Positions 1 to 64,000 of a stretch of 64,000 bases of DNA are shown here, one piece after another. The translations under genes were made by a program, and so were the position numbers. This DNA comes from Haematomicrobium sanguinis DSM 21259 (GTDB lineage: Bacteria; Actinomycetota; Actinomycetes; Actinomycetales; Micrococcaceae). Location: positions 124,001 through 188,000 of the forward strand of contig NZ_JIAG01000006.1 in NCBI RefSeq assembly GCF_000688395.1, in the 5' to 3' direction. The notes beneath the pieces were generated by a model that had not been told where the DNA came from, did no database searches, and saw nothing but the letters and a program-made list of their open reading frames with translations. Position 1 is the first letter of the stretch. Every line of letters starts with the position of its first letter.

Positions 1-1
1 G

Positions 2-2920
2 GTCACCGGTCAGAGCGAGTCGGACAGCTTTGACCGACTCATCCTCCGCGAATCACTGCCCTGGCGGTCCGTGGCAATGTTGCGAGCCTACGCCAAGTAC
101 TTGGGTCAATTGGGTTCGCAAAGTTCCTACGGTTTCCTGGCGGATAATTTGGTCGCCAACCCGGAGGTTTCCAAAGCATTGGTCGCCCTCTTTGAAGCAA
201 GCTTCGACCCCGCAGTTGACGAAGCCGATCGTCCCGCCCGTATCGAAGCCGCCCGCGCTGAACTCTCGGCGGGTCTGGAGAAGGTTCCGACCCTGGATGC
301 AGACCGGGTACTGCGTTCCCTCGCTGAACTCATCGAGTGCACGCTACGCACCAACTACTTCCAGGGCAAAGATTACTTCAGCTTCAAAATCAACACGCGC
401 AAGGTGTCTGGAGCGCCATTTCCTCGGCCGGAATTTGAGGTATGGGTGTACTCCCCGCAGGTCGAAGGCGTCCACTTGCGATTCGGGAAGGTCGCTCGTG
501 GCGGTTTGCGGTGGTCGGATCGACGCGAAGATTTCCGCACCGAAATCCTCGGACTCGTCAAGGCGCAAACCGTCAAGAATGCCGTGATTGTGCCGACCGG
601 AGCCAAGGGCGGATTCTTCCCCAAGCAATTGCCCGATCCCGCGGTGGACCGCAACGCCTGGTTGGAGGAAGGCAAGTCCAGCTACACCACGTTCATCTCA
701 GGTCTGTTGGATATCACCGACAACCTGGAAGACCAGGGTGGTGCTCAAGCGGTCGTTCCGCCGCAAAACGTCGTCCGACACGATGCCGATGACACCTACC
801 TCGTCGTCGCGGCAGACAAGGGCACCGCCACCTTCTCTGACTTGGCGAACTCCATTTCGGCGCAATACAACTTTTGGCTGGGGGACGCTTTTGCCTCGGG
901 CGGGTCAGTGGGCTATGACCACAAAGCCATGGGCATCACCGCGCGCGGTGCGTGGGAGTCGGTCAAGAGCCACTTTGCCGAGTTCAACGTTGACACCCAA
1001 ACGCAGGACTTCACGGTTGCCGGTATTGGCGATATGAGCGGTGACGTCTTCGGCAACGGCATGCTGCTCTCCGAGCACATCCGGCTCATTGCCGCGTTCG
1101 ATCACCGCCACATATTCCTGGATCCCAACCCCGATGCCGCCAGCAGTTTCCAAGAGCGCAAACGCCTCTTTGAACTGCCCCGCTCCAGCTGGGATGACTA
1201 TAACCGTGACCTCATTTCCGCCGGTGGCGGCGTGTACCCCCGATCGGTGAAATCGGTACCGATCAGCCCCGAGGTGCGGGCGGCCCTGGACCTCGGTGCG
1301 GACGTCACATCGATGAGCCCTCCGGATCTGCTTCAAGCCATCCTGCGCGCGCCGGCCGACCTGCTGTACAACGGCGGAATCGGAACCTATGTGAAGGCGT
1401 CAAGCGAGTCCAACCTGGAAGTGGGGGATAAGGCCAATGATGCCATCCGCGTCAACGGCAACGAGCTCCGTGTGAAAGTTGTGGGCGAGGGCGGAAACCT
1501 TGGCCTCACCCAACGCGGGCGTATCGAAGCTGCGCTCGGTGGCGTGCTGATCAACACCGACGCGATCGACAACTCCGCAGGCGTGGACTGCTCCGACCAC
1601 GAGGTCAACATTAAGATTCTCGTTGACCAAATGGTGACCCAAGGAAAACTTCCGGGCGAAGAGCGCGCCGCCTTCATCGAGTCGATGACGGATAACGTTG
1701 CCACTCTCGTTTTGGCCGACAATATCGACCAAAACATGCTGCTCTTGAATGACAAGTACCAGGTCAAAGAGTGGTCGCCCAGTTACGAGCGGTTCATGGA
1801 CTGGCTGGAAGCCAACGCCGGTCTCAACCGAGAACTCGAAGCACTGCCCACCACCAACGCGCTCCGCAAGCGAATCGACAAGGGGGCCGGACTGACCACC
1901 CCAGAGCTGTCGGTACTCGCGGCCTACGCCAAGATCGAATTGGCTAAGGCGCTCGTGGACAGCGACCTCGCCGATGATCCCTTCTTTGTCGACACCCTCG
2001 CCGCGTACTTCCCCGCACAAATCGGAGAACGGTTTGCCGCGGAACTGGCAGATCACCCCTTGCGCAAAGAGATCATTTGCACGATCGTGGCCAATGACAT
2101 GATCAACATTGGCGGCATCACCTTTGCCTTCCGGGTCATGGAAGAAACCAGCGTCAATGAGGCGCAGGTGGCCCGAGCCTTCGTCGCACTCAATGAAATT
2201 TTCGGGTTCGAACGCTTTGCGCAGGCCATGCTCCAGCTACCCAAGGACTTCCCTACCGAGCAGTGGTGCCGCATCAATCTGGATGCTCGCCGGCTTCTGG
2301 ACCGGGCAACCCGCTGGTTCATTAACCATTCGGCGAACACCGGGCCGGTTCAAACCGAAATCGATCGATTCGGCTCGGTTGTTCAGGAACTGTCGCCGCG
2401 CCTCATGCAGCTGCTTCAAGGCAATGACCTGGAGCGAGTTGAATCGGCGCTCGGCACCGGACGCGAATGGGGACTGCCAGAAGAATTGGCGGTGCGCTGG
2501 GCAGATCAGTTTGAGTCCTACACTCTCTTGGACATCACGCTCATTGCCGAGCGAGCCGAGGAGAGCCCGGCAAGCATTGCGGAGATTTACTACCGCGTGT
2601 ATGACCAGTTCAACGTCGACGCACTACTGGAGCGCATTACGAGTTTGCCGCGCAAGGACCGTTGGCAGGCTCTTGCCCGTGCTGCGCTCCGCGACGACCT
2701 GTACAGCACCGCTGCCGACATCACGCTCGATATTGCGCGCACCACTCCGGCCGACGCCGCGGAGGGGGCGCAAGAACGCATGGATGTGTGGGTGGGGGCG
2801 AATCAGGACCGTCTGCAACGAACCAAGGCAATCTTCACCGAGGTGAACAAGCTCGTCAACGATGACATGGCTTCGCTCTCGGTCGCGTTGCGATCCTTGC
2901 GTTCCATCGTTCAGCACTAG
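2..2920 (+). CDS. gdh: NAD-specific glutamate dehydrogenase, large type (C-terminal part)
   Basis: Converts L-glutamate to 2-oxoglutarate and ammonium with NAD. The frame is open from base 2 and begins inside the protein, so the 5' end lies outside the window; 972 residues are visible of a family that is usually about 1600. The stretch RGGLRWSDRREDFRTE followed by KAQTVKNAVIVPTGAKGG is the substrate and catalytic-lysine region of the large bacterial GDH family. GIGDMSGDVFGNGML fits the dinucleotide-binding part, and the long helical C-terminal region follows. It is followed after 15 bases by the histidine kinase gene on the same strand. The enzyme call is confident; regulation cannot be judged because the promoter is absent. 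Confidence 0.95.
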   Translation, partial: VTGQSESDSFDRLILRESLPWRSVAMLRAYAKYLGQLGSQSSYGFLADNLVANPEVSKALVALFEASFDPAVDEADRPARIEAARAELSAGLEKVPTLDADRVLRSLAELIECTLRTNYFQGKDYFSFKINTRKVSGAPFPRPEFEVWVYSPQVEGVHLRFGKVARGGLRWSDRREDFRTEILGLVKAQTVKNAVIVPTGAKGGFFPKQLPDPAVDRNAWLEEGKSSYTTFISGLLDITDNLEDQGGAQAVVPPQNVVRHDADDTYLVVAADKGTATFSDLANSISAQYNFWLGDAFASGGSVGYDHKAMGITARGAWESVKSHFAEFNVDTQTQDFTVAGIGDMSGDVFGNGMLLSEHIRLIAAFDHRHIFLDPNPDAASSFQERKRLFELPRSSWDDYNRDLISAGGGVYPRSVKSVPISPEVRAALDLGADVTSMSPPDLLQAILRAPADLLYNGGIGTYVKASSESNLEVGDKANDAIRVNGNELRVKVVGEGGNLGLTQRGRIEAALGGVLINTDAIDNSAGVDCSDHEVNIKILVDQMVTQGKLPGEERAAFIESMTDNVATLVLADNIDQNMLLLNDKYQVKEWSPSYERFMDWLEANAGLNRELEALPTTNALRKRIDKGAGLTTPELSVLAAYAKIELAKALVDSDLADDPFFVDTLAAYFPAQIGERFAAELADHPLRKEIICTIVANDMINIGGITFAFRVMEETSVNEAQVARAFVALNEIFGFERFAQAMLQLPKDFPTEQWCRINLDARRLLDRATRWFINHSANTGPVQTEIDRFGSVVQELSPRLMQLLQGNDLERVESALGTGREWGLPEELAVRWADQFESYTLLDITLIAERAEESPASIAEIYYRVYDQFNVDALLERITSLPRKDRWQALARAALRDDLYSTAADITLDIARTTPADAAEGAQERMDVWVGANQDRLQRTKAIFTEVNKLVNDDMASLSVALRSLRSIVQH

Positions 2921-2935
2921 GCCTCGGTACACCGC

Positions 2936-4438
2936 ATGGCAATGTTCACCGGGCCCCTTGAGGCCTTTACCGGGTTCGAAGCGGGAGACGTCGAATGGTT
3001 GCACCTCTTGGTGGGGGATTGGCAACTGGTTGCGGACCTCGCGTTCGCCGATCTCGTGCTGTGGTTTCCGGCCGCAGAGGGCGGATTCGTCGCGTTGGCG
3101 CACGTGCGTCCCTCGACGGGGCTCACCGTGTTTCACGCCGACCCGGTTGGCGAACCCATTCCGCCAGCGCTCAAGGACATTGTGCAGAAGGCCTGGGATA
3201 CTAAGTCTCTGGTGACGCAGGAGGACGTTTCGAGCGATACCGATGACGGCGTACGCATCGAAGCTGTCCCCATGGTGCGTGGATCGAGGCCGTTGGCGGT
3301 CATTACCAGCCACTTCGACTTGTCCTCGGCGCGCATGCCCTCACGGCTCGAACTCACCTATCGGCAGTCGGCCCGCGATCTGCTCGCCATGGGCGCCCTT
3401 GGGCTCTGGCCGGATTTCGCGACCCCGACCGGCGGGAAACGCGGCGCCCCGCGCGTGGGCGATGGCTTCGTGCGCTTGGACGTGGAGGGCAAGGTTCTCT
3501 ACGCGAGCCCCAACGCTGTCTCCGCTTTCCGCCGGCTCGGCACCGAGGGCGCGCTAGAGGGCAATTTCTTGGCCGAGATCACGGCAGGGCTGTTGAAGGA
3601 TCGGCGGCTCATCGACGAAACGCTGCCGCTGGTACTCACCGGCCGCATGCCGTGGCGCACCGAAGTGGAATCGCGGGGAGTCGCACTGACGCTGCGCGCG
3701 ATTCCGTTGCGCAATACGCAGGGCCGTTTCGGTTCGCTCGTACTGTGCCGAGATGTCTCGGAACTGCGTCGGCGCGAAAAGGAACTGGTGAGCAAGGACG
3801 CCACCATCCGCGAAATCCATCACCGAGTCAAGAACAACTTACAAACGGTTGCCGCGCTGTTGCGTATGCAGTCGCGAAGAATGAATTCGGATGAGGGGCG
3901 GATGGGCTTGGAGCAGGCGATGCGCCGCGTCTCCACGATCGCGCTCGTGCACGAAACGCTTTCCCAGGGCCTGACCCAAGAGGTCGAATTCGACGAGATG
4001 ATCGAGCGCCAATTCCACCTCAGCGCCGAAGTCGCTTCCAACGCGACCAACGTCCGCACCCGCATGGACGGCTCGTTCGGGGACATCCCGAGCGATTTGG
4101 CGACCCCGCTCGCCCTCGTCATTAATGAACTGGTGACCAACTCGGTGGAGCATGGTTTGCCGGACGGGGGAGAAGTGCGGCTCGTCGCGGACCGCACCAT
4201 CAACGAAGCCGGAGAGACGATCCTCACCGTCCAGGTCATCGACAACGGCGTTGGGATGGACAACGAGCCCGGCCGCGAAGGCCTTGGCCTGCAAATTGTG
4301 CGCACGCTCGTCACGAGCGAACTCTCTGGAACTATACAGTGGGCCCCGGCCAAAAACGGGGGCACCGCGGTCACCCTCGTCATCCCGCTCAAAACCCCCA
4401 AATCGACTGTGCAGAACACGCACGCGACACGCCGTTAA
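2936..4438 (+). CDS. pdtaS: Sensor histidine kinase, PdtaS-like (HisKA_2 family)
   Basis: Cytosolic sensor kinase of 500 residues. Residues about 1-150 fit the GAF-like N-terminal domain and about 170-280 a PAS domain. The HisKA_2 phospho-acceptor box EIHHRVKNNLQT has its His pair at 295-296. The ATPase domain shows ALVINELVTNSVEHG (N box, about 392-406) and VIDNGVGMD (about 434-442). No membrane segment is seen. In mycobacteria PdtaS signals to the RNA-binding antiterminator PdtaR and lies beside whiB1; here whiB1 is also the convergent neighbour, which supports the orthology. No response regulator is in the window. The start is the first ATG after the gdh stop; a second ATG two codons later is equally possible. 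The last 13 codons overlap the left arm of an inverted repeat. Confidence 0.9.
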   Translation: MAMFTGPLEAFTGFEAGDVEWLHLLVGDWQLVADLAFADLVLWFPAAEGGFVALAHVRPSTGLTVFHADPVGEPIPPALKDIVQKAWDTKSLVTQEDVSSDTDDGVRIEAVPMVRGSRPLAVITSHFDLSSARMPSRLELTYRQSARDLLAMGALGLWPDFATPTGGKRGAPRVGDGFVRLDVEGKVLYASPNAVSAFRRLGTEGALEGNFLAEITAGLLKDRRLIDETLPLVLTGRMPWRTEVESRGVALTLRAIPLRNTQGRFGSLVLCRDVSELRRREKELVSKDATIREIHHRVKNNLQTVAALLRMQSRRMNSDEGRMGLEQAMRRVSTIALVHETLSQGLTQEVEFDEMIERQFHLSAEVASNATNVRTRMDGSFGDIPSDLATPLALVINELVTNSVEHGLPDGGEVRLVADRTINEAGETILTVQVIDNGVGMDNEPGREGLGLQIVRTLVTSELSGTIQWAPAKNGGTAVTLVIPLKTPKSTVQNTHATRR

Positions 4439-4465
4439 AGCGTGCATTTTCTGCACAGTCGATTT
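4400..4465. repeat. 17-bp perfect inverted repeat overlapping the kinase gene end
   Basis: The arms at 4400-4416 and 4449-4465 are perfect complements over 17 bp. The left arm codes for the last residues of the kinase. The 32-base loop holds a smaller GCACGC/GCGTGC pairing and the word GCGACACGCCG, which recurs in the arms of the hairpin at 4621. No U-tract follows, so it is not a classical intrinsic terminator, but it lies where kinase transcription should end. Confidence 0.8.
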
Positions 4466-4552
4466 CCACTGCGCACTTCTCTAGGGTCGACCGATCACAC
4501 CTGCCGTCTCGGCGAAAAAGGTGGTGGGCAGGGCAGGTGAGCGCGGGTGCGC

Positions 4553-4619
4553 TTTGGTGAGGGACGACGGCGTGACCTCACCCCCTTAAGGCAACGCACC
4601 GCCGTCGTCCCTCACCAAA
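4553..4619. repeat. 20-bp perfect inverted repeat between convergent genes
   Basis: The arms at 4553-4572 and 4600-4619 pair perfectly over 20 bp around a 27-base loop. The arm word ACGACGGCG recurs in the hairpin at 47597. It lies between the kinase and whiB1 and could stop transcription from either side. Confidence 0.8.
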
Positions 4620-4620
4620 A

Positions 4621-4680
4621 TCTATGTAGCGCGACACGCCGAGGAATCCGCGAAAACCTCGGCGTGTCGCGCTACATAGA
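4621..4680. repeat. 60-bp hairpin element, family A copy 1
   Basis: Perfect 24-bp arms (4621-4644 and 4657-4680) enclose a 12-base loop. The arms begin TCTATGTAGCGCGACACG. The same 60-bp element, in the opposite orientation judging by its loop, occurs at 50653-50712. Identical arms at two sites 46 kb apart make this a dispersed repeat and not only a local terminator. Confidence 0.9.
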
Positions 4681-4682
4681 CG

Positions 4683-4716
4683 GGGGCGGGGGACCGTATC
4701 CACAGTCCCCCGCCCC
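4683..4716. terminator. GC-rich stem-loop next to the whiB1 3' end
   Basis: GGGGCGGGGGAC (4683-4694) pairs perfectly with GTCCCCCGCCCC (4705-4716) around a 10-base loop. On the whiB1 strand a run of six Ts lies just before the stem. On the kinase strand a run of As follows it. A role in ending whiB1 or kinase transcription is an inference from position. Confidence 0.5.
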
Positions 4717-4742
4717 GAAAAAATCTGAAATTGTGCCCTGCT

Positions 4743-4991
4743 TTAGGAAGCGCGCCTAGCGCGTGCGGCCCGGCGCTTGAGCGCCCGGCGCTCGTCCTCG
4801 CTCATGCCGCCCCACACGCCTGCGTCCTGACCGGTTTCGATGGCCCATTGCAAACACGTGTCAACTACTTGACACCGCCGACATACGCTCTTGGCTTCCT
4901 CAATTTGCAACAGGGCGGGACCGGTGTTCCCTACCGGGAAGAAAAGTTCCGGATCCTTATCCAGGCAGGCCGCTCGGCTACGCCAATCCAT
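4743..4991 (-). CDS. whiB1: WhiB-family iron-sulfur regulator WhiB1
   Basis: Small 4Fe-4S, NO-sensitive transcriptional regulator that in mycobacteria binds the primary sigma factor and is essential. The 82-residue protein starts MDWRSRAACLDKDPELFF. Cluster-ligand cysteines are at 9, 37, 40 and 46, the spacing of WhiB1, followed by the GVWGGMSEDERRALKRR turn and basic tail. A longer in-frame reading from 5129 exists, but the start at 4991 matches the family exactly and has an AAAGGAG ribosome site 12 bases upstream. A CRP-like palindrome lies in the upstream region. It converges with the PdtaS-like kinase across four hairpins. Confidence 0.97.
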   Translation of the reverse strand: MDWRSRAACLDKDPELFFPVGNTGPALLQIEEAKSVCRRCQVVDTCLQWAIETGQDAGVWGGMSEDERRALKRRAARARRAS

Positions 4992-5029
4992 GTTGCTCAC
5001 AAACTCCTTTGCTGCGTTCAGCCGCATCT

Positions 5030-5045
5030 TGTGAAAGTTTTCACT
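5030..5045. promoter_or_regulatory. CRP/GlxR-like operator upstream of whiB1
   Basis: The sequence TGTGAAAGTTTTCACT matches the CRP consensus TGTGA-N6-TCACA in all but the last base. It lies about 40 bp upstream of the whiB1 start. Mycobacterial whiB1 is known to be controlled by the cAMP receptor protein, so the placement is sensible. Another GTTTCAC/GTGAAAC pair sits at 5104-5127, in a position that could flank the promoter. Confidence 0.5.
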
Positions 5046-5213
5046 AACGCTTTCACAGTAAAGGGCCCCACCCTCGAGGCCCCTGTTTCTCTCGCTTTTA
5101 AGGGTTTCACGTAACCATCGGTGAAACAAGGGGTAAACAGCTACTAATTTGCGCCAGACGTGAGGTGTTGATCACACTTGGGCTTAGATATGCACTACCC
5201 TGACTATCTCTAC

Positions 5214-5219
5214 TACAGT
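5214..5219 (+). promoter_or_regulatory. -10 element of a leaderless transcript
   Basis: TACAGT ends exactly six bases before the GTG at 5226, so transcription would start at or next to the start codon. No convincing -35 is visible. The same spacing is found before five other genes in the window. Confidence 0.45.
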
Positions 5220-5225
5220 GCGATT

Positions 5226-5660
5226 GTGTCAAGAGTGAATCCACAGAACATTTCCCAGCCAACCCGCCCGCCTGCGGCGCTAGCCATTGCGCTCATTCTG
5301 CTCGCCGAGTCGGTTCTGCTTGCCGTGCTCGCGGTCCTCTCGGTGATCGATCTATTTATTAACCAGCCGATCTCGCTTGCCGGTTCGATCTTTCTGACGG
5401 TCCTTCTGGTCGCCTTCAGCGCCTGGCTTGCGGTCCTGGGCCACTTCCTGTTCCGCGGCTACCGCTGGACGCGCAATCCCGCTCTCGTGATCCAGCTCTT
5501 CGCCATCATCCTCGCGTTTCCTGCGTTCCAGGAAGGATTGCCGCTGGTGGGCTTCGCCATTCTGATTCCCGCAGTGATAGCGGTGGTCCTGCTCTTTACC
5601 CGCAGGGTTGTCGAATTCTTAGTCCGCACCACCGATTCATCGTCAGGCAACATCCACTGA
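5226..5660 (+). CDS. Small multi-pass membrane protein of unknown function
   Basis: I do not recognise the family. From the GTG at 5226 the protein is 144 residues, with a polar N-terminus (SRVNPQNISQPTRPP) and about four hydrophobic stretches. One is AIALILLAESVLLAVLAVL, another is IFLTVLLVAFSAWLAVLGHFLF, and the rest form a long C-terminal pair ending VVLLFTRRVVEFL. An in-frame upstream start at 5178 exists, but the -10 hexamer at 5214 falls inside that longer frame, which favours the GTG. It is divergent from whiB1, and its end overlaps the convergent EssC-like gene by 18 bases. Confidence 0.7.
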   Translation: MSRVNPQNISQPTRPPAALAIALILLAESVLLAVLAVLSVIDLFINQPISLAGSIFLTVLLVAFSAWLAVLGHFLFRGYRWTRNPALVIQLFAIILAFPAFQEGLPLVGFAILIPAVIAVVLLFTRRVVEFLVRTTDSSSGNIH

Positions 5661-8600
5661 TTCCGAATCCTGTGGCGCGTACGTTTGTACCGCGATAGCT
5701 TGCGGGCCGCCGAGCACAAACGCCCGCCCGCGCGGGGCCGGGTATTCGGTTTCCAGCCGGTACCCGAAGTTTTCCGCGTCACCAGATTTATCGGGGGACA
5801 ACAGTACGACGCCGTTGCCTCCACGAGCGCCCAGCGTCACCGGGCAACGGGCAAACAGTCCGGGACGATTCCCTGCCGTGGCCACAATCGTGAGGCCGGC
5901 ATGCCCGAGGTCGGCGAGATCTTGTCCTGACGCAGGGGGCAATCGATCCATATCGTCGATGAGCAGAATGGGCGGCTGTTCGTCGAGGTCCCCGGCGCGG
6001 GCCCGACCAAGGAGCTCGCGGATTTCTGTCGCGGCCGCGGCGCTAGTGCCTTTTAAGATGTGGGCGTTCGGTCCTGCGATCACGGTGCCAATTCGTGTCA
6101 GAAGGCTCGATTTTCCGCTACCGCTCGAGCCAATGATGAGCAATAACGTTCCGGATTCAATCGTGATGACGTGTTCCCGGGTGGGATAGGCTGCAATCCC
6201 GAGGGAGACGCTCCACGGCGCGCCTTGTGTAGCTCTGTGCACGGACGCTATTGACGGAATGCCAGGGATGCTGGACGGCTCGCACGCATAGAACGGCAGC
6301 GGTTCGATCCTGAACCTCGGCTCTGGAGCAGTGAGCGTACGCGGCAACGGGTGCGTTGCCAAGTCTCGTTCGCGCAATTGGACCGTGGTGCCGGTGAAGG
6401 GATTGTCATTGGAGGGCTCGACGAGCGAACCTTGCAGGAAGCCGCGGCCCGGAATCGGTGTCGAGTGCGGCATTTTTGGTAGGAGCATGGTCATATCTTC
6501 GGCGCGCTCGTAGCTCAGGGTGACGCGGTTACTCGCCTCGGCGCTGAGCTTGGAGGTCAAGAGCTCGCGTTCGCCGGTGACGACAATGGTGATGTGTCGA
6601 CGATAGGCCGGGCGGGCAAGTTCAATGAGTTTGTCCTCGATCCAGGTGTACCGTCCCTGCCGGAAAAGTGCTGACCAGGCACCCCAACCGGTGATGACCA
6701 GGCACATATGCGGGCCTGCTGTGTCAGCAGCAGTACCGGTATCACGTGCGGCTTGCATGGCGATCTCATGGAGCCGCTCGACAAAGCGCCCGGAATCGAT
6801 CACACTCTCCTGGCTCTGGTACCCCGCGATCGCCCCGTGGCCCTGCAAGGAACCTAGAGTTCGGTCGCCGTCCATGATGTAGACGAGCGCATCCTCTTGC
6901 ATGGAGAGAAGGTGTGAGATCAGGTGCCCGATCACCCTGGAGGTTCCAGACTGAGGGGAGCCCACCAGTGCGAGGTGACCGTGACGGTGCGGATTCCACT
7001 TCACCGGGGCAACACGTTGCTCAAAGGGCAGATCCTGGACGCCGAGGTCAATCTCGTCGCTCTCGGCCTCGGAGCTCTCGCCAACGAGGAGGGAGGCGGG
7101 CAGCGGGTCGCTCACCGGGCGGCGCACACGATCAGCGGGCTGCCACCGCGAGGTAAGCGCGGCAACCGCGCGCGGGAGCGCATCGGGGGCAGGAGCGATG
7201 GCGGGCCGCTCCCGAGCGGTGAGCCAGTGGGCAAAAGTTTGCACCGCTTCCGGTGCGAGTGCGTGTGCGCCGGCTCGTATCGCGGTGGATGCGGACTGGA
7301 ATTCGAGCGGTTCGGTCTGGGCGATTTTGAGGTAGGCACGTCCCGGTGTTCTTGAGTCGATTGACGCCGCGATATCCGTGCCCGTGACGTCAATCGACTC
7401 GGCGGCGTGCGCCATCCGTAACGCCACCGTGGTGGTGATATTGGCGCGGATATCGGCATTCATGGCACCTTGCGGGCGTTGCGTGCACAGAATCAGGTGC
7501 AGGCCAAGCGAGCGACCAATCGTAGCGATGCGCATGAGCTCGGTCACCGCGGCAGGGCTTTCCTCGCTCAGCATCCGAAATTCGTCAACGACGATCACCA
7601 AGCGGGCTAGGCGCTCGCCCTCGGGGCTGAGCTCTCGATAGTGGCGCAGATCGGAGGCGTTGACTGCCCCGAAGAGTCGCTTTCGGTACCGGATCTCGGC
7701 ACGCAGGCATTCGAGCGTGCGCTCGATCGACTCCAACCCCAAGTCGGTAATGAGTCCCGCGAAATGCGGCAACGGCTGAAAGGGAGCGAGACCGGCGCCG
7801 CCTTTGAAGTCGATCATGAGGAAATTGACGTCCCGGGGGCTGGCCGCGTGAGCCAGGGACAAAATCATTGAACGTAAGAGTTCGCTCTTGCCCGAGCCCG
7901 TGGTGCCCGCGACCAAAAAGTGTGGGCCGTCGCGTTCAAGATCGATCTCGACGATGCCTTCTTGAGAGAGCCCGATCGGGAAGCGCACCGTGGAGGCGAC
8001 CTCGGCGGAGGTGCCTATTTCTACGGCGGCGGATTCATGGGCAGAGTTTTCGTCGGCGCCGCGCCCGGTGAGCGAGTCCAAGTCCACCATGGTGGGGAGA
8101 GTGCCGTTGGGATCGGCGGCCAGGGCGGATGCGTCACGATGATCAGAGACTCCACATGAATCCAGGAGCGCTTCGGTGCTTTGCGCGTCGGGAACAAACC
8201 GTTCCGGTTGGGTCATGCGCGGGTCAAAGAGTGTTCCGCGCGCCGGAGTGAGCTGGACGGTGACGGTGTGAGGTAACGCAACATCGCGGGGCGGGGTAGG
8301 GCGCGCCGAGTCGGTGATCCAGATGAGCGCGTCGGTCACGTCCACGTGGTCGGCAACCAGGTCGAGGTCGTCGGTGACAATTACGCGAGCGGTAGCCAAG
8401 CGGAGTAGGTCAAGGCGGTGCGGCGGCGTCACCGTGAGCCCGCTTGCGAACCGCCAGGGTTCAATCCAGGACGGGTTGCTACTTGTCAGGATGACCGGTG
8501 GAATACGCCCAACGCGGGAAAGGGCGCCGAGTTGAGCGAGGAGTTGGGTAGAGGGTGAGGGTTCTCCGGGGGTGGGGTTTCCCTCCTGCATCACCCTGGC

Positions 8601-9734
8601 AAAGACCCCTGGGCCAAGGTCAAGGGTCACCGGAAGGCGCTCTATTACGGAGAGCTGGGACGGCTCAAGGGGCGTGCCGTCGGCGTGTAGCAGCGGTGCC
8701 GTAATGGTCGTGAGGCCGAGGTTGATGGATCCGCACCAGGTCGATTTGTGGTCGGCGGGAGCGGCGTTGATCCCTTGCCCTGGTGAGCCCAGCGTCAGGA
8801 GGTGTGGCACTATGGTGGCCACTCGCCGTCGTAATTCAAAGGCGCGTGACGCTTGGGCGAGTTCGCGGCGGTACTTTTTGCCGCCGGGCGCCCCGAATAT
8901 CCCGGCGATTCCGGTGATCGCGCCAACCGCGGAAAATGCCAAGAAGAACCAGGACGCGAACGCTACCGCCATGACAACTCCCAGTACCAGTGGAAGGAGA
9001 GCTCCCAAGAGCACGACGAACTTTCCGCGCGAGGAGGGCTGGGCTTTGATCTGGATAGGGGAAGCGGGAGGTCCGGGAAAGCGAAGCGGTTGCAAGAGAT
9101 CGGCCGGGGAATAGACAGCGATTTCCGTGCTGCCAAGGTAGATGCGATCCCCAGAACGCAGCTCCTGACTGGACACCGGCGCTCCATTGACGAGGATTTT
9201 GCCGGAGTGGGGAGCAGCGTGGAGCCGAGCGTGGGCACCGGAAAGCTCGATTCTCGCGTGCTCGCGGGACATGCTCGGGTCTGCGATGCGCAGGTTGGCG
9301 GCACCGCGGCCAACCGTATAGGTACCGCGGCCAAGAGTGAAGGTCTTACCCATGTCCGGGCCATGCTCGATGCTGAGGATCAGCGAGGGGCCGGCGGCGG
9401 TGCGCATGGGAGAGGCTGGGGTTGGGCAGCGGCGTTCCGGCTGCCGGCGCGTCTGTTGTGGGGGCGCATCCGGTGGATGCAGGGCAATGACGGAGCCTGT
9501 GGGCAGGTGTTGCTCCAATGGCCCGGGGCCCAGAGCGGACGATTCAACAATGGGTATGCCGCCAAGGTGGTTTCGGCACCACGTGCTCAGATCCTCGCCA
9601 CTTGCGGCCAGATCAGTATTGATAACGGCCGCCACGGGATCCGCGGTGATCCTCAGCGCGTGCGCGAGTGGATGCGTTGCGTGAGCAGGCGGATGGAATC
9701 CCTCGGCTCGGCGAATCCACACCTGGAGCTCCAC
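5643..9734 (-). CDS. FHA domain, EssC/EccC-like FtsK/SpoIIIE ATPase
   Basis: A 1363-residue membrane ATPase of the type that drives type VII (WXG100) secretion. An FHA domain spans about 119-209 (GRGAANLRIADPSMSREHARI). Two transmembrane segments lie at about 237-285. Three FtsK/SpoIIIE-like ATPase domains follow. The first has an intact Walker A (GTTGSGKSE, 610-618) and Walker B (LVIVVDEF, 712-719). The second is degenerate (GSPQSGTSR, no lysine, about 925-933). The third has GSSGSGKSS (1202-1210). A degenerate middle module is common in EssC/EccC proteins. The start is GTG with AAAGGAG upstream. No WXG100 substrate, EccB/D, EsaA or mycosin gene lies nearby, so it is an orphan in this window. 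Confidence 0.88.
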   Translation of the reverse strand: MELQVWIRRAEGFHPPAHATHPLAHALRITADPVAAVINTDLAASGEDLSTWCRNHLGGIPIVESSALGPGPLEQHLPTGSVIALHPPDAPPQQTRRQPERRCPTPASPMRTAAGPSLILSIEHGPDMGKTFTLGRGTYTVGRGAANLRIADPSMSREHARIELSGAHARLHAAPHSGKILVNGAPVSSQELRSGDRIYLGSTEIAVYSPADLLQPLRFPGPPASPIQIKAQPSSRGKFVVLLGALLPLVLGVVMAVAFASWFFLAFSAVGAITGIAGIFGAPGGKKYRRELAQASRAFELRRRVATIVPHLLTLGSPGQGINAAPADHKSTWCGSINLGLTTITAPLLHADGTPLEPSQLSVIERLPVTLDLGPGVFARVMQEGNPTPGEPSPSTQLLAQLGALSRVGRIPPVILTSSNPSWIEPWRFASGLTVTPPHRLDLLRLATARVIVTDDLDLVADHVDVTDALIWITDSARPTPPRDVALPHTVTVQLTPARGTLFDPRMTQPERFVPDAQSTEALLDSCGVSDHRDASALAADPNGTLPTMVDLDSLTGRGADENSAHESAAVEIGTSAEVASTVRFPIGLSQEGIVEIDLERDGPHFLVAGTTGSGKSELLRSMILSLAHAASPRDVNFLMIDFKGGAGLAPFQPLPHFAGLITDLGLESIERTLECLRAEIRYRKRLFGAVNASDLRHYRELSPEGERLARLVIVVDEFRMLSEESPAAVTELMRIATIGRSLGLHLILCTQRPQGAMNADIRANITTTVALRMAHAAESIDVTGTDIAASIDSRTPGRAYLKIAQTEPLEFQSASTAIRAGAHALAPEAVQTFAHWLTARERPAIAPAPDALPRAVAALTSRWQPADRVRRPVSDPLPASLLVGESSEAESDEIDLGVQDLPFEQRVAPVKWNPHRHGHLALVGSPQSGTSRVIGHLISHLLSMQEDALVYIMDGDRTLGSLQGHGAIAGYQSQESVIDSGRFVERLHEIAMQAARDTGTAADTAGPHMCLVITGWGAWSALFRQGRYTWIEDKLIELARPAYRRHITIVVTGERELLTSKLSAEASNRVTLSYERAEDMTMLLPKMPHSTPIPGRGFLQGSLVEPSNDNPFTGTTVQLRERDLATHPLPRTLTAPEPRFRIEPLPFYACEPSSIPGIPSIASVHRATQGAPWSVSLGIAAYPTREHVITIESGTLLLIIGSSGSGKSSLLTRIGTVIAGPNAHILKGTSAAAATEIRELLGRARAGDLDEQPPILLIDDMDRLPPASGQDLADLGHAGLTIVATAGNRPGLFARCPVTLGARGGNGVVLLSPDKSGDAENFGYRLETEYPAPRGRAFVLGGPQAIAVQTYAPQDSESVDVA

Positions 9735-9844
9735 TTCCGCTCCTTTCTGCCCGTGGTTGCTAACGACGATAGACCGGCGGTGCGCGCGGCGATGCTCCTA
9801 AGGTACGGCAGGGAGGAGGCGGGCGCGCGCCAGTATTGCCAATC

Positions 9845-9853
9845 TGTGGATAA
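9845..9853 (-). promoter_or_regulatory. Perfect DnaA-box sequence in the essC/glf divergent region
   Basis: On the minus strand this reads TTATCCACA, the DnaA-box consensus. It is embedded in a 14-base string (CAAAGTTATCCACA) that recurs at 25631-25644 in front of the Tad operon. A 7-bp inverted repeat (GGTGAGC TT GCTCACC, 9869-9884) lies close by. A DnaA role is unproven; it could be a transcription-factor site. Confidence 0.35.
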
Positions 9854-9982
9854 CTTTGAAGGATTGCTGGTGAGCTTGCTCACCCGGTTGGCGCCTTGCG
9901 GAGCCGGGAACCGGGGATTCTCGGTTTCACCAGGTAGTCTTTATGGTCGAGTACAGATGTCTAAACGGCGCTCGCCGTGTGA

Positions 9983-13184
<3,202 letters not shown>

Positions 13185-13188
<4 letters not shown>

Positions 13189-14054
13189 GTGAACAAGGTT
13201 TGATCACCCCCGGTCACGGGGGTGGTTTCCGTGAGGTTTTCCGCAATAAGTACTTGCTAAAGCTTCTGGTTTCCAAAGAAGTCAAGGTCCGCTACCGTGG
13301 CTCCGTCCTGGGCATCCTGTGGTCCTATTTCAAGCCTGCCGTGCAATTCCTCGTGTTTTGGGTGGCTATCGGGCACTTCTTGAACATGAATTCGCAAGTG
13401 CCCAACTTCCCAATCTATCTATTTAGCGGCATTATTCTCATTAACTTTTTTACCGAGGCGCTGAGCAACGCCAGCCGCTCGATCGTGGGTAATGGCGGTC
13501 TCATCAACAAGATCTACCTGCCGCGAGAGCTCTTCCCTGTCGCGTCGGTGTGGGTTTCGGCGATTCACTTTGTGCCTCAACTGGTCATTATGATCGCCGC
13601 CTCGCTTTTTTTCGGCTGGCGTCCTGGACTAATGGAACTGGGAGCCGCAGTTGCTGCCTTTGTGATCGTGGCTTTACTCGCAACCGGGCTCGGCCTCTTC
13701 TTTGGTGCGGTCAACGTGTACTTCCGCGACTCGGAAAACTTTGTTGACATGCTCTTGATGATCGCAACCTGGGCTTCCCCCGTGTTGTACATCTGGACCA
13801 TGGTCCGCAATGCCCTCGGGGACGTGGGAATGATGATTTACCAAATCAACCCGCTCACTCCGGCCGTGGAACTGTTCCACTATGCCTTTTGGCTACCAAC
13901 CACCGACCGCTCACCGGATCAGCTGGTCAATGCCATGCCGCCGCACCTCTTTACCTTGTGGACGCCGGTGGCACTAGGTGTGGCGCTCCTCATCCTGATA
14001 CTTGGCCAATTCACCTTTAGCCGGCTTGAGGGCCGCTTCGCCCAGGAGCTCTAA
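13185..14054 (+). CDS. wzm: Polysaccharide ABC exporter permease (Wzm-like)
   Basis: ABC-2 type permease of 289 residues with about six membrane segments, typical for export of lipid-linked O-antigen or galactan. The N-terminal region (FREVFRNKYLLKLLVSKEVKVRYRGSVLG) contains the conserved amphipathic interface before the first membrane helix. The start is GTG in a 4-base overlap with glfT2. Its partner ATPase follows immediately. Mycobacteria have an equivalent galactan exporter near glf/glfT, so substrate prediction is by context and homology. Confidence 0.92.
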
Positions 14055-14057
14055 ACG

Positions 14058-14783
14058 TTGAGTACCGCAATCGATGTACAGTCCGTCTCCAAGGAGTTTG
14101 TCCTCAGGCATACTCGGTCCATCAAAGAGGCCTTCGTGTGGCTCATCAAGGGCCGCAAGGGCGAGTTGAGCGAGAAATTCCACGCTCTCAAAGATGTCAA
14201 CCTGCACGTCAAACAGGGCGAAACGGTCGCGCTCCTGGGCCTGAATGGATCGGGAAAATCCACACTCCTGAAGCACATCTCGGGTGTGATGCTTCCAGAC
14301 TCGGGCACGGTCAAAACTCGCGGCAAAGTCGCGGGGCTGATTGAAGTGGGTGCTGGTTTTCATCCAGACCTCACCGGTCGCGACAACGTGTACCTGAACG
14401 GCGCGATCCTCGGCATGAGCCAAAAGGAGATCGACGTACGCTTCGATTCGATCCTGGCGTTCGCCGAGATCGACCAATTCATCGACACCGAGGTCAAGTT
14501 TTATTCCTCGGGCATGTACCTTCGCTTGGCCTTCTCTGTGGCGGTTCATACCAACCCCGAGGTGTTCCTCGTGGATGAAATCCTTGCCGTCGGCGACGAA
14601 CCCTTCCAAAAGAAGTGCATCGCGAAGATCAAGGAACTCGTCGCTCAAGGGCAGACGCTCGTGGTGGTTTCGCATGACCTGGACCTTGTCGCCCAAATTT
14701 GCCAGCGCGGCGTGGTCCTTGACCACGGCAATGTGGTATTTGACGGCAAGATCGATGACGCAGTGCGCAAACTTCGAGGCTAG
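14058..14783 (+). CDS. wzt: Polysaccharide ABC exporter ATPase (Wzt-like, short form)
   Basis: ATP-binding subunit of 241 residues. Walker A GLNGSGKST is at 61-69, the signature region reads YSSGMYLRLAFS, and Walker B is EVFLVDEILAVGD. It lacks the C-terminal carbohydrate-binding domain of long Wzt proteins, as in the mycobacterial galactan exporter. The likely start is TTG at 14058, with CAGGAG about ten bases upstream and only three bases after the permease stop. It works with the preceding permease. Confidence 0.92.
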   Translation: MSTAIDVQSVSKEFVLRHTRSIKEAFVWLIKGRKGELSEKFHALKDVNLHVKQGETVALLGLNGSGKSTLLKHISGVMLPDSGTVKTRGKVAGLIEVGAGFHPDLTGRDNVYLNGAILGMSQKEIDVRFDSILAFAEIDQFIDTEVKFYSSGMYLRLAFSVAVHTNPEVFLVDEILAVGDEPFQKKCIAKIKELVAQGQTLVVVSHDLDLVAQICQRGVVLDHGNVVFDGKIDDAVRKLRG

Positions 14784-14795
14784 GGACTAAAAGTC

Positions 14796-15830
14796 ATGGC
14801 ACACGGACGCGAGCGTATCGCCCGGAGGAGACTGCTTACCCTGGCCTTAGCCCTCCCAACCCTCGCCGCATGCTCACCCCGCCCCGCGCTCTCGCAGCCG
14901 CCCGAGCCCTCGGGCGCATTTCCTGTCACTATTGAGCACAGCCTTGGATCCAGCACGATTCCCGCGCCAGCTGAACGGATTCTCACCCTGAGCGGTGCCG
15001 ACGCCGATATTGCCGTCGCGCTGGGCCGCCTACCTGTCGCCATGGATGATTCGGCAAACTCTGAATGGATGGGTATCGCGGAAGTCGCCCTTGGCCAGGG
15101 CATTGCACCGCGATTCTCTAATGCTGAAGGCATTAACTTCGAGGCCATTCGCGAGTTCGCACCAGATCTCATCCTTGCGCTCGAGGCGGGCTTGGACTCC
15201 ACCTCGTACGCGCAACTTGCAGAGATCGCGCCGACAATTGCACGCCTGAGCGATCATCAGGACTCCCTTGAAGCACCCTTGTGGTTGCGAAATACCGAGG
15301 CTGCCGCACGCGCCCTGGGGTACCAGAGTCAACTTGAGAAAGTAAAGAACGACGTCGATGCCTCCTTTGCGGCATTGCCCACCATTTATCCCGGGCTGGC
15401 AGGGTCGAGCCTGGCAATGGTCATCTCGCAAGTTGACGTGGGGGCGGACTTTCTCATGTATCGCGGCAATTCGGTTCAAATGACGAACTTGCAGCGCATG
15501 GGCACCGTCATGGCGGAAGAGAGCCGTGCGCTTGAGCAAACGGGGACCGCGGTAGAAGAGAACCCGAGCGTTGTGGGTCTGTCCGAAGATGCCGCCCAAC
15601 AATTGCGTGCCCAAGCCGTCTTGATCGAGTTGGACCCGCGTTCAACGACAGAAAACCTTGGGTCTGCATCTCAGATACCTGCGGTGGTCAACGGCGCGTT
15701 TTCAATCCTGGCCGGTGACCCACTGCGTGCGCTGGGAACGCCGTCGCCGCTGGCCGCAAAGTTTGCGTGCGAGAGGGTAGCCTCAGAAGCGGCAAAGGCC
15801 GCTTATACCGGCAGTGGCGGTAGCGAGTAA
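14796..15830 (+). CDS. Lipoprotein, iron-siderophore-type ABC substrate-binding protein
   Basis: Membrane-anchored solute-binding protein of 344 residues. The N-terminus has three arginines followed by a hydrophobic core and the lipobox LAAC, so Cys26 would be lipidated. The body fits the FecB/FepB two-lobe fold: ERILTLSGADADIAVALG near the start and FEAIREFAPDLILALEAG in the first lobe. No permease or ATPase for iron uptake is adjacent. Instead the gene sits 12 bases after wzt in the galactan-export operon. It may therefore serve the wall-polymer machinery or use a remote transporter; both are inference. Confidence 0.8.
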   Translation: MAHGRERIARRRLLTLALALPTLAACSPRPALSQPPEPSGAFPVTIEHSLGSSTIPAPAERILTLSGADADIAVALGRLPVAMDDSANSEWMGIAEVALGQGIAPRFSNAEGINFEAIREFAPDLILALEAGLDSTSYAQLAEIAPTIARLSDHQDSLEAPLWLRNTEAAARALGYQSQLEKVKNDVDASFAALPTIYPGLAGSSLAMVISQVDVGADFLMYRGNSVQMTNLQRMGTVMAEESRALEQTGTAVEENPSVVGLSEDAAQQLRAQAVLIELDPRSTTENLGSASQIPAVVNGAFSILAGDPLRALGTPSPLAAKFACERVASEAAKAAYTGSGGSE

Positions 15831-15832
15831 CA

Positions 15833-17845
15833 CTAACGACACGCGGTGAGCTCTAGCAACCGCGCAGTTCCTTGCTGTGCCGCGACCCGGACACCGGGAG
15901 CGCTCGTGCCGACAACGTCGTCCAAGCCCGCAATGGTATTCCGATTACCGTGCACGCCCTGTTGCCCGAAGTCCAGCGCCCAGTAGGCACCGGTATCGCG
16001 CACCGCGTTACACACTTGCGTGTTGTAGGCCGCCTCATCCCACTGGGTGAGCAGCAACTCCTCGTCAGTGCTGCGCTTTCCAAAGATGTGCGGCGCGATG
16101 GTGCGGCGGTCGCCCAGCGCAAAAACCAAGGATCCGCCCATCCATGGGTCGGCAACAACCGCCTCGTTTTCCGGCACAATGTCATCCACCTGTTTCAGGA
16201 TGGCCATTTCATCTGTCGTGACAAGACGGGACTGCGACGTGAGCGCGAACGCGTCTGCAATCTTTCGCTCCGCTTGCGAGAGGGAACTGTTCTGTAATAA
16301 GACGCAAAGCGCTAGACCACATACCAGCAGTACCGCTACTTGTGCGCTGGCGAACCGCGACGTAGTGCGGACTCCTGGCACCCGTCGCCACGCGGACGTT
16401 GCCTGTTGCGCGAGCCACACGATGCCATAGGTGGCCAACGGAATTGTCGCAAGCGGGAGTAGGGCTGCAAGTCGAGGACTGTCCGAGTACCAGATGCCAG
16501 AGAAAAAGAGCCGGAATTCTTCGCGGGGAAAGCTGGATGTCACCACAAAGAGAAAAACACCGACGAGGAAGAATCCGATGAGCGGCCATTTGGTGCGGAA
16601 GTTTCGAACGGCGGCAAAGATGCCGACGAGTGTGAGCGCGAGTAGCGGTACGGACGTCGCGGCCCCCAGCGGGGCGCTGGAGAGAGCCTCTCCGAAAGCT
16701 TGAGCCGGAGTTTGAACCGGCGGCCAAGTGTCGGCTCCTTCGGGGCGCAGCACCGTTGCTGCGAAATATGTTGCAATCAAGTACACTACGACGCCGAGAC
16801 AACTCACCGAGATCATGGCCGTCGCACGCGGGGTGCCCCAATACTTCCGCACTCTCTGGACGCCCCAGGCAAAGACGAGCGGGACCGCGAAGAAAAGGAG
16901 TGCCATGACTGCGCTCGGGTGTGTAAGTGCCACACCCGGAAGCGTCGCCACGAGAGCTACGAGCGCGAGAATGCGGGATTTCCGGCGTGTGCGCGACAGG
17001 CCGAGCGCCTCGACCGTAAGGGCGAGTAATACCGGCAGCATCGCAAACGCGGCGTGGTTCGGGTAGAGCACGCCAAAGGACGCCAGCAAATACGGGAAGG
17101 AGGAGAAGGCCATGCTGAGCAGGCCCGCGCCGAGGAAGACAACCTTGGATTCGCCCAGGAGTTTAGTGGTCAGCAAGATCATGCCAAGCGGCCAAGCAAT
17201 CGAAGCCATCACAACGGTTGTGGCATTGATGACCTCGGGAACACTGAATCCTCCCGTCATGCCAATCAATGCCATGGAGTCGTGAAGCGCAGCGGGGTAC
17301 AGGCCAGCGGATGTTTCGGTGAGGTTGCCGAGTTTTAAGGTGGATCCCTGACCGGTCTCCATGATGAACTTGACGGCGTTGAGATGAAAAATGTCGTCAA
17401 AGGTTTGTGAGATATTCTGCGGATTTCCGATCCCTCGCAGATAGCGAAAGGCGATGAGGGCCATAGGAATGAGAAAGGCGCCCAATAACACCAAAGCCGA
17501 GAGAAGTTTAGGCCGCCGGTACGCGACCTTAAAGTCATTGGAGCCCATTGTCGCGCCGTTCCCGCGCCGCCTTAGGATTCTGCGCGTAACCCAGCCAAGG
17601 GCAAACACCACGGCGACAAGAACAGCAGAGACGCTGAAGAAAATGGTCGGGCTAAGGGGGAGACCCACAAATCCAAGCGCGATCGCAAGTACCCCCGACA
17701 CGCCCAACGAAAGCGGGATAGCCAGGGCCAGCGAGTTCAGCCATCGCGCGCCCGCAGCCACTGCGATCAGGAATCCCGGCAGGAATAAAACCGCCAGAGC
17801 GGTCACGAATAGCGGTATCGAGCCAAGCCAAATGATCACGGGCAC
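15833..17845 (-). CDS. Large polytopic membrane protein, DUF6541-like
   Basis: A 670-residue protein with about 12-14 predicted membrane helices and a soluble C-terminal part. It begins with the hydrophobic stretch IIWLGSIPLFVTALAVLF. It resembles actinobacterial DUF6541 proteins, which lie in wall-polysaccharide loci and have the look of GT-C glycosyltransferases. No catalytic motif can be assigned with certainty. The start is GTG at 17845, with a second in-frame GTG two codons later. It is convergent with the lipoprotein gene (two bases between the stops) and divergent from the GT2 gene. Confidence 0.7.
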   Translation of the reverse strand: MPVIIWLGSIPLFVTALAVLFLPGFLIAVAAGARWLNSLALAIPLSLGVSGVLAIALGFVGLPLSPTIFFSVSAVLVAVVFALGWVTRRILRRRGNGATMGSNDFKVAYRRPKLLSALVLLGAFLIPMALIAFRYLRGIGNPQNISQTFDDIFHLNAVKFIMETGQGSTLKLGNLTETSAGLYPAALHDSMALIGMTGGFSVPEVINATTVVMASIAWPLGMILLTTKLLGESKVVFLGAGLLSMAFSSFPYLLASFGVLYPNHAAFAMLPVLLALTVEALGLSRTRRKSRILALVALVATLPGVALTHPSAVMALLFFAVPLVFAWGVQRVRKYWGTPRATAMISVSCLGVVVYLIATYFAATVLRPEGADTWPPVQTPAQAFGEALSSAPLGAATSVPLLALTLVGIFAAVRNFRTKWPLIGFFLVGVFLFVVTSSFPREEFRLFFSGIWYSDSPRLAALLPLATIPLATYGIVWLAQQATSAWRRVPGVRTTSRFASAQVAVLLVCGLALCVLLQNSSLSQAERKIADAFALTSQSRLVTTDEMAILKQVDDIVPENEAVVADPWMGGSLVFALGDRRTIAPHIFGKRSTDEELLLTQWDEAAYNTQVCNAVRDTGAYWALDFGQQGVHGNRNTIAGLDDVVGTSAPGVRVAAQQGTARLLELTACR

Positions 17846-17912
17846 ATCCGATTAAGTCTGGAAACGTCTGAATGGTCGCCGCGCGCACAAGGTCAAGCCA
17901 CTATTCAGGAGG

Positions 17913-17926
17913 TACCCTTCAGGGTA
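17913..17926. promoter_or_regulatory. Palindrome in a divergent promoter region
   Basis: TACCCTTCAGGGTA has 6-bp perfect arms around TC and lies in the 151-base space between two divergent glycan genes. It could be an operator; no regulator is identified. Confidence 0.3.
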
Positions 17927-17984
17927 TCAATTCAGTGATGACATTGGGTGCGGACCGTTAGCCAATGCGGAGATTGCCCTGTGC

Positions 17985-17990
17985 GATAAT
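17985..17990 (+). promoter_or_regulatory. -10 element of a leaderless transcript
   Basis: GATAAT ends six bases before the GTG at 17997 and no ribosome site is seen between them, which supports both a leaderless mRNA and that start codon. Confidence 0.5.
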
Positions 17991-17996
17991 GGCCAA

Positions 17997-18662
17997 GTGA
18001 GTCGAACGTGGTTTGTGGTGCCGGTTTATAACGAGGCAGAGGTCGTGGGGGAGGTCATCCGCAAACTCCGGGAGCAGTTCCCGTATGTGGTGTGCGTTGA
18101 CGACGGAAGTACCGATGGATCGCAACAAGAGTGCGCCAAGGCAGGCGCCGTCGTGGTGCAGCACCCGATCAACCTCGGCCAAGGCGCCGCTTTGCAAACA
18201 GGGTTCGATTACGCCTTGCAGGACCCCGAGATGACATCGGTAGTGACTTTTGATGCCGACGGACAGCACCGCATAGTCGACGCAAGCGCCATGATTGACA
18301 TCATCGATCGAGGCGAAGCCGACCTGGTGCTAGGCTCACGATTCCTGGACGACCGGACACAAGTGAGTTCCATGAAGCGACTCGTATTGCGGACGGCTGC
18401 GCTCCAGTCCAGATTGTCCACCGGCATGAACCTGACCGATGCGCACAATGGCCTGCGCGCTATTGGCCGAAATGTACTGGAACAGATCCACTTGAAGCAA
18501 AACCGAATGGCGCACGCCTCAGAGCTGGTCCATCAATTTGCATCCATCAAGCCCACGTGGGTCGAATACCCCGTGGAAATCCTGTACACGGATTACTCCA
18601 AGTCAAAGGGGCAGTCATTGCTCAACGGCGTCAACATTTTGACCGATTTGTTTGTGAAGTGA
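17997..18662 (+). CDS. Family 2 glycosyltransferase, polyprenyl-phosphate type
   Basis: Cytosolic GT-A enzyme of 221 residues. It has VPVYNEAEVVGEVIRKL at the N-terminus, VDDGSTDGSQ as the nucleotide-binding motif, NLGQGAALQTGFDYAL, and DADGQH as the metal-binding DXD region. This is the dolichyl-phosphate mannose synthase subgroup, which moves a sugar to a polyprenyl phosphate. It is directly followed by a DUF2304 membrane protein and a flippase-like gene, a common actinobacterial trio. The donor sugar is unknown. Confidence 0.88.
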   Translation: MSRTWFVVPVYNEAEVVGEVIRKLREQFPYVVCVDDGSTDGSQQECAKAGAVVVQHPINLGQGAALQTGFDYALQDPEMTSVVTFDADGQHRIVDASAMIDIIDRGEADLVLGSRFLDDRTQVSSMKRLVLRTAALQSRLSTGMNLTDAHNGLRAIGRNVLEQIHLKQNRMAHASELVHQFASIKPTWVEYPVEILYTDYSKSKGQSLLNGVNILTDLFVK

Positions 18663-18666
18663 ACCC

Positions 18667-19041
18667 ATGATTGTCGTAGTACAGATACTGCTGGTTATTG
18701 CCGTTCTGGTTTTCTCCCTGATCCTATTGCGAGACAGCGGCAGCGATAAGCGGATGGCTATTCGCCGCATCCTTGTTTTGATCTTTGCGGTCGTGGCCAT
18801 CGTGTCGATCTTCTTCCCGGATATCTTGACCCAAATTGCAAATTTTGTCGGGATTGGACGCGGAACCGACCTCGTTCTTTACGGCCTTGTCGTCACATTT
18901 TTGGTCTACATGGCGACAACTCACCAGCGCTTCAAGCAAACCGAATCCATGATTACCCGCCTCGCTCGGCGTATCGCCATTGATGAAGCGGAATCCCCGC
19001 GAGAGGCTCACGCTCGCATTACCGGCGAGACCCGTGAGTGA
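18667..19041 (+). CDS. DUF2304 family membrane protein
   Basis: A 124-residue protein with three hydrophobic segments: IVVVQILLVIAVLVFSLIL, ILVLIFAVVAIVSIFF, and one around LVLYGLVVTFLVYMA. A charged C-terminal tail follows. DUF2304 proteins usually sit beside a GT2 gene, as here (four bases after the previous stop), and probably act as its membrane partner. The molecular role is not established. Confidence 0.82.
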   Translation: MIVVVQILLVIAVLVFSLILLRDSGSDKRMAIRRILVLIFAVVAIVSIFFPDILTQIANFVGIGRGTDLVLYGLVVTFLVYMATTHQRFKQTESMITRLARRIAIDEAESPREAHARITGETRE

Positions 19042-20332
19042 GCCGGTAGAGCTAGGCGCTATCGAAGGAAGTGGAACACCGGCTACGGTATCCGCCTCGC
19101 ATGCCCTGAAGCTGACGGTATCTTCGGTCATCGCCGGTGTCGCAGGAATCGTTTTACTTTTTGTCGTGGCACGGTCAATTTCGGCCGATGAATACGCACA
19201 ATTCATGCTTTACTGGTCGCTGTTGTTCTCGCTTTTCGGGCTGCTGACGGGCCTGCAACACGAAGCGAACCGCGCCGTCAGCTATACCCACATGCGGCCT
19301 CCCGTTACCGCTTCTGGCTTTAAACCCGTGCGAGTCATACCTGCGTCCTTGATGATAGGCGGGGTCGTGGCGTTGGCCATTATCGCCATCGGACTTGCTA
19401 CGGCGGTCATTGGGCACACGGGGGATCCGGGTGCTTTGTGGAGCACCGTGGTCATTATTGGCACCCTCGCGATAGCGGCGATTCTCTATGCCGGACAAGC
19501 GGCGCTCAGCGGGGCTGTTGCCGGACAGGCGTCATGGGGTGTGCTGGCTGGAATTATCGGTGCTGATGCCATCATCCGCTCGATAGCGGTCCTCATGGTC
19601 GTGATTGTTGGTGGCTCGCTTTTGGGCATCGAAGTAGCAAGCGCGGCTGGCGTGCTCACCTGGTTGGTCTTTTTGGCCTTCAGTCCGCAGGCACGCGCCG
19701 GCGCTCGGAGTACGGGCGACGTCGATACCAGACGGTATCTTCGCAATGCCGCGCTAACCATGGTGTCTGCCGCTTCCACGACAATTCTGATGGTCGGTTT
19801 TCCCATCCTGTTGCGCGTCACCACACCTCAAGAGATCTACACTGGGCTGGGCGGATTATTGCTTGCGATTTCGCTCACCCGCGCGCCCATCATGATGCCG
19901 TTGCTGGCCCTGCAATCAGTGGCGCTGAGGTTCTTCGTCTCCACGGCAGCCACTGCACGCAAGGCGCATGTACTAATACCGGTCATGGCGCTTTTGGGCG
20001 TTGGCGTCCTCGGTGCGCTCGGCGCATACCTTATCGGACCGTGGCTGCTGTCGCTGTTTAACCCAGAGTTCGTAGTGTCGCCTTGGACACTGGCTTTGCT
20101 CACGTTTGCGGCCGCGATCTTTGCGATTTTGACTTTGACAGGGACCGCAAATGTGTCCCTCAACAAGCACGGTGGCTTTGTCGCCGGTTGGGTCACCGCC
20201 ACCGTGATAGCGCTCGGCGTACTCTTGCTCCCGGCGGACGCCGACGTGAGAACAGTCCTGGCTCTCTTGGTGGGCCCATCAGTAGGAATATTCGTGCATT
20301 TGGTATCGCTGTGGAGGCGCTCCAGCAGATAA
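19034..20332 (+). CDS. Flippase-like polysaccharide biosynthesis protein
   Basis: Polytopic protein of 432 residues with about twelve membrane helices, of the oligosaccharide-flippase/MATE type. It would move a lipid-linked glycan or glycan precursor across the membrane. The start chosen is the GTG at 19034, which overlaps the end of the DUF2304 gene by eight bases. A longer in-frame ATG at 18980 would overlap that gene by 62 bases and adds only a charged tail, so it is less likely. It converges with rmlA across 25 bases. Confidence 0.8.
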   Translation: MSEPVELGAIEGSGTPATVSASHALKLTVSSVIAGVAGIVLLFVVARSISADEYAQFMLYWSLLFSLFGLLTGLQHEANRAVSYTHMRPPVTASGFKPVRVIPASLMIGGVVALAIIAIGLATAVIGHTGDPGALWSTVVIIGTLAIAAILYAGQAALSGAVAGQASWGVLAGIIGADAIIRSIAVLMVVIVGGSLLGIEVASAAGVLTWLVFLAFSPQARAGARSTGDVDTRRYLRNAALTMVSAASTTILMVGFPILLRVTTPQEIYTGLGGLLLAISLTRAPIMMPLLALQSVALRFFVSTAATARKAHVLIPVMALLGVGVLGALGAYLIGPWLLSLFNPEFVVSPWTLALLTFAAAIFAILTLTGTANVSLNKHGGFVAGWVTATVIALGVLLLPADADVRTVLALLVGPSVGIFVHLVSLWRRSSR

Positions 20333-20357
20333 GATCAGCGGGCGGCCCGACCAGCGG

Positions 20358-21221
20358 CTAAGCCTTGAGTAGGTTCGTGAGGTAACGGCCGTAACCGCTC
20401 TTCATCAGGGGTGTTGCTCGTTCCACAAGTTCTTCGTCGCTCAGCAAACCGGTGCGCCACGCAATCTCTTCGGGGACCCCGATCTTGAGTCCCTGCCGGT
20501 TCTCCACCGTCCGTACAAAGTTGGACGCGTCGTTGAGGTCACCAAACGTGCCAGTGTCCAACCATGCGGTGCCACGCGGCAGAATCGAAACCTGAAGTTT
20601 TCCTTCGTCCAAGTACAGGCGATTCAGGTCGGTAATCTCCAACTCGCCGCGGGCCGATGGCTTGAGATCCCGGGCAAGTTCTACCACGCGATTATCGTAA
20701 AAGTACAAACCCGGTACCGCATAGTGGCTCTTGGGTTGTTCAGGTTTTTCTTCCAAGGATTGAGCAACGCCATCGGCGTCAAAACTGACCACGCCGTACG
20801 CGCTCGGGTCGCTGACCCAGTAACCAAATACCGCGGCACCCTCGAGATCACGATAGTGACGCAACTGTGTGCCCATACCAGGACCATAGAAAATGTTGTC
20901 ACCCAAGATGAGCGCGACATTCTCGTCACCAATATGGTCCTCGCCAAGAATAAACGCCTGAGCCAGTCCGTCCGGCGAGTCCTGAATGGTGTAGCTCAAC
21001 GAGATTCCGAACTGGCTTCCGTCGCCCAACAGACGCTTGAACTGCTCATTGTCATGCGGCGTCGTAATGATCAGGATCTCGGTGATCCCAGCCAACATCA
21101 AGGTCGACAACGGGTAGTAAATCATTGGTTTGTCATACACCGGCATGAGTTGCTTGCTCACGCCAAGGGTAATGGGGTGGAGCCGAGACCCCGTGCCTCC
21201 GGCAAGAATAATTCCGCGCAT
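20358..21221 (-). CDS. rmlA: Glucose-1-phosphate thymidylyltransferase
   Basis: First enzyme of dTDP-L-rhamnose synthesis: glucose-1-phosphate plus dTTP gives dTDP-glucose. The 287-residue protein starts [18 protein letters not shown], the nucleotidyl-transfer signature, followed by [19 protein letters not shown] longer in-frame start at 21281 would place 20 unrelated residues before the motif, so the ATG at 21221 with GGAAAGGTGG upstream is preferred. It lies 17 bases after a GT2 gene on the same strand, and rmlB and rmlCD are divergent from this pair. Confidence 0.96.
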
Positions 21222-21238
21222 TCCAGCCACCTTTCCGC

Positions 21239-22132
21239 TCACCACAGCGCGATTCGTACGAGCCGAGGTATTTTTTGCCAATTCCGAGACTTCACCATGG
21301 CGGGGAGCTTGCTCAAGAGCGCAACCCGAGAGGTCCAGTGCAGCCGTGCAGCGCGAGCCGCTCTCTTCCAGCCACGTTCAGCAAACGTGGTCGCCATAGT
21401 TCTAAAGTAGTTGCTTTCTTCTGCGTAGCGCCGCAAATCGGCAGCTTGTACCGATGAGACGGACTCGCCATGACGCCGATACTGGAAAACAACGTCATTG
21501 CCTACCTGAAGCGAACCGCCGCCCAAAACCACGTCCATGGTCAAGGCGAGGTCTTGCACAATCTCAAACCCTTCGCGGAAGCGATGTCCTTGCATTGCGG
21601 TTCGCCGCCAGGCCAGCGAGGGGAAATAGAGCCAATTCCCGCTCATGAGGGATGTAGCGAGGTTTTCTCCACTCAGCACCGAGGTTCCGCTGCTTTTGAG
21701 CGCCTGAGTGCGGAGCCGAGCCTTGATGCGGTCACCCAGCGGAGCCGCGAGATTGCCCTCGCTGTCAATGACCTCGACGCCGGGTTGAATAATACTGGCC
21801 TCGGTACCGGCGGCCAGTTCTAGGACCTTCTCGACGTAGTTTGGTTTCATCACGTCGTCGCCGCCCATGATGACGATCCAGTCGCGTTGCGCATGGTCGA
21901 GCGCCTGCTGAAAATTTGCGAGAATTCCCACATTTTCGGCATGCCGGTGATACGTCACACTCTCGTTCTGGCTCGCAATGCGGGAGAAGAGCTCCCGCGC
22001 AGCGGGGTCCGGGTAGGCGTCGTCAAGAATGGTGAGGTGAAAATCGGAGGACGTTTGCGCAAGCACCGAATCCACAGCGCGTTTGGCGTACGCCACATCG
22101 CCATAGAAGGGCATCATGATGTCAATCGACAC
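21239..22132 (-). CDS. Family 2 glycosyltransferase, rhamnosyltransferase-like
   Basis: GT-A enzyme of 297 residues. The start [25 protein letters not shown] and [10 protein letters not shown] form the nucleotide-binding part, and [12 protein letters not shown] carries the acidic metal-binding motif. Its position directly upstream of rmlA and beside rmlB/rmlCD suggests that it uses dTDP-rhamnose, but this is context only. The start is GTG at 22132; the ribosome site is weak. Confidence 0.82.
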
Positions 22133-22205
22133 GAAGAGAGCCGCCTTTCGCCGCGGGAGGTGTCCACCCAGGCGATTTTAGTAGTCAGGAAAGTGTCAAC
22201 GCTAG

Positions 22206-23252
<1,047 letters not shown>

Positions 23253-23255
23253 ACC

Positions 23256-24650
23256 GTGAAAGAACTTCGCGTCACCCCCACGCCCATTGACGGTCTCCTT
23301 GTCCTGGACCTCCCCGTCCCGGAGGACAACCGCGGCTGGTTCAAGGAAAACTGGCAACGCGCCAAAATGACGGCGCTTGGCCTGCCGGACTTTGGTCCCG
23401 TGCAGAACAACATTTCCTTCAACGCCAAGCGCGGCGCAACCCGCGGTATCCACGCCGAACCGTGGGACAAGTACGTCTCCGTTGCGACCGGGCGGATTTT
23501 CGGTGCGTGGGTCGATCTGCGCGAGGGCCCTGGCTTCGGCACCGTCTTCACCACCGAGGTAGGTCCGGATACTGCGGTCTTTGTGCCCCGTGGAGTCGGC
23601 AACGCGTTCCAAACCCTGGAGGATGGAACCGCATACACATACCTAGTCAACGCGCACTGGTCGCCCGATGCAACCTACACCTTTCTGAACCTTGCCGATG
23701 AGACCGCGAACATTCAGTGGCCTATTCCCTTGGAGGATGCCGAACTGTCGGAGAAGGACAAGGCGCATCCCCGGCTGAGCGACGTGATCCCGATGGCGCC
23801 GCTCAAAACGCTGGTGATCGGCGCCAACGGCCAACTGGGCCGTGCCTTGCAAAAAATGTACGACGGCGATGCCTCCGTGGACTTCGTGTCTCGCCTTGAA
23901 TTGGACCTGAGTGATACCAAAGCCCTCCAGGGCTTTGGTTGGGAAAGGTATGGCACGGTTATTAACGCGGCCGCCTACACTGCCGTGGATACCGCGGAAA
24001 CCCCGCTGGGACGCAAGGACGCGTGGGAAAGCAATGCACGCGCCGTCGTACATCTTGCCAGTATGGCCAATGTTCACCGCTTCACGCTGGTGCACGTTTC
24101 CAGCGACTATGTTTTTGACGGCACCGAAGAGGTCCACAGTGAGGAGGAAGCGCTCTCGCCGCTCGGAGTATACGGGCAGTCAAAGGCGGCGGGCGACCTG
24201 GCCGCACTCGCCGCCGAACGGCACTACATCGTCCGCACGTCTTGGGTGATTGGCGAGGGGAAGAACTTTGTTGACACCATGGCGTCGTTGGCCGAGCGCG
24301 GGATTGATCCCGCCGTGGTGGATGATCAAATCGGGCGGCTGAGTTTCACCGAGGACATCGCCGGCGCGATTCGCCACCTTCTGGATGCGCGCGCGCCATA
24401 TGGAATCTACAACGTGAGCAACTCGGGGCCGGCCATAAGTTGGGCGGACATTGCGCGCTCCGTTTTCGAATTGACCGGCGCGGACCCGCAGCGGGTGAGC
24501 GGGGTGAGCACCGCCGACTATTTCGCCGACAAGCCGGACGCCGCACCGCGCCCGAAGTACAGTACTCTTGACTTGGCCAAGATCACCGCCACCGGTTATG
24601 AGCCTGTCGATGCGGCGCAACGTCTGCGCGAGCACCTGCGCCGCGGTTAA
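23256..24650 (+). CDS. rmlCD: RmlC-RmlD fusion: dTDP-4-keto-6-deoxyglucose 3,5-epimerase and dTDP-4-dehydrorhamnose reductase
   Basis: One 464-residue polypeptide carries the last two steps of dTDP-rhamnose synthesis. Residues about 1-178 are an RmlC cupin-type epimerase (RGWFKENWQ; RGIHAEPWDKY with the catalytic His at 66; GVGNAFQTLEDG). Residues about 184-464 are an RmlD reductase with the nucleotide motif GANGQLGRAL (189-198), SSDYVFDGT and YGQSKAAGD (YxxxK, 306-310). The frame is continuous with no internal stop, so the fusion is real. The start is GTG three bases after rmlB. Confidence 0.95.
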   Translation: MKELRVTPTPIDGLLVLDLPVPEDNRGWFKENWQRAKMTALGLPDFGPVQNNISFNAKRGATRGIHAEPWDKYVSVATGRIFGAWVDLREGPGFGTVFTTEVGPDTAVFVPRGVGNAFQTLEDGTAYTYLVNAHWSPDATYTFLNLADETANIQWPIPLEDAELSEKDKAHPRLSDVIPMAPLKTLVIGANGQLGRALQKMYDGDASVDFVSRLELDLSDTKALQGFGWERYGTVINAAAYTAVDTAETPLGRKDAWESNARAVVHLASMANVHRFTLVHVSSDYVFDGTEEVHSEEEALSPLGVYGQSKAAGDLAALAAERHYIVRTSWVIGEGKNFVDTMASLAERGIDPAVVDDQIGRLSFTEDIAGAIRHLLDARAPYGIYNVSNSGPAISWADIARSVFELTGADPQRVSGVSTADYFADKPDAAPRPKYSTLDLAKITATGYEPVDAAQRLREHLRRG

Positions 24651-24678
24651 ATCTTCCCCCACGAGAAAGCCCCACCCC

Positions 24679-25617
24679 ATGCACAAACTTTCGTTGCCGC
24701 GAAGGCGCGCTGTCATCACTGCCGCCACTCTTGGACTGCTCGGGGGCGGCCTCGCAAGCGCCCGGGCCGACGAGTCCGGTCCGCAAGTAGATCCCGGGTA
24801 CTACGATCGTTTGAATTCTGGCGTGCTGGGCCCGGTCAGCGCCTATGCGCTCATCACCGCGGACAGTTTCTTCGCCAAGTACAACGGGAAGTACGTGGAT
24901 GTGGACGGTGCACCGGCCTACAACAAATACCAGTGCTGGGATGTGTTTGAGGCGTACTCGCGGGAAGTAGTGGGCAAGGCCGGCATCAGCACCGCATATG
25001 GACCGCACCCGTGGTACGCGATCGCCCTGTGGGACGGGTATGCCCAAAACGGTGCGAGTTCCGTGTACAGCAAGGTCTCGGCAACTTCCGCGCCGCGCAA
25101 GGGCGACGTGGCGATTTGGCAGTGGGGTTCGCGGGTCGCCCCCTACTCGCACGTGGCCATTGTCGCGGCCGATCAAGGCAGCAGCATCAAAACCTTCGGG
25201 CAGAACGCGCCCAATGGCGCCCCGGCAAGCTATTTCACCCTGCCGAAAGAGGGCCTCGCCGGATATCTTCGCCGCAAGACCGTCTACACGTTGCGTGGAG
25301 CCATCGGCGCACGCTACTACGCCGATGGCGGTGCCGCGGTGTACGGGCAGCCGCTCAGCAACGAAATCGTGCTGCGCGATGGCGGCTGCTACCAAAAGTT
25401 TGAGAAGACCCGGATCTTTTGGAAGTCATCGACCGGCGCGTGGAGTGTGCGCGGCGCCATCTACAACAAGTGGCGCGCCTATGGCGGGGAGAACGGACGC
25501 ATCGGCTACCCCACCGGAGGCATGTATAAGAACTCCAAGGGCGTCACATACCAAGGCTTCGAGGGCGCGGTCATCTACTGGACCTCGACCAAAGGCGCCT
25601 GGATTTCCTACCGGTAG
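24679..25617 (+). CDS. Secreted CHAP-domain protein with LGFP-like repeats
   Basis: Probable exported wall hydrolase or wall-binding protein of 312 residues. It has an N-terminal arginine-rich signal (PRRRAVITAATLGLLGGG, cleavage near ASARADES). A CHAP-like amidase domain spans about 35-200 with QCWDVF (Cys86) and YSHVAIV (His158) as the candidate catalytic pair. The C-terminal region, about 205-312, has LGFP-type repeats, clearest in IGYPTGGMYKNSKGVTYQGFEG. LGFP repeats are found in actinobacterial cell-wall proteins. The ATG at 24679 is used because a longer in-frame reading runs back into rmlCD and spoils the signal peptide. Its place after the rhamnose genes suggests wall remodelling. Confidence 0.8.
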   Translation: MHKLSLPRRRAVITAATLGLLGGGLASARADESGPQVDPGYYDRLNSGVLGPVSAYALITADSFFAKYNGKYVDVDGAPAYNKYQCWDVFEAYSREVVGKAGISTAYGPHPWYAIALWDGYAQNGASSVYSKVSATSAPRKGDVAIWQWGSRVAPYSHVAIVAADQGSSIKTFGQNAPNGAPASYFTLPKEGLAGYLRRKTVYTLRGAIGARYYADGGAAVYGQPLSNEIVLRDGGCYQKFEKTRIFWKSSTGAWSVRGAIYNKWRAYGGENGRIGYPTGGMYKNSKGVTYQGFEGAVIYWTSTKGAWISYR

Positions 25618-25635
25618 CAATCTGGCACGACAAAG

Positions 25636-25644
25636 TTATCCACA
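25636..25644 (+). promoter_or_regulatory. Perfect DnaA-box sequence in front of the Tad operon
   Basis: TTATCCACA lies in the loop of a 6-bp inverted repeat (GACAAA at 25629-25634, TTTGTC at 25647-25652) after the CHAP-LGFP stop. The 14-base context is shared with 9845-9858. A single box is not an origin; it may be a regulatory site. Confidence 0.35.
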
Positions 25645-25734
25645 ATTTTGTCTCAACCGTCTGGCGCCGTGGCGCTCCCTCTCGTAGTCTGAACACCACT
25701 AAGTGCACCCTTCCAACGAGGGAAGCGTGCCGAA

Positions 25735-26985
25735 GTGGAACAGTTGGGGGAACTGTCTATGGACGCAGTGGCGATCGTGGAGGAAGAAGTCCGCGAACTC
25801 ATCCGCCGCCAGGGCCTGGATCCGACCACGCAAGTGGCCGAGGTGCGTCGGCTCATCAACGCTGCTGTCAATGACTACGATGACCGCGCGCTCCGTTCCC
25901 CACTGCCGCCGCTGGGCCAGCGAGATGTCGCCCAACAACTGCTCTTTGACGCCGTCTCGGGTTTCGGGCCCATCCAACCGCTCCTGGACGATGACGCCGT
26001 AGAGGAAATCTGGATCAACTCGCCAGAGCAAATATTTGTGAGTCGCAGCGGCGACAGCGAGTTAACGTCCTTGAGGCTGACCGAGCAGCAAGTGCGGGAT
26101 TTAGTGGAAAAGATGCTCAAGTCCTCGGGGCGCAGGCTGGATCTGAGTTCGCCGTTTGTGGATGCCACGTTGCCCGATGGTTCGCGGCTACACGTAGTGA
26201 TTCCCGACATTACTCGCAAGCACTGGGCGGTGAACATTAGAAAGTTCATCGTGCGGGCAAACCGGCTTGAACATCTCGTGGATTTGGGCTCTCTCACACC
26301 CGCGGCGGCGCACTTTCTGGCCACTGCGGTGGCCAGCGGACTCAATATCTTGGTGTCCGGGGCCACCCAGGCGGGCAAGACCACCATGTTGAACTGCCTC
26401 GCCTCCAGCATCCGACCCCGCGAGAGGGTCGTCACCATTGAGGAAGTTTTTGAGCTTCAAATTCCACTACGTGACGTCGTCGCGCTGCAGTGCCGACAAA
26501 TGAACTTGGAGGGTGCCGGCGAGATCCCCATGCGCCGGCTCGTCAAAGAAGCTCTGCGCATGCGGCCGGAGCGGATCATCGTCGGCGAGGTCCGTGAGGC
26601 CGAAAGCTTGGATATGATTATCGCCCTCAATAGCGGGTTGGCGGGCATGTGCACCATCCACGCCAACAGCGCCCAAGACGCGGTGACCAAGCTGTGTACT
26701 CTTCCGCTTCTGGCTGGCAGCAACATTTCCAGCTCGTTTGTGGTCCCCACCGTCGCGTCCTGCATCGACCTGGTGGTGCACTGCGAACGCGACGAAAAGG
26801 GGCGGCGACGAGTGGGCGAGATTCTCGCCCTTGGCCGCCGGGTAGAGAACGGCGTCATTGAAACCTCGCCCATCTTCCGCACCGTTGACGGGCAGCTCAA
26901 GCTCACGGCCACCTCGATGCCCTTTGATGAAAAGTTCCGCAAGAACGGCGTGAACATGGCACGGCTCATGGGGGCTATCTCATGA
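25735..26985 (+). CDS. tadA: Tad/Flp pilus secretion ATPase, TadA/CpaF-like
   Basis: Cytosolic hexameric ATPase that powers assembly of Tad pili. The 416-residue protein has a Walker A (GATQAGKTT, 209-217), the Asp/His-box region around TIEEVFELQIP, and a Walker B-like RIIVGEVREAE at 280-290. These are features of type II/IV secretion ATPases of the CpaF subgroup. The start is GTG with GAGGGAAG upstream; an ATG at 25759 is the alternative. It leads an operon of seven tightly packed genes. No TadZ/CpaE-like gene precedes it, which is a reduced arrangement. Confidence 0.93.
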   Translation: MEQLGELSMDAVAIVEEEVRELIRRQGLDPTTQVAEVRRLINAAVNDYDDRALRSPLPPLGQRDVAQQLLFDAVSGFGPIQPLLDDDAVEEIWINSPEQIFVSRSGDSELTSLRLTEQQVRDLVEKMLKSSGRRLDLSSPFVDATLPDGSRLHVVIPDITRKHWAVNIRKFIVRANRLEHLVDLGSLTPAAAHFLATAVASGLNILVSGATQAGKTTMLNCLASSIRPRERVVTIEEVFELQIPLRDVVALQCRQMNLEGAGEIPMRRLVKEALRMRPERIIVGEVREAESLDMIIALNSGLAGMCTIHANSAQDAVTKLCTLPLLAGSNISSSFVVPTVASCIDLVVHCERDEKGRRRVGEILALGRRVENGVIETSPIFRTVDGQLKLTATSMPFDEKFRKNGVNMARLMGAIS

Positions 26986-27833
26986 GCGTACTCTTGGGAG
27001 CGTTGCTCGGCGCGGGGGTACTGCTCGTGTGGTGGTCCTTTTGGCCGTCCGCGCCGCGCGGCAAAAAACGGGCACGTTCCTGGCTTACCGAGAATCTCAA
27101 CCAGGCAGGAATCGATCGGGTTAAACCAGCCCAGGTGATCGCGAGCTGTATCGGCGTCGGGGTGTTCCTCTTCCTGCTTGTCTACCTGATTTCAAGATCC
27201 CTGCCCATAGCCCTGTGCTTCCTGATCTTCGGCTCCTGGTTACCCATTACTCTCATCCGATACCGGGCCAGGAAGCGTCAAGCGGTCTTGCGAAACCTGT
27301 GGCCGGACGTCGTGGACCATTTGCGCTCGGCCATTCGCGCCGGAATGTCTCTGCCGGAGTCGCTTGCGCAATTGGGGGACAAGGGGCCAGAAGAACTGCG
27401 CCCGGTGTTCCAGGATTTTGCCGCCGATTACCGTTCCACCGGCAACTTTGACCTCACGCTGAACCGGCTCAAGGTGCGGCTTTCGGACCCGGTCGCAGAC
27501 CGCATAATCGAAGCGCTGCGACTCGCCCGAGAAGTCGGTGGCACCGACCTCGGCAAGCTTTTGGGCACCCTAGGGGATTTTCTGAGAGAGACCACGCGCA
27601 CCCGGCGGGAACTCGAGGCCAGACAATCCTGGACGGTCAATGCCGCACGCCTCGCGGTCGCGGCCCCGTGGATTGTTCTCCTTCTGCTCTCCACCCAACC
27701 GCAGGCCGTGCGCGCCTACAACTCTCCAGCCGGGGTCGCGATTTTGCTCGGCGGGCTCCTTGTCTCCTTCATCTGTTATCGCTTGATGTTGCGCATCGGC
27801 GCTCTTCCAGAGGAAACCCGGGTGCTCAAGTGA
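26982..27833 (+). CDS. tadB: Tad pilus inner-membrane protein, TadB-like
   Basis: Type II secretion F-domain protein of 283 residues. It has N-terminal membrane segments (LLGALLGAGVLLVWW; ASCIGVGVFLFLLVYLI), a cytoplasmic F domain (VDHLRSAIRAGMSLPESLAQLG; EALRLAREVGGTDLGKLLGTL), and C-terminal membrane segments. It would form the inner-membrane platform with TadC. It overlaps tadA by four bases (ATGA). Confidence 0.9.
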   Translation: MSVLLGALLGAGVLLVWWSFWPSAPRGKKRARSWLTENLNQAGIDRVKPAQVIASCIGVGVFLFLLVYLISRSLPIALCFLIFGSWLPITLIRYRARKRQAVLRNLWPDVVDHLRSAIRAGMSLPESLAQLGDKGPEELRPVFQDFAADYRSTGNFDLTLNRLKVRLSDPVADRIIEALRLAREVGGTDLGKLLGTLGDFLRETTRTRRELEARQSWTVNAARLAVAAPWIVLLLLSTQPQAVRAYNSPAGVAILLGGLLVSFICYRLMLRIGALPEETRVLK

Positions 27834-28774
27834 GTACCGAAGCGATCCTTGCCATTGCCGTGGGACTAGTAGCCGGAGTCGGTCTAGTGCTCATTGCCCG
27901 CTACGTTCCGTTCGCCCGCAAACGCAGCTTCGCAGAGCGGATATCGACCCAGCTCTCTAGCGCAGACACCGGATCTCGATTACTCAATCCCGGTGCTAAT
28001 CCCATCACGCCCTTCGGTTCTCTGGAACGAATTGCGGGCCCCATCATTCGGGACGGCGTGTCCCGCCTCAATCGCCTTTTACCCGTTTCCGCGACGATCA
28101 AGATTCGGCTCAACCGAGCCGGGGCGAGCAAAAGCGTCAATGATTTTCGTGCCGAACAAATCATGTGGTCCATCACCGGACTCGCCGGGGCAATCCTGCT
28201 CGTGATCTACCTTATTGGGCAGGGGACCGGCAACCTCGTGGTGTATATCCTTCTCATCGCGGCGCTACCGACGATCGCCTTCCTGACCCGCGACTACGCG
28301 CTGACCCGCCAGGTTGCCCGGCGCGAGCGGCGCATGCTCGAGGAGTTCCCGGCACTCGCAGAAATGATTGCCCTGGCCGTGGGGGCAGGGGAATCCGCAA
28401 CCGGCGCGGTGGAACGGGTATGCCGCAGCGCCGATGGCGAACTCGTCCGCGAATTCGAGAACGTTTTGGTGGCCACCCGCTCTGGCGTCCCGCTCCTCGC
28501 GGCCCTCCAGAACATGTCCAACCGCGTCCAGGTCACACCGCTGGTGCGATTTGTCGACGGCATCACCGTCGCTGTCGAGCGCGGAACCCCGCTCGCCGAC
28601 GTGATTCGCGCCCAAGCGCAAGACGTCCGCGATCTCGCGAAACAAGAGCTCATGGAGTCGGCCGGCCGCAAGGAGATCGGCATGATGGTTCCCCTGGTTT
28701 TCGGCGTCCTCCCGCTCACCATCATCTTTGCAGCCTTCCCCGGCCTGACACTTTTGCAGATCGGCCTCAACTAG
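27830..28774 (+). CDS. tadC: Tad pilus inner-membrane protein, TadC-like
   Basis: Second F-domain platform protein, 314 residues, with two N-terminal and two C-terminal membrane regions around the F domain (EFPALAEMIALAVGAGESATGAVERV; ALQNMSNRVQVTPLVRFVDG). The start is the GTG at 27830 in a GTGA overlap with tadB. Longer in-frame readings into tadB are not credible because they lose the membrane topology. It pairs with TadB. Confidence 0.9.
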   Translation: MSTEAILAIAVGLVAGVGLVLIARYVPFARKRSFAERISTQLSSADTGSRLLNPGANPITPFGSLERIAGPIIRDGVSRLNRLLPVSATIKIRLNRAGASKSVNDFRAEQIMWSITGLAGAILLVIYLIGQGTGNLVVYILLIAALPTIAFLTRDYALTRQVARRERRMLEEFPALAEMIALAVGAGESATGAVERVCRSADGELVREFENVLVATRSGVPLLAALQNMSNRVQVTPLVRFVDGITVAVERGTPLADVIRAQAQDVRDLAKQELMESAGRKEIGMMVPLVFGVLPLTIIFAAFPGLTLLQIGLN

Positions 28775-28809
28775 AACTCGTCACCGATGACCTCAACACA
28801 AGGAAAGAC

Positions 28810-29064
28810 ATGAAACTCATCACCCGATACATACTGACACTTCTCGCGATTGCTGCCACCGCTCGGCTGTGGCTGGTCGATCGCTGTGCCGCTACCGTGG
28901 CCCCGCGCGAACACCATGACACGCCCGAGCGCGGCGACGTGCCTGGCTGGGTGCTGGTGACACTGATGACCGCGCTCTTGGTCGCCGGGCTGCTCGCCAT
29001 CGCGTGGCCGGCGCTGCGCGACATGCTCAACAAAGCCATGACGGATCTGAACCTGGGCAAATAG
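28810..29064 (+). CDS. Small Tad-locus membrane protein, candidate pilin
   Basis: An 84-residue protein at the position where the Flp major pilin is usually encoded. It has an N-terminal hydrophobic segment (ITRYILTLLAIAATARLWLV), a charged linker, then ERGDVPGW and one hydrophobic helix (VLVTLMTALLVAGLLAIAW), ending in a short tail. A class III prepilin site after Gly is possible, but the Glu at +5 expected in Flp pilins is not there. It may be a divergent pilin or a minor subunit. An AAGGAAAG ribosome site precedes the ATG. Confidence 0.65.
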   Translation: MKLITRYILTLLAIAATARLWLVDRCAATVAPREHHDTPERGDVPGWVLVTLMTALLVAGLLAIAWPALRDMLNKAMTDLNLGK

Positions 29065-29067
29065 TTG

Positions 29068-29451
29068 GTGACTAGGCGAGAGCGGACAGATGAGCGCGGT
29101 TCCGCGCCGGTCGAGTTTGTGCTCATCGGCACGGTGCTCATAGTGCTTTTCCTTGCCATCATCCAGCTCGCCTTGGCGCTGCACGTACGCAACACCTTGA
29201 TTGACGCGGCCAGTTCCGGAGCGCGGCTCGCCTCGCTCGCGGATCGCACCGAGTACGACGGCGTTGACCGCACCAAATCCCTCATCACCTCCCGGTTGAG
29301 CTCACGTTTCGCCAACGACGTCACGGTGGCTACCCAAAACATTGACGGGGCCAAGACCGTAGTCGTTACGGTGCGTACCAGTCTTCCGCTCTTCGGCTAT
29401 TTTGGGCCGAACAACGCTCTAGAAGTGACCGGCCATGCGCCCGCTGGTTAG
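29068..29451 (+). CDS. tadE: TadE-like pseudopilin
   Basis: A 127-residue minor pilin. A short basic head is followed by ERGSAPVEFVLIGTVLIVLFLAIIQ, the prepilin-like Gly site with Glu at +5 and a hydrophobic helix, and then an extracytoplasmic domain. The first possible start is TTG at 29065, next to the previous stop; the GTG at 29068 is preferred. It overlaps the next gene by 17 bases. Confidence 0.85.
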   Translation: MTRRERTDERGSAPVEFVLIGTVLIVLFLAIIQLALALHVRNTLIDAASSGARLASLADRTEYDGVDRTKSLITSRLSSRFANDVTVATQNIDGAKTVVVTVRTSLPLFGYFGPNNALEVTGHAPAG

Positions 29452-29899
29452 ACGATGCTGGGAGCGGGTAGCAGGCCGTGAGGACGAGGCCGCCGAGGAC
29501 GGCAGCGCCGTGGTGGAGTTTATTTTTCTGGGCGTTCTGCTGATTGTGCCGCTCATTTATTTCATCCTGACCGTCTCCCAAGTGCAGGCCGCCGCCTACG
29601 CCACGAGTAACGCAACCCAAGGGGCCACCACGGTGCTCGCGCAGGCCCCCGACGAAGGGACCGGCCGCGAACGCGCCGAAGCGCTCAAACGGTTCGCCTA
29701 TGCGGACTTCGGGCTTAACCCTGACGCCGGTGCCATGACCATCAGCTGTGCCGGGTCATGCTTGGCGCCGGGGTCCAAGGTCACGGTATCGATCTCTTAC
29801 AGTGTCGACTTGCCGCTGTTCTCCAATGTGTTTGGAAGCGGCCTCAAAGTTGTCCAACTCAACGATTCGGCAACCGCCTACATCCCGAGGTACCGATGA
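29435..29899 (+). CDS. TadE/TadF-like pseudopilin
   Basis: A 154-residue protein with a 22-residue charged leader, DGSAVVEFIFLGVLLIVPLIYF as the pseudopilin processing site and helix, and a soluble domain with a likely disulfide pair (ISCAGSCLAPG). It is a second TadE-superfamily subunit, overlapping both neighbours (17 bases upstream, 4 bases downstream). Confidence 0.82.
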   Translation: MRPLVRRCWERVAGREDEAAEDGSAVVEFIFLGVLLIVPLIYFILTVSQVQAAAYATSNATQGATTVLAQAPDEGTGRERAEALKRFAYADFGLNPDAGAMTISCAGSCLAPGSKVTVSISYSVDLPLFSNVFGSGLKVVQLNDSATAYIPRYR

Positions 29900-30357
29900 C
29901 ACGGCTCGCACCGCGCATCCGGGAGGTGCGTGAGGGACGGGACGAGGGACGCATTATGCTCCTCAGCATCGGTTACCTCCTCATTGCCATGTTGATCCTG
30001 ACCGTGGTTGTCGCCGTGACGGCAGTCTTTTTGGAACACAAGCGGCTCTTGGACGTTGCCGATAGAGCATCCTCGGCCGCCGCGGATTCTTTCGGCGCCC
30101 AAGACGTCGCCACCCGGGGCGGACCCTATCTCGGCGACGCGGCGGTCCGCCGGGCCGCCGAAAACTACCTCACCGAGGTCAATGCCGCCGCGCAATTTAG
30201 CGAATTTGGAATTCTCGGAACTACCGGGGCACCCGACGCAACGACCGCGCGGGTGTCTCTACGCGCCGTCGTACATCCGCCTCTGGTGAATTTCATTGTC
30301 CCGGCGGGCATCGAGATCGAGGTGGAATCGGATTCGCGCATCGTTCTCTCACGGTAG
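29896..30357 (+). CDS. TadE-superfamily/TadG-related small protein
   Basis: A 153-residue protein starting at the ATG at 29896, which overlaps the previous stop (ATGA). The N-terminal part has DEGRIMLLSIGYLLIAMLILTVVVAVTAVFLEHKRLLDVADRAS, a pilin-like helix followed by the DxADxAA region common in TadE/TadG-like proteins of actinobacterial Tad loci. The rest is an extracytoplasmic beta-rich domain. It is the last gene of the Tad operon. Confidence 0.78.
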   Translation: MTRLAPRIREVREGRDEGRIMLLSIGYLLIAMLILTVVVAVTAVFLEHKRLLDVADRASSAAADSFGAQDVATRGGPYLGDAAVRRAAENYLTEVNAAAQFSEFGILGTTGAPDATTARVSLRAVVHPPLVNFIVPAGIEIEVESDSRIVLSR

Positions 30358-30369
30358 GCTGGATGGATC

Positions 30370-31485
30370 ATGGCCATTGATTTTCCCGCTGACATTGCTG
30401 CGCTTCGCGCCACCTACGCATCCATTGCCGACGTCTCTGACCTCGATCAGATCCGCGCCGACATCGCCGAATTGAGCGAGCAGGCCGGTGCTCCGGACCT
30501 CTGGGATGACCCGGATGCCGCGCAACAGGTCACCTCGAAACTCTCACACCGGCAGTCCGATCTGGAACGGCTGGAGCGCTTGGAATCGCGGATTGATGAC
30601 GTCGAGGTGCTGGTCGAGTTGGCCGGCGAGGAAGGCGACGAAGCTTCGCGCCTGGAGGCCGAGAAAGAGGTCGCCAGCATCGCGAAGGCGCTTGAGGAAC
30701 TGGAAGTGGTAACGCTCCTCTCCGGTGAGTATGATTCCCGCGAAGCCGTGGTGACGATTCGCTCCGGCGCCGGCGGAGTAGATGCGGCGGACTTTGCCGA
30801 GATGCTTCTGCGCATGTACTTGCGGTGGGCCGAGCGGCACGGGTACTCCACGAAAGTCATGGATACCTCCTACGCCGAAGAAGCGGGCCTCAAGTCCGCG
30901 ACTTTTGAGGTGAACGCGCCGTTCGCGTACGGAACGCTGTCGGTGGAAGCCGGTACGCATCGCCTGGTGCGCATCAGTCCCTTCGATAATCAGGGCCGGC
31001 GCCAGACGTCTTTCGCGGCGGTAGAAGTGGTGCCGCTCATTGAGCAGACCGATCACATCGATATCCCCGACGCGGATATTCGGGTAGATGTGTTCCGTTC
31101 CTCCGGGCCCGGCGGTCAGTCCGTGAATACGACGGACTCGGCCGTACGCCTGACCCACTTGCCGACCGGCCTGGTGGTCTCGATGCAGAATGAGAAATCG
31201 CAGATCCAAAACCGTGCGGCCGCGATGCGCGTGTTGCAGTCTCGGTTGCTGCTGCTGAAAAAGGAACAAGAGGACGCAGAGAAGAAGGCGCTCGCCGGGG
31301 ATATTAAAGCGTCCTGGGGTGATCAAATGCGCTCCTACGTGCTCAACCCCTATCAGATGGTCAAGGATCTGCGCACCGAACACGAGGAAGGCAACCCCTC
31401 GGCGGTTTTCGACGGTGCGCTCGACGCGTTCATTGACGCCGGAATCCGCTGGCGGGCTTCCGCACGGGCCGACGCCGAAGCCTAA
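30370..31485 (+). CDS. prfB: Peptide chain release factor 2
   Basis: Recognises UGA and UAA stop codons and releases the nascent peptide. The 371-residue protein has the SPF tripeptide in [14 protein letters not shown], which marks RF2, and the catalytic GGQ in [10 protein letters not shown]. The gene is read in one frame with no programmed frameshift. It lies 12 bases after the Tad operon and upstream of ftsE, the common actinobacterial prfB-ftsEX-smpB order. Confidence 0.97.
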
Positions 31486-31568
31486 ACCCCGCGATCCAGC
31501 GAACGCCCAGCGAACTCTCCGACGCGCGACGCGTGCGGAAATGCCCCGGATATGCGCTAGCGCGCGTT

Positions 31569-31574
31569 TATAGT
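31569..31574 (+). promoter_or_regulatory. Possible -10 element for ftsE
   Basis: TATAGT lies in the 171-base space before ftsE, next to the perfect palindrome GCGCTAGCGC (31554-31563). No convincing -35 is present. Confidence 0.35.
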
Positions 31575-31656
31575 CGAAGAGCCGGGGCTTCCTTCCCCAA
31601 CCGCCCAAGCCCGGCATGCCAAGCTTCCGATGCTTCGGTAAGGGCAGAGCGAAGAC

Positions 31657-32415
31657 ATGATCAGATTCGACAATGTCACCAAGGTGTATAGCCAGAAGTC
31701 GCGCCCGGCCTTGGATGATGTGAGCCTTGAGGTTGATCGAGGCCAATTTACCTTCCTGGTGGGTGCTTCCGGTTCCGGAAAGTCCACCTTCATCCGCCTT
31801 GTCATGCGTGAGGACCGTGCTACGCGCGGCTCGGTCTATGTGGCCGGGCAGAATGTCGCCAAGCTGGCGAGTTGGCGGGTGCCCAAGCTACGCCGCGGCA
31901 TCGGCGTGGTGTTCCAGGACTTCCGGCTCTTGCCGCAAAAGACCGTGTTCGCGAACGTCGCGTTTGCCATGCAGGTGATCGGCAAGTCGCGCGCCCTGAT
32001 CAAGACCACAGTTCCCGAAGTCTTGGAAACCGTGGGGCTCGAAGGCAAGGGCAACCGCATGCCGCATGAGCTTTCCGGCGGTGAGCAGCAACGCGTGGCC
32101 ATTGCCCGCGCGATTGTGAACAAGCCTGCCATCCTCTTGGCCGACGAGCCCACCGGTAACTTGGACCCCACCACGTCCATGGGGATTATGAGCGTGCTGG
32201 ACCGCATTAACCAGAATGGCACCACCGTGGTGATGGCAACCCACGACGATGACATCGTGAACACGATGCGCAAGCGAGTCATTGAGCTTGTCAATGGCAA
32301 AGTGGTGCGCGACGAATCCGAAGGCATCTATGTGGGTGCCAAACCGGAAGATGTCGAGGGGACCGACAGCGAGCTTCTGGTAGCCGATGACGAGAAGACG
32401 GGGGAGAGCGCATGA
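31657..32415 (+). CDS. ftsE: Cell division ATP-binding protein FtsE
   Basis: ABC-type ATPase that, with FtsX, controls septal peptidoglycan hydrolases. The 252-residue protein has Walker [10 protein letters not shown] (36-44), the signature LSGGEQQRV and Walker [13 protein letters not shown]. An acidic C-terminal extension (about 220-252) goes beyond the usual core of about 230 residues. It overlaps ftsX by four bases. Confidence 0.97.
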
Positions 32416-33326
32416 GGCTTGCCTTTATCCTCGGAGAAATCGGGTCCGGGCTACGCCGAAACCTGTCCATGGTCATCTCGGTCATTTTGGTGACCTTTAT
32501 TTCCTTGACCTTTGTTGGCGCCTCGGCGCTACTGCAATTGCAGATCAACCAGATCAAGGGCTACTGGTATGACAAGGTCGAAGTTTCGGTGAACTTGTGT
32601 GCCACATCCTCGACGGCAGAGACCTGTGCGGGCGGCCCGATCACAGACGAGCGACGCGAAGAGTTGCGCGCCATGTTTGATGACCCTGCTCTCTCCGGAT
32701 ACATCAAGTCCGTGCAGTATGAGTCCCAGGACGATGCGCTCAAGCGTTTCAAGGAACAGTTCGCAAATTCGCCGATCGTCGACTTTGTCACGGCAGACCA
32801 ATTGAGCCCCTCCTTCAAGGTCGCGTTGAACGACCCGACGAAGTTCCCCATCATTCAGGAAGCCTTTGTGTCCCAGCCCGGCGTGGACTCGGTGTTTGAC
32901 CAGAAGGAGCTCTTCGAGAAGATCTTTGCCTTCATGAATGGCGCGTCACTGGTTTCTTTGGGCATTGCCGGGGTCATGATCTTCTGCGCGATCCTGCTGA
33001 TTGCGACAACAATTAGATTGTCAGCTTTCAGCCGTCGCCGAGAAACAGGGATCATGCGTTTAGTGGGAGCCTCCCGCGCCGTCATCCAGTTGCCCTTTGT
33101 GCTAGAAGGCGTCATCGCCGCGGCAATCGGTGGACTGTTAGCATCCATTACCTTATGGGTGGTAATGAAGTTCTATGTGAATGGCCCGCTGTCACAAGAT
33201 ATCCTCGATATCCCGTTTATTCCGGCCAGCAACATGTTCTGGTTGGGGCCGCTCCTGATACTGCTCGCAGGCGTTTTGGCAGGATTTTCCTCGATTTTAA
33301 CCCTACGGCGGTACTTGAAGGTTTAG
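32412..33326 (+). CDS. ftsX: Cell division protein FtsX
   Basis: Membrane partner of FtsE, 304 residues. It has a first membrane helix near residues 20-45, a large extracytoplasmic domain (about 45-180, with a Cys pair in [15 protein letters not shown]), and three C-terminal membrane helices. FtsX passes the ATPase cycle to a periplasmic or wall hydrolase; the M23 protein encoded next is the obvious candidate. Confidence 0.96.
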
Positions 33327-33394
33327 ACTAGGAAACGTTGACTGTCTTTCCACCCCGCTCGATGCGGTGTCCAATGCGTGCCGGAGGGCCCCAA

Positions 33395-34807
33395 ATGCGC
33401 ACGAATAAAGCTGTTTCGATGGCGCTTGCCACCGTGGCAATGATCGCCATGGTGGCTCCAGCGACGGTCGTGAATGCCGACGAGCTGGATGACAAAAAGG
33501 TACAACTGGAGCAACAAGAGCAAGAGCGCGAACAAGCCCTTGAACTTGTGAATTCGGATTTAGCAAAGACGGAAAGGGAACTCCAGGGATACCAAAATCA
33601 ATTGCCCGGCGCTCGGCAAGCGCTCAGCGACGCCGAGGGCCGCGTGAGTGCCGCTCAAGCGGAAGTTCAGGCTCTGGCAAACCGGGTGAGCCTAGCCGAG
33701 GAGAATAAAGCCAAAATTACCGATCGGATTGAAAAGGATAAGGCCGCCATGGTCGAGTCCAAGAAATCGATCGGGCAGATCGCGGCCCAGGCTTACAAAA
33801 TGGGTGGCGTCCCCTCCACGTTTACCTTGATGTTTAGCGGCGGCGAGTCACAGAATTTCACCGATTCCATGAACATGGTGGACCAGGTTCTGCGCTCTCA
33901 GGGCCAGGCCGTGAGCACCCTGGCGGAACAAAACGCGACGAACGTCAACTCCGAGGCGCGCCTTGCAGCCATCGAGGAAGAGATTAAAGCGCTCAAGGAG
34001 AAGGCTGATCAGGCGCTGGCGGCAGAGCAGCAGGCGCGTGATCAAGCGGCGCAAAAGAAGGCCGAACTCGATGGCCTGGTCTCCAAGGCGACCGCTCTCT
34101 CCGACAAATTGGAGGCGCAAAAGCCCAAGATTCAAGCGCAACTGAACAAGATTCAGGACGCTCAGGACGCGAACAACGCTGCCATTGCCGAGCGCCAGCG
34201 CAAGCTCCTTGAGGAGGCAAAGCGTCGCGAAGAAGAAGCGCGACGGCAGGAAGAGGAGCGTCGCCGTCAGGCCGAAGAGGAAGCTCGCCGCAACCAGAAC
34301 AACGGGGGCGGCGGAGGCGGAGGAGGCGCTCCCGCTCCGGCCCCGCCTCCTCCAGCACCGGCTCCCGGACCCGGAGGCGGCGGCGCGTTCAACCTCATCA
34401 ACCCTGTCGATGCTCCACTCACCTCCGGTTTTGGCTGGCGCCCCACCCCTCCCGGAACCCGCGACTGGTTCGGCACCGGCGGATATCTCCACTCCGGCCA
34501 GGATTATGGTGCAGGATGTGGGGTCCCGATTAGAGCCGCGGCCGGGGGAGAAGTGTGGTTCTCCGACTATGAGGTGTACCCGGGTTCGGGCAACCGCATT
34601 GTGCTCAACAACGGAGTTCGCGGCGGGACCGCCATGGTGCAAAACTACTACCACCTGACCCAGCGCTACGTGTCTCAGGGACAGACAGTGTCGCAAGGCC
34701 AAATCATCGGCACCGTTGGCACAACTGGAAACTCCACCGGTTGCCACTTGCACTTTGAGACCATGGTTAACGGGACGCTCGTCGACCCGATGCCTTACCT
34801 CCCCTAA
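33395..34807 (+). CDS. Secreted M23 (LytM) peptidase with coiled coil, EnvC-like
   Basis: A 470-residue exported protein. It has a signal peptide (MRTNKAVSMALATVAMIAM, cleavage near NADELD), a long coiled coil of about 270 residues rich in Gln/Glu/Lys/Ala, and a Gly- then Pro-rich linker. The C-terminal M23 domain carries the zinc ligands in HSGQDYGAG and CHLHFE plus YYHL, so it looks catalytically intact, unlike classic EnvC. The start is the ATG at 33395 with GGAGG seven bases upstream. Its place after ftsEX and its coiled coil suggest an FtsEX-controlled division hydrolase. Confidence 0.9.
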   Translation: MRTNKAVSMALATVAMIAMVAPATVVNADELDDKKVQLEQQEQEREQALELVNSDLAKTERELQGYQNQLPGARQALSDAEGRVSAAQAEVQALANRVSLAEENKAKITDRIEKDKAAMVESKKSIGQIAAQAYKMGGVPSTFTLMFSGGESQNFTDSMNMVDQVLRSQGQAVSTLAEQNATNVNSEARLAAIEEEIKALKEKADQALAAEQQARDQAAQKKAELDGLVSKATALSDKLEAQKPKIQAQLNKIQDAQDANNAAIAERQRKLLEEAKRREEEARRQEEERRRQAEEEARRNQNNGGGGGGGGAPAPAPPPPAPAPGPGGGGAFNLINPVDAPLTSGFGWRPTPPGTRDWFGTGGYLHSGQDYGAGCGVPIRAAAGGEVWFSDYEVYPGSGNRIVLNNGVRGGTAMVQNYYHLTQRYVSQGQTVSQGQIIGTVGTTGNSTGCHLHFETMVNGTLVDPMPYLP

Positions 34808-34810
34808 CAC

Positions 34811-34894
34811 CGCCCTCGTTTCGCATCCCCGTAACGCATTTTGAGAGCCGTACGCGGGGATGAGAACGCGGTACGGGGATGCGAAACGCGGGCG
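34811..34894. terminator. 22-bp inverted repeat with internal repeats after the M23 gene
   Basis: The arms at 34811-34832 and 34873-34894 pair over 22 bp with one mismatch. The word CGGGGATG occurs again inside the loop, so other pairings are possible. It sits just after the M23 stop and before the smpB promoter, which suggests a terminator or processing element. There is no T-tract. Confidence 0.6.
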
Positions 34895-34922
34895 GGAGTG
34901 GTTGAGTAGCGCCAATCAGTGC

Positions 34923-34928
34923 TAAGAT
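34923..34928 (+). promoter_or_regulatory. Possible -10 element for smpB
   Basis: TAAGAT, with TTGAGT 15 bases upstream as a possible -35 (34902-34907), lies about 50 bases before the smpB start. The spacing is short, so the call is tentative. Confidence 0.4.
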
Positions 34929-34975
34929 AGATTCTTCCGTGTCGACAAGCGCTGACGTATGTGAGGAGGTGCGCC

Positions 34976-35461
34976 GTGGCTAAGTCCAAGAAGGATGACT
35001 CGCGAAACAAGGTTGTCGCAACCAATCGCAAGGCCCGTCACGACTACCTCATCCTCGATACCTTTGAAGCCGGGCTGGCTTTGATGGGCACCGAAGTGAA
35101 GTCCTTACGGGAAGGGCGCGCCTCGCTCACCGACGGATACGCCACGTTCTACAACGGCGAGCTGTGGCTGGAGGGAATTCACGTACCCGAATATACGCAA
35201 GGTTCGTGGACCAACCATGCTGCGCGCCGCCGTCGTAAGTTATTGCTGCACCGCGAAGAACTGAACAAGATGGAGCGGAAGGCCAGCGAAGCTGGACTGA
35301 CCATTGTTCCGTTGCAGTTGTACTTCAAGGACGGCCGCGCCAAGGTGGAGATCGCGTTGGCGCGCGGTAAGCGTGACTACGACAAGCGGCAGACGCTGCG
35401 GGAAAAGCAGGACAACCGTGAGGCGCTTCGCGCCATGCGCGAACGCAACCGCGGCGCCTGA
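34976..35461 (+). CDS. smpB: SsrA-binding protein SmpB
   Basis: Binds tmRNA and brings it to stalled ribosomes. The 161-residue protein has the conserved core ([53 protein letters not shown]) and a basic C-terminal tail. The GTG start at 34976 follows GGAGGT by five bases. A GTG at 34961 is upstream in frame, but the ribosome site lies between the two. The tmRNA gene follows directly. Confidence 0.97.
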
Positions 35462-35471
35462 GACTGCCGGG

Positions 35472-35477
35472 TAGAAT
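35472..35477 (+). promoter_or_regulatory. Probable -10 element for tmRNA
   Basis: TAGAAT lies 47 bases before the mature tmRNA 5' end, inside the 63-base space after smpB. It would give a short 5' leader to be trimmed. Confidence 0.4.
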
Positions 35478-35524
35478 GGAATAGTGCGGCCACGGAAGTG
35501 GTTGCACATTTGGTAACTCAATAT

Positions 35525-35888
35525 GGGGATGACTGGTTTCGACGATGTGAGTCGCGTCAGGGGAAGCGGGCCGAGGATGCAGAATTATCTCGTAAACGCT
35601 TTCTGCAAAACTATAAGTGCCGAATCTAAGCGCACTGACTTCGCTCTCGCTGCCTAAGTAGCGAGACAGTCCGTCAGCCCGGGTTTGCCTTTGACCCGGT
35701 CACTGGCGTCAGCTAGAAGGCCACTGCTTGGTGATGATGTCGTGGCGTCACCAGGGACTTTTACACGGCTGGGCTCGGCGATCACTTGTTTGCATGATGA
35801 TCGGAGCCGAGTAGACCTAGCGCAAACTGCGCCCGGAGAAGCCCTGACAAAGCAACATCGGACCGGGGTTCGATTCCCCGCATCTCCA
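35525..35888 (+). ncRNA. ssrA: Transfer-messenger RNA (tmRNA)
   Basis: Rescues ribosomes stalled on broken mRNAs and tags the peptide for degradation. The 5' end GGGGATGACTGGTTTCGAC is the family hallmark. Its first seven bases pair with CATCTCC at 35881-35887 to form the acceptor stem, followed by an unpaired A; the CCA end is not encoded. The T arm reads CGGGGTTCGATTCCCCG. The tag frame runs from GCC at 35619 to the TAA at 35655-35657 and encodes AESKRTDFALAA, with the usual ALAA degron. It lies directly after smpB. Confidence 0.97.
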
Positions 35889-35893
35889 CAGTA

Positions 35894-35926
35894 AACGCCC
35901 TAGCCACACATTGTGGCTAGGGCGTT
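35894..35926 (+). terminator. Stem-loop terminator after tmRNA
   Basis: AACGCCCTAGCCACA (35894-35908) pairs perfectly over 15 bp with 35912-35926 around a 3-base loop, six bases after the tmRNA. It has no long T-tract but is well placed. Confidence 0.75.
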
Positions 35927-35952
35927 CGCGTGTCTGCGCGCAGGCGACCGCG

Positions 35953-36030
35953 CGATTCCGTGGCAGTTTTCGTGGCGAAACTGCCACGGAATCGATTATG
36001 TGGCAGTTTGAGCCCCACCGCTGCCACATA
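35953..36030. repeat. Multi-unit palindromic element, family B copy 1
   Basis: Three inverted units of the word GTGGCAGTTT. The first stem pairs 35953-35969 with 35978-35994 (17 bp perfect). The middle palindrome spans 35978-36009 around AATCGATT. The last stem pairs TATGTGGCAG (35997-36006) with CTGCCACATA (36021-36030). Alternative pairings exclude each other. The reverse complement of 35978-36009 recurs at 42372-42403 with one difference. Confidence 0.85.
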
Positions 36031-36059
36031 AAATCTGCGGTGGCAGAGCACGCAGGGCG

Positions 36060-36065
36060 TAAAGT
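36060..36065 (+). promoter_or_regulatory. -10 element of a leaderless transcript
   Basis: TAAAGT ends six bases before the ATG of the DHA2-type transporter gene, with no ribosome site between. Confidence 0.5.
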
Positions 36066-36071
36066 GCCACT

Positions 36072-37448
36072 ATGACCGCCTTGCAACGCCGTGTACTCAT
36101 CGTCGCGATCCTCGCCTCTTTCATGTCAATCCTGGACGGCTCGGTGGTCAATTTGGCGTTGCCCGCCATGACACGGGAACTCGGCGGCGGCCTCAGCTCA
36201 CAACAGTGGATCGTAGACGCATACCTCTTGACCCTTGGCTCCCTGATTCTCTTGGCCGGCTCGCTTTCGGACCAATTCGGTCGGGAACGGATCATGCGAT
36301 GGGGGCTGATTGGCTTCGGCATCACCTCGGTCGCCTGCGGGCTCGCGCAAAGCGACCTGCAACTGATCATCGCCCGCGCGATTCAAGGCATCGCCGGTGC
36401 ACTCCTCGTCCCCAGTTCCCTGGCCATGATCATGGCGGCATTTAGCGGCAAGGCGCAGGGCCGGGCGATCGGGCAGTGGACCGCCGCTACCGGCGTGGCC
36501 GTCGTCGCGTCCCCGCTCATTGGTGGACTCGCCGTTGACTTCCTGTCCTGGCGGGTGATCTTTTTCATTAACATCATCCCGATCCTGATCGCCCTGCCGT
36601 TTCTCGCGAAGATCCCCAACCTCGAAGAGAGCAAAAGCGCCCGGCACATCGACTTTGTTGGCGCGCTACTGGGCGTGATCGGGCTCGGTGGCAGCGTCTT
36701 TGCGTTGATCGAAGCACCCCGGTTGGGACTTTCCGATCCGAGCGTGTGGGGACCACTCGCCGTCGGACTTCTGGCACTGGTGGCGTTCATTTGGTGGGAA
36801 AAGCGCGCTAAGGCACCAATGATGCCGCTCGGGCTGTTCTCGATCCGCAACTTCTGGGTGGGGAACCTCTCCACCTTCTTGACCTATGGCGCGCTCAGTC
36901 TAGGCACGCTTGCGCTTTCGCTATACCTGCAGCAGGTGGTGGGGCTCTCCGCGACGATTACCGGGCTCGCGACGATCCCGAGCACCATAATCATGCTGAC
37001 GCTGTCCACCTATTTCGGTGACTTTGCCGGCCGGATTGGACCGCGGATCTTTATGGGGCTGGGCCCGATCATCGCCGGTGTGGGTTTCCTACTCATGCTG
37101 ACCGTGAGCCGGGACTTCAATTATTGGTGGCAGGTCCTGCCGGGGATTTTGGTCTTTGGGCTCGGGCTCACGATGACGGTGGCGCCGCTAACCGCGGGCA
37201 TTCTAGGTGCGGTGCCGACGGCCAACGCGGGTGTCGGGTCGGCGATTAATAACGCAATCTCGCGCATTGCCGGGCTCATTACGGTGGCGCTCATGGGTGT
37301 GATTGGCGGCAGCACGCTCGGGCTGGATGCGCTGCACCGGCTGGTGCTCGCCACCGGGCTGATGATGATCGCGGGCGGCGTCATTTCGCTAATCGGGATC
37401 CAGAATCCGCGGCCGGATAACGCAGTGGCGGTCTCGGCGAGCAAGTAG
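36072..37448 (+). CDS. MFS transporter, DHA2 (14-helix) drug-efflux type
   Basis: Inner-membrane proton-coupled exporter of 458 residues. Helix 1 contains ILDGSVVNLALPAM, the DHA2 motif D1 region. The loop between helices 2 and 3 has GSLSDQFGRERIM (MFS motif A). Helix 5 has the antiporter-type GQWTAATGVAVVASPLIGG. About 14 hydrophobic segments are visible. The substrate is unknown. The ATG is six bases after a -10 hexamer and the gene follows the family B palindromes. Confidence 0.9.
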   Translation: MTALQRRVLIVAILASFMSILDGSVVNLALPAMTRELGGGLSSQQWIVDAYLLTLGSLILLAGSLSDQFGRERIMRWGLIGFGITSVACGLAQSDLQLIIARAIQGIAGALLVPSSLAMIMAAFSGKAQGRAIGQWTAATGVAVVASPLIGGLAVDFLSWRVIFFINIIPILIALPFLAKIPNLEESKSARHIDFVGALLGVIGLGGSVFALIEAPRLGLSDPSVWGPLAVGLLALVAFIWWEKRAKAPMMPLGLFSIRNFWVGNLSTFLTYGALSLGTLALSLYLQQVVGLSATITGLATIPSTIIMLTLSTYFGDFAGRIGPRIFMGLGPIIAGVGFLLMLTVSRDFNYWWQVLPGILVFGLGLTMTVAPLTAGILGAVPTANAGVGSAINNAISRIAGLITVALMGVIGGSTLGLDALHRLVLATGLMMIAGGVISLIGIQNPRPDNAVAVSASK

Positions 37449-37455
37449 GGCCTCC

Positions 37456-37532
37456 GCGCCGGGCACCCGAGCCCGCCCCGCGCCTGGCACCCGGGGGCCC
37501 CGCTCCCCGCGCCGGGCACCCGGGGGCCCCGC
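37456..37532. repeat. Very GC-rich imperfect direct repeats
   Basis: The word GCGCCGGGCACCC (one copy with a T) begins at 37456, 37480 and 37509. Copies two and three continue into GGGGGCCCCG. The stretch is almost entirely G and C and lies between two MFS genes, just after the first stop. It may be a degraded repeat or read-through region; no coding sense was found. Confidence 0.6.
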
Positions 37533-37593
37533 CGCCCCGTCCGGCGCGCCTCGTCCCCGATTGGCAATTGCGAATCACCGGCGCATTTCCGGG

Positions 37594-37599
37594 TAGGAT
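37594..37599 (+). promoter_or_regulatory. -10 element of a leaderless transcript
   Basis: TAGGAT ends six bases before the GTG at 37606, which favours that GTG over the one at 37603. Confidence 0.5.
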
Positions 37600-37605
37600 G
37601 ACGTG

Positions 37606-38967
37606 GTGTCCACCACACCCCCAGATCCCGCGCACCCGGTCGAGCCGGGCCCGCACGAAGGCCCGCGCACAGGCATCCTCCGCGGCCAAGGCATCCTCCG
37701 CCGCACCGGCCGCGCCATCCTGCCCCACAACCTCGGCCCGCAATTCGGCCGCCTCTGGGGAAGCGCGATCGCCTCCAACCTCGGCGACGGCATCATGATC
37801 GCCGCCGGTCCGCTCATTGTCGCCGCGGTGACCAATAACAACCCGCTTCTGGTGGGCCTTGCCGCCGCGATTCAACGCATCCCGTGGCTCATTTTCGGCC
37901 TGTTTGCCGGCGTGGTCTCGGACCGCATCAACCGCAAGACGATCATCATCGCGATGGCCGCCGTGCGCGTGCTGGTGCTCAGCTACCTCGCCGTCACGAT
38001 CCTGACCGGCACCGTCAACGTCCCCATCTTGATGAGCGTCCTCTTCCTCGTTGGCACGGCGGAAACCTTCGGCGACACCGCAAACTCCGCGGTCCTGCCG
38101 AGCATCGTCCCCAAGTCGGCACTCGGCACCGCGAACTCGCGTATCTTCGGCACCGCCATGCTGCTCAACCAACTTGCCGGCCCCGTCCTTGGCGGGTTCC
38201 TCTTCCTCGCGGGCATGGCCTTCCCGGTCGGCATCCAAGCGCTGTGCCTGGTGATCGCGATCGCGTTCATCGCCCGCATCCGCCTCCCCGGGCATGAGCC
38301 GCGCACCGCGAAAACCGGCATCCACCACGACCTCAAGGAAGGCATCGTGTGGATCTGGCACCACCCGCCGGTGCGCACCCTGATCCTGTTGATCACCGTG
38401 TTTAACCTCAGTTTCGGCGCGTCCTTTGGCATGTTGGTGCTGTACGCGCAAGAGTGGCTTGGCATCGGCGAGGCGGGATACGCGATCCTGCTCGCGATAT
38501 CCGCGGCGGGCGGATTCGTCGGCTCGCTCATCTTCCCCGCACTGGAGCGCCGTTTCAGCTACGCCTTCCTGCTGCGTACCGGACTGATTATCGAAACCTT
38601 CATGCACCTGATACTGGTTCTGACCCGCAGCCCGATTGTCGCCGGAGCGATCCTGTTCCTGTTCGGCATCCACGCGATCGTCTGGGGCAGTACCTCGGCC
38701 ACGATCCGCCAACGCGCCGTCCCGCTTAAGCTCATGGGCCGCGTCTCCAGCGTCCACATGATCGGGGTCACCGGGACGCTCGCCATCGGCCAAATCATGG
38801 GCGGCTGGTTCGCCGGGATCGGCAACATCACCACACCCTACTATGTGGCGTTTGGCTTGGCCGGACTCGCGACAATCCTGGTGTGGGGGCAAATTGCGAG
38901 CGTCGCGCACGCGGGTGAAATCTCAGAACACCCCGAGGATGAGCCGGGCAAACCCCAGCCCGGCTAA
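37606..38967 (+). CDS. MFS transporter, EntS/MefA-like
   Basis: A 453-residue major facilitator with a Pro- and Gly-rich cytoplasmic head of about 45 residues and twelve membrane segments. GVVSDRINRKTIIIAM is motif A after helix 2. AETFGDTANSAVLPSIVP and the NQLAGPVLGGFLF region fit the MFS_3 family (enterobactin exporter and macrolide efflux type). The substrate is not known. It converges on crcB, overlapping its end by 45 bases. Confidence 0.85.
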   Translation: MSTTPPDPAHPVEPGPHEGPRTGILRGQGILRRTGRAILPHNLGPQFGRLWGSAIASNLGDGIMIAAGPLIVAAVTNNNPLLVGLAAAIQRIPWLIFGLFAGVVSDRINRKTIIIAMAAVRVLVLSYLAVTILTGTVNVPILMSVLFLVGTAETFGDTANSAVLPSIVPKSALGTANSRIFGTAMLLNQLAGPVLGGFLFLAGMAFPVGIQALCLVIAIAFIARIRLPGHEPRTAKTGIHHDLKEGIVWIWHHPPVRTLILLITVFNLSFGASFGMLVLYAQEWLGIGEAGYAILLAISAAGGFVGSLIFPALERRFSYAFLLRTGLIIETFMHLILVLTRSPIVAGAILFLFGIHAIVWGSTSATIRQRAVPLKLMGRVSSVHMIGVTGTLAIGQIMGGWFAGIGNITTPYYVAFGLAGLATILVWGQIASVAHAGEISEHPEDEPGKPQPG

Positions 38968-39327
38968 AGCCCCTGCAACGCACAGGACGAACATGCCGAG
39001 CGCGTGGACGAGGGCCGCCACCGGGCGGCGCAATTGCAGGAGCCGCAGGGTCTCGTAGCTCGCAGTGGAGAAGGTCGTGTAGCCGCCCAAAAATCCGGTG
39101 CCCACCATAGCGAAGTACGACGGCGTGTCCCCGACTCCCAGCGCACCGGACCAGAGTGCCAGTCCGGTGAGTAGCCCTAGGGCCAACGACCCAGAAACAT
39201 TGATGGTCCAGGTGGCCCAGGGGAAATTGTCGCCCACTCTCGACTTGATCAGGCCGTCCAGCATGAAGCGAGCACCGGCACCGAGGCCGCCGCAGAGGGC
39301 AATAAGAAGTAAGAGGCCGAAGTTCAC
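38923..39327 (-). CDS. crcB: Fluoride ion channel CrcB/Fluc, subunit 1
   Basis: Small four-helix fluoride channel, 134 residues, with GGLGAGARFMLDG near the N-terminus and GFLGGYTTFSTASYE, the conserved FTTFST-type pore motif. It overlaps the upstream crcB gene by four bases. Two adjacent non-identical crcB genes usually make a dual-topology pair or heterodimer. No fluoride riboswitch motif was recognised nearby. Confidence 0.92.
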   Translation of the reverse strand: MNFGLLLLIALCGGLGAGARFMLDGLIKSRVGDNFPWATWTINVSGSLALGLLTGLALWSGALGVGDTPSYFAMVGTGFLGGYTTFSTASYETLRLLQLRRPVAALVHALGMFVLCVAGALAGLGFARLILGVF

Positions 39328-39857
39328 TGTGAGTCACCGCCCTCGTCAGGCAAGGAGCCAGGTGAGGCATCAGTTGAGGTACTAGCTGCACCGTTGTCTC
39401 GGGCTCCGCGGGACGGGACGAGCGAACCCAGCCACAATCCAACCCCGCTCGCTGCGGCGCCACCGAGGAGGGTCGCCACGGCATAGACGGCGAACCCGCC
39501 AATGTTTCCGGCAATCAAGAGTTCGGAGTTTTCGGTAGCAAGAGCGCTATACGTGGTGAACCCGCCAAGCAGCCCGGTGCCGAGGGTGAGCCGTATTGCT
39601 TGGCGCCGCCCGCGGTCGGGTCCGCGGCGGGCGAGCGCTTCTAGGAGGAAGCCCAAGGCACATGCCCCCAGAATGTTGACGGCAAATGTCCCGGCAGGAA
39701 AGGGGAGCGTGGTACCGGCCCACAGCCCGACGAGCTCGCGCAACAGGGTGCCCAGGGTACCGCCCGCGATGACAAGTGCCACCAGCTTTGGATGAAAGTG
39801 AACCGGACGGCGCGGCCCGAGGCTTTCGCTATCCGGGTCTACTGGGACATGCGTCAT
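39324..39857 (-). CDS. crcB: Fluoride ion channel CrcB/Fluc, subunit 2
   Basis: A 177-residue homologue with a 30-residue N-terminal extension, GGTLGTLLRELVGL, and the pore motif GLLGGFTTYSALATE. A Ser/Ala/Gly-rich soluble tail of about 30 residues, unusual for the family, ends the protein. It overlaps the methyltransferase gene upstream and the other crcB downstream by four bases each, so the three form one operon. Confidence 0.9.
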   Translation of the reverse strand: MTHVPVDPDSESLGPRRPVHFHPKLVALVIAGGTLGTLLRELVGLWAGTTLPFPAGTFAVNILGACALGFLLEALARRGPDRGRRQAIRLTLGTGLLGGFTTYSALATENSELLIAGNIGGFAVYAVATLLGGAAASGVGLWLGSLVPSRGARDNGAASTSTDASPGSLPDEGGDSQ

Positions 39858-40657
39858 GGCGAGCTGTCTCTCTTGCGTGGGCTTTTGCCCGGGGTGCAGA
39901 AGGCGCGGTATGCCTGCGTCACATAGTGGAGCTCGACGATCTCGCCGGGCCGGTGGCCCAAATGCTCAAAGAGGTACCAGTGAAGGTTCGCGAGGACCTT
40001 GGCGCGAGTGGCTTCCGTCGCCTTGAGAAAGTAGCTCCGGGTTTGGGCAAGCTCAATCAGCTCCTCGGCCGCGAGTTCTTGTTGCCAGTGCACTTCGCGG
40101 GTTTCAATCGGCGTGAACCCGGTGCCGAGCGGTGGACGGAAGTTGTGTCGAAGCACATCCCCGGCGTGCATGATGCGGGAAAGACGGTGCACCCAGGGCA
40201 CGGTGACGTCGAGTTGGTTCCAGATCAGGCCCAGGGTGCCGCCGGGGCGTAGCGCCGATCGGATGCGTGCGCTGGCCGCCTCGACATCGAACCAGTGCCA
40301 GGCTTGCGCCACGAGTACCGCGTCCAGTGCACCGCCGGTCTGGGTGACCCAACTCTCGTCTTCGGCGTTCGCTTCGATGGTGCGCACCCCGGGGAGTTTC
40401 GCCTCGACGTGGGCCAACATGTCTGCCGAAGGGTCTACGGCGAAAACGTCCGTGACTCTGTGCACCAGTTGTTCGGTGAGTTTCCCAGTCCCTGCGCCCA
40501 GGTCGACAATGCGCCGGGCATCCTCCGGGAGCAACCAGTCCACAGCCTCGGCAGGGTAGCCGGGACGCAACCGCTCATAACGCTCGCCGCCGGTGTTGAA
40601 CGCGCTAGAAAAATGGGTCCGCTGCGCATCATCGAGTTTGGGGCCCCGATTGTGCAC
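39854..40657 (-). CDS. Class I SAM-dependent methyltransferase
   Basis: A 267-residue protein with the SAM-binding motif VDLGAGTGKLTEQL (motif I), VDPSADML (motif II), and WHWFDVEAASARIRSALRPGG. The HFSSAFNTGGERYERLRPGYP head is typical of UbiE-like methyltransferases of unknown substrate. The start is GTG with GAGAGGA upstream. Its operon partners are the crcB pair, which gives no clear clue to function. Confidence 0.85.
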   Translation of the reverse strand: MHNRGPKLDDAQRTHFSSAFNTGGERYERLRPGYPAEAVDWLLPEDARRIVDLGAGTGKLTEQLVHRVTDVFAVDPSADMLAHVEAKLPGVRTIEANAEDESWVTQTGGALDAVLVAQAWHWFDVEAASARIRSALRPGGTLGLIWNQLDVTVPWVHRLSRIMHAGDVLRHNFRPPLGTGFTPIETREVHWQQELAAEELIELAQTRSYFLKATEATRAKVLANLHWYLFEHLGHRPGEIVELHYVTQAYRAFCTPGKSPRKRDSSP

Positions 40658-40762
40658 AGCGATTCCTCTCCACGTCGATCCGGTGTCCAGCGACCGGCAG
40701 TCGGTTATTACCTTAGCCCTGTTCTCCCGGGTTACGCCGCTGACCGAAAGCCGTGGCGGGCA

Positions 40763-42127
40763 CTAGTCACTCGAACACGGCGCCGCACCGGCGGTCCCCG
40801 GGCGGTTCGGCGCCCACGCCGGGAACTCCCGAGTATCCTGAGCCGGAACCCAGCGGCCCTCATCCACCACATAGTCAAACCGCAACCCGCGCTCCACCAG
40901 CGCCGTCACACCCGTAACCAGCCGGTCCACGTGGGCGCTCGTGCTTCCGAGACCAAAGCTCGCCCTTAAGGCCCCGGACGGAAGCCCGAGCTTATTCAGG
41001 AGCGGGTGCGCGCAGAATTTCCCATCACGCAACCCCACGCCGAACTCGGCGGACAAGAATGCGGCGACCAATCCGCCGTCGTACCCCTTGACCGAAAAGT
41101 TGACGACTCCAATGGCATCGATTGAGTCCTCGAAGATGCGGTGAATCTGGACGCCGGCGATCGCGTTGAGACCGTCGATTAGGCGCGCGCGCAACGCCTC
41201 TTCGTGGGCGTGCCAGGCATGCGGATCGAGCGCCTCGATGGCCTCAATGGCGGCGGTGAGGGTTGCGGCTCCCAGGACATTGGGGCTCCCAGCCTCGTGG
41301 CGCGCCGGGCTCACCGCCCAAGTGACCGAATCCGGCTTGACCCGGACGACGGCACCGCCGCCCGCGAGATACGGGGGAGCGGCGTCCAGCCAGTCGGCAG
41401 GACCCACCAGGAGCCCGGCACCGAAGGGGGCGTACAGCTTGTGGCCGGAGAGCGCGAGGTAATCGATTCCCGCGCCCACCATGTCGATCCGGCGGTGCGG
41501 AGCAAGCTGCGCCGCGTCCACGGCGAGCCGAGCGCCGTGGCGGTGCGCGATCGCGGCAAAGCGGGCTAGGGGGAGGATTTCACCGGTGACATTGGACGCG
41601 CCGGTGATCGCCACGAGAGAGACGGAGCCCTCCGTGAGCGCGGCCTCCACGTTGGCGAGCGTCTGCTCAAGAGTGGGCGCGGAGAGCACCGAGCGGTGTG
41701 CACGGGCCTGCCACGGCAGCAGATTGGCGTGATGTTCCAGGTCCAGGTAGAGCACCTCGGTGCCCTCCGGCACGGCGCTTGCCAGCAGGTTCAGCGCGTC
41801 GGTGGTGTTGCGCGTGACGATGACCTGCGCATCTTCCGGTGCATTGAGGAATCGGCGCGCGGCAATGCGGGTGCCCTCATAGAGCGATGTGGATACTTGC
41901 GAGGCGTACCCGGCGCCGCGGTGGACGCTCGCGTAGTACGGGGTGACTTCGGCGAGCCGTTTTTGCACCGACTCCAGGATCGGCGCGCTGGCCGCGTAGT
42001 CGAGATTGGCGTACGGCACCGTGTTGCCGTCAAGAAGCGGGGTCTCCAGGTCCCCGCCCACAACGGGCAGGAGCGCCTGGATGGTGGTTGTTTCGGCCAG
42101 AGTTTCCCCGGGCAATGTCGCTGTCAT
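40763..42127 (-). CDS. Cysteine desulfurase-like class V aminotransferase
   Basis: PLP enzyme of 454 residues. Key residues are His134 (EHHAN), Asp204 (VDAAQ), the PLP lysine Lys230 (SGHKLYAPFG), and Cys372 (GKFCAHPLL) at the position of the persulfide cysteine of SufS. It probably releases sulfur from cysteine, but other class V lyase activities are possible. An N-terminal extension of about 30 residues and a Pro/Ala-rich C-terminal tail are present. No suf or isc gene is adjacent. A SAM-IV riboswitch in the leader indicates control by S-adenosylmethionine, which links it to sulfur amino-acid balance. Confidence 0.85.
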   Translation of the reverse strand: MTATLPGETLAETTTIQALLPVVGGDLETPLLDGNTVPYANLDYAASAPILESVQKRLAEVTPYYASVHRGAGYASQVSTSLYEGTRIAARRFLNAPEDAQVIVTRNTTDALNLLASAVPEGTEVLYLDLEHHANLLPWQARAHRSVLSAPTLEQTLANVEAALTEGSVSLVAITGASNVTGEILPLARFAAIAHRHGARLAVDAAQLAPHRRIDMVGAGIDYLALSGHKLYAPFGAGLLVGPADWLDAAPPYLAGGGAVVRVKPDSVTWAVSPARHEAGSPNVLGAATLTAAIEAIEALDPHAWHAHEEALRARLIDGLNAIAGVQIHRIFEDSIDAIGVVNFSVKGYDGGLVAAFLSAEFGVGLRDGKFCAHPLLNKLGLPSGALRASFGLGSTSAHVDRLVTGVTALVERGLRFDYVVDEGRWVPAQDTREFPAWAPNRPGTAGAAPCSSD

Positions 42128-42189
42128 GGTGTCCTCTCAGATGGAGGGCGTCCTCGCAAAAGCAGTGCCGCGTTGGGCTAGCTGTGCCG

Positions 42190-42316
42190 TCAAGGTGCGC
42201 CGCGCTTGCCACCGGGAGTGTGCCCGGCGGCCAGGTCTTCACCCGGGGCACCCCACCGCGTGTGGAGGGTTGCCGTCCAGCAAACCGGGGTTTAGCGCTG
42301 GAACTCGTGACCTCAG
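42190..42316 (-). promoter_or_regulatory. SAM-IV riboswitch
   Basis: Read on the minus strand the leader contains, in order, GGTCACGAGTTCCAGCGC, CCCCGGTTTGCTGG, CGGCAACCCTCCA, CGCGGTGGGGTGCCCCGGGT, GAAGACC and later GGTGGCAAGCGCGG. These are the conserved blocks of the actinobacterial SAM-IV aptamer. P1 pairs GGTC (42309-42312) with GACC (42234-42237). About 60 bases separate it from the ATG, ending in a GAGAGGA ribosome site, so control of translation is plausible. Confidence 0.9.
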
Positions 42317-42351
42317 TGCGAGTCTAGCGAAGGCGGCGCGAACATGACGTT

Positions 42352-42426
42352 TATGTGACATTTCACCCGTGAAACTGCCACATAATCGATTCCGTGGCAC
42401 TTTCGGCCCACAAACTGCCACATAAA
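42352..42426. repeat. Multi-unit palindromic element, family B copy 2
   Basis: Contains 42372-42403, which equals the reverse complement of 35978-36009 except for one base in the last unit. AAACTGCCACATAAA follows at 42412-42426, and a diverged unit (TATGTGACATTT) lies at 42352-42363. It sits between the hisN stop and the SAM-IV leader of the next gene on the same strand. Confidence 0.85.
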
Positions 42427-42439
42427 CTCGGCGCGCGGC

Positions 42440-43252
42440 TCAGGGAAAGAGCCGCTGCTCCGGCGAATTGAGCATCGTGAGTACGGAATCATGCAGAATC
42501 CCATTGGTTGCCACCGCGTTCCCGCCAAAGGGGCCAGCGTTCCCGTCCAACGACGTGAACCGCCCGCCAGCCTCGGTCACGATCGGCACCAGCGCCGCCA
42601 TGTCATAAACCTCGAGTTCCGGTTCACACGCGATGTCCACGGCGCCCTCGGCCACCAGGCAGTAGGACCAAAAATCCCCGTACGCACGGGATCGCCAGGT
42701 CGTCTCATCCAAGGTCAAAAACGGCCCCAACATTTCGCGCTCGCGCCAGCCGTCCAGGCTGGAGTAACTCAGCGACGCATCCGCCAACGTCCCCACCGAA
42801 GACACCTGCAGCCGAGACGCGCTCGCCAAAGACTTTCCGGTATACGCACCCGAACCCTTCGCGGCCCACCACCGTTTACCCAGCGCAGGCGCACTCACCA
42901 CGCCGAGAACCATCTCATTGCCCTCGCGCAGCCCGATCAGCGTCGCCCACACCGGCACGCCGCGCACAAAATTCTTGGTCCCGTCAATCGGGTCGATGAT
43001 CCATTCCCGGTTGCCGCTGCCGGTCGCACCAAATTCTTCACCGAGAATCGCGTCCCGCGGCCGCGACCGCCCCAGCTGCGACCGAATCATCTCTTCGGCG
43101 CGACGATCGGCGTCGCTAACCGGTGTCAGGTCCGGTTTGGTCTCCACCACCAGGTCTTGGGCTTTGAACCGGTCCATCGTGTGCGCGTCGACCGAGTCCG
43201 CGATCACGTGTGCGAGTCGGAGGTCATCGGTGTACGCGCTAGCCAGATTCAT
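42440..43252 (-). CDS. hisN: Histidinol-phosphatase, inositol monophosphatase family
   Basis: Magnesium-dependent phosphatase of 270 residues, probably the histidinol-phosphate phosphatase of histidine synthesis. It has ETKPDLTPVSDADR, GEEFG (Glu72-Glu73) and IDPIDGTKNFVRG with the metal-binding Asp87 and Asp90. The combination is typical for actinobacterial HisN; a related inositol or sugar phosphatase is the alternative. It lies next to rsgA and aroA as in other actinobacteria. The ATG is six bases after a TAGATT -10 element. Confidence 0.88.
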   Translation of the reverse strand: MNLASAYTDDLRLAHVIADSVDAHTMDRFKAQDLVVETKPDLTPVSDADRRAEEMIRSQLGRSRPRDAILGEEFGATGSGNREWIIDPIDGTKNFVRGVPVWATLIGLREGNEMVLGVVSAPALGKRWWAAKGSGAYTGKSLASASRLQVSSVGTLADASLSYSSLDGWREREMLGPFLTLDETTWRSRAYGDFWSYCLVAEGAVDIACEPELEVYDMAALVPIVTEAGGRFTSLDGNAGPFGGNAVATNGILHDSVLTMLNSPEQRLFP

Positions 43253-43258
43253 GATCCC

Positions 43259-43264
43259 AATCTA
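43259..43264 (-). promoter_or_regulatory. -10 element of a leaderless hisN transcript
   Basis: On the minus strand TAGATT ends six bases before the hisN ATG. It lies in the 36-base space after rsgA, giving hisN its own promoter. Confidence 0.55.
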
Positions 43265-43288
43265 TCCCGGCTGGACGGCACCCAGTGC

Positions 43289-44374
43289 TTACACCGCGCC
43301 CAATTCTTTATCTTCGCGATCGGCCTCGGCCCCCAAGAGCGCCCGCAGCGATGCCAACCGCTGTGCACCGTACGGCCCCGCATGGCCGCCGGCTACCCAG
43401 GCATCGAGCGCGCAGTTCGGCGCACCCGAGCGGTGCGTACACCCGCGCGGGCAGTCCGCGGTCGCCGGCGCCAACTCCTCAAACGCCTCCACGATCCGCT
43501 CGGAATCCACGTGCGCCAACCCAAAGGAGCGAATCCCCGGCGTATCGACAATCCAGGAAGCGGCCCCCGCGCCCACGAGCGGCAACGCCAGCGCGCTCGA
43601 GGACGTATGCCGCCCGCGCCCGGTCACCGCATTCACCGCGCCGGTTGCCCGCACCGAGCCGGTCAGCGCGTTCACCATGGTGGATTTTCCGACTCCGCTC
43701 GGTCCCACCAGCACCGAGGTGTGCCCATCCAAGAGTTCTCTCAGATGTCCGACGGCGTTGCTCACCAAGGCGAGCGAACTCGCCTGATCGGCGGGGCCGG
43801 CAGAGTTTTCCGCCGCCCGGCTCAACACGATCGGGACATCGATGTACGAGTACATTCCCACCAGGTCGGTCGGTTCCTGAAGGTCGGTCTTGGTAATGCA
43901 CAAAATGGGTTCGATCCCGGCGTCATAGGCGGCGACCAGTGCACGGTCAATGAATCCGGTCCGCGGTTCCGGGTTTGCGGCCGCGACCACGATGACCAGC
44001 CGATCGGCATTGGCAACCACAACCCGTTCCACCGGGTCGGTGTCATCGGCGCTTCGGCGCAAAACGGTGCTCCGCTCTTGGACCCGTACCAGCCGCGCGA
44101 GCGAATCGGGGCCGCCGGAGACGTCGCCAACCAAATCCACAAAGTCGGTCGGCACGATCGAGGTGCGCCGCAGTTCGCGGGCGCGCACGGCTAAAACGGT
44201 GCGCTCGGTGTCTAAACCCTCATCGACGACGGCGGTATAGCGTCCGCGGTCAACGGTAATGACGCGACCGGTTTGGGCGTCTTTAAAGTCTGGACGGTCC
44301 TTGGTGCGGGGGCGCGACCCCTTCTTATTGGGGCGTACCCGGACGTCGGACTCGTCCCATTCGCGCGCTGCCAC
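43289..44374 (-). CDS. rsgA: Ribosome small-subunit-dependent GTPase A
   Basis: Circularly permuted GTPase in 30S maturation, 361 residues. An OB-fold spans about 35-100. The G motifs come in permuted order: TKTD (161-164), GPSGVGKST (224-232), DTPG (277-280). The C-terminal zinc site is Cys308, Cys312, His314 and Cys321 (CPRGCTHRSGAPNC). The start is GTG, three bases after the aroA stop, so the two are co-transcribed. Confidence 0.95.
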   Translation of the reverse strand: MAAREWDESDVRVRPNKKGSRPRTKDRPDFKDAQTGRVITVDRGRYTAVVDEGLDTERTVLAVRARELRRTSIVPTDFVDLVGDVSGGPDSLARLVRVQERSTVLRRSADDTDPVERVVVANADRLVIVVAAANPEPRTGFIDRALVAAYDAGIEPILCITKTDLQEPTDLVGMYSYIDVPIVLSRAAENSAGPADQASSLALVSNAVGHLRELLDGHTSVLVGPSGVGKSTMVNALTGSVRATGAVNAVTGRGRHTSSSALALPLVGAGAASWIVDTPGIRSFGLAHVDSERIVEAFEELAPATADCPRGCTHRSGAPNCALDAWVAGGHAGPYGAQRLASLRALLGAEADREDKELGAV

Positions 44375-44377
44375 GGG

Positions 44378-45676
44378 CTAAGAGCCAACCATCTGGGTCC
44401 ACAGTTGCACAAATTCGGGCATCGTCTTCGCCGTCGTCTCCACGTTTTCCACCCTCACCCCGGGCACGGCCAGGCCAATGATGGCCCCGGCGGTGGCCAT
44501 CCGGTGATCGTGGTAGGTCTGAAATTCGCCGCCGTGAAGCGGGCGGGGCCGAATGATGAGACCGTCCGCGGTCTCTTCGGCGTCCCCGCCGAGCCGGTTG
44601 ATTTCGGTGACGAGCGCGGCCAATCGGTCGGTCTCATGCCCGCGCAAGTGCGCGATTCCGGTCAGCCGAGTTTCGCCGCTGGCCAGGGCCCCAATGGCGG
44701 CGACCGTGGGAGCCAGTTCCGAGGCGTCCGCAATAGTAGCCCCGGATGGCCGCCGATTGGCACGTACGGTGAACGCGCCGTCGTACATTTGGGTGGTGGC
44801 GCCGAAGGCGGCCAAAATTTCCGCCCATTTGGCACCTACCTGTGTGGTCTCGGCGGGCCAGCCGGTCACGCGTACCGTGCCGCCGGTGGCCAGTGCGGCC
44901 GCGAGGAACGGGCCGGCGTTGGAGAGGTCCGGCTCGATAGTGACGTCGAAGCCGGGGATGGTGCCCGGGCTTACGCGCCAATGGTTGGGGACGCTGTCAT
45001 CAACCTCGACGCCGACTTCGCGCAAGGTGGCGACGGTCATCGCGATGTGGTCGATGCTCGGGAGCGGCTTGCCGACGTGCTCCAGGTGGAGCCCGTGCGT
45101 AAAGCGCCAGCCGACCAACAGGAGCGCACTGACGAATTGGCTGGATTTGCTGGCGTCGATGATCACGTGGTCCGCGTCGATGCGGCCGGTGCCGTGGACG
45201 GTGAAGGGGAGGGCCGGTGCGCCGTTGGTGGTGACCTCGACGCCGAGTTCTTCCAGGGCGTCGATGACCGTGCTCATCGGGCGGACGCGGGCTTGGGCGT
45301 CGCCGTCGAAGCGGGTGTGGCCGGTGCGCAGCGCCGCGAGCGGGGGCACAAAGCGCATGACGGTGCCGGCCAGACCGCAATCGATGGTGACCGGGCCGGA
45401 CGTTCCGGTGGCGGTGGGGATGGGTTCAACGATGAGGTCCGGGCCGAACTCGCTGTGGCCCTCAACCTCGGTGATGGTGGCGCCGAGGGCGGTGAGGGCC
45501 TGGATCATGAGGCGCGAGTCGCGTGAATGGAGCGGGGCGCGCAACCGGCTGGGGGCGTCGGCGAGAGCCGCCAAAATGAGGTAGCGGTTGGTCAGCGACT
45601 TGGAGCCGGGAACGCTCACGGTCGCGTCCACGGGGTGGGTTGCGAACGGGGCGGGCCAGGCGGGATTTCCGGTCAA
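44378..45676 (-). CDS. aroA: 3-phosphoshikimate 1-carboxyvinyltransferase (EPSP synthase)
   Basis: Sixth step of the shikimate pathway: joins shikimate-3-phosphate with phosphoenolpyruvate. The 432-residue protein carries PGSKSLTNRY (24-32), GLAGTVMRF (PEP-binding region), DASKSSQF and SEWADR-equivalent later motifs. The likely start is TTG at 45676, three bases after the doxX-like gene on the same strand; a clear ribosome site is lacking. It forms an operon with rsgA. Confidence 0.94.
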   Translation of the reverse strand: MTGNPAWPAPFATHPVDATVSVPGSKSLTNRYLILAALADAPSRLRAPLHSRDSRLMIQALTALGATITEVEGHSEFGPDLIVEPIPTATGTSGPVTIDCGLAGTVMRFVPPLAALRTGHTRFDGDAQARVRPMSTVIDALEELGVEVTTNGAPALPFTVHGTGRIDADHVIIDASKSSQFVSALLLVGWRFTHGLHLEHVGKPLPSIDHIAMTVATLREVGVEVDDSVPNHWRVSPGTIPGFDVTIEPDLSNAGPFLAAALATGGTVRVTGWPAETTQVGAKWAEILAAFGATTQMYDGAFTVRANRRPSGATIADASELAPTVAAIGALASGETRLTGIAHLRGHETDRLAALVTEINRLGGDAEETADGLIIRPRPLHGGEFQTYHDHRMATAGAIIGLAVPGVRVENVETTAKTMPEFVQLWTQMVGS

Positions 45677-45679
45677 ACT

Positions 45680-46279
45680 TTAGGCCTTGTCGAAGCCGAC
45701 GGCGTGCAGTGCGTCCTGGGTGGACTCCTTGACGTTCTTGCGTGCGGCCTTCACTTCTTTTTGTGCCTTCTTGGCGAGTTTCTCCGCCTTTTTGGAGAGG
45801 TTGTCACCGGTCTTGGCAAAGTTTTTCTTGGAGTCCTTGGCAATGTTTTCGGCGCGCCAGGCGAGGCTGGGCTTGCCATCGCGGTCCACCGAGGCCACCA
45901 GCACGCCGCCAATGAGCGAAATGTTCTTCAGTAGCGCCGAGGTGCGGTTGGCCCGGCCTTCCTTGGTGCTCGCGTCCGCGTTCTTGAACTCGGCAATGGA
46001 GGTCAGGATCGCGGTCAGGGCAAGCAGGGCGGAGGACAGGCGCGGGAACTTGCCGATCGCGAGTAGCGCACCGGCGCCGACCTGGGTTCCACCGACAACC
46101 TTCGCGACGGTGGCCTCCTGGGAGGCCAGGCCGTTAATGGAGGGGACCAGGGACTCGATGCGCTCCAAGGTGGGGCGCAGCTGTTCGCCCGTGGTGCTCG
46201 AATTCTTCAAGCGCGCGACGCCGGAGGCCACAAAGCTGGTGGCGAGCATGGGGCGGGCAATCAAGCGGATCAGACTCAT
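45680..46279 (-). CDS. DoxX-family membrane protein with basic C-terminal tail
   Basis: A 199-residue protein. The N-terminal 120 residues fit DoxX (LIARPMLATSFVASGVARLKN; VGGTQVGAGALLAIGKFPRLSSALLALTAI; LKNISLIGGVLVASVD), with about four membrane helices. The last 60 residues form a Lys/Ala-rich helix (KKAEKLAKKAQKEVKAARK). DoxX-like genes lie near aroA and sigR in other actinobacteria. A thiol-stress role is suggested by that neighbourhood only. Confidence 0.82.
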   Translation of the reverse strand: MSLIRLIARPMLATSFVASGVARLKNSSTTGEQLRPTLERIESLVPSINGLASQEATVAKVVGGTQVGAGALLAIGKFPRLSSALLALTAILTSIAEFKNADASTKEGRANRTSALLKNISLIGGVLVASVDRDGKPSLAWRAENIAKDSKKNFAKTGDNLSKKAEKLAKKAQKEVKAARKNVKESTQDALHAVGFDKA

Positions 46280-46465
46280 TTGGGCCTCCTGGGGCTACAT
46301 GGGGCGAAGTTCACGGTGTGGGCCACGCGCGTCTGCGGTGGTCGCTCTTGTGATCTCCAGCCTAGTCTTTCCGCGGACAGTGTGCACAAAGTGATCTGGG
46401 AAATCCGTCCCGGGCGGCGCGCCTGCTTGGTGCGGTTCGGGGTTCCTGTTCGGTGCCGTTCGCTT

Positions 46466-46491
46466 GGAATGAACCGGCGTTTGTTGCTGTT
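46466..46491 (+). promoter_or_regulatory. SigR-dependent promoter of sigR
   Basis: GGAAT at 46466-46470 is followed after exactly 18 bases by GTT at 46489-46491, the consensus described for Streptomyces SigR promoters. It lies about 65 bases before the sigR start and implies autoregulation. Confidence 0.75.
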
Positions 46492-46555
46492 CTACTAGGC
46501 GAACCGCGGCTGACCTCAATATTGAGGGAGTGCCGCAACCGGATGATGGAGAAGA

Positions 46556-47266
46556 ATGAACACCTCTGTGTTGGAGCGCCCCGGAACCCACATAACCGCT
46601 GGCCGCAAGGACAGCGCCGCCCGCGTAGACTTGAGGGCGATGACAACGGAGAACCCAGACACGCTTGAGACCGATCCGGAGCTCGAGACCGTCGAACAGC
46701 GCACCGCGCGCTTTGAGCGCGATGCGATGCAGTATGTTGACCAGCTCTACTCCGCCGCGATGCGCATGGCCCGCAACCCCTCGGACGCCGAGGACCTGGT
46801 GCAGGAGGCCTACGCGAAAGCGTTTTCGGCCTTCCACCAATACAAGCCGGGCACCAACCTCAAGGCGTGGCTGTACCGCATCCTGACGAACACCTATATC
46901 AACCTGTACCGCAAGCGCCAGCGCGAGCCCTTGCAAACCAACTCGGATCAGGTTGAAGACTGGCAAATGGCCGCATCCGCCGAGCACACCTCGACGGGAT
47001 TGCGCTCGGCCGAAGCCGAAGCCTTGGACCACCTGCCCGATTCCGATGTGAAGCAGGCCCTGCAGGCCATCCCCGAAGATTTCCGCCTCGCCGTCTACTT
47101 TTCGGATGTCGAAGGCTACTCCTATAAGGAGATTTCCGAGATCATGGATACGCCCATTGGCACCGTGATGTCTCGGTTGCACCGTGGCCGCAAGTTGCTT
47201 CGAGAGCACCTGGCCGACTACGCCCGCGAGCGTGGATTTCGTGACAAAAAGCAGGAGCAAAACTGA
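46556..47266 (+). CDS. sigR: ECF sigma factor SigR/SigH, thiol-oxidative stress
   Basis: A 236-residue ECF sigma factor. Region 2 reads [60 protein letters not shown], and region 4 reads [35 protein letters not shown]. Both are close to SigR/SigH. The chosen ATG has GGAG close upstream. An internal ATG at 46640 would remove 28 residues; its ribosome site is too near, but Streptomyces SigR is known in long and short forms. The downstream anti-sigma gene overlaps by one base. Confidence 0.94.
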
Positions 47267-47514
47267 TGGGTGATTGTCAGACCCTGGGCGATTGTGAAGA
47301 CGATCGGCTCGTCAAAATTTATGAGTACCTCGACGGTGCGCTGACTCGCGAGGACCTTGAGGCGATCAAGGAACACCTCGACACGTGCGAGGACTGCGCG
47401 AAAGAGTATGACGTCGAGTGCATTCTTCGCGCCGCCGTCAAGCGGTGCTGCACCGAGTCGGCGCCGAGCGATCTGCGCGCCAAGATTCTAGCCAAACTCC
47501 ACGCCCCCGCCTAA
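47266..47514 (+). CDS. rsrA: Zinc-binding redox anti-sigma factor RsrA
   Basis: An 82-residue ZAS-type anti-sigma factor that holds SigR in reducing conditions. Residues match Streptomyces RsrA closely: Cys10 (Cys11 there), His37, Cys41 and Cys44 in EHLDTCEDC, and the Cys61-Cys62 pair. Oxidation to a disulfide, with loss of zinc, frees SigR in the known system. It is translationally coupled to sigR (TGATG). Confidence 0.95.
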   Translation: MGDCQTLGDCEDDRLVKIYEYLDGALTREDLEAIKEHLDTCEDCAKEYDVECILRAAVKRCCTESAPSDLRAKILAKLHAPA

Positions 47515-47588
47515 GCAAATTTCATGGCCTCCCGTGCGTTTCATGACCTTGGGAGGCCATGAAACGTATGTAAGGCCATGAAATTTGC
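47515..47588. repeat. Nested multi-unit inverted repeat after rsrA
   Basis: The outer arms 47515-47530 and 47573-47588 pair perfectly over 16 bp. Inside, ATGGCCTCCC (47524-47533) can pair with GGGAGGCCAT (47551-47560), and CGTTTCATG (47537-47545) with 47558-47566. The word GGCCATGAAA or its complement appears four times, so the element can fold in more than one way. It begins immediately after the rsrA stop. Confidence 0.8.
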
Positions 47589-47596
47589 GGGGGAGA

Positions 47597-47646
47597 ACGA
47601 CGGCGCGTGGTGACCTTTCGTGCGAAAGGTCACCACGCGCCGTCGT
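47597..47646. terminator. Perfect 24-bp stem with a two-base loop
   Basis: The arms 47597-47620 and 47623-47646 are perfect complements. The element lies eight bases before the convergent bL37 stop and is probably a two-way terminator for rsrA and bL37. The short tract ACTTTTCT follows on the plus strand. The arm word ACGACGGCG is shared with 4553-4619. Confidence 0.8.
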
Positions 47647-47653
47647 ACTTTTC

Positions 47654-47728
47654 TCAAGTGTTGGGACGCTTCCCGTGGTTCGCGCCACCGCGCTTGCGGT
47701 CGCGACGCTTGCGAGCGCGCTTGCTCAT
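47654..47728 (-). CDS. Ribosomal protein bL37 (24 residues)
   Basis: Very short basic protein MSKRARKRRDRKRGGANHGK ending RPNT, 24 residues. It matches the actinobacterial large-subunit protein bL37 seen in mycobacterial ribosome structures in length and in the RKRRDRK and ANHGKRPN motifs. The ATG at 47726-47728 has AGGAG seven bases upstream. It is too short for normal gene finding. Its position beside sigR-rsrA is as expected in actinobacteria. It is divergent from the oxidoreductase gene and convergent with rsrA. Confidence 0.9.
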   Translation of the reverse strand: MSKRARKRRDRKRGGANHGKRPNT

Positions 47729-47822
47729 CGCAGTCTCCTTTGATCGAATAGCACAAAGTGCAGCCTACAGTTTCTCACACCGTGGCTGCGCCCACCGAAT
47801 CCCGTGAGGTTGAGGAGAAGTC

Positions 47823-48788
47823 ATGCTCGCAGCGTACGTCGAAAGCTTTTCTCAGGACGATCCGATCCAGGGATTGCGGGTGGGGGAACTTGACGTGTCG
47901 CCGACCGAGGGGTTTGTCCCGGTCACGGTTAAGGCGGCGGCGCTTAATCATCATGACGTGTTCTCCCTGCGCGGAGTTGGCCTGAGCGAGGAGCAGCTTC
48001 CCATGGTGCTCGGGACCGACGGGGCCGGTGTGGACGAGGACGGCAATGAGGTCATTATTCACGGTGTGATTGCCTCGCCGGACTGGATGGGGGATGAGAC
48101 TCTGGACCCGAAGCGTTCGCTTCTTTCCGAGCGGTACCCGGGGACGATGGCCGAAACAGTGTGGGTGCCGCGGCGAAATCTGGTGCCCAAACCGGATTTC
48201 CTCAGTTTTGCCGAGGCGGCCTGTTTGCCGGTGTCCTGGCTGACCGCGTACAAGATGCTGTTCAAGGTGTCGCCGGCGGCCCCGGGGTCGACCATGCTGG
48301 TGCAAGGCGCCGGGGGCGGCGTGGCCACGGCGCTCATTGCGATGGGGCGGGCCGCAGGATACCGGGTTTTCGCTACGACTCGAAGCGAGCGCAAGGCCGA
48401 ACGTGCCCGTGAATTGGGGGCCCTGGAGGTCTTTGGATCTGGCGAAAGGCTGCCGGAGCGGGTGGACGTGGTCTTCGATTCGGTCGGTCAGGCGACGTGG
48501 GAGCACTCGATCAAATCGCTGAAACCCGGCGGGACGATCGTGACGTGCGGGTCAACGTCGGGGCAGGTAGCGCAGACGGATCTGATTCGCGTATTTTTCA
48601 CGCAGTTGCGAATACTGGGATCCACGATGGGCACGCGCGCCGACCTGGAAGGGTTGCTCGGGTTCTTGGACGTCACTGGGGTGCGGCCGCTCATTGAGGC
48701 GGAGATACCGCTGGCCGATGCTCGCGATGGTTTTGAGTCGATGATCAACGGCGAGCTGTTTGGGAAAGTGGTCTTCACGCTGCCGTAA
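47823..48788 (+). CDS. Zinc-independent quinone oxidoreductase-like MDR protein
   Basis: NADPH-dependent medium-chain dehydrogenase/reductase of 321 residues. It has an N-terminal GroES-like domain (VKAAALNHHDVFSLRG; LGTDGAGV), a Rossmann domain with the nucleotide motif QGAGGGVATALIAMG, and TTRSERKAERARELGA. The zinc-binding cysteines of alcohol dehydrogenases are absent, so a quinone or enone reductase role is likely. GAGGAG precedes the ATG. No SigR promoter was found directly upstream. Confidence 0.85.
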   Translation: MLAAYVESFSQDDPIQGLRVGELDVSPTEGFVPVTVKAAALNHHDVFSLRGVGLSEEQLPMVLGTDGAGVDEDGNEVIIHGVIASPDWMGDETLDPKRSLLSERYPGTMAETVWVPRRNLVPKPDFLSFAEAACLPVSWLTAYKMLFKVSPAAPGSTMLVQGAGGGVATALIAMGRAAGYRVFATTRSERKAERARELGALEVFGSGERLPERVDVVFDSVGQATWEHSIKSLKPGGTIVTCGSTSGQVAQTDLIRVFFTQLRILGSTMGTRADLEGLLGFLDVTGVRPLIEAEIPLADARDGFESMINGELFGKVVFTLP

Positions 48789-48832
48789 ATTCGCGCCGTG
48801 TCCGCGACTCGGTGCGGGCACCCCGTCCGAGG

Positions 48833-48979
48833 TCAATGGTGTACGGTACAGACCGTCTGGGAGTCAGCCACATTAGGGCCGCTGGCAAGCCGATTGGATA
48901 TCTCGCGCATGAGCGGGTCGGACGCGAAGTCGGCAGTGTCACTGGCATCGCGCCACCGCTCCGGCGGATAATGCCACAC
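48833..48979 (-). CDS. Possible 48-residue ORF or gene remnant
   Basis: In the 274-base space between convergent genes, the minus strand has an open frame from GTG at 48979 reading MWHYPPERWRDASDTADFAS and on to VCTVHH. The composition is protein-like (Trp, Tyr, Asp-rich), but no ribosome site is evident and no family is recognised. A hairpin begins six bases upstream. It may be the tail of a decayed gene. Confidence 0.25.
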   Translation of the reverse strand: MWHYPPERWRDASDTADFASDPLMREISNRLASGPNVADSQTVCTVHH

Positions 48980-48984
48980 CCGCG

Positions 48985-49037
48985 GTTGGACTCTTCTGCA
49001 CGTAATTCGCACGAAATGAGGTGCAGAAGAGTCTAAC
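48985..49037. terminator. 17-bp inverted repeat between convergent genes
   Basis: 48985-49001 pairs with 49021-49037 over 17 bp with one G-T pair and a 19-base loop. It lies between the oxidoreductase and padR 3' ends. No T-tract is present. Confidence 0.65.
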
Positions 49038-49062
49038 GGCGGGAGATCGGGCCAGCACCCGG

Positions 49063-49722
49063 CTACTCCGGGTCCGCGCCCGGTTGCAACGTGTCCAAGA
49101 TATTGGCCTTCGCCTGCTCCAGGAGCACCCGGATCGTCGGCTCTGTCGCCGCAGTGATCCCCCCGCGCGCCGCACTCAACCGCAATTGCAGCCGCACATC
49201 GTCGCGGAAGCGTTGCAACTCCAGTTCCAGCGCCTTGAGCCGCGCCGCCTCGATGCGAGTCCCGCCGTTCCGCGTATCCGACCCAGCGATTCCAGACGTC
49301 CTGGAACCACGCGAACCACTCCGCGAGTCCCGCCGCACTTGCGCTGCGCTCGCAGCCATATCTGCCTTGAGCGAGCGCATCTGATCCCGAATGTCGCCGC
49401 GAATATCCTCGGCAAGCCGCTTGATCGAATCCGCCACGTCCTCGCGGATGTCCTCGACTTCGCTGCGCCTGGCATCGAGTTCGGCGAGGCCTGCTTCGGC
49501 GATGCGATAAACGGTTCTCCGCCCATCGGGCCGAGAGGACAAGAGTCCTTCCTCCACCAGCTTGGACAGTCGGGGATAAATCGAGCCGGCGCTGGGGGAG
49601 TAGGTTCCGCCGAACCGGTCGGAGAGCGCCTTGATGATCTCATAGCCATGCCGCTCGTTGCCGTCGGCGAGAATATCCAACAAATACAGCCGCATGGCGC
49701 CGTGGGCAAAAACCGGAGGCAT
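49063..49722 (-). CDS. PadR-family transcriptional regulator
   Basis: A 219-residue repressor. The N-terminal winged helix covers about 8-80 (MRLYLLDILADGNERHGYEIIKALSDRFGG; SAGSIYPRLSKLVEEGLLSSRPDGRRTVYRIAEAG) and is followed by a long charged helical dimerisation region. It overlaps the upstream DUF4097 gene by one base (TAATG), so both are made from one mRNA. Twin palindromes before DUF4097 are its likely operator. The inducer is unknown. Confidence 0.9.
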   Translation of the reverse strand: MPPVFAHGAMRLYLLDILADGNERHGYEIIKALSDRFGGTYSPSAGSIYPRLSKLVEEGLLSSRPDGRRTVYRIAEAGLAELDARRSEVEDIREDVADSIKRLAEDIRGDIRDQMRSLKADMAASAAQVRRDSRSGSRGSRTSGIAGSDTRNGGTRIEAARLKALELELQRFRDDVRLQLRLSAARGGITAATEPTIRVLLEQAKANILDTLQPGADPE

Positions 49723-50582
49723 TACTCTGCCAGCCCCCCGCCCTCGGTGCCGGGCGTGAGTGAGGGGGCATCGCCGTCGTGCATCTCATCCCGAGTGAAT
49801 ACGGACACGTTGCCGGACACCGAGCCGAAGCTGAGGTGGGTGCGCGGGCTCGCCGGTCCTTCGCTGACCTCAACCTTGCCGTTGGTGCTTTGCGAATCGA
49901 GCGAGCCCATGGTGACGCGCCCGGAGACCGTCTTGGCCACGAGCGCGACGCCCACACCCTCAGGGATGCGCACCAGCGCGTTGCCGGACACTGTTTTGAT
50001 AGTGACGCTCGGGGGCGCGCCCTCGAGGTCCAAGGTGACATCCCCGTTGACGGTTTTCGCGTTGACGTCGGTCATGTCGCCGCTCGCGGTGATTTCGCCG
50101 TTGGTCGCCTTGGCGCTCAGCGTGCCGCGATGCCGTTGCACGGAAATGTCGCCGTTGACCATGTTGATGCGCAGGTCGCCCGCGGTTTCGGAGGTCAGGA
50201 TCGCCCCGCTGACCGTTTTGAGCGATTGCGCGCCGCTCACGCCCGAGAGCATGCCGTCCGCGCTGATGGTGCCGATGTCGGCGCTGATGCGGCGCGGGAC
50301 GAGCACGGTGACCACGGCCGAATCATTCATGGTGCCGCGGAAGCCGTCGGTGAAAAGCCGCTCGAACCAGGTGCCCGCGCGGCTCAGATGCGAGATCGAC
50401 AGGGAACTGCCGTCTTGGCGGACCTCGATCGGCTGTCCCTTGACCTCGGAAATTTCGATGCGGACGTCCTCGGCCTCATGCCCCACCACGTCGATGCGGC
50501 CCGCGATGAGTTTCACGCTGAGATTGTTGATCCCGCTGGTGTCGATTATTTGTTCGTCGGAGACGAGCCATTCTTCGCTCAC
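49722..50582 (-). CDS. DUF4097 (LiaG-like) adhesin-fold protein
   Basis: A 286-residue soluble protein made of short beta repeats (LKTVSGAILTSETAGDLRINMVNGDISVQ; MTDVNAKTVNGDVTLDLEG), the DUF4097 beta-helix pattern. There is no signal peptide or membrane helix. The start is GTG at 50582 with GGAAGG upstream; a longer in-frame ATG at 50669 lies inside the family A hairpin and is rejected. DUF4097-PadR pairs are common in Gram-positive bacteria and are often tied to envelope stress, but the function is unproven. Confidence 0.82.
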   Translation of the reverse strand: MSEEWLVSDEQIIDTSGINNLSVKLIAGRIDVVGHEAEDVRIEISEVKGQPIEVRQDGSSLSISHLSRAGTWFERLFTDGFRGTMNDSAVVTVLVPRRISADIGTISADGMLSGVSGAQSLKTVSGAILTSETAGDLRINMVNGDISVQRHRGTLSAKATNGEITASGDMTDVNAKTVNGDVTLDLEGAPPSVTIKTVSGNALVRIPEGVGVALVAKTVSGRVTMGSLDSQSTNGKVEVSEGPASPRTHLSFGSVSGNVSVFTRDEMHDGDAPSLTPGTEGGGLAE

Positions 50583-50594
50583 GATTCTTCCTTC

Positions 50595-50627
50595 CGATAT
50601 ATCGTGTTTGATAGTTACGATATATCG
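50595..50627. promoter_or_regulatory. Twin palindromic operator, probably for PadR
   Basis: CGATATATCG occurs at 50595-50604 and again at 50618-50627, 23 bp apart centre to centre (about two helix turns). It lies just upstream of the DUF4097 ribosome site. Autoregulation by the PadR protein encoded downstream is the natural reading. Confidence 0.6.
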
Positions 50628-50652
50628 CGTTTTGCCTCGCGTCAATAGCGAA

Positions 50653-50712
50653 TCTATGTAGCGCGACACGCCGAGGTTTTCGCGCGGGCCTCGGCGTGTC
50701 GCGCTACATAGA
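50653..50712. repeat. 60-bp hairpin element, family A copy 2
   Basis: Perfect 24-bp arms (50653-50676 and 50689-50712), identical to those at 4621-4680. The 12-base loop resembles the reverse complement of the other loop (TTTTCGCG shared). The right arm contains the stop codon of the SGNH-like gene (50704-50706). Confidence 0.9.
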
Positions 50713-51306
50713 CGGGGAGGGGAGGGCGAGCCACTCGTACCAGCCGCGATGCAACACCACCCACGCCATCAACCCGTACCCGACCTGCCCAGGCGTCCCG
50801 GCGTTCGCGGCCAAATCCTGGTGCCACCCTTCGTGTTCGGCGAGCGGGGTATACATGTCCACATAAGAATTACGACGGCGGGTCGTCACGTCCCGGAACG
50901 CAGCGGAAAGTTCCGCAGTGCCTTCCGAGAGCAACGGATCAATGCTTGGCGGCGGCCCGACGACCAGCGTATTCAGGCTCATTTGGGCGGCGGCATCCAA
51001 CACGTTTGCCAGGTTGAGGCGGCTACGTGCGGTGCCGAGGCCGCGGGCAATGTCCTCAGCAGACAACGCAATAATGAGCCGGTTCTCGGCCTCCGGGTCT
51101 AGACGCGGCTTGACCTCCTGCATCCACCTGGCAGCCAGCGCCTCGGTGCCTTCATGCGGACTGGCAAGGGTATACGAGGCGATTCGAGTGTTCTCTGCGG
51201 CGGTGCGCGCCAGAACCCGGCCGAGCCAACCCAGGGCGCGCGGATCGCCAACACCGGCGAGGAGTTCATCGCCACAGGAAATGAGTTGAATAGTGCGGGT
51301 CTCCAC
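50704..51306 (-). CDS. SGNH/GDSL hydrolase-like protein, active-site residues missing
   Basis: A 200-residue protein with the GDSL layout. ISCGDELLAGVGDPRALGW takes the place of block I, where Glu14 replaces the catalytic Ser. Near the C-terminus AGTPGQVGYGLMAW resembles the DxxH block, but the His is absent. The fold call rests on these motifs; enzymatic activity as a GDSL esterase is doubtful. The start is GTG at 51306 with AGGAG upstream. The stop lies inside the family A hairpin. Upstream is kgd, on the same strand. Confidence 0.6.
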   Translation of the reverse strand: METRTIQLISCGDELLAGVGDPRALGWLGRVLARTAAENTRIASYTLASPHEGTEALAARWMQEVKPRLDPEAENRLIIALSAEDIARGLGTARSRLNLANVLDAAAQMSLNTLVVGPPPSIDPLLSEGTAELSAAFRDVTTRRRNSYVDMYTPLAEHEGWHQDLAANAGTPGQVGYGLMAWVVLHRGWYEWLALPSPSM

Positions 51307-51330
51307 CGAGCGATGCTCCTTTAAAGTGTG

Positions 51331-51360
51331 ATGGGGAATGACGTTTCCATCATTCCCCAT
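51331..51360 (-). terminator. Stem-loop between kgd and the SGNH-like gene
   Basis: ATGGGGAATGA (51331-51341) pairs perfectly with TCATTCCCCAT (51350-51360). It lies about 60 bases after the kgd stop and is a probable terminator for kgd or an mRNA 5' structure for the next gene. Confidence 0.5.
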
Positions 51361-51421
51361 CATAGTGTTGATGCTCGGGACTGCGACCTAGGTGCAAACC
51401 AGAGCGTGTGCCCTTAGCGCG

Positions 51422-54400
51422 TCACTGGGCGAACGCCTCATCAATCAGTGTGGCTTCTTCGAGGCTGTGACGCTTGGCCGAGCCGGCGGCCGTGGACGCC
51501 GAGGCGGGGCGCGAGACTAGACGCAACGCCTTGCCGCTCGGGATGTCCAGCGCCGTCGGCAAGTGCATGCCCATGAACGGCCACGGACCCTGGTTGGCGG
51601 GCTCATCCTGAACCCACACGACCTCGGCGTTCGGGTACTTGTTGATCTCCTCCTGAATTTCCTCGACCGGCAGCGGGTACAACTGCTCCACCCGAACAAT
51701 CGCGGTATTACTCAGGCCATTCTTCTGGCGATGCGCCAAGAGATCGTAATACAGGCGGCCGGAGACGAGGAGCACACGGTTGACCGCGTTGTTGTCCAGG
51801 TCTTGGGTTTCGCCGATGACCGGTTGGAACTCGCCCTGGGTGAAGTCCTCGACGCTCGTGGCCGCGGCCTTCAAACGCAAGAGCTGCTTCGGCGTGAACA
51901 CAATCAGCGGCTTCCGCGGCTTGCTGTAGGCGTGGCGGCGCAAGAGGTGGAAGTGCGAGGCGCCGTTGGAGGGCTGCGCCACCACCATGTTGTCTTCCGC
52001 GCACATTTGCAAGAAGCGTTCGATGCGGGCGGAGGAGTGGTCCGGCCCCATGCCCTCATAACCGTGCGGCAAGAGCAATACGAGCGAGGAACGCTGTCCC
52101 CACTTTTGCTCCGCCGAGGAAATGAATTCATCGATGATGGTTTGCGCGCCGTTGAGGAAGTCCCCGAACTGCGCCTCCCACAGGACCAACGCGTCGGGCC
52201 GCTCCACGGAGTAACCGTATTCGAAGCCCATGGCCGCGTATTCGGAGAGGAGCGAGTCATACACCCAGAACTTGGCCTGGTCTTCGCTCAAGTGGTTCAG
52301 CGGAGTCCACTCGGCGCCGTTATCGCGGTCGTGAAGCACGGCGTGGCGCTGCACAAAGGTACCGCGACGGGAATCCTGACCGGCCAACCGAACCGGCGTA
52401 CCCTCCATCAAGAGCGAGCCAAAGGCCAGGATCTCGGCAAAGCCCCAATCGATGCCGCCGTCCTTGGACATGGCGGCACGCTTTTCCAAGAGCGCCTTGA
52501 GCTTCGGGTGCACGGTGAAGCCCTCGGGGACATCCACCTGAGCCTCGCCGATGCGGGCGAGAGTGTCCGCGGAGATCGCGGTGGACTCGGGGCGCTGCAC
52601 ACCGCCATCGTTTTGCTGCGAATCGGGGAGCTCAATATCCGAGATCGTCTCGCGTTCGGAGCTGACCACAGGGTTGGGCGAGGTTTGCGCCGCATGGGTT
52701 TCGGCGAACACCCGCTCCAGGCGCTCTTGGTAATCCTGAAGCGCCTGATCTGCTTCCTCTTGGCTGATATCGCCGCGGCCAACCAGAGCCTCGGTGTAGA
52801 GCTTGCGCACCGAGCGCTTGGCCTCGATGAGGTTGTACATCATCGGTTGGGTCATTGAGGGGTCATCGCCCTCATTGTGACCGCGGCGGCGATAGGAGAC
52901 CACATCGATGACAACATCCTTGTGGAACTTTTCACGGTAGTCATAGGCAAGCTTGGCAACCCGGACCACGGACTCGGGGTCATCCCCGTTGACGTGGAAC
53001 ACCGGAGCCTGGATGACCTTGGCGAAGTCGCTGGCGTACACCGAAGTGCGCCCTGCCGCCGGAGCCGTGGTGAAGCCCACTTGATTGTTGACCACCACGT
53101 GGATGGTGCCGCCCACGCGGTACCCGCGCAATTGCGAGAGCTGGAACGTCTCTGCTACCACGCCCTGACCGGCCATGGCGGCGTCGCCGTGAATGAGGAT
53201 CGGCAACACCGGGAAGGCTTCGCCGCGATCCAGACGGTCTTCCTTGGCGCGCGTGATGCCTTCCAGTACCGGGTCCACCGCCTCCAAGTGAGACGGGTTC
53301 GCGGCCAGGTATACCTTGGTTTCCTTGCCGTTATCCGAGGTAAACGTGCCCTCGGTGCCCAAGTGGTACTTCACGTCGCCAGATCCCTGTACGCTGCGCG
53401 GATCCGGAGTTCCTTCGAATTCGCGGAACACCTGGGTGTAGGTCTTGCCCGCAATATTGGTGAGCACATTCAAGCGCCCGCGGTGCGCCATACCGATCGT
53501 GACTTCTTCCAGCCCATCCTCGGCGGCACCGGAAATGATGGTGTCCAACAGCGGGATGAGAGATTCGCTACCTTCCAGCGAGAAGCGCTTTTGTCCCACA
53601 AACTTGGTTTGCAGGAAGTTCTCAAACGCTTCGGCCGAATTCAGCTTGGACAGAATACGGAACTGCTCTTCGCGGCTTGGCTTGGAGTAGGGGTGCTCCA
53701 ACTCGTCCTGGAACCATTTACGTTCGGCGGGGTCCTGGATGTACATGTACTCGATGCCGGTGTTGCGGCAGTACGCATCGCGCAGCACACCGAGAATCTT
53801 GCGCAGAGACAAGAAGTCCTTGCCGCCAAAACCGCCGGTGGGCCACTCGCGGTCCAGGTCCCACAGCGTCAAACCGTGACTGGTGATGTCCAGGTCCGGG
53901 TGGCGGCGCATGACGTATTCGAGCGGGTTGGTGTCCGCCATCAAGTGACCGCGAACCCGGTAGGCGTGGATCAGTTGCTGAATCCGCGCCACCTTGTTGA
54001 TCTCGTCAAAGGGATCGACTTGGATATCGGCCATCCACTTGACCGGCTCGTATGGGATGCGCAGTTCTTCGAAAATTTCCTCATAGAAGTTGTCTTCGCC
54101 AAGCAACAGTTGGTGAATAATTCGCAAGAACTCGCCGCTACCAGCACCCTGAATGACGCGGTGGTCATACGTGGACGTCAGGGTGATGATCTTGGAGATC
54201 GCGTTTTGCGCAATGGTCTTTTCCGACGCGCCCTGGAACTCCGCCGGGTACTCCAGCGCACCGGCGCCGATAATAGCGGCCTGCCCCTTGGACAAGCGCG
54301 GCACCGAGTGCACGGTACCGATGCCGCCGGGGTTGGTCAGCGAAATCGTGGTGCCGGCATAGTCATCGGCGCTGAGCTTGTTGCTGCGTGCACGAGAGAC

Positions 54401-55411
54401 GAGATCCTCATAGGCGTGCCAGAACTCGCTAAAGGTCATCGTTTCGGCGCGTTTGATATTTGGCACCACAAGCAAGCGGGTGCCATCGGGCTTAGGCATG
54501 TCAATCGCCAAACCGAAGTTCACATGTGCGGGGGTCACCGCCACAGGCTTGCCGTCCACCTCGTCATAGTGCACGTTCATGGACGGGAACACCTTGAGCG
54601 CCTTGACGATCGCCCACCCTAAGATGTGGGTGAAGGACACCTTGCCGCCGCGGGCACGGGAGAGGTGGTTGTTGATCACCACACGGTTGTCGATCAACAG
54701 TTTTGCCGGAACCGCGCGCACGCTGGTCGCGGTGGGGACCGTGAGGCTCAGGTCCATGTTGGTGGCGATGGCCTTGGCGGGCCCGCGCAACGGGACAACT
54801 TCATCCTTGTCCGGCTCACCCTGCTCGGCCTTGGTCTTATCGTTTTGCGCCGGGATCGGTGCCGACTTGGGTGCCTTGTCCTTTGCGGCCTTCCCGTCCT
54901 TGTCCTCCGAGCTCTTTGCAGAATCCGCAGCTTTCGCGGTTTCGGCCGTCGCCGATTTGGGGGCGGGCTTGGGGTCGGCGGGCACAGCCTTGGTGGTTTC
55001 CGCGGCGCTGTTCTCTCCGTTGTCCGCCCCCGTGGACGTGAAGCTCTTTCCCGCAGTGGCGCCGGACGCGGTGGAACTGGTCACCGGGCGCGCGCTGGAG
55101 CTTGCATTCGAGCCAGAGCTTGCGCTCGCCCCGGACCCGCTCGCCCCGGACCCGTTTGCCGTTTCCTGCGTGGAACTAGCACCCTTGCTAGTGTCGGCCC
55201 CCGACGTTTCAGACGCTGCGTGCCGGGCTCCGTTCTTGGTCCCGTTGGATTCGTTTCCCGAGGCATCATCGGCCCCGAATGACTCGAAGACACTCCACCA
55301 CTTTTTGTCGACGGAATTCTTATCGTTTTGAAACCGTTCGTATAGATCGTTGACTAACCACGCATTGTCACCGAATTCTTCGCTCAGGCGATTGGTGGGT
55401 TGTTCTGGCAC
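51422..55411 (-). CDS. kgd: Multifunctional 2-oxoglutarate metabolism enzyme (E2-E1 fusion)
   Basis: Actinobacterial 2-oxoglutarate dehydrogenase with decarboxylase and succinyltransferase domains in one 1329-residue chain. A short N-terminal helix (about 1-45, [13 protein letters not shown]) is followed by a disordered Ala/Ser/Gly/Lys-rich linker (about 50-203), longer than in mycobacterial Kgd. The E2-like acyltransferase domain (about 204-450) has catalytic His417 in [10 protein letters not shown]. The thiamine-diphosphate E1 domain follows ([36 protein letters not shown]-terminal [24 protein letters not shown]). The start is GTG. Its control by an FHA protein such as GarA in relatives cannot be seen here. 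Confidence 0.96.
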
Positions 55412-55500
55412 TTGAGATACGCCTCTTCCGTGAGTTCACTCTTGAGTATCGGCACCGCAAGCCTCCCAATTCCGGGCGCGGAACACCACAAAATCCTTAG

Positions 55501-57060
<1,560 letters not shown>

Positions 57061-57124
57061 TAGTGCTTGCCCGCGCACCGCATCCTGCCCCCGACTCGTC
57101 TGTGGCGGGTGCGGCGCGGTGCGC

Positions 57125-57130
57125 TACACT
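57125..57130 (+). promoter_or_regulatory. Possible -10 element for the CNNM operon
   Basis: TACACT lies about 130 bases before the ATG at 57260 and would start a leader of about 120 nucleotides. Confidence 0.4.
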
Positions 57131-57136
57131 AAAAAA

Positions 57137-57259
57137 TCTCATGAACTCGACTAGATCATCCGCGCGTCGACGCAGGAAACGCCGAAGTATCGGCTCCCTT
57201 GAGGAGCCTGGAGGGAGCAGCCAAACGTGCTCACTGACCCGGAAACGGGGAGGTGAATC
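57137..57259 (+). promoter_or_regulatory. Structured 5' leader of the CNNM operon, candidate riboregulator
   Basis: The leader holds consecutive stems: GCGTCGACGC (57164-57173), GCCGA/TCGGC (57181-57194), GGCTCC/GGAGCC (57192-57208), GAGCA/TGCTC (57215-57232) and CCCG-GAAA-CGGG (57238-57249). The last one touches the ribosome site GGGGAGG. GGCTCCC could instead pair with GGGAGC at 57213-57218, a mutually exclusive fold. I cannot match it to a known riboswitch class. Confidence 0.4.
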
Positions 57260-58612
57260 ATGGAGTGGCTGAGTTTAGTTTTCGGTCTGGTGCTGATTGC
57301 CGGCACCGGATTTTTCGTTGCCGTGGAGTTTGCGCTGGTAGCTCTCGACCAGCCGCGGGTGCAGCGGGCTATCGATAACGGCGATACGGCGGCCGTCCCG
57401 CTCATGAAATGCTTGAAGACGCTGTCCACCCAGCTCTCGGCCTGCCAGCTCGGTATCACCGTCACAACCTTGCTGACGGGTTTTGTGCTGGAGCCAGCAA
57501 TCTCGCACTATCTGGACCCGGTGTTGCTCGGTTGGGGCACGCCGGAAGCCCTGGCAAAAACCATCAGCACCCTGGTCGCGATTGCGCTGGCCACACTGTT
57601 CTCGATGTTGCTGGGCGAGCTGATCCCCAAGAATCTTTCCATTGCCGAACCGTTCACCGTCGGAAAATGGGTAGCCCGTCCTCAGCTGATGTTCACCGCG
57701 GTATTTCGTCCGGCGATTAACCTCCTCAATGGTTTTGCCAACGGGGTCTTGGCCAGGATGGGTATCGAGGCGAAAGAGGAATTGACCGGCGCCCGCACCC
57801 CCGATGAGCTGTCCTCGCTGGTGCGCCGCAGCGCTCTGATGGGCACACTGGATGAGGGGACCGCGAACTTCTTGGCCAGAACCTTGCAGTTTGGCGACCG
57901 CCGTGCCGATGACGTAATGACCCCGCGCATCCGGGTGGAGTTTCTCGACCAATCGGATTCGGTAACGGACATGCTCGAGCGCTCCCGCAAGACCGGATAT
58001 TCCCGCTTCCCGATTATTAATGACTCGCCGGACGATGTGGTGGGTGTCGCCCACATTAAGAACGCCGTGGCGATACCGAAATCCGAGCGGGCCAGCACCC
58101 CTATTGCCACAATCATGACGGACGTGCTGAAGGTCCCGGAGACCGTGGAATTAGACTCGTTGCTCTCGCAATTGCGCGATGCCAATTTGCAACTCGCGGT
58201 TGCCCTCGATGAGTACGGCGGAACCGCGGGCATCGTATCGCTGGAGGACCTCGTCGAGGAGATCATCGGCGATATTTCCGATGAGCACGACAAGAAACTC
58301 CCCGGCGTGCTCATGTCCACCAACGGCAACTGGTTCTTTCCCGGGATGCTGCGCCCGGACGAGGCCAGCGAGCAGGTACCGGGCTTGCGCGTGGAAGACG
58401 GGCCGGACTACGAAACGATCGGCGGCTTGATCATGGCCGAGTTGGGGCGTGTCCCCGAACGCGGCGACGAGATCGACGTAGACGGCGGGGTGCTGCAAGT
58501 GGCCCGCATGGATGGTCACCGAGTGGATAGGGTGATGTTCCGCCAAGCGGCACCGGCGGAATCAGTAGCCCCGGCAGCCCCGGCGCGCGGCGAGGAGGCG
58601 CACCATGAATAG
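57260..58612 (+). CDS. CNNM/CorC-like protein 1 (DUF21-CBS-CorC_HlyC)
   Basis: Membrane protein of 450 residues often labelled hemolysin. The DUF21 domain (about 1-190) has three to four helices (VFGLVLIAGTGFFVAVEFALVAL; TLVAIALATLFSMLLGELIPKNL). A CBS pair follows (about 215-340; DDVMTPRIRVEFLDQSD; DEYGGTAGIVSLEDLVEEIIGDI), then a CorC_HlyC domain. Relatives take part in magnesium or divalent-cation homeostasis. GGGGAGG precedes the ATG. It overlaps the next gene, a paralogue, by eight bases. Confidence 0.9.
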   Translation: MEWLSLVFGLVLIAGTGFFVAVEFALVALDQPRVQRAIDNGDTAAVPLMKCLKTLSTQLSACQLGITVTTLLTGFVLEPAISHYLDPVLLGWGTPEALAKTISTLVAIALATLFSMLLGELIPKNLSIAEPFTVGKWVARPQLMFTAVFRPAINLLNGFANGVLARMGIEAKEELTGARTPDELSSLVRRSALMGTLDEGTANFLARTLQFGDRRADDVMTPRIRVEFLDQSDSVTDMLERSRKTGYSRFPIINDSPDDVVGVAHIKNAVAIPKSERASTPIATIMTDVLKVPETVELDSLLSQLRDANLQLAVALDEYGGTAGIVSLEDLVEEIIGDISDEHDKKLPGVLMSTNGNWFFPGMLRPDEASEQVPGLRVEDGPDYETIGGLIMAELGRVPERGDEIDVDGGVLQVARMDGHRVDRVMFRQAAPAESVAPAAPARGEEAHHE

Positions 58613-59672
58613 CGAAGTCATGGGCTTTGTCTGGCTGGTGGTGCTACTGGCTGCCAACGCATTCTTTGTGGCAAGCGAGTTCGCCATTATGAGCGCCAGG
58701 CGTTCTCAGATCGAGCCGAAGGCGGACGCCGGCTCCCAGCGCGCTAAGACCACGCTGTGGGCCATGGAACATGTGTCCCTGATGTTGGCCTGTGCGCAAT
58801 TGGGCATCACCGTGTGTTCGCTGTTGATCTTGAACGTTGCCGAACCCTCCATCAAGGCCGTCTTCGAGGGGCCGTTGGAGTGGATGGGCATCCCCGGCGA
58901 GGTCGGTTATTGGATTGCTTTTGCCATTGCTCTGCTCCTGGTGACGTTCTTGCACGTGACGCTGGGCGAGATGGTCCCCAAGAACTGGGCGGTCACTTTT
59001 GCCGACCGCGCGGCGCTGCTGTTGGCGCCGCCGCTCGTCTTCATTTCCAAGATCGTCAAGCCTATTATCGTGGCGTTGAATTGGCTCGCCAATCATGCCT
59101 TGCGGCTGGTGGGTATTCAGCCCAAGGACGAGGTCAACTCCACGTTCACCCTCGATGAGGTGCAGTCCATTGTGGCCGAGTCGCAACGGCACGGATTGGT
59201 CGATGATGAGTCCGGAGTCATTTCTGGTGCGCTCGAATTCTCCGGGCATACCGCCGACGAAGTGATGGTTCCACTGGATCAACTGATCACGATGCCAGAG
59301 TCCGCCACGCCTGCAGAGGTGGAGGCTGCGGTCGCCAATTACGGCTTCTCCCGCTTCCCGGTCAAGGATGCGGACGGCGAGCTGACCGGCTATGTGCACC
59401 TCAAAGACGTCATGAGCGTGCGCGAAGACCTTGCCGACAAGCCGCTTCGCGAAACCCAAATTCGCACGCTCAGCAATTCGCGCGCCGACGAGGAGATCGA
59501 GGACGTCTTGCTGGATATGCAGGGCAAGAACACCCATATGGCGCGAGTTCTGGACGCTAAGGCAAATACACTCGGGGTGATTTTCCTCGAGGACATCGTG
59601 GAGGAGCTCGTCGGCGAAATTCACGACGCCACCCAAGAGAACGGCCACGAGGCCCACCACACTCACGGCTAG
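58605..59672 (+). CDS. CNNM/CorC-like protein 2 (DUF21-CBS)
   Basis: A 355-residue paralogue of the preceding protein. The DUF21 domain (FVASEFAIMSARRSQIEPKADAGS; FLHVTLGEMVPKNWAV) and CBS pair (DEVMVPLDQLITMPES; ANTLGVIFLEDIVEELVGEI) are present, but the CorC_HlyC domain is missing; the chain ends in a His-rich tail (NGHEAHHTHG). The two probably form a heteromeric cation transporter or regulator. The His-rich end and the zinc operon downstream hint at a metal link. Confidence 0.88.
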   Translation: MNSEVMGFVWLVVLLAANAFFVASEFAIMSARRSQIEPKADAGSQRAKTTLWAMEHVSLMLACAQLGITVCSLLILNVAEPSIKAVFEGPLEWMGIPGEVGYWIAFAIALLLVTFLHVTLGEMVPKNWAVTFADRAALLLAPPLVFISKIVKPIIVALNWLANHALRLVGIQPKDEVNSTFTLDEVQSIVAESQRHGLVDDESGVISGALEFSGHTADEVMVPLDQLITMPESATPAEVEAAVANYGFSRFPVKDADGELTGYVHLKDVMSVREDLADKPLRETQIRTLSNSRADEEIEDVLLDMQGKNTHMARVLDAKANTLGVIFLEDIVEELVGEIHDATQENGHEAHHTHG

Positions 59673-59673
59673 A

Positions 59674-59722
59674 TGAGAATTGTTCGCAAATAAGCTACTG
59701 TGGTTTTTGCGAACAGTTCTCA
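59674..59722. promoter_or_regulatory. Two Zur-like operators before znuA
   Basis: TGAGAATTGTTCGCA (59674-59688) and TGCGAACAGTTCTCA (59708-59722) are near-palindromic 15-mers with the 7-1-7 layout of Fur-family boxes, resembling the Zur consensus TGAAAATGATTTTCA. They are inverted copies of each other, 34 bp apart, in the 66 bases before znuA. Confidence 0.6.
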
Positions 59723-59738
59723 ACAAGATGGGTGTGTC

Positions 59739-60779
59739 ATGTCGTGGCGTCGGCCGTTAACTGTCTTGCTCTCCGCCGCGCTGGCTGTCAGCCTCGGCGC
59801 GTGCTCTAGCGCCGAGTCTGGAGCAAGCGGGGCAGGGGATGAGTCCACCGGCGACGCCGCGGTCCACGTTGTCACTACCACGAACGTCTACGCGAGCATC
59901 GTCCAAGAGATTGGGGGCGACGCCGTTTCGGCACAGCCGATCATCACCTCTGGCGCCCAGGATCCGCACTCCTACGAGGCCACCGCACGCGACCGGCTCG
60001 CCGTCCAAAAGGCCGATCTGGTGGTTCTCAATGGCGGTGGGTATGACGATTTCATGACCACGCTCGCCGAGGCATCCGGGAAAAACCAGGAGTCCGTGGT
60101 CAACGCCGCGGAGGTCTCGGGCCTGGACGGCGCCGATGAGTCAACCGCCGAGCATGAGCACAGCACGGATGAGCACAATACAGATGAGCACGGTACTGAT
60201 GAGCACTGTACAGATTCACAAAGCGCAGAAGGGCATGAGCACGAGCACGGCGATTTCAACGAACACGTTTGGTACTCGCTGGATGCCATGCGCGCACTCG
60301 GGAACACCATTGCCGAGAAGCTCGGCGCTCTCGCTCCCGAGCGCGCCAACGACTTTGCCGCCAACGCCAGCGACTTCGTCAGCCGCATCGATAAGATGCA
60401 GGAACGCGTGAGCGCAATGCGCCCGGCATTCAACGGAAAAACCGTCGCGGAGACGGAACCCGTGAGCGCCTACCTCCTCGAAGACGCCGGATTGCAGAAC
60501 CAGTCACCGAGCGAGTTCATTGCCGCAATGGAAAACCAACAGGACGTCTCGCCCGCGCTCATGAAGAGTATGAAGGATCTCTTAGACGCCAAAGTGGTAC
60601 TCGCTCTTGTCATCAATTCCCAAGCGAGCACCCCGCAAATCGAGCAACTCGCCGCGCAAGCGCGATCGCTCGAGACCCCGGTACTGAGCTTTGGCGAAAC
60701 CATTGACGGCGATCTGAGCTATGTGGAGTGGATGGGCGCCAATATTGAGCAACTCGCCGCAATCCACCCACAAAACTAA
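59739..60779 (+). CDS. znuA: Zinc ABC transporter substrate-binding lipoprotein ZnuA
   Basis: Zinc-binding lipoprotein of 346 residues. A signal peptide with lipobox LGAC puts the lipid on Cys22. Zinc ligands are expected at His77 (DPHSYE), His176 (NEHVWYS), and the C-terminal lobe. A His/Asp/Glu-rich loop at about 138-171 contains four tandem TDEH-type repeats and an EGHEHEHGD end, the mobile metal-capturing loop of ZnuA proteins. The ATG at 59739 is chosen because an earlier in-frame GTG at 59700 spoils the signal peptide. It is the first gene of znuA-znuC-znuB. Confidence 0.93.
   Translation: MSWRRPLTVLLSAALAVSLGACSSAESGASGAGDESTGDAAVHVVTTTNVYASIVQEIGGDAVSAQPIITSGAQDPHSYEATARDRLAVQKADLVVLNGGGYDDFMTTLAEASGKNQESVVNAAEVSGLDGADESTAEHEHSTDEHNTDEHGTDEHCTDSQSAEGHEHEHGDFNEHVWYSLDAMRALGNTIAEKLGALAPERANDFAANASDFVSRIDKMQERVSAMRPAFNGKTVAETEPVSAYLLEDAGLQNQSPSEFIAAMENQQDVSPALMKSMKDLLDAKVVLALVINSQASTPQIEQLAAQARSLETPVLSFGETIDGDLSYVEWMGANIEQLAAIHPQN
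60153..60212 (+). repeat. 15-bp tandem repeat in the znuA His-rich loop
   Basis: Four 15-base units with the core ATGAGCAC encode the run of TDEH motifs. The third base of the variable codons differs, so the repeat is partly diverged. Copy number may vary between strains. Confidence 0.75.
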
Positions 60780-60792
60780 AGGGAGCATTTCG

Positions 60793-61614
60793 ATGAGCGC
60801 ACCGCCCACGCACCCCGACAATCCCGTCGTCGCGGTTCGCGACGCGACCGTAGTTCTCGGCGAACGCACCATCTGGTCCCACCTGAACCTACAGGTGAGC
60901 CCCGGCGAATTCATTGCCATCCTGGGGCCCAACGGTTCGGGAAAAAGCACACTGCTCAAGGCCATGCTCGGGCAGGTCCCGCTGGCGCACGGCGACATCG
61001 AGATCGCCGGAAAACCGGTCCACCGCGGAAACCCGCGGCTGGGCTACATCCCGCAGCAACAACTCTTCGCACCGCAAACTCCGGCCCGGGTGAAAGACCT
61101 CGTCGCGATGGGGATCAACGGCACCAAGTGGGGCCTGCCGCTTCCCAAGGCATCGGTCAAGAACCGTGTAAATACTCTGCTCACACAAGTCGGCGCGGCG
61201 CACCTGGCAACAGAATCCGTCGGCGCCCTTTCCGGCGGCGAACAGCAACGCGTGCGCGTCGCCCAAGCGCTCGCCACCGATCCCGACGTCCTGCTGTGCG
61301 ACGAACCGCTCCTGTCCCTGGACCTGACCCACCAGCGCAGCGTCAGTGCCCTGATCAACCAGCAACGCGTTACCCGCAGCACCGCTGTCCTCTTTGTCAC
61401 CCATGAGATCAACCCGATCTTGCCCTACGTCGGCCGGGTGCTGTACCTGGTGGATTCGCGCTTCCGCATCGGCACCCCGCAGGAAGTCCTCACCTCTGCG
61501 GTGCTCTCCGAGCTTTACGGCTCGCCGGTTCAGGTGCTGCACCTGGACGGTCAAATATTCATCCACGGCGAGCCGACGGCGCGCTGCGATCACGAGCACA
61601 CCGAGGTCGCATGA
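60793..61614 (+). CDS. znuC: Zinc ABC transporter ATPase ZnuC
   Basis: A 273-residue ATP-binding subunit. Walker A GPNGSGKST is at 45-53, the signature is [15 protein letters not shown], and Walker B is VLLCDEPLLSLD. GGGAG lies seven bases before the ATG. The tail is His-rich (CDHEHTEVA). It overlaps znuB by four bases. Confidence 0.94.
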   Translation: MSAPPTHPDNPVVAVRDATVVLGERTIWSHLNLQVSPGEFIAILGPNGSGKSTLLKAMLGQVPLAHGDIEIAGKPVHRGNPRLGYIPQQQLFAPQTPARVKDLVAMGINGTKWGLPLPKASVKNRVNTLLTQVGAAHLATESVGALSGGEQQRVRVAQALATDPDVLLCDEPLLSLDLTHQRSVSALINQQRVTRSTAVLFVTHEINPILPYVGRVLYLVDSRFRIGTPQEVLTSAVLSELYGSPVQVLHLDGQIFIHGEPTARCDHEHTEVA

Positions 61615-62486
61615 ACTGGGACAACATTTTCGGACGAATCTTCAACTTCGACGACTTTGCGGACCTCGTGCCACTCGTCCAGAATTCGCTATGGGCCGCC
61701 GTGATCTTGGGCGTCGTCGGCGGAGTCTTTGGCGTTTTTGTGATGATGCGGGACCTCGCCTTCGCCGTCCACGGTATCGCCGAACTCTCCTTCGCAGGGG
61801 CCGCCTTCGCTCTGCTGATCGGGGCGGATGTCATGACCGGGTCGTTAGTCGGCTCCTTCCTCGCGGCCCTGCTCTTGGGCATGCTGTCGCTACGCTCCTC
61901 CACCCAAAACTCGGTCATCGGGGTGCTCATGCCCTTTGGGCTGGGCTTGGGAATCCTTTTCCTATCTCTTTACGAGGGCCGCGCCGCCAACAAGTTCGGG
62001 CTACTCACCGGGCAGATCGTCGCGGTGGACTCCATTCAACTCACCGGCCTGATCGTCATGGCCATCATCGCCCTCGCGATCCTCGCCGGAATCTGGCGCC
62101 CGCTCGCCTTCGCGAGCGTCGATCCCGTTGTCGCCGCCGCCCGAGGCGTTCCCACCCGCACCCTCGGCGTGCTCTTCCTGATGCTGTTGGCCATTGCCGT
62201 CGCACTTTCCATCCAAGTGGTCGGTGCGCTCCTCGTCTTGGCGCTCTTAATTACCCCCGCGGCCGCCGCGCTCCGCGTGGCCAAGGCGCCTATCGCCGTC
62301 GTTCTTCTGAGCACCATTTTTGCGCTCACGGCGATGGTGGGCGGCATCCTGTTGTCGCTTGGCGGCACGATTCCGGTGAGCCCTTACGTGACCACCATCT
62401 CGTTCGTGATCTACCTGCTGTGCCGCGGAATCGAGGCTATGCGGACGCGGAGTTTGCGCGCTGGCAGGTTGCGCACAGCCCCATGA
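61611..62486 (+). CDS. znuB: Zinc ABC transporter permease ZnuB
   Basis: ABC-3 family permease of 291 residues with about eight membrane helices; GIAELSFAGAAFALLIG is the family motif in the second transmembrane region. Its last 50 bases overlap the convergent zur gene, so transcription of the two may interfere. It works with ZnuA and ZnuC. Confidence 0.93.
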   Translation: MNWDNIFGRIFNFDDFADLVPLVQNSLWAAVILGVVGGVFGVFVMMRDLAFAVHGIAELSFAGAAFALLIGADVMTGSLVGSFLAALLLGMLSLRSSTQNSVIGVLMPFGLGLGILFLSLYEGRAANKFGLLTGQIVAVDSIQLTGLIVMAIIALAILAGIWRPLAFASVDPVVAAARGVPTRTLGVLFLMLLAIAVALSIQVVGALLVLALLITPAAAALRVAKAPIAVVLLSTIFALTAMVGGILLSLGGTIPVSPYVTTISFVIYLLCRGIEAMRTRSLRAGRLRTAP

Positions 62487-62868
62487 TTTCCACGGTGTGA
62501 TTCACCTCGGTGAACCCGTGTTTCGCGGCAATGGCCTGCGCCCACTTCTCCACCTCGGGAGCCTGAATTTCTACCGCTGTGCCGCACTGGCGGCACAGCA
62601 CATGGTGGTGATGCTGCTCCGCCTCGCAGCGGCGATAAATGGCCTCGCCGTCGCCACCGCGCAACACATCCACCAGCCCGGCGTCCGCGAATGCCTGCAA
62701 AATCCGGTAGGTGGTCGCCAGCGACACCCGTCCGCCCGCCTCGGTGATCGTGCGGTGTAACTCTTGCGTGCTCATGAAGTCGTTGGCGTTGTCCAGAGCG
62801 GTCGAGACGGCCAAGCGTTGCTTTGTGACGCGTTGATCGCCCAGTTTGGCGTGCATATGCTGAGCCAT
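62437..62868 (-). CDS. zur: Zinc uptake regulator Zur (Fur family)
   Basis: A 143-residue repressor. The winged helix (STQELHRTITEAGGRVSLATTYRILQAFADAGLVDVL) is followed by the metal domain with HHHH at 86-89 and two CxxC pairs (Cys92/95 and Cys132/135) for the structural zinc. The context next to znuACB makes Zur more likely than Fur. AAGGGTGG lies just before the ATG at 62868; TAGGCT further upstream is a possible -10. It probably acts on the twin boxes before znuA. Confidence 0.93.
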   Translation of the reverse strand: MAQHMHAKLGDQRVTKQRLAVSTALDNANDFMSTQELHRTITEAGGRVSLATTYRILQAFADAGLVDVLRGGDGEAIYRRCEAEQHHHHVLCRQCGTAVEIQAPEVEKWAQAIAAKHGFTEVNHTVEIMGLCATCQRANSASA

Positions 62869-62954
62869 ATTCCACCCTTCGCTTGGCCTGAATTTCTCCT
62901 TTGTAGCCTAACAGTGCCGCGTCGGGGAGCATTCCGGCGCCAGATGCGAGGTGT

Positions 62955-62960
62955 TAGATT
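62955..62960 (+). promoter_or_regulatory. -10 element of a leaderless transcript
   Basis: TAGATT ends six bases before the ATG of the metallo-beta-lactamase-fold gene, with no ribosome site in between. Confidence 0.55.
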
Positions 62961-62966
62961 CAGAGC

Positions 62967-63626
62967 ATGAAGATCACCAAGTTCACTCACGCCTGCGTGC
63001 GACTGGAAAAAGACGGCTCGATCATCACCGTGGACCCGGGAGGATTCTCCGAGATTGAAGAGGCGTGCCAGGGCGCCGACGCGATCCTCATCACCCACGA
63101 GCACCCCGACCACATCGACCCCGACCGGGTGCTCGAGGTACTGGCCGCTCAACCCGAAACGGTGCTCTATGCGCCCTCAGCCGTGGTGGCGATGCTAGGG
63201 GACAAGGCATCGACCGAGGTGGGGGCCCGCATTATGGAGTCGGCGCCGGATTCCCAACTCGAGATTGCCGGTTTCCAGGTGCGCACCTTCGGCGGGCAGC
63301 ATGCGGTCATTCACCCGCTGGTTCCGCTCGTGGCCAACATCGGCTACCTCTTCGATGATGCGGTGTACCACCCGGGCGATTCCTTGGTCGTGCCTTACCG
63401 CGCGGAGCCCGAAGTGCTACTCATCCCGTTCCACGCGCCGTGGTCGAAAGTGTCCGAGGTCGTTGACTTCCTCATTTCGGTGCGCGCCCCGCTGGCTCTC
63501 CCTGTTCACGACGCGCTCCTGAATGAGCTTGGCCGCGGGATCGTTAACCGCAACCTGACCGGGATCGCCGAGCGCTATGGCCTCACCTATGAAGATTGGG
63601 CGCCGGGGGATACCCGCGAGGTGTAG
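62967..63626 (+). CDS. Metallo-beta-lactamase-fold hydrolase (UlaG-like)
   Basis: A 219-residue metal-dependent hydrolase. LITHEHPDHID (residues 41-51) is the HxHxDH metal motif. Further possible ligands are His109-region (GGQHAVIH) and the C-terminal LPVHDALLN. The short form without extra domains fits the UlaG/YycJ-like group. The substrate is unknown. It is divergent from zur, so a link to zinc supply is possible but unproven. Confidence 0.85.
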   Translation: MKITKFTHACVRLEKDGSIITVDPGGFSEIEEACQGADAILITHEHPDHIDPDRVLEVLAAQPETVLYAPSAVVAMLGDKASTEVGARIMESAPDSQLEIAGFQVRTFGGQHAVIHPLVPLVANIGYLFDDAVYHPGDSLVVPYRAEPEVLLIPFHAPWSKVSEVVDFLISVRAPLALPVHDALLNELGRGIVNRNLTGIAERYGLTYEDWAPGDTREV

Positions 63627-63683
63627 TATTCGGGGCGTCTCACCCGCTGATGCACGACGGCGTTGCCTCCGCAGCCGCGGGGG

Positions 63684-64000
63684 TCACCAGGTACCGGTGG
63701 CTAAGAAATTTTCAATCCGGGCGACCTCGTCGCGAGGTGCGAGGCCCTTGGAAGCCAGCCACTCGTCGTCGTAATAGGTGCAGGTGTAGCGCTCGCCGGG
63801 GTCGCATAGCAAGGTGACCACGCTGCCGCGTTCGCCGTTTTCCAGCATGTTGGCGATGATGCCCCAGACGCCCCATAGATTGGTGCCGGTGGAGGGGCCC
63901 GCCGCGATTCCGGTCAGGCTTTTGAGGTGTTGCATGGCGGCGATCGAGGCGCGGTCCGGGACTTGGATCATCGCGTCAATGACACCGGGGACAAAGCTCG
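63684..64000 (-). CDS. PLP-dependent cysteine synthase-like protein (C-terminal part)
   Basis: The frame is open through the right edge, so only the last 105 residues are present. SFVPGVIDAMIQVPDRASI, SLTGIAAGPSTGTNLWGVWGI and a tail with CDPGERYTCTYYDDEWL fit the actinobacterial PLP-dependent cysteine synthase family that includes mycobacterial Cds1, a cysteine desulfhydrase. Direction of the reaction cannot be told from this fragment. Confidence 0.8.
   Translation of the reverse strand, partial: SFVPGVIDAMIQVPDRASIAAMQHLKSLTGIAAGPSTGTNLWGVWGIIANMLENGERGSVVTLLCDPGERYTCTYYDDEWLASKGLAPRDEVARIENFLATGTW

Follow-up and report, generated by a model that had tools for sequence, protein, structure and literature searches.

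Nuclease genes of one AbiEi-type winged-helix family are bracketed by gene-specific repeats far more often than control genes, both in Haematomicrobium sanguinis DSM 21259 and in other genomes. Two intergenic palindromic sites in the window, the 64,000-nucleotide stretch of contig NZ_JIAG01000006.1 analysed here, are copies of an 80-bp element that also flanks such a gene on another contig. This association is observed directly; that the protein binds, cleaves and spreads the repeats would follow only by inference. We see about an even chance that this is a dispersed short DNA repeat linked to the AbiEi_4/Vsr-like nuclease gene, its copies being predicted cognate sites that spread or persist with that nuclease or regulator.

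The sequence-only reading described a 32-base palindrome at 35978-36009 that recurs as its reverse complement at 42372-42403, and sequence comparison bears this out with exactly one change between them; the palindrome at 35978-36009 is itself mismatched in two of its 16 pairs. Both sites belong to larger units, 35954-36033 and 42349-42428, that are copies of one 80-bp element built from four half-sites resembling GTGGCASTTT, which alternate in orientation and keep a fixed spacing. The extra inverted copies of the word reported for both sites are likewise present, as three half-sites and a degenerate fourth at each, with a single base lost from one half-site of copy 2. The neighbours are also as claimed: copy 1 follows the tmRNA gene (approximately 66 nt 3′ of it and approximately 36 nt ahead of the start of an MFS gene), and copy 2 lies between a hisN-like gene and a SAM-IV leader. 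The orientation given for copy 1 is the better-scoring one of a nearly symmetric element. The features are as follows, in window positions:

35954 to 36033, minus strand: copy 1 of the 80-bp element (model R1 match C6:159955-160032, window 35955-36032; exact extent checked)
35960 to 35969, plus strand: half-site GTGGCAGTTT, copy 1 (word search)
35978 to 35987, minus strand: half-site GTGGCAGTTT, copy 1 (word search)
36000 to 36009, plus strand: half-site GTGGCAGTTT, copy 1 (word search)
about 36018 to 36027, minus strand: degenerate half-site GTGGCAGCGG, copy 1 (from the sequence)
42349 to 42428, minus strand: copy 2 of the 80-bp element (model R1 match C6:166350-166427; extent checked)
about 42355 to 42363, plus strand: degenerate half-site GTGACATTT with a one-base deletion, copy 2 (from the sequence)
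42372 to 42381, minus strand: half-site GTGGCAGTTT, copy 2 (word search)
42394 to 42403, plus strand: half-site GTGGCACTTT (one mismatch), copy 2 (word search)
42412 to 42421, minus strand: half-site GTGGCAGTTT, copy 2 (word search)
35525 to 35889, plus strand: tmRNA gene, upstream of copy 1 and outside the element
42197 to 42312, minus strand: SAM-IV riboswitch, beside copy 2 and outside the element
42440 to 43252: inositol-monophosphatase-family (hisN-like) gene, neighbour of copy 2

With one mismatch allowed, the 10-base word occurs eight times in the window against 3.57 expected, a count reached by 4 of 100 shuffles, and the bare 10-mer is not over-represented genome-wide (20 matches, as for the reversed word). 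A model search of the genome, in which 150 of 1902 first-look candidates were scored, returned ten full-length copies, each with E <= 1.2e-19 when scored in the better orientation; partial copies were absent up to E 10. It is the 80-bp arrangement and not the bare 10-mer that stands out. The two window sites are therefore not the sole occurrences, and the proposed dispersed multi-unit family holds. All ten copies are intergenic, about half of them touching or closely trailing a gene end; some lie 36-80 nt upstream of other genes, and others downstream of the nuclease gene, between convergent genes, over stop codons, or in 5′ and divergent regions. The adjoining genes have no evident common function. 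Two copies lie 313 bp apart and are identical at 77 of 80 positions; beyond the element their resemblance is lost after a dozen bases or so at most. No nuclease remnants occur within 1.5 kb of the solo copies (seven loci).

No true copy was found in 394 other genomes of the family, among which no genome of the same genus appeared. Weak model matches in relatives (two at E 0.03-0.09 and four genomes at E 0.0005-0.006) were unlike the element on reading, and six matches to the central pattern in named genomes, about the number estimated by chance, all lacked the surrounding element. A phage or virus origin was rejected, as the central pattern was in no viral contig and no phage matched, as was a plasmid origin, for which there was one match of 21 bases at E 0.9. 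An origin from IS21 ends, suggested by a resemblance, looks improbable: reading the list of 31 places with a 14-base word (at most two mismatches) gave no IS-like end carrying it. The IstB profile gave four partial matches inside longer frames (best E 1.1e-9), two of which reached or exceeded the cut-off, and an IS21 relative thus keeps a small probability.

The copies have the word, the AATCGATT centre and the spacing in common. The half-site cores are 95% identical and the centre 100%, the loops are near random (44% identity versus 37% expected), and the core centres of the four half-sites are separated by 22, 18 and 22 bp, each step being close to two turns of the helix. Each copy folds strongly as RNA and alternative folds exist, as the sequence-only reading had noted; the idea that mutually exclusive folds are what matters is not supported by the two folds tested. 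Covariation is at or below that of shuffled partners in both the two-hairpin and the nested long fold, which speaks against an RNA switch or terminator by structure, and stem changes are one-sided. The contrast drawn earlier with a simple terminator stands, the multi-unit family not looking like one. Because the cores are nearly invariant, the loops near random and covariation lacking, the pattern points to recognition as DNA rather than to an RNA switch.

Two of the ten copies bracket the gene C12:63840-64682, one overlapping the stop codon and the other 61 bp ahead of the start; the gene lies between genes for shikimate dehydrogenase (Shikimate_DH) and alpha-L-fucosidase (Alpha_L_fucos). The small, two-domain product, probably a protein that binds and cuts DNA, joins an AbiEi_4 winged helix to a Vsr-like (MTES_1575-type) nuclease domain. 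It passes the AbiEi profile (PF13338; E 2.9e-8, 34.1 bits versus a cut-off of 25); among four paralogs scanned AbiEi_4 is above cut-off in two, and two of the six homologs in the genome have no AbiEi_4 match. The MTES_1575 assignment rests on matches at E <= 0.1 in 4/4 paralogs that are all below the Pfam cut-off (best 33.8 bits versus 38.2). Conserved across 113 homologs are D211 (99%), E221 (95%), D223 (95%), H228 (94%) and D237 (94%), which we take to be the Vsr-type active-site residues. No solved structure matches the nuclease by sequence, and no homologs were found in phages or viral contigs. A DnaA-box-like site is present in front of the nuclease gene.

In this genome the bracketing score is reached by all six homologs, no two of them sharing a word, but by only 4 of 346 control genes. 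Other repeat families bracket two ordinary genes of the genome. Among relatives, 56 of 113 homologs are bracketed at a score of at least 16 and 57 are not by the flank-pair test, the sample comprising 113 of 116 places (two at contig starts and a second fragment of a counted gene were omitted). Among the controls, that score was reached by 1 of 1000 pairs of mismatched flanks, by 0 of 107 pairings of upstream with outer-downstream flanks, and by 3 of 107 for the outer flanks. An initial control of 300 pairs had peaked at 15, after which the cut-off was put at 16; the single pair in the later control of 1000 scored 18. Bracketed homologs occur in 23 of 31 genera, with words differing between paralogs; the only named homolog, a distant one on a Tsukamurella plasmid, is not bracketed. 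Strongly self-inverted bracketing regions number only 16 of 56, versus 4 of 55 controls, and thus many brackets are not clear palindromes. At homolog locus L107 a palindrome was seen on reading that the search for arms of 13 had missed. Extra copies outside the bracket were found for 9 of 13 repeats in the home genome, several being short or weak matches, and in 1 of 52 cells elsewhere; for the repeat linked to C12:63840-64682 the extra copies are the window's own two. Repeats without an extra copy include three of the 13 in small samples (60-200 kb) and one in 400 kb.

In the proposed explanation, the four half-sites would be bound by the AbiEi-type winged helix, with the upstream copy serving as the nuclease gene's own operator. 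The nuclease may nick or cut at copies of the element, after which repair would copy the repeats, sometimes with the gene between them, into new intergenic sites. On this view the window would contain two solo copies, whose influence on tmRNA, hisN or their neighbours, if any, would be secondary. If the protein recognises the element, this would account for the finding that all copies have their words intact.

It is unlikely, if still deserving of serious consideration, that the repeats are an operator array without mobility, in which the half-sites serve an AbiEi-type regulator, the ten copies define a small regulon plus autoregulation, and the nuclease domain acts on something else, such as invading DNA. 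Conserved half-sites and spacing with free loops, the copy upstream of the nuclease gene and those shortly upstream of other genes would all suit such operators, and AbiEi relatives autoregulate through inverted repeats (PMC7319586). However, copies also lie downstream of the nuclease gene, between convergent genes and over stop codons, their neighbours lack an evident common function, and operators alone fail to explain the element-sized duplication or the downstream brackets in 56/113 homologs.

Strong RNA folding and an exclusively intergenic placement, about half at gene ends, would also agree with REP-like 3′-end or terminator hairpins whose link to the nuclease is a side effect of where repeats settle; this is improbable given the missing covariation, one-sided stem changes and random loops, the copies in 5′ and divergent regions, and a bracketing of the nuclease family far above that of 346 other genes of the same genome. 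Least of all would we expect miniature remnants of an ordinary IS or MITE, mobilised by a transposase that has no connection with the bracketed gene. The short, dispersed, inverted-repeat structure and the element-sized duplication are compatible with these, but the genome has no Y1 transposase and no half copies or decayed remnants, and six nuclease homologs bracketed by six words would be left unexplained.

Returning to the nuclease-linked repeat, the bracketing pattern hints at an undescribed partnership between this nuclease family and its repeats. With rather less than even confidence, we propose that AbiEi-winged-helix/Vsr-like nucleases are a widespread undescribed class in Actinomycetes that maintains or spreads repeats, a non-HUH counterpart of RAYT/REPIN. 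Each gene would travel with its own word, bracketed by two copies, and seed solo intergenic copies; the repeat-recognising protein would itself be a DNA-cutting enzyme, and the DnaA-box-like site might couple its timing to replication. Among dispersed palindromes of bacteria, those whose partner enzyme is well known are the REP/RAYT ones; here a second, unrelated enzyme family is flanked by repeats of its own in 23 of the 31 gene-bearing genera. Such a partnership could explain many orphan intergenic repeats in Actinomycetes, matched protein and word pairs would allow DNA recognition by AbiEi-type winged helices to be read, and one could test whether some proteins now labelled antitoxins or defence nucleases are in truth selfish elements or ones that manage repeats. 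No link between AbiEi or DUF559 nucleases and flanking repeats was found in titles and abstract starts of the open-access literature excluding bioRxiv.

Among known systems, REP/REPIN sequences are described in PMC3733652 as short intergenic inverted repeats, often paired, frequent at gene ends, species-restricted and with several families per genome, flanking a single-copy partner gene, RAYT (TnpA-REP); the definition there includes a GTAG or CGTC tag at one end. The 80-bp element is likewise a short intergenic inverted repeat in several (ten) copies beside a partner gene. Membership was rejected, as the tag is absent on both strands in 10/10 copies and the 27-contig draft has no Y1 (HUH) RAYT transposase (PF01797) match at E <= 0.001; unlike REP/RAYT, the element comprises four half-sites at fixed spacing and its partner is an unrelated winged-helix/Vsr-like nuclease. 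The AbiEi antitoxins (S. agalactiae AbiEi, Rv2827c) share the winged helix and upstream inverted-repeat array, and for Rv2827c of M. tuberculosis, which is related to AbiEi, the array consists of four inverted repeats in front of its own gene, to which the protein binds (PMC7319586). In contrast to AbiE, no DUF1814 (AbiEii) toxin gene adjoins C12:63840-64682, the one locus tested; the C-terminal part of the protein gives a nuclease-domain match, and repeats lie on the downstream side as well and at eight loci elsewhere. MTES_1575 is described as a Vsr-family REase joined to winged helices (PMC3710099), and the nuclease here differs in having no helicase, HEPN or transglutaminase parts. Vsr-type residues are conserved in the C12:63840-64682 family as in the Vsr-fold nucleases, both MTES_1575 REase and EDxHD homing endonucleases. 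The latter offer an analogy, homing by a free-standing nuclease gene; unlike them, the present system involves no intron or intein, and its repeats flank the gene on both sides.

As the sequence-only reading had described, the 32-base palindrome at 35978-36009 reappears in reverse-complement form at 42372-42403, differing by a single change, and additional copies of its 10-base word are present on both flanks at the two sites; the tmRNA precedes the first, and a hisN-like gene and a SAM-IV leader flank the second, likewise as stated there. The bare 10-base word has 20 genome matches against 20 for the reversed word and is therefore not over-represented; the larger 80-bp arrangement, here the B element, is the striking feature. 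The proposal of a dispersed family was borne out, since a sequence model built from ten copies finds ten full-length 80-bp matches in the 2.93-Mb genome, more than the two window sites (35954-36033 and 42349-42428). Alignment of the ten requires a sole gap of one base in one copy. Each element carries four half-sites, roughly TTnnGTGGCASTTT, alternating in orientation about an invariant centre, AATCGATT; nine of the ten have cores starting at positions 7, 29, 47 and 69, and in the remaining one, the second window copy, the last starts at 68, with 22, 18 and 22 bp between core centres.

In the own genome the model gave no partial copies up to E 10 (150 of 1902 first-look candidates scored). No convincing copy was found in 58 relatives or, with stricter filters, in 394 other family genomes; neither the 58 relatives nor the 148-genome draw used below include another genome of the same genus. 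A few weak matches in relatives (E 0.0005-0.09) did not resemble the element. Plasmid and phage records, viral contigs and named genomes (the last by central-pattern search), collections that may omit the window's own organism, contained none. According to gene calls from a basic in-house finder, all ten copies are intergenic (three of them run up to about a dozen bases into the end of a gene), in settings that include convergent pairs, divergent pairs, positions right after gene ends and positions 36-80 nt upstream of genes; the adjoining genes have no evident common function.

Every copy could adopt a strong fold. For neither the two-hairpin nor the nested long fold did paired-cell share and covariation exceed those of shuffled partners across the ten copies. 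Identity between copies, computed without the near-identical pair described next, is 95% in the cores, 100% in the centre and 65% in the STTT tails; in the two 8-nt loops it is 44%, against 37% expected from base composition. Since words and spacing are constrained and the loops are free, the pattern points to an element read by DNA recognition. The members of the near-identical pair (C13:94896-94974 and C13:95209-95287) lie at a distance of 313 bp from each other, upstream of a gene for serine hydroxymethyltransferase, and match at 77 of 80 positions; similarity stops no more than about a dozen bases beyond the element and the outer flanks are unrelated, so the element is duplicable as a unit. 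This pair is the clearest sign of element-sized duplication.

Two further copies flank a single gene encoding a 280-aa protein, one (C12:63771-63848) overlapping its stop codon and the other (C12:64744-64821) lying 61 bp before its start. The protein matches an AbiEi_4 winged helix (E 2.9e-8, above the Pfam cut-off) and, under the cut-off, the MTES_1575 nuclease domain (E 7.8e-4). Three paralogs match both models too, AbiEi_4 above the cut-off in one of the three and MTES_1575 under it in all (E 3.7e-8 to 0.0022). The bracket words of these four full paralogs are mutually unrelated:

L108, C12:63840-64682, nuclease gene bracketed by the B element
L110, paralog bracketed by repeats built on AACTTCCGTGAGCGC
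L111, paralog bracketed by CGGTTGGTGAGCATAAGG palindromes
L107, paralog bracketed by AGACCCATAAC-GTTATGGGTCT palindromes

A profile of the four finds six homologs in the own genome, two of them as partial matches without an AbiEi_4 match, and has matches in 60 of the 148 genomes covered, the own genome being one of them. Residues of Vsr type are conserved over 113 homologs (E184 and D211, 99%; E221 and D223, 95%; H228 and D237, 94%).

Bracketing was scored in 113 of 116 matched places by comparing the 300 bp before each gene with a stretch made up of its last 20 bases and the following 300 bp, using ungapped matching in both orientations scored +1/-2. Scores of at least 16 were reached by 56 homologs (42 direct, 14 inverted) and of at least 20 by 38; at the lower threshold, controls gave 1/1000 for mismatched pairs, 0/107 for upstream versus outer-downstream regions and 3/107 for outer flanks. 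By the same test 57 of the 113 homologs, half, are not bracketed, nor is the only named homolog, on a Tsukamurella tyrosinosolvens plasmid. Bracketed genes occur across genera: 23 of the 31 have them, as do 34 of the 60 genomes, with 6/6 in the own genome (L149, the sixth, scores lowest, 17, and has an uncertain start), 27/66 in the rest of the family and 23/41 in the rest of the order. Among 346 other genes of the own genome (window plus a 400-kb sample), four score at least 16 and two at least 20; the latter two encode an acyl-CoA thioesterase and a DJ-1-family protein, and their brackets belong to other palindrome families of the genome. Fisher's test of 6/6 against 4/346 gives 8e-11, with genes within a genus or genome not independent. 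Strong self-inversion is seen in only 16 of the 56 bracketing regions (controls, 4 of 55); many brackets are thus direct repeats with no clear palindrome. At L183 (G054), L133 (G017) and L197 (G430), repeats of 85-99 bp are near-identical on both gene sides, suggesting that insertion or homogenisation was recent.

Searches for thirteen bracket repeats from five genomes covered samples of 464, 400, 200, 140 and 60 kb from the same genomes. Extra copies are mostly home-only: nine repeats have a match outside the bracket in the home sample and four have none there, and off-home matches occur in 1 of 52 cells. The window forms part of the own sample, and both home matches of the B repeat are therefore the starting copies; its reversed query also gave one match. 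Clear further home copies number three for the L107 palindrome and one for the L110 repeat and, in another genome, three for L203 and one for L209; for L111, L148 and L197 the matches obtained were short or weak. In the upstream repeat of L203, two TTCACAACTCCTCAT words form an inverted pair, a layout shared by solo copies in its genome.

The word TTATCCACA, presumably a DnaA box, stands perfect within 250 bp upstream of 20 of 113 homologs (median 60 nt before the start), against 0/113 in each of three sets of control stretches. It precedes all six own homologs, L108, L110, L111 and L107 among them, and 16 of 56 bracketed versus 4 of 57 unbracketed genes; one reading of this placement is replication-linked expression.

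Other palindrome families share the genome. One, built on TCTATGTAGCGCGACACGCCGAGG with a 12-nt variable loop (window sites 4621-4680 and 50653-50712), has 37 matches to its 18-base word on each strand with up to two mismatches; of 15 sites read, 14 are no more than about 11 nt from a stop codon and 10 are flanked by convergent genes, a terminator-like placement. The 394 other family genomes hold single near-matches only. A third places four TTTCATGGCCT-type words, with variable spacers, in a palindrome of about 74 bp (window 47515-47588); the word has 21 exact genome matches, and seven sites were read. Further long inverted repeats lie at 47594-47649, 4400-4465 and 34810-34895, the last two resembling the brackets of the acyl-CoA thioesterase (L247) and DJ-1-family (L241) genes elsewhere, which indicates several such repeat families in the genome.

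The most likely scheme, in which we infer binding, cleavage and spread by the nuclease, is that its AbiEi-type domain binds the half-sites and nuclease action copies the repeats. The domain would bind all four half-sites in the manner of Rv2827c, whose gene is preceded by four inverted repeats that the protein binds (PMC7319586), and the upstream copy would be the operator of the nuclease gene. Directed by this binding, the nuclease may initiate repair events that copy repeats to other sites and at times the gene with both repeats. The main rival, an operator regulon without mobility, accounts for the upstream copies, however it leaves the downstream copies and the element-sized duplication unexplained.

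Such a nuclease-driven system would work in a manner similar to REP/RAYT, however the draft genome has no Y1 transposase and the B element lacks the GTAG/CGTC tag of REP, so it is not a member of that system. Nor is the B-linked gene an AbiE toxin-antitoxin pair, because no toxin gene adjoins it at that locus. No papers tying such nucleases to flanking repeats were found in the open-access literature, covered mostly by titles and abstract openings. Partnership between flanking repeats and a dedicated enzyme gene is itself known; what we rate as new is that the enzyme here is unrelated to RAYT.
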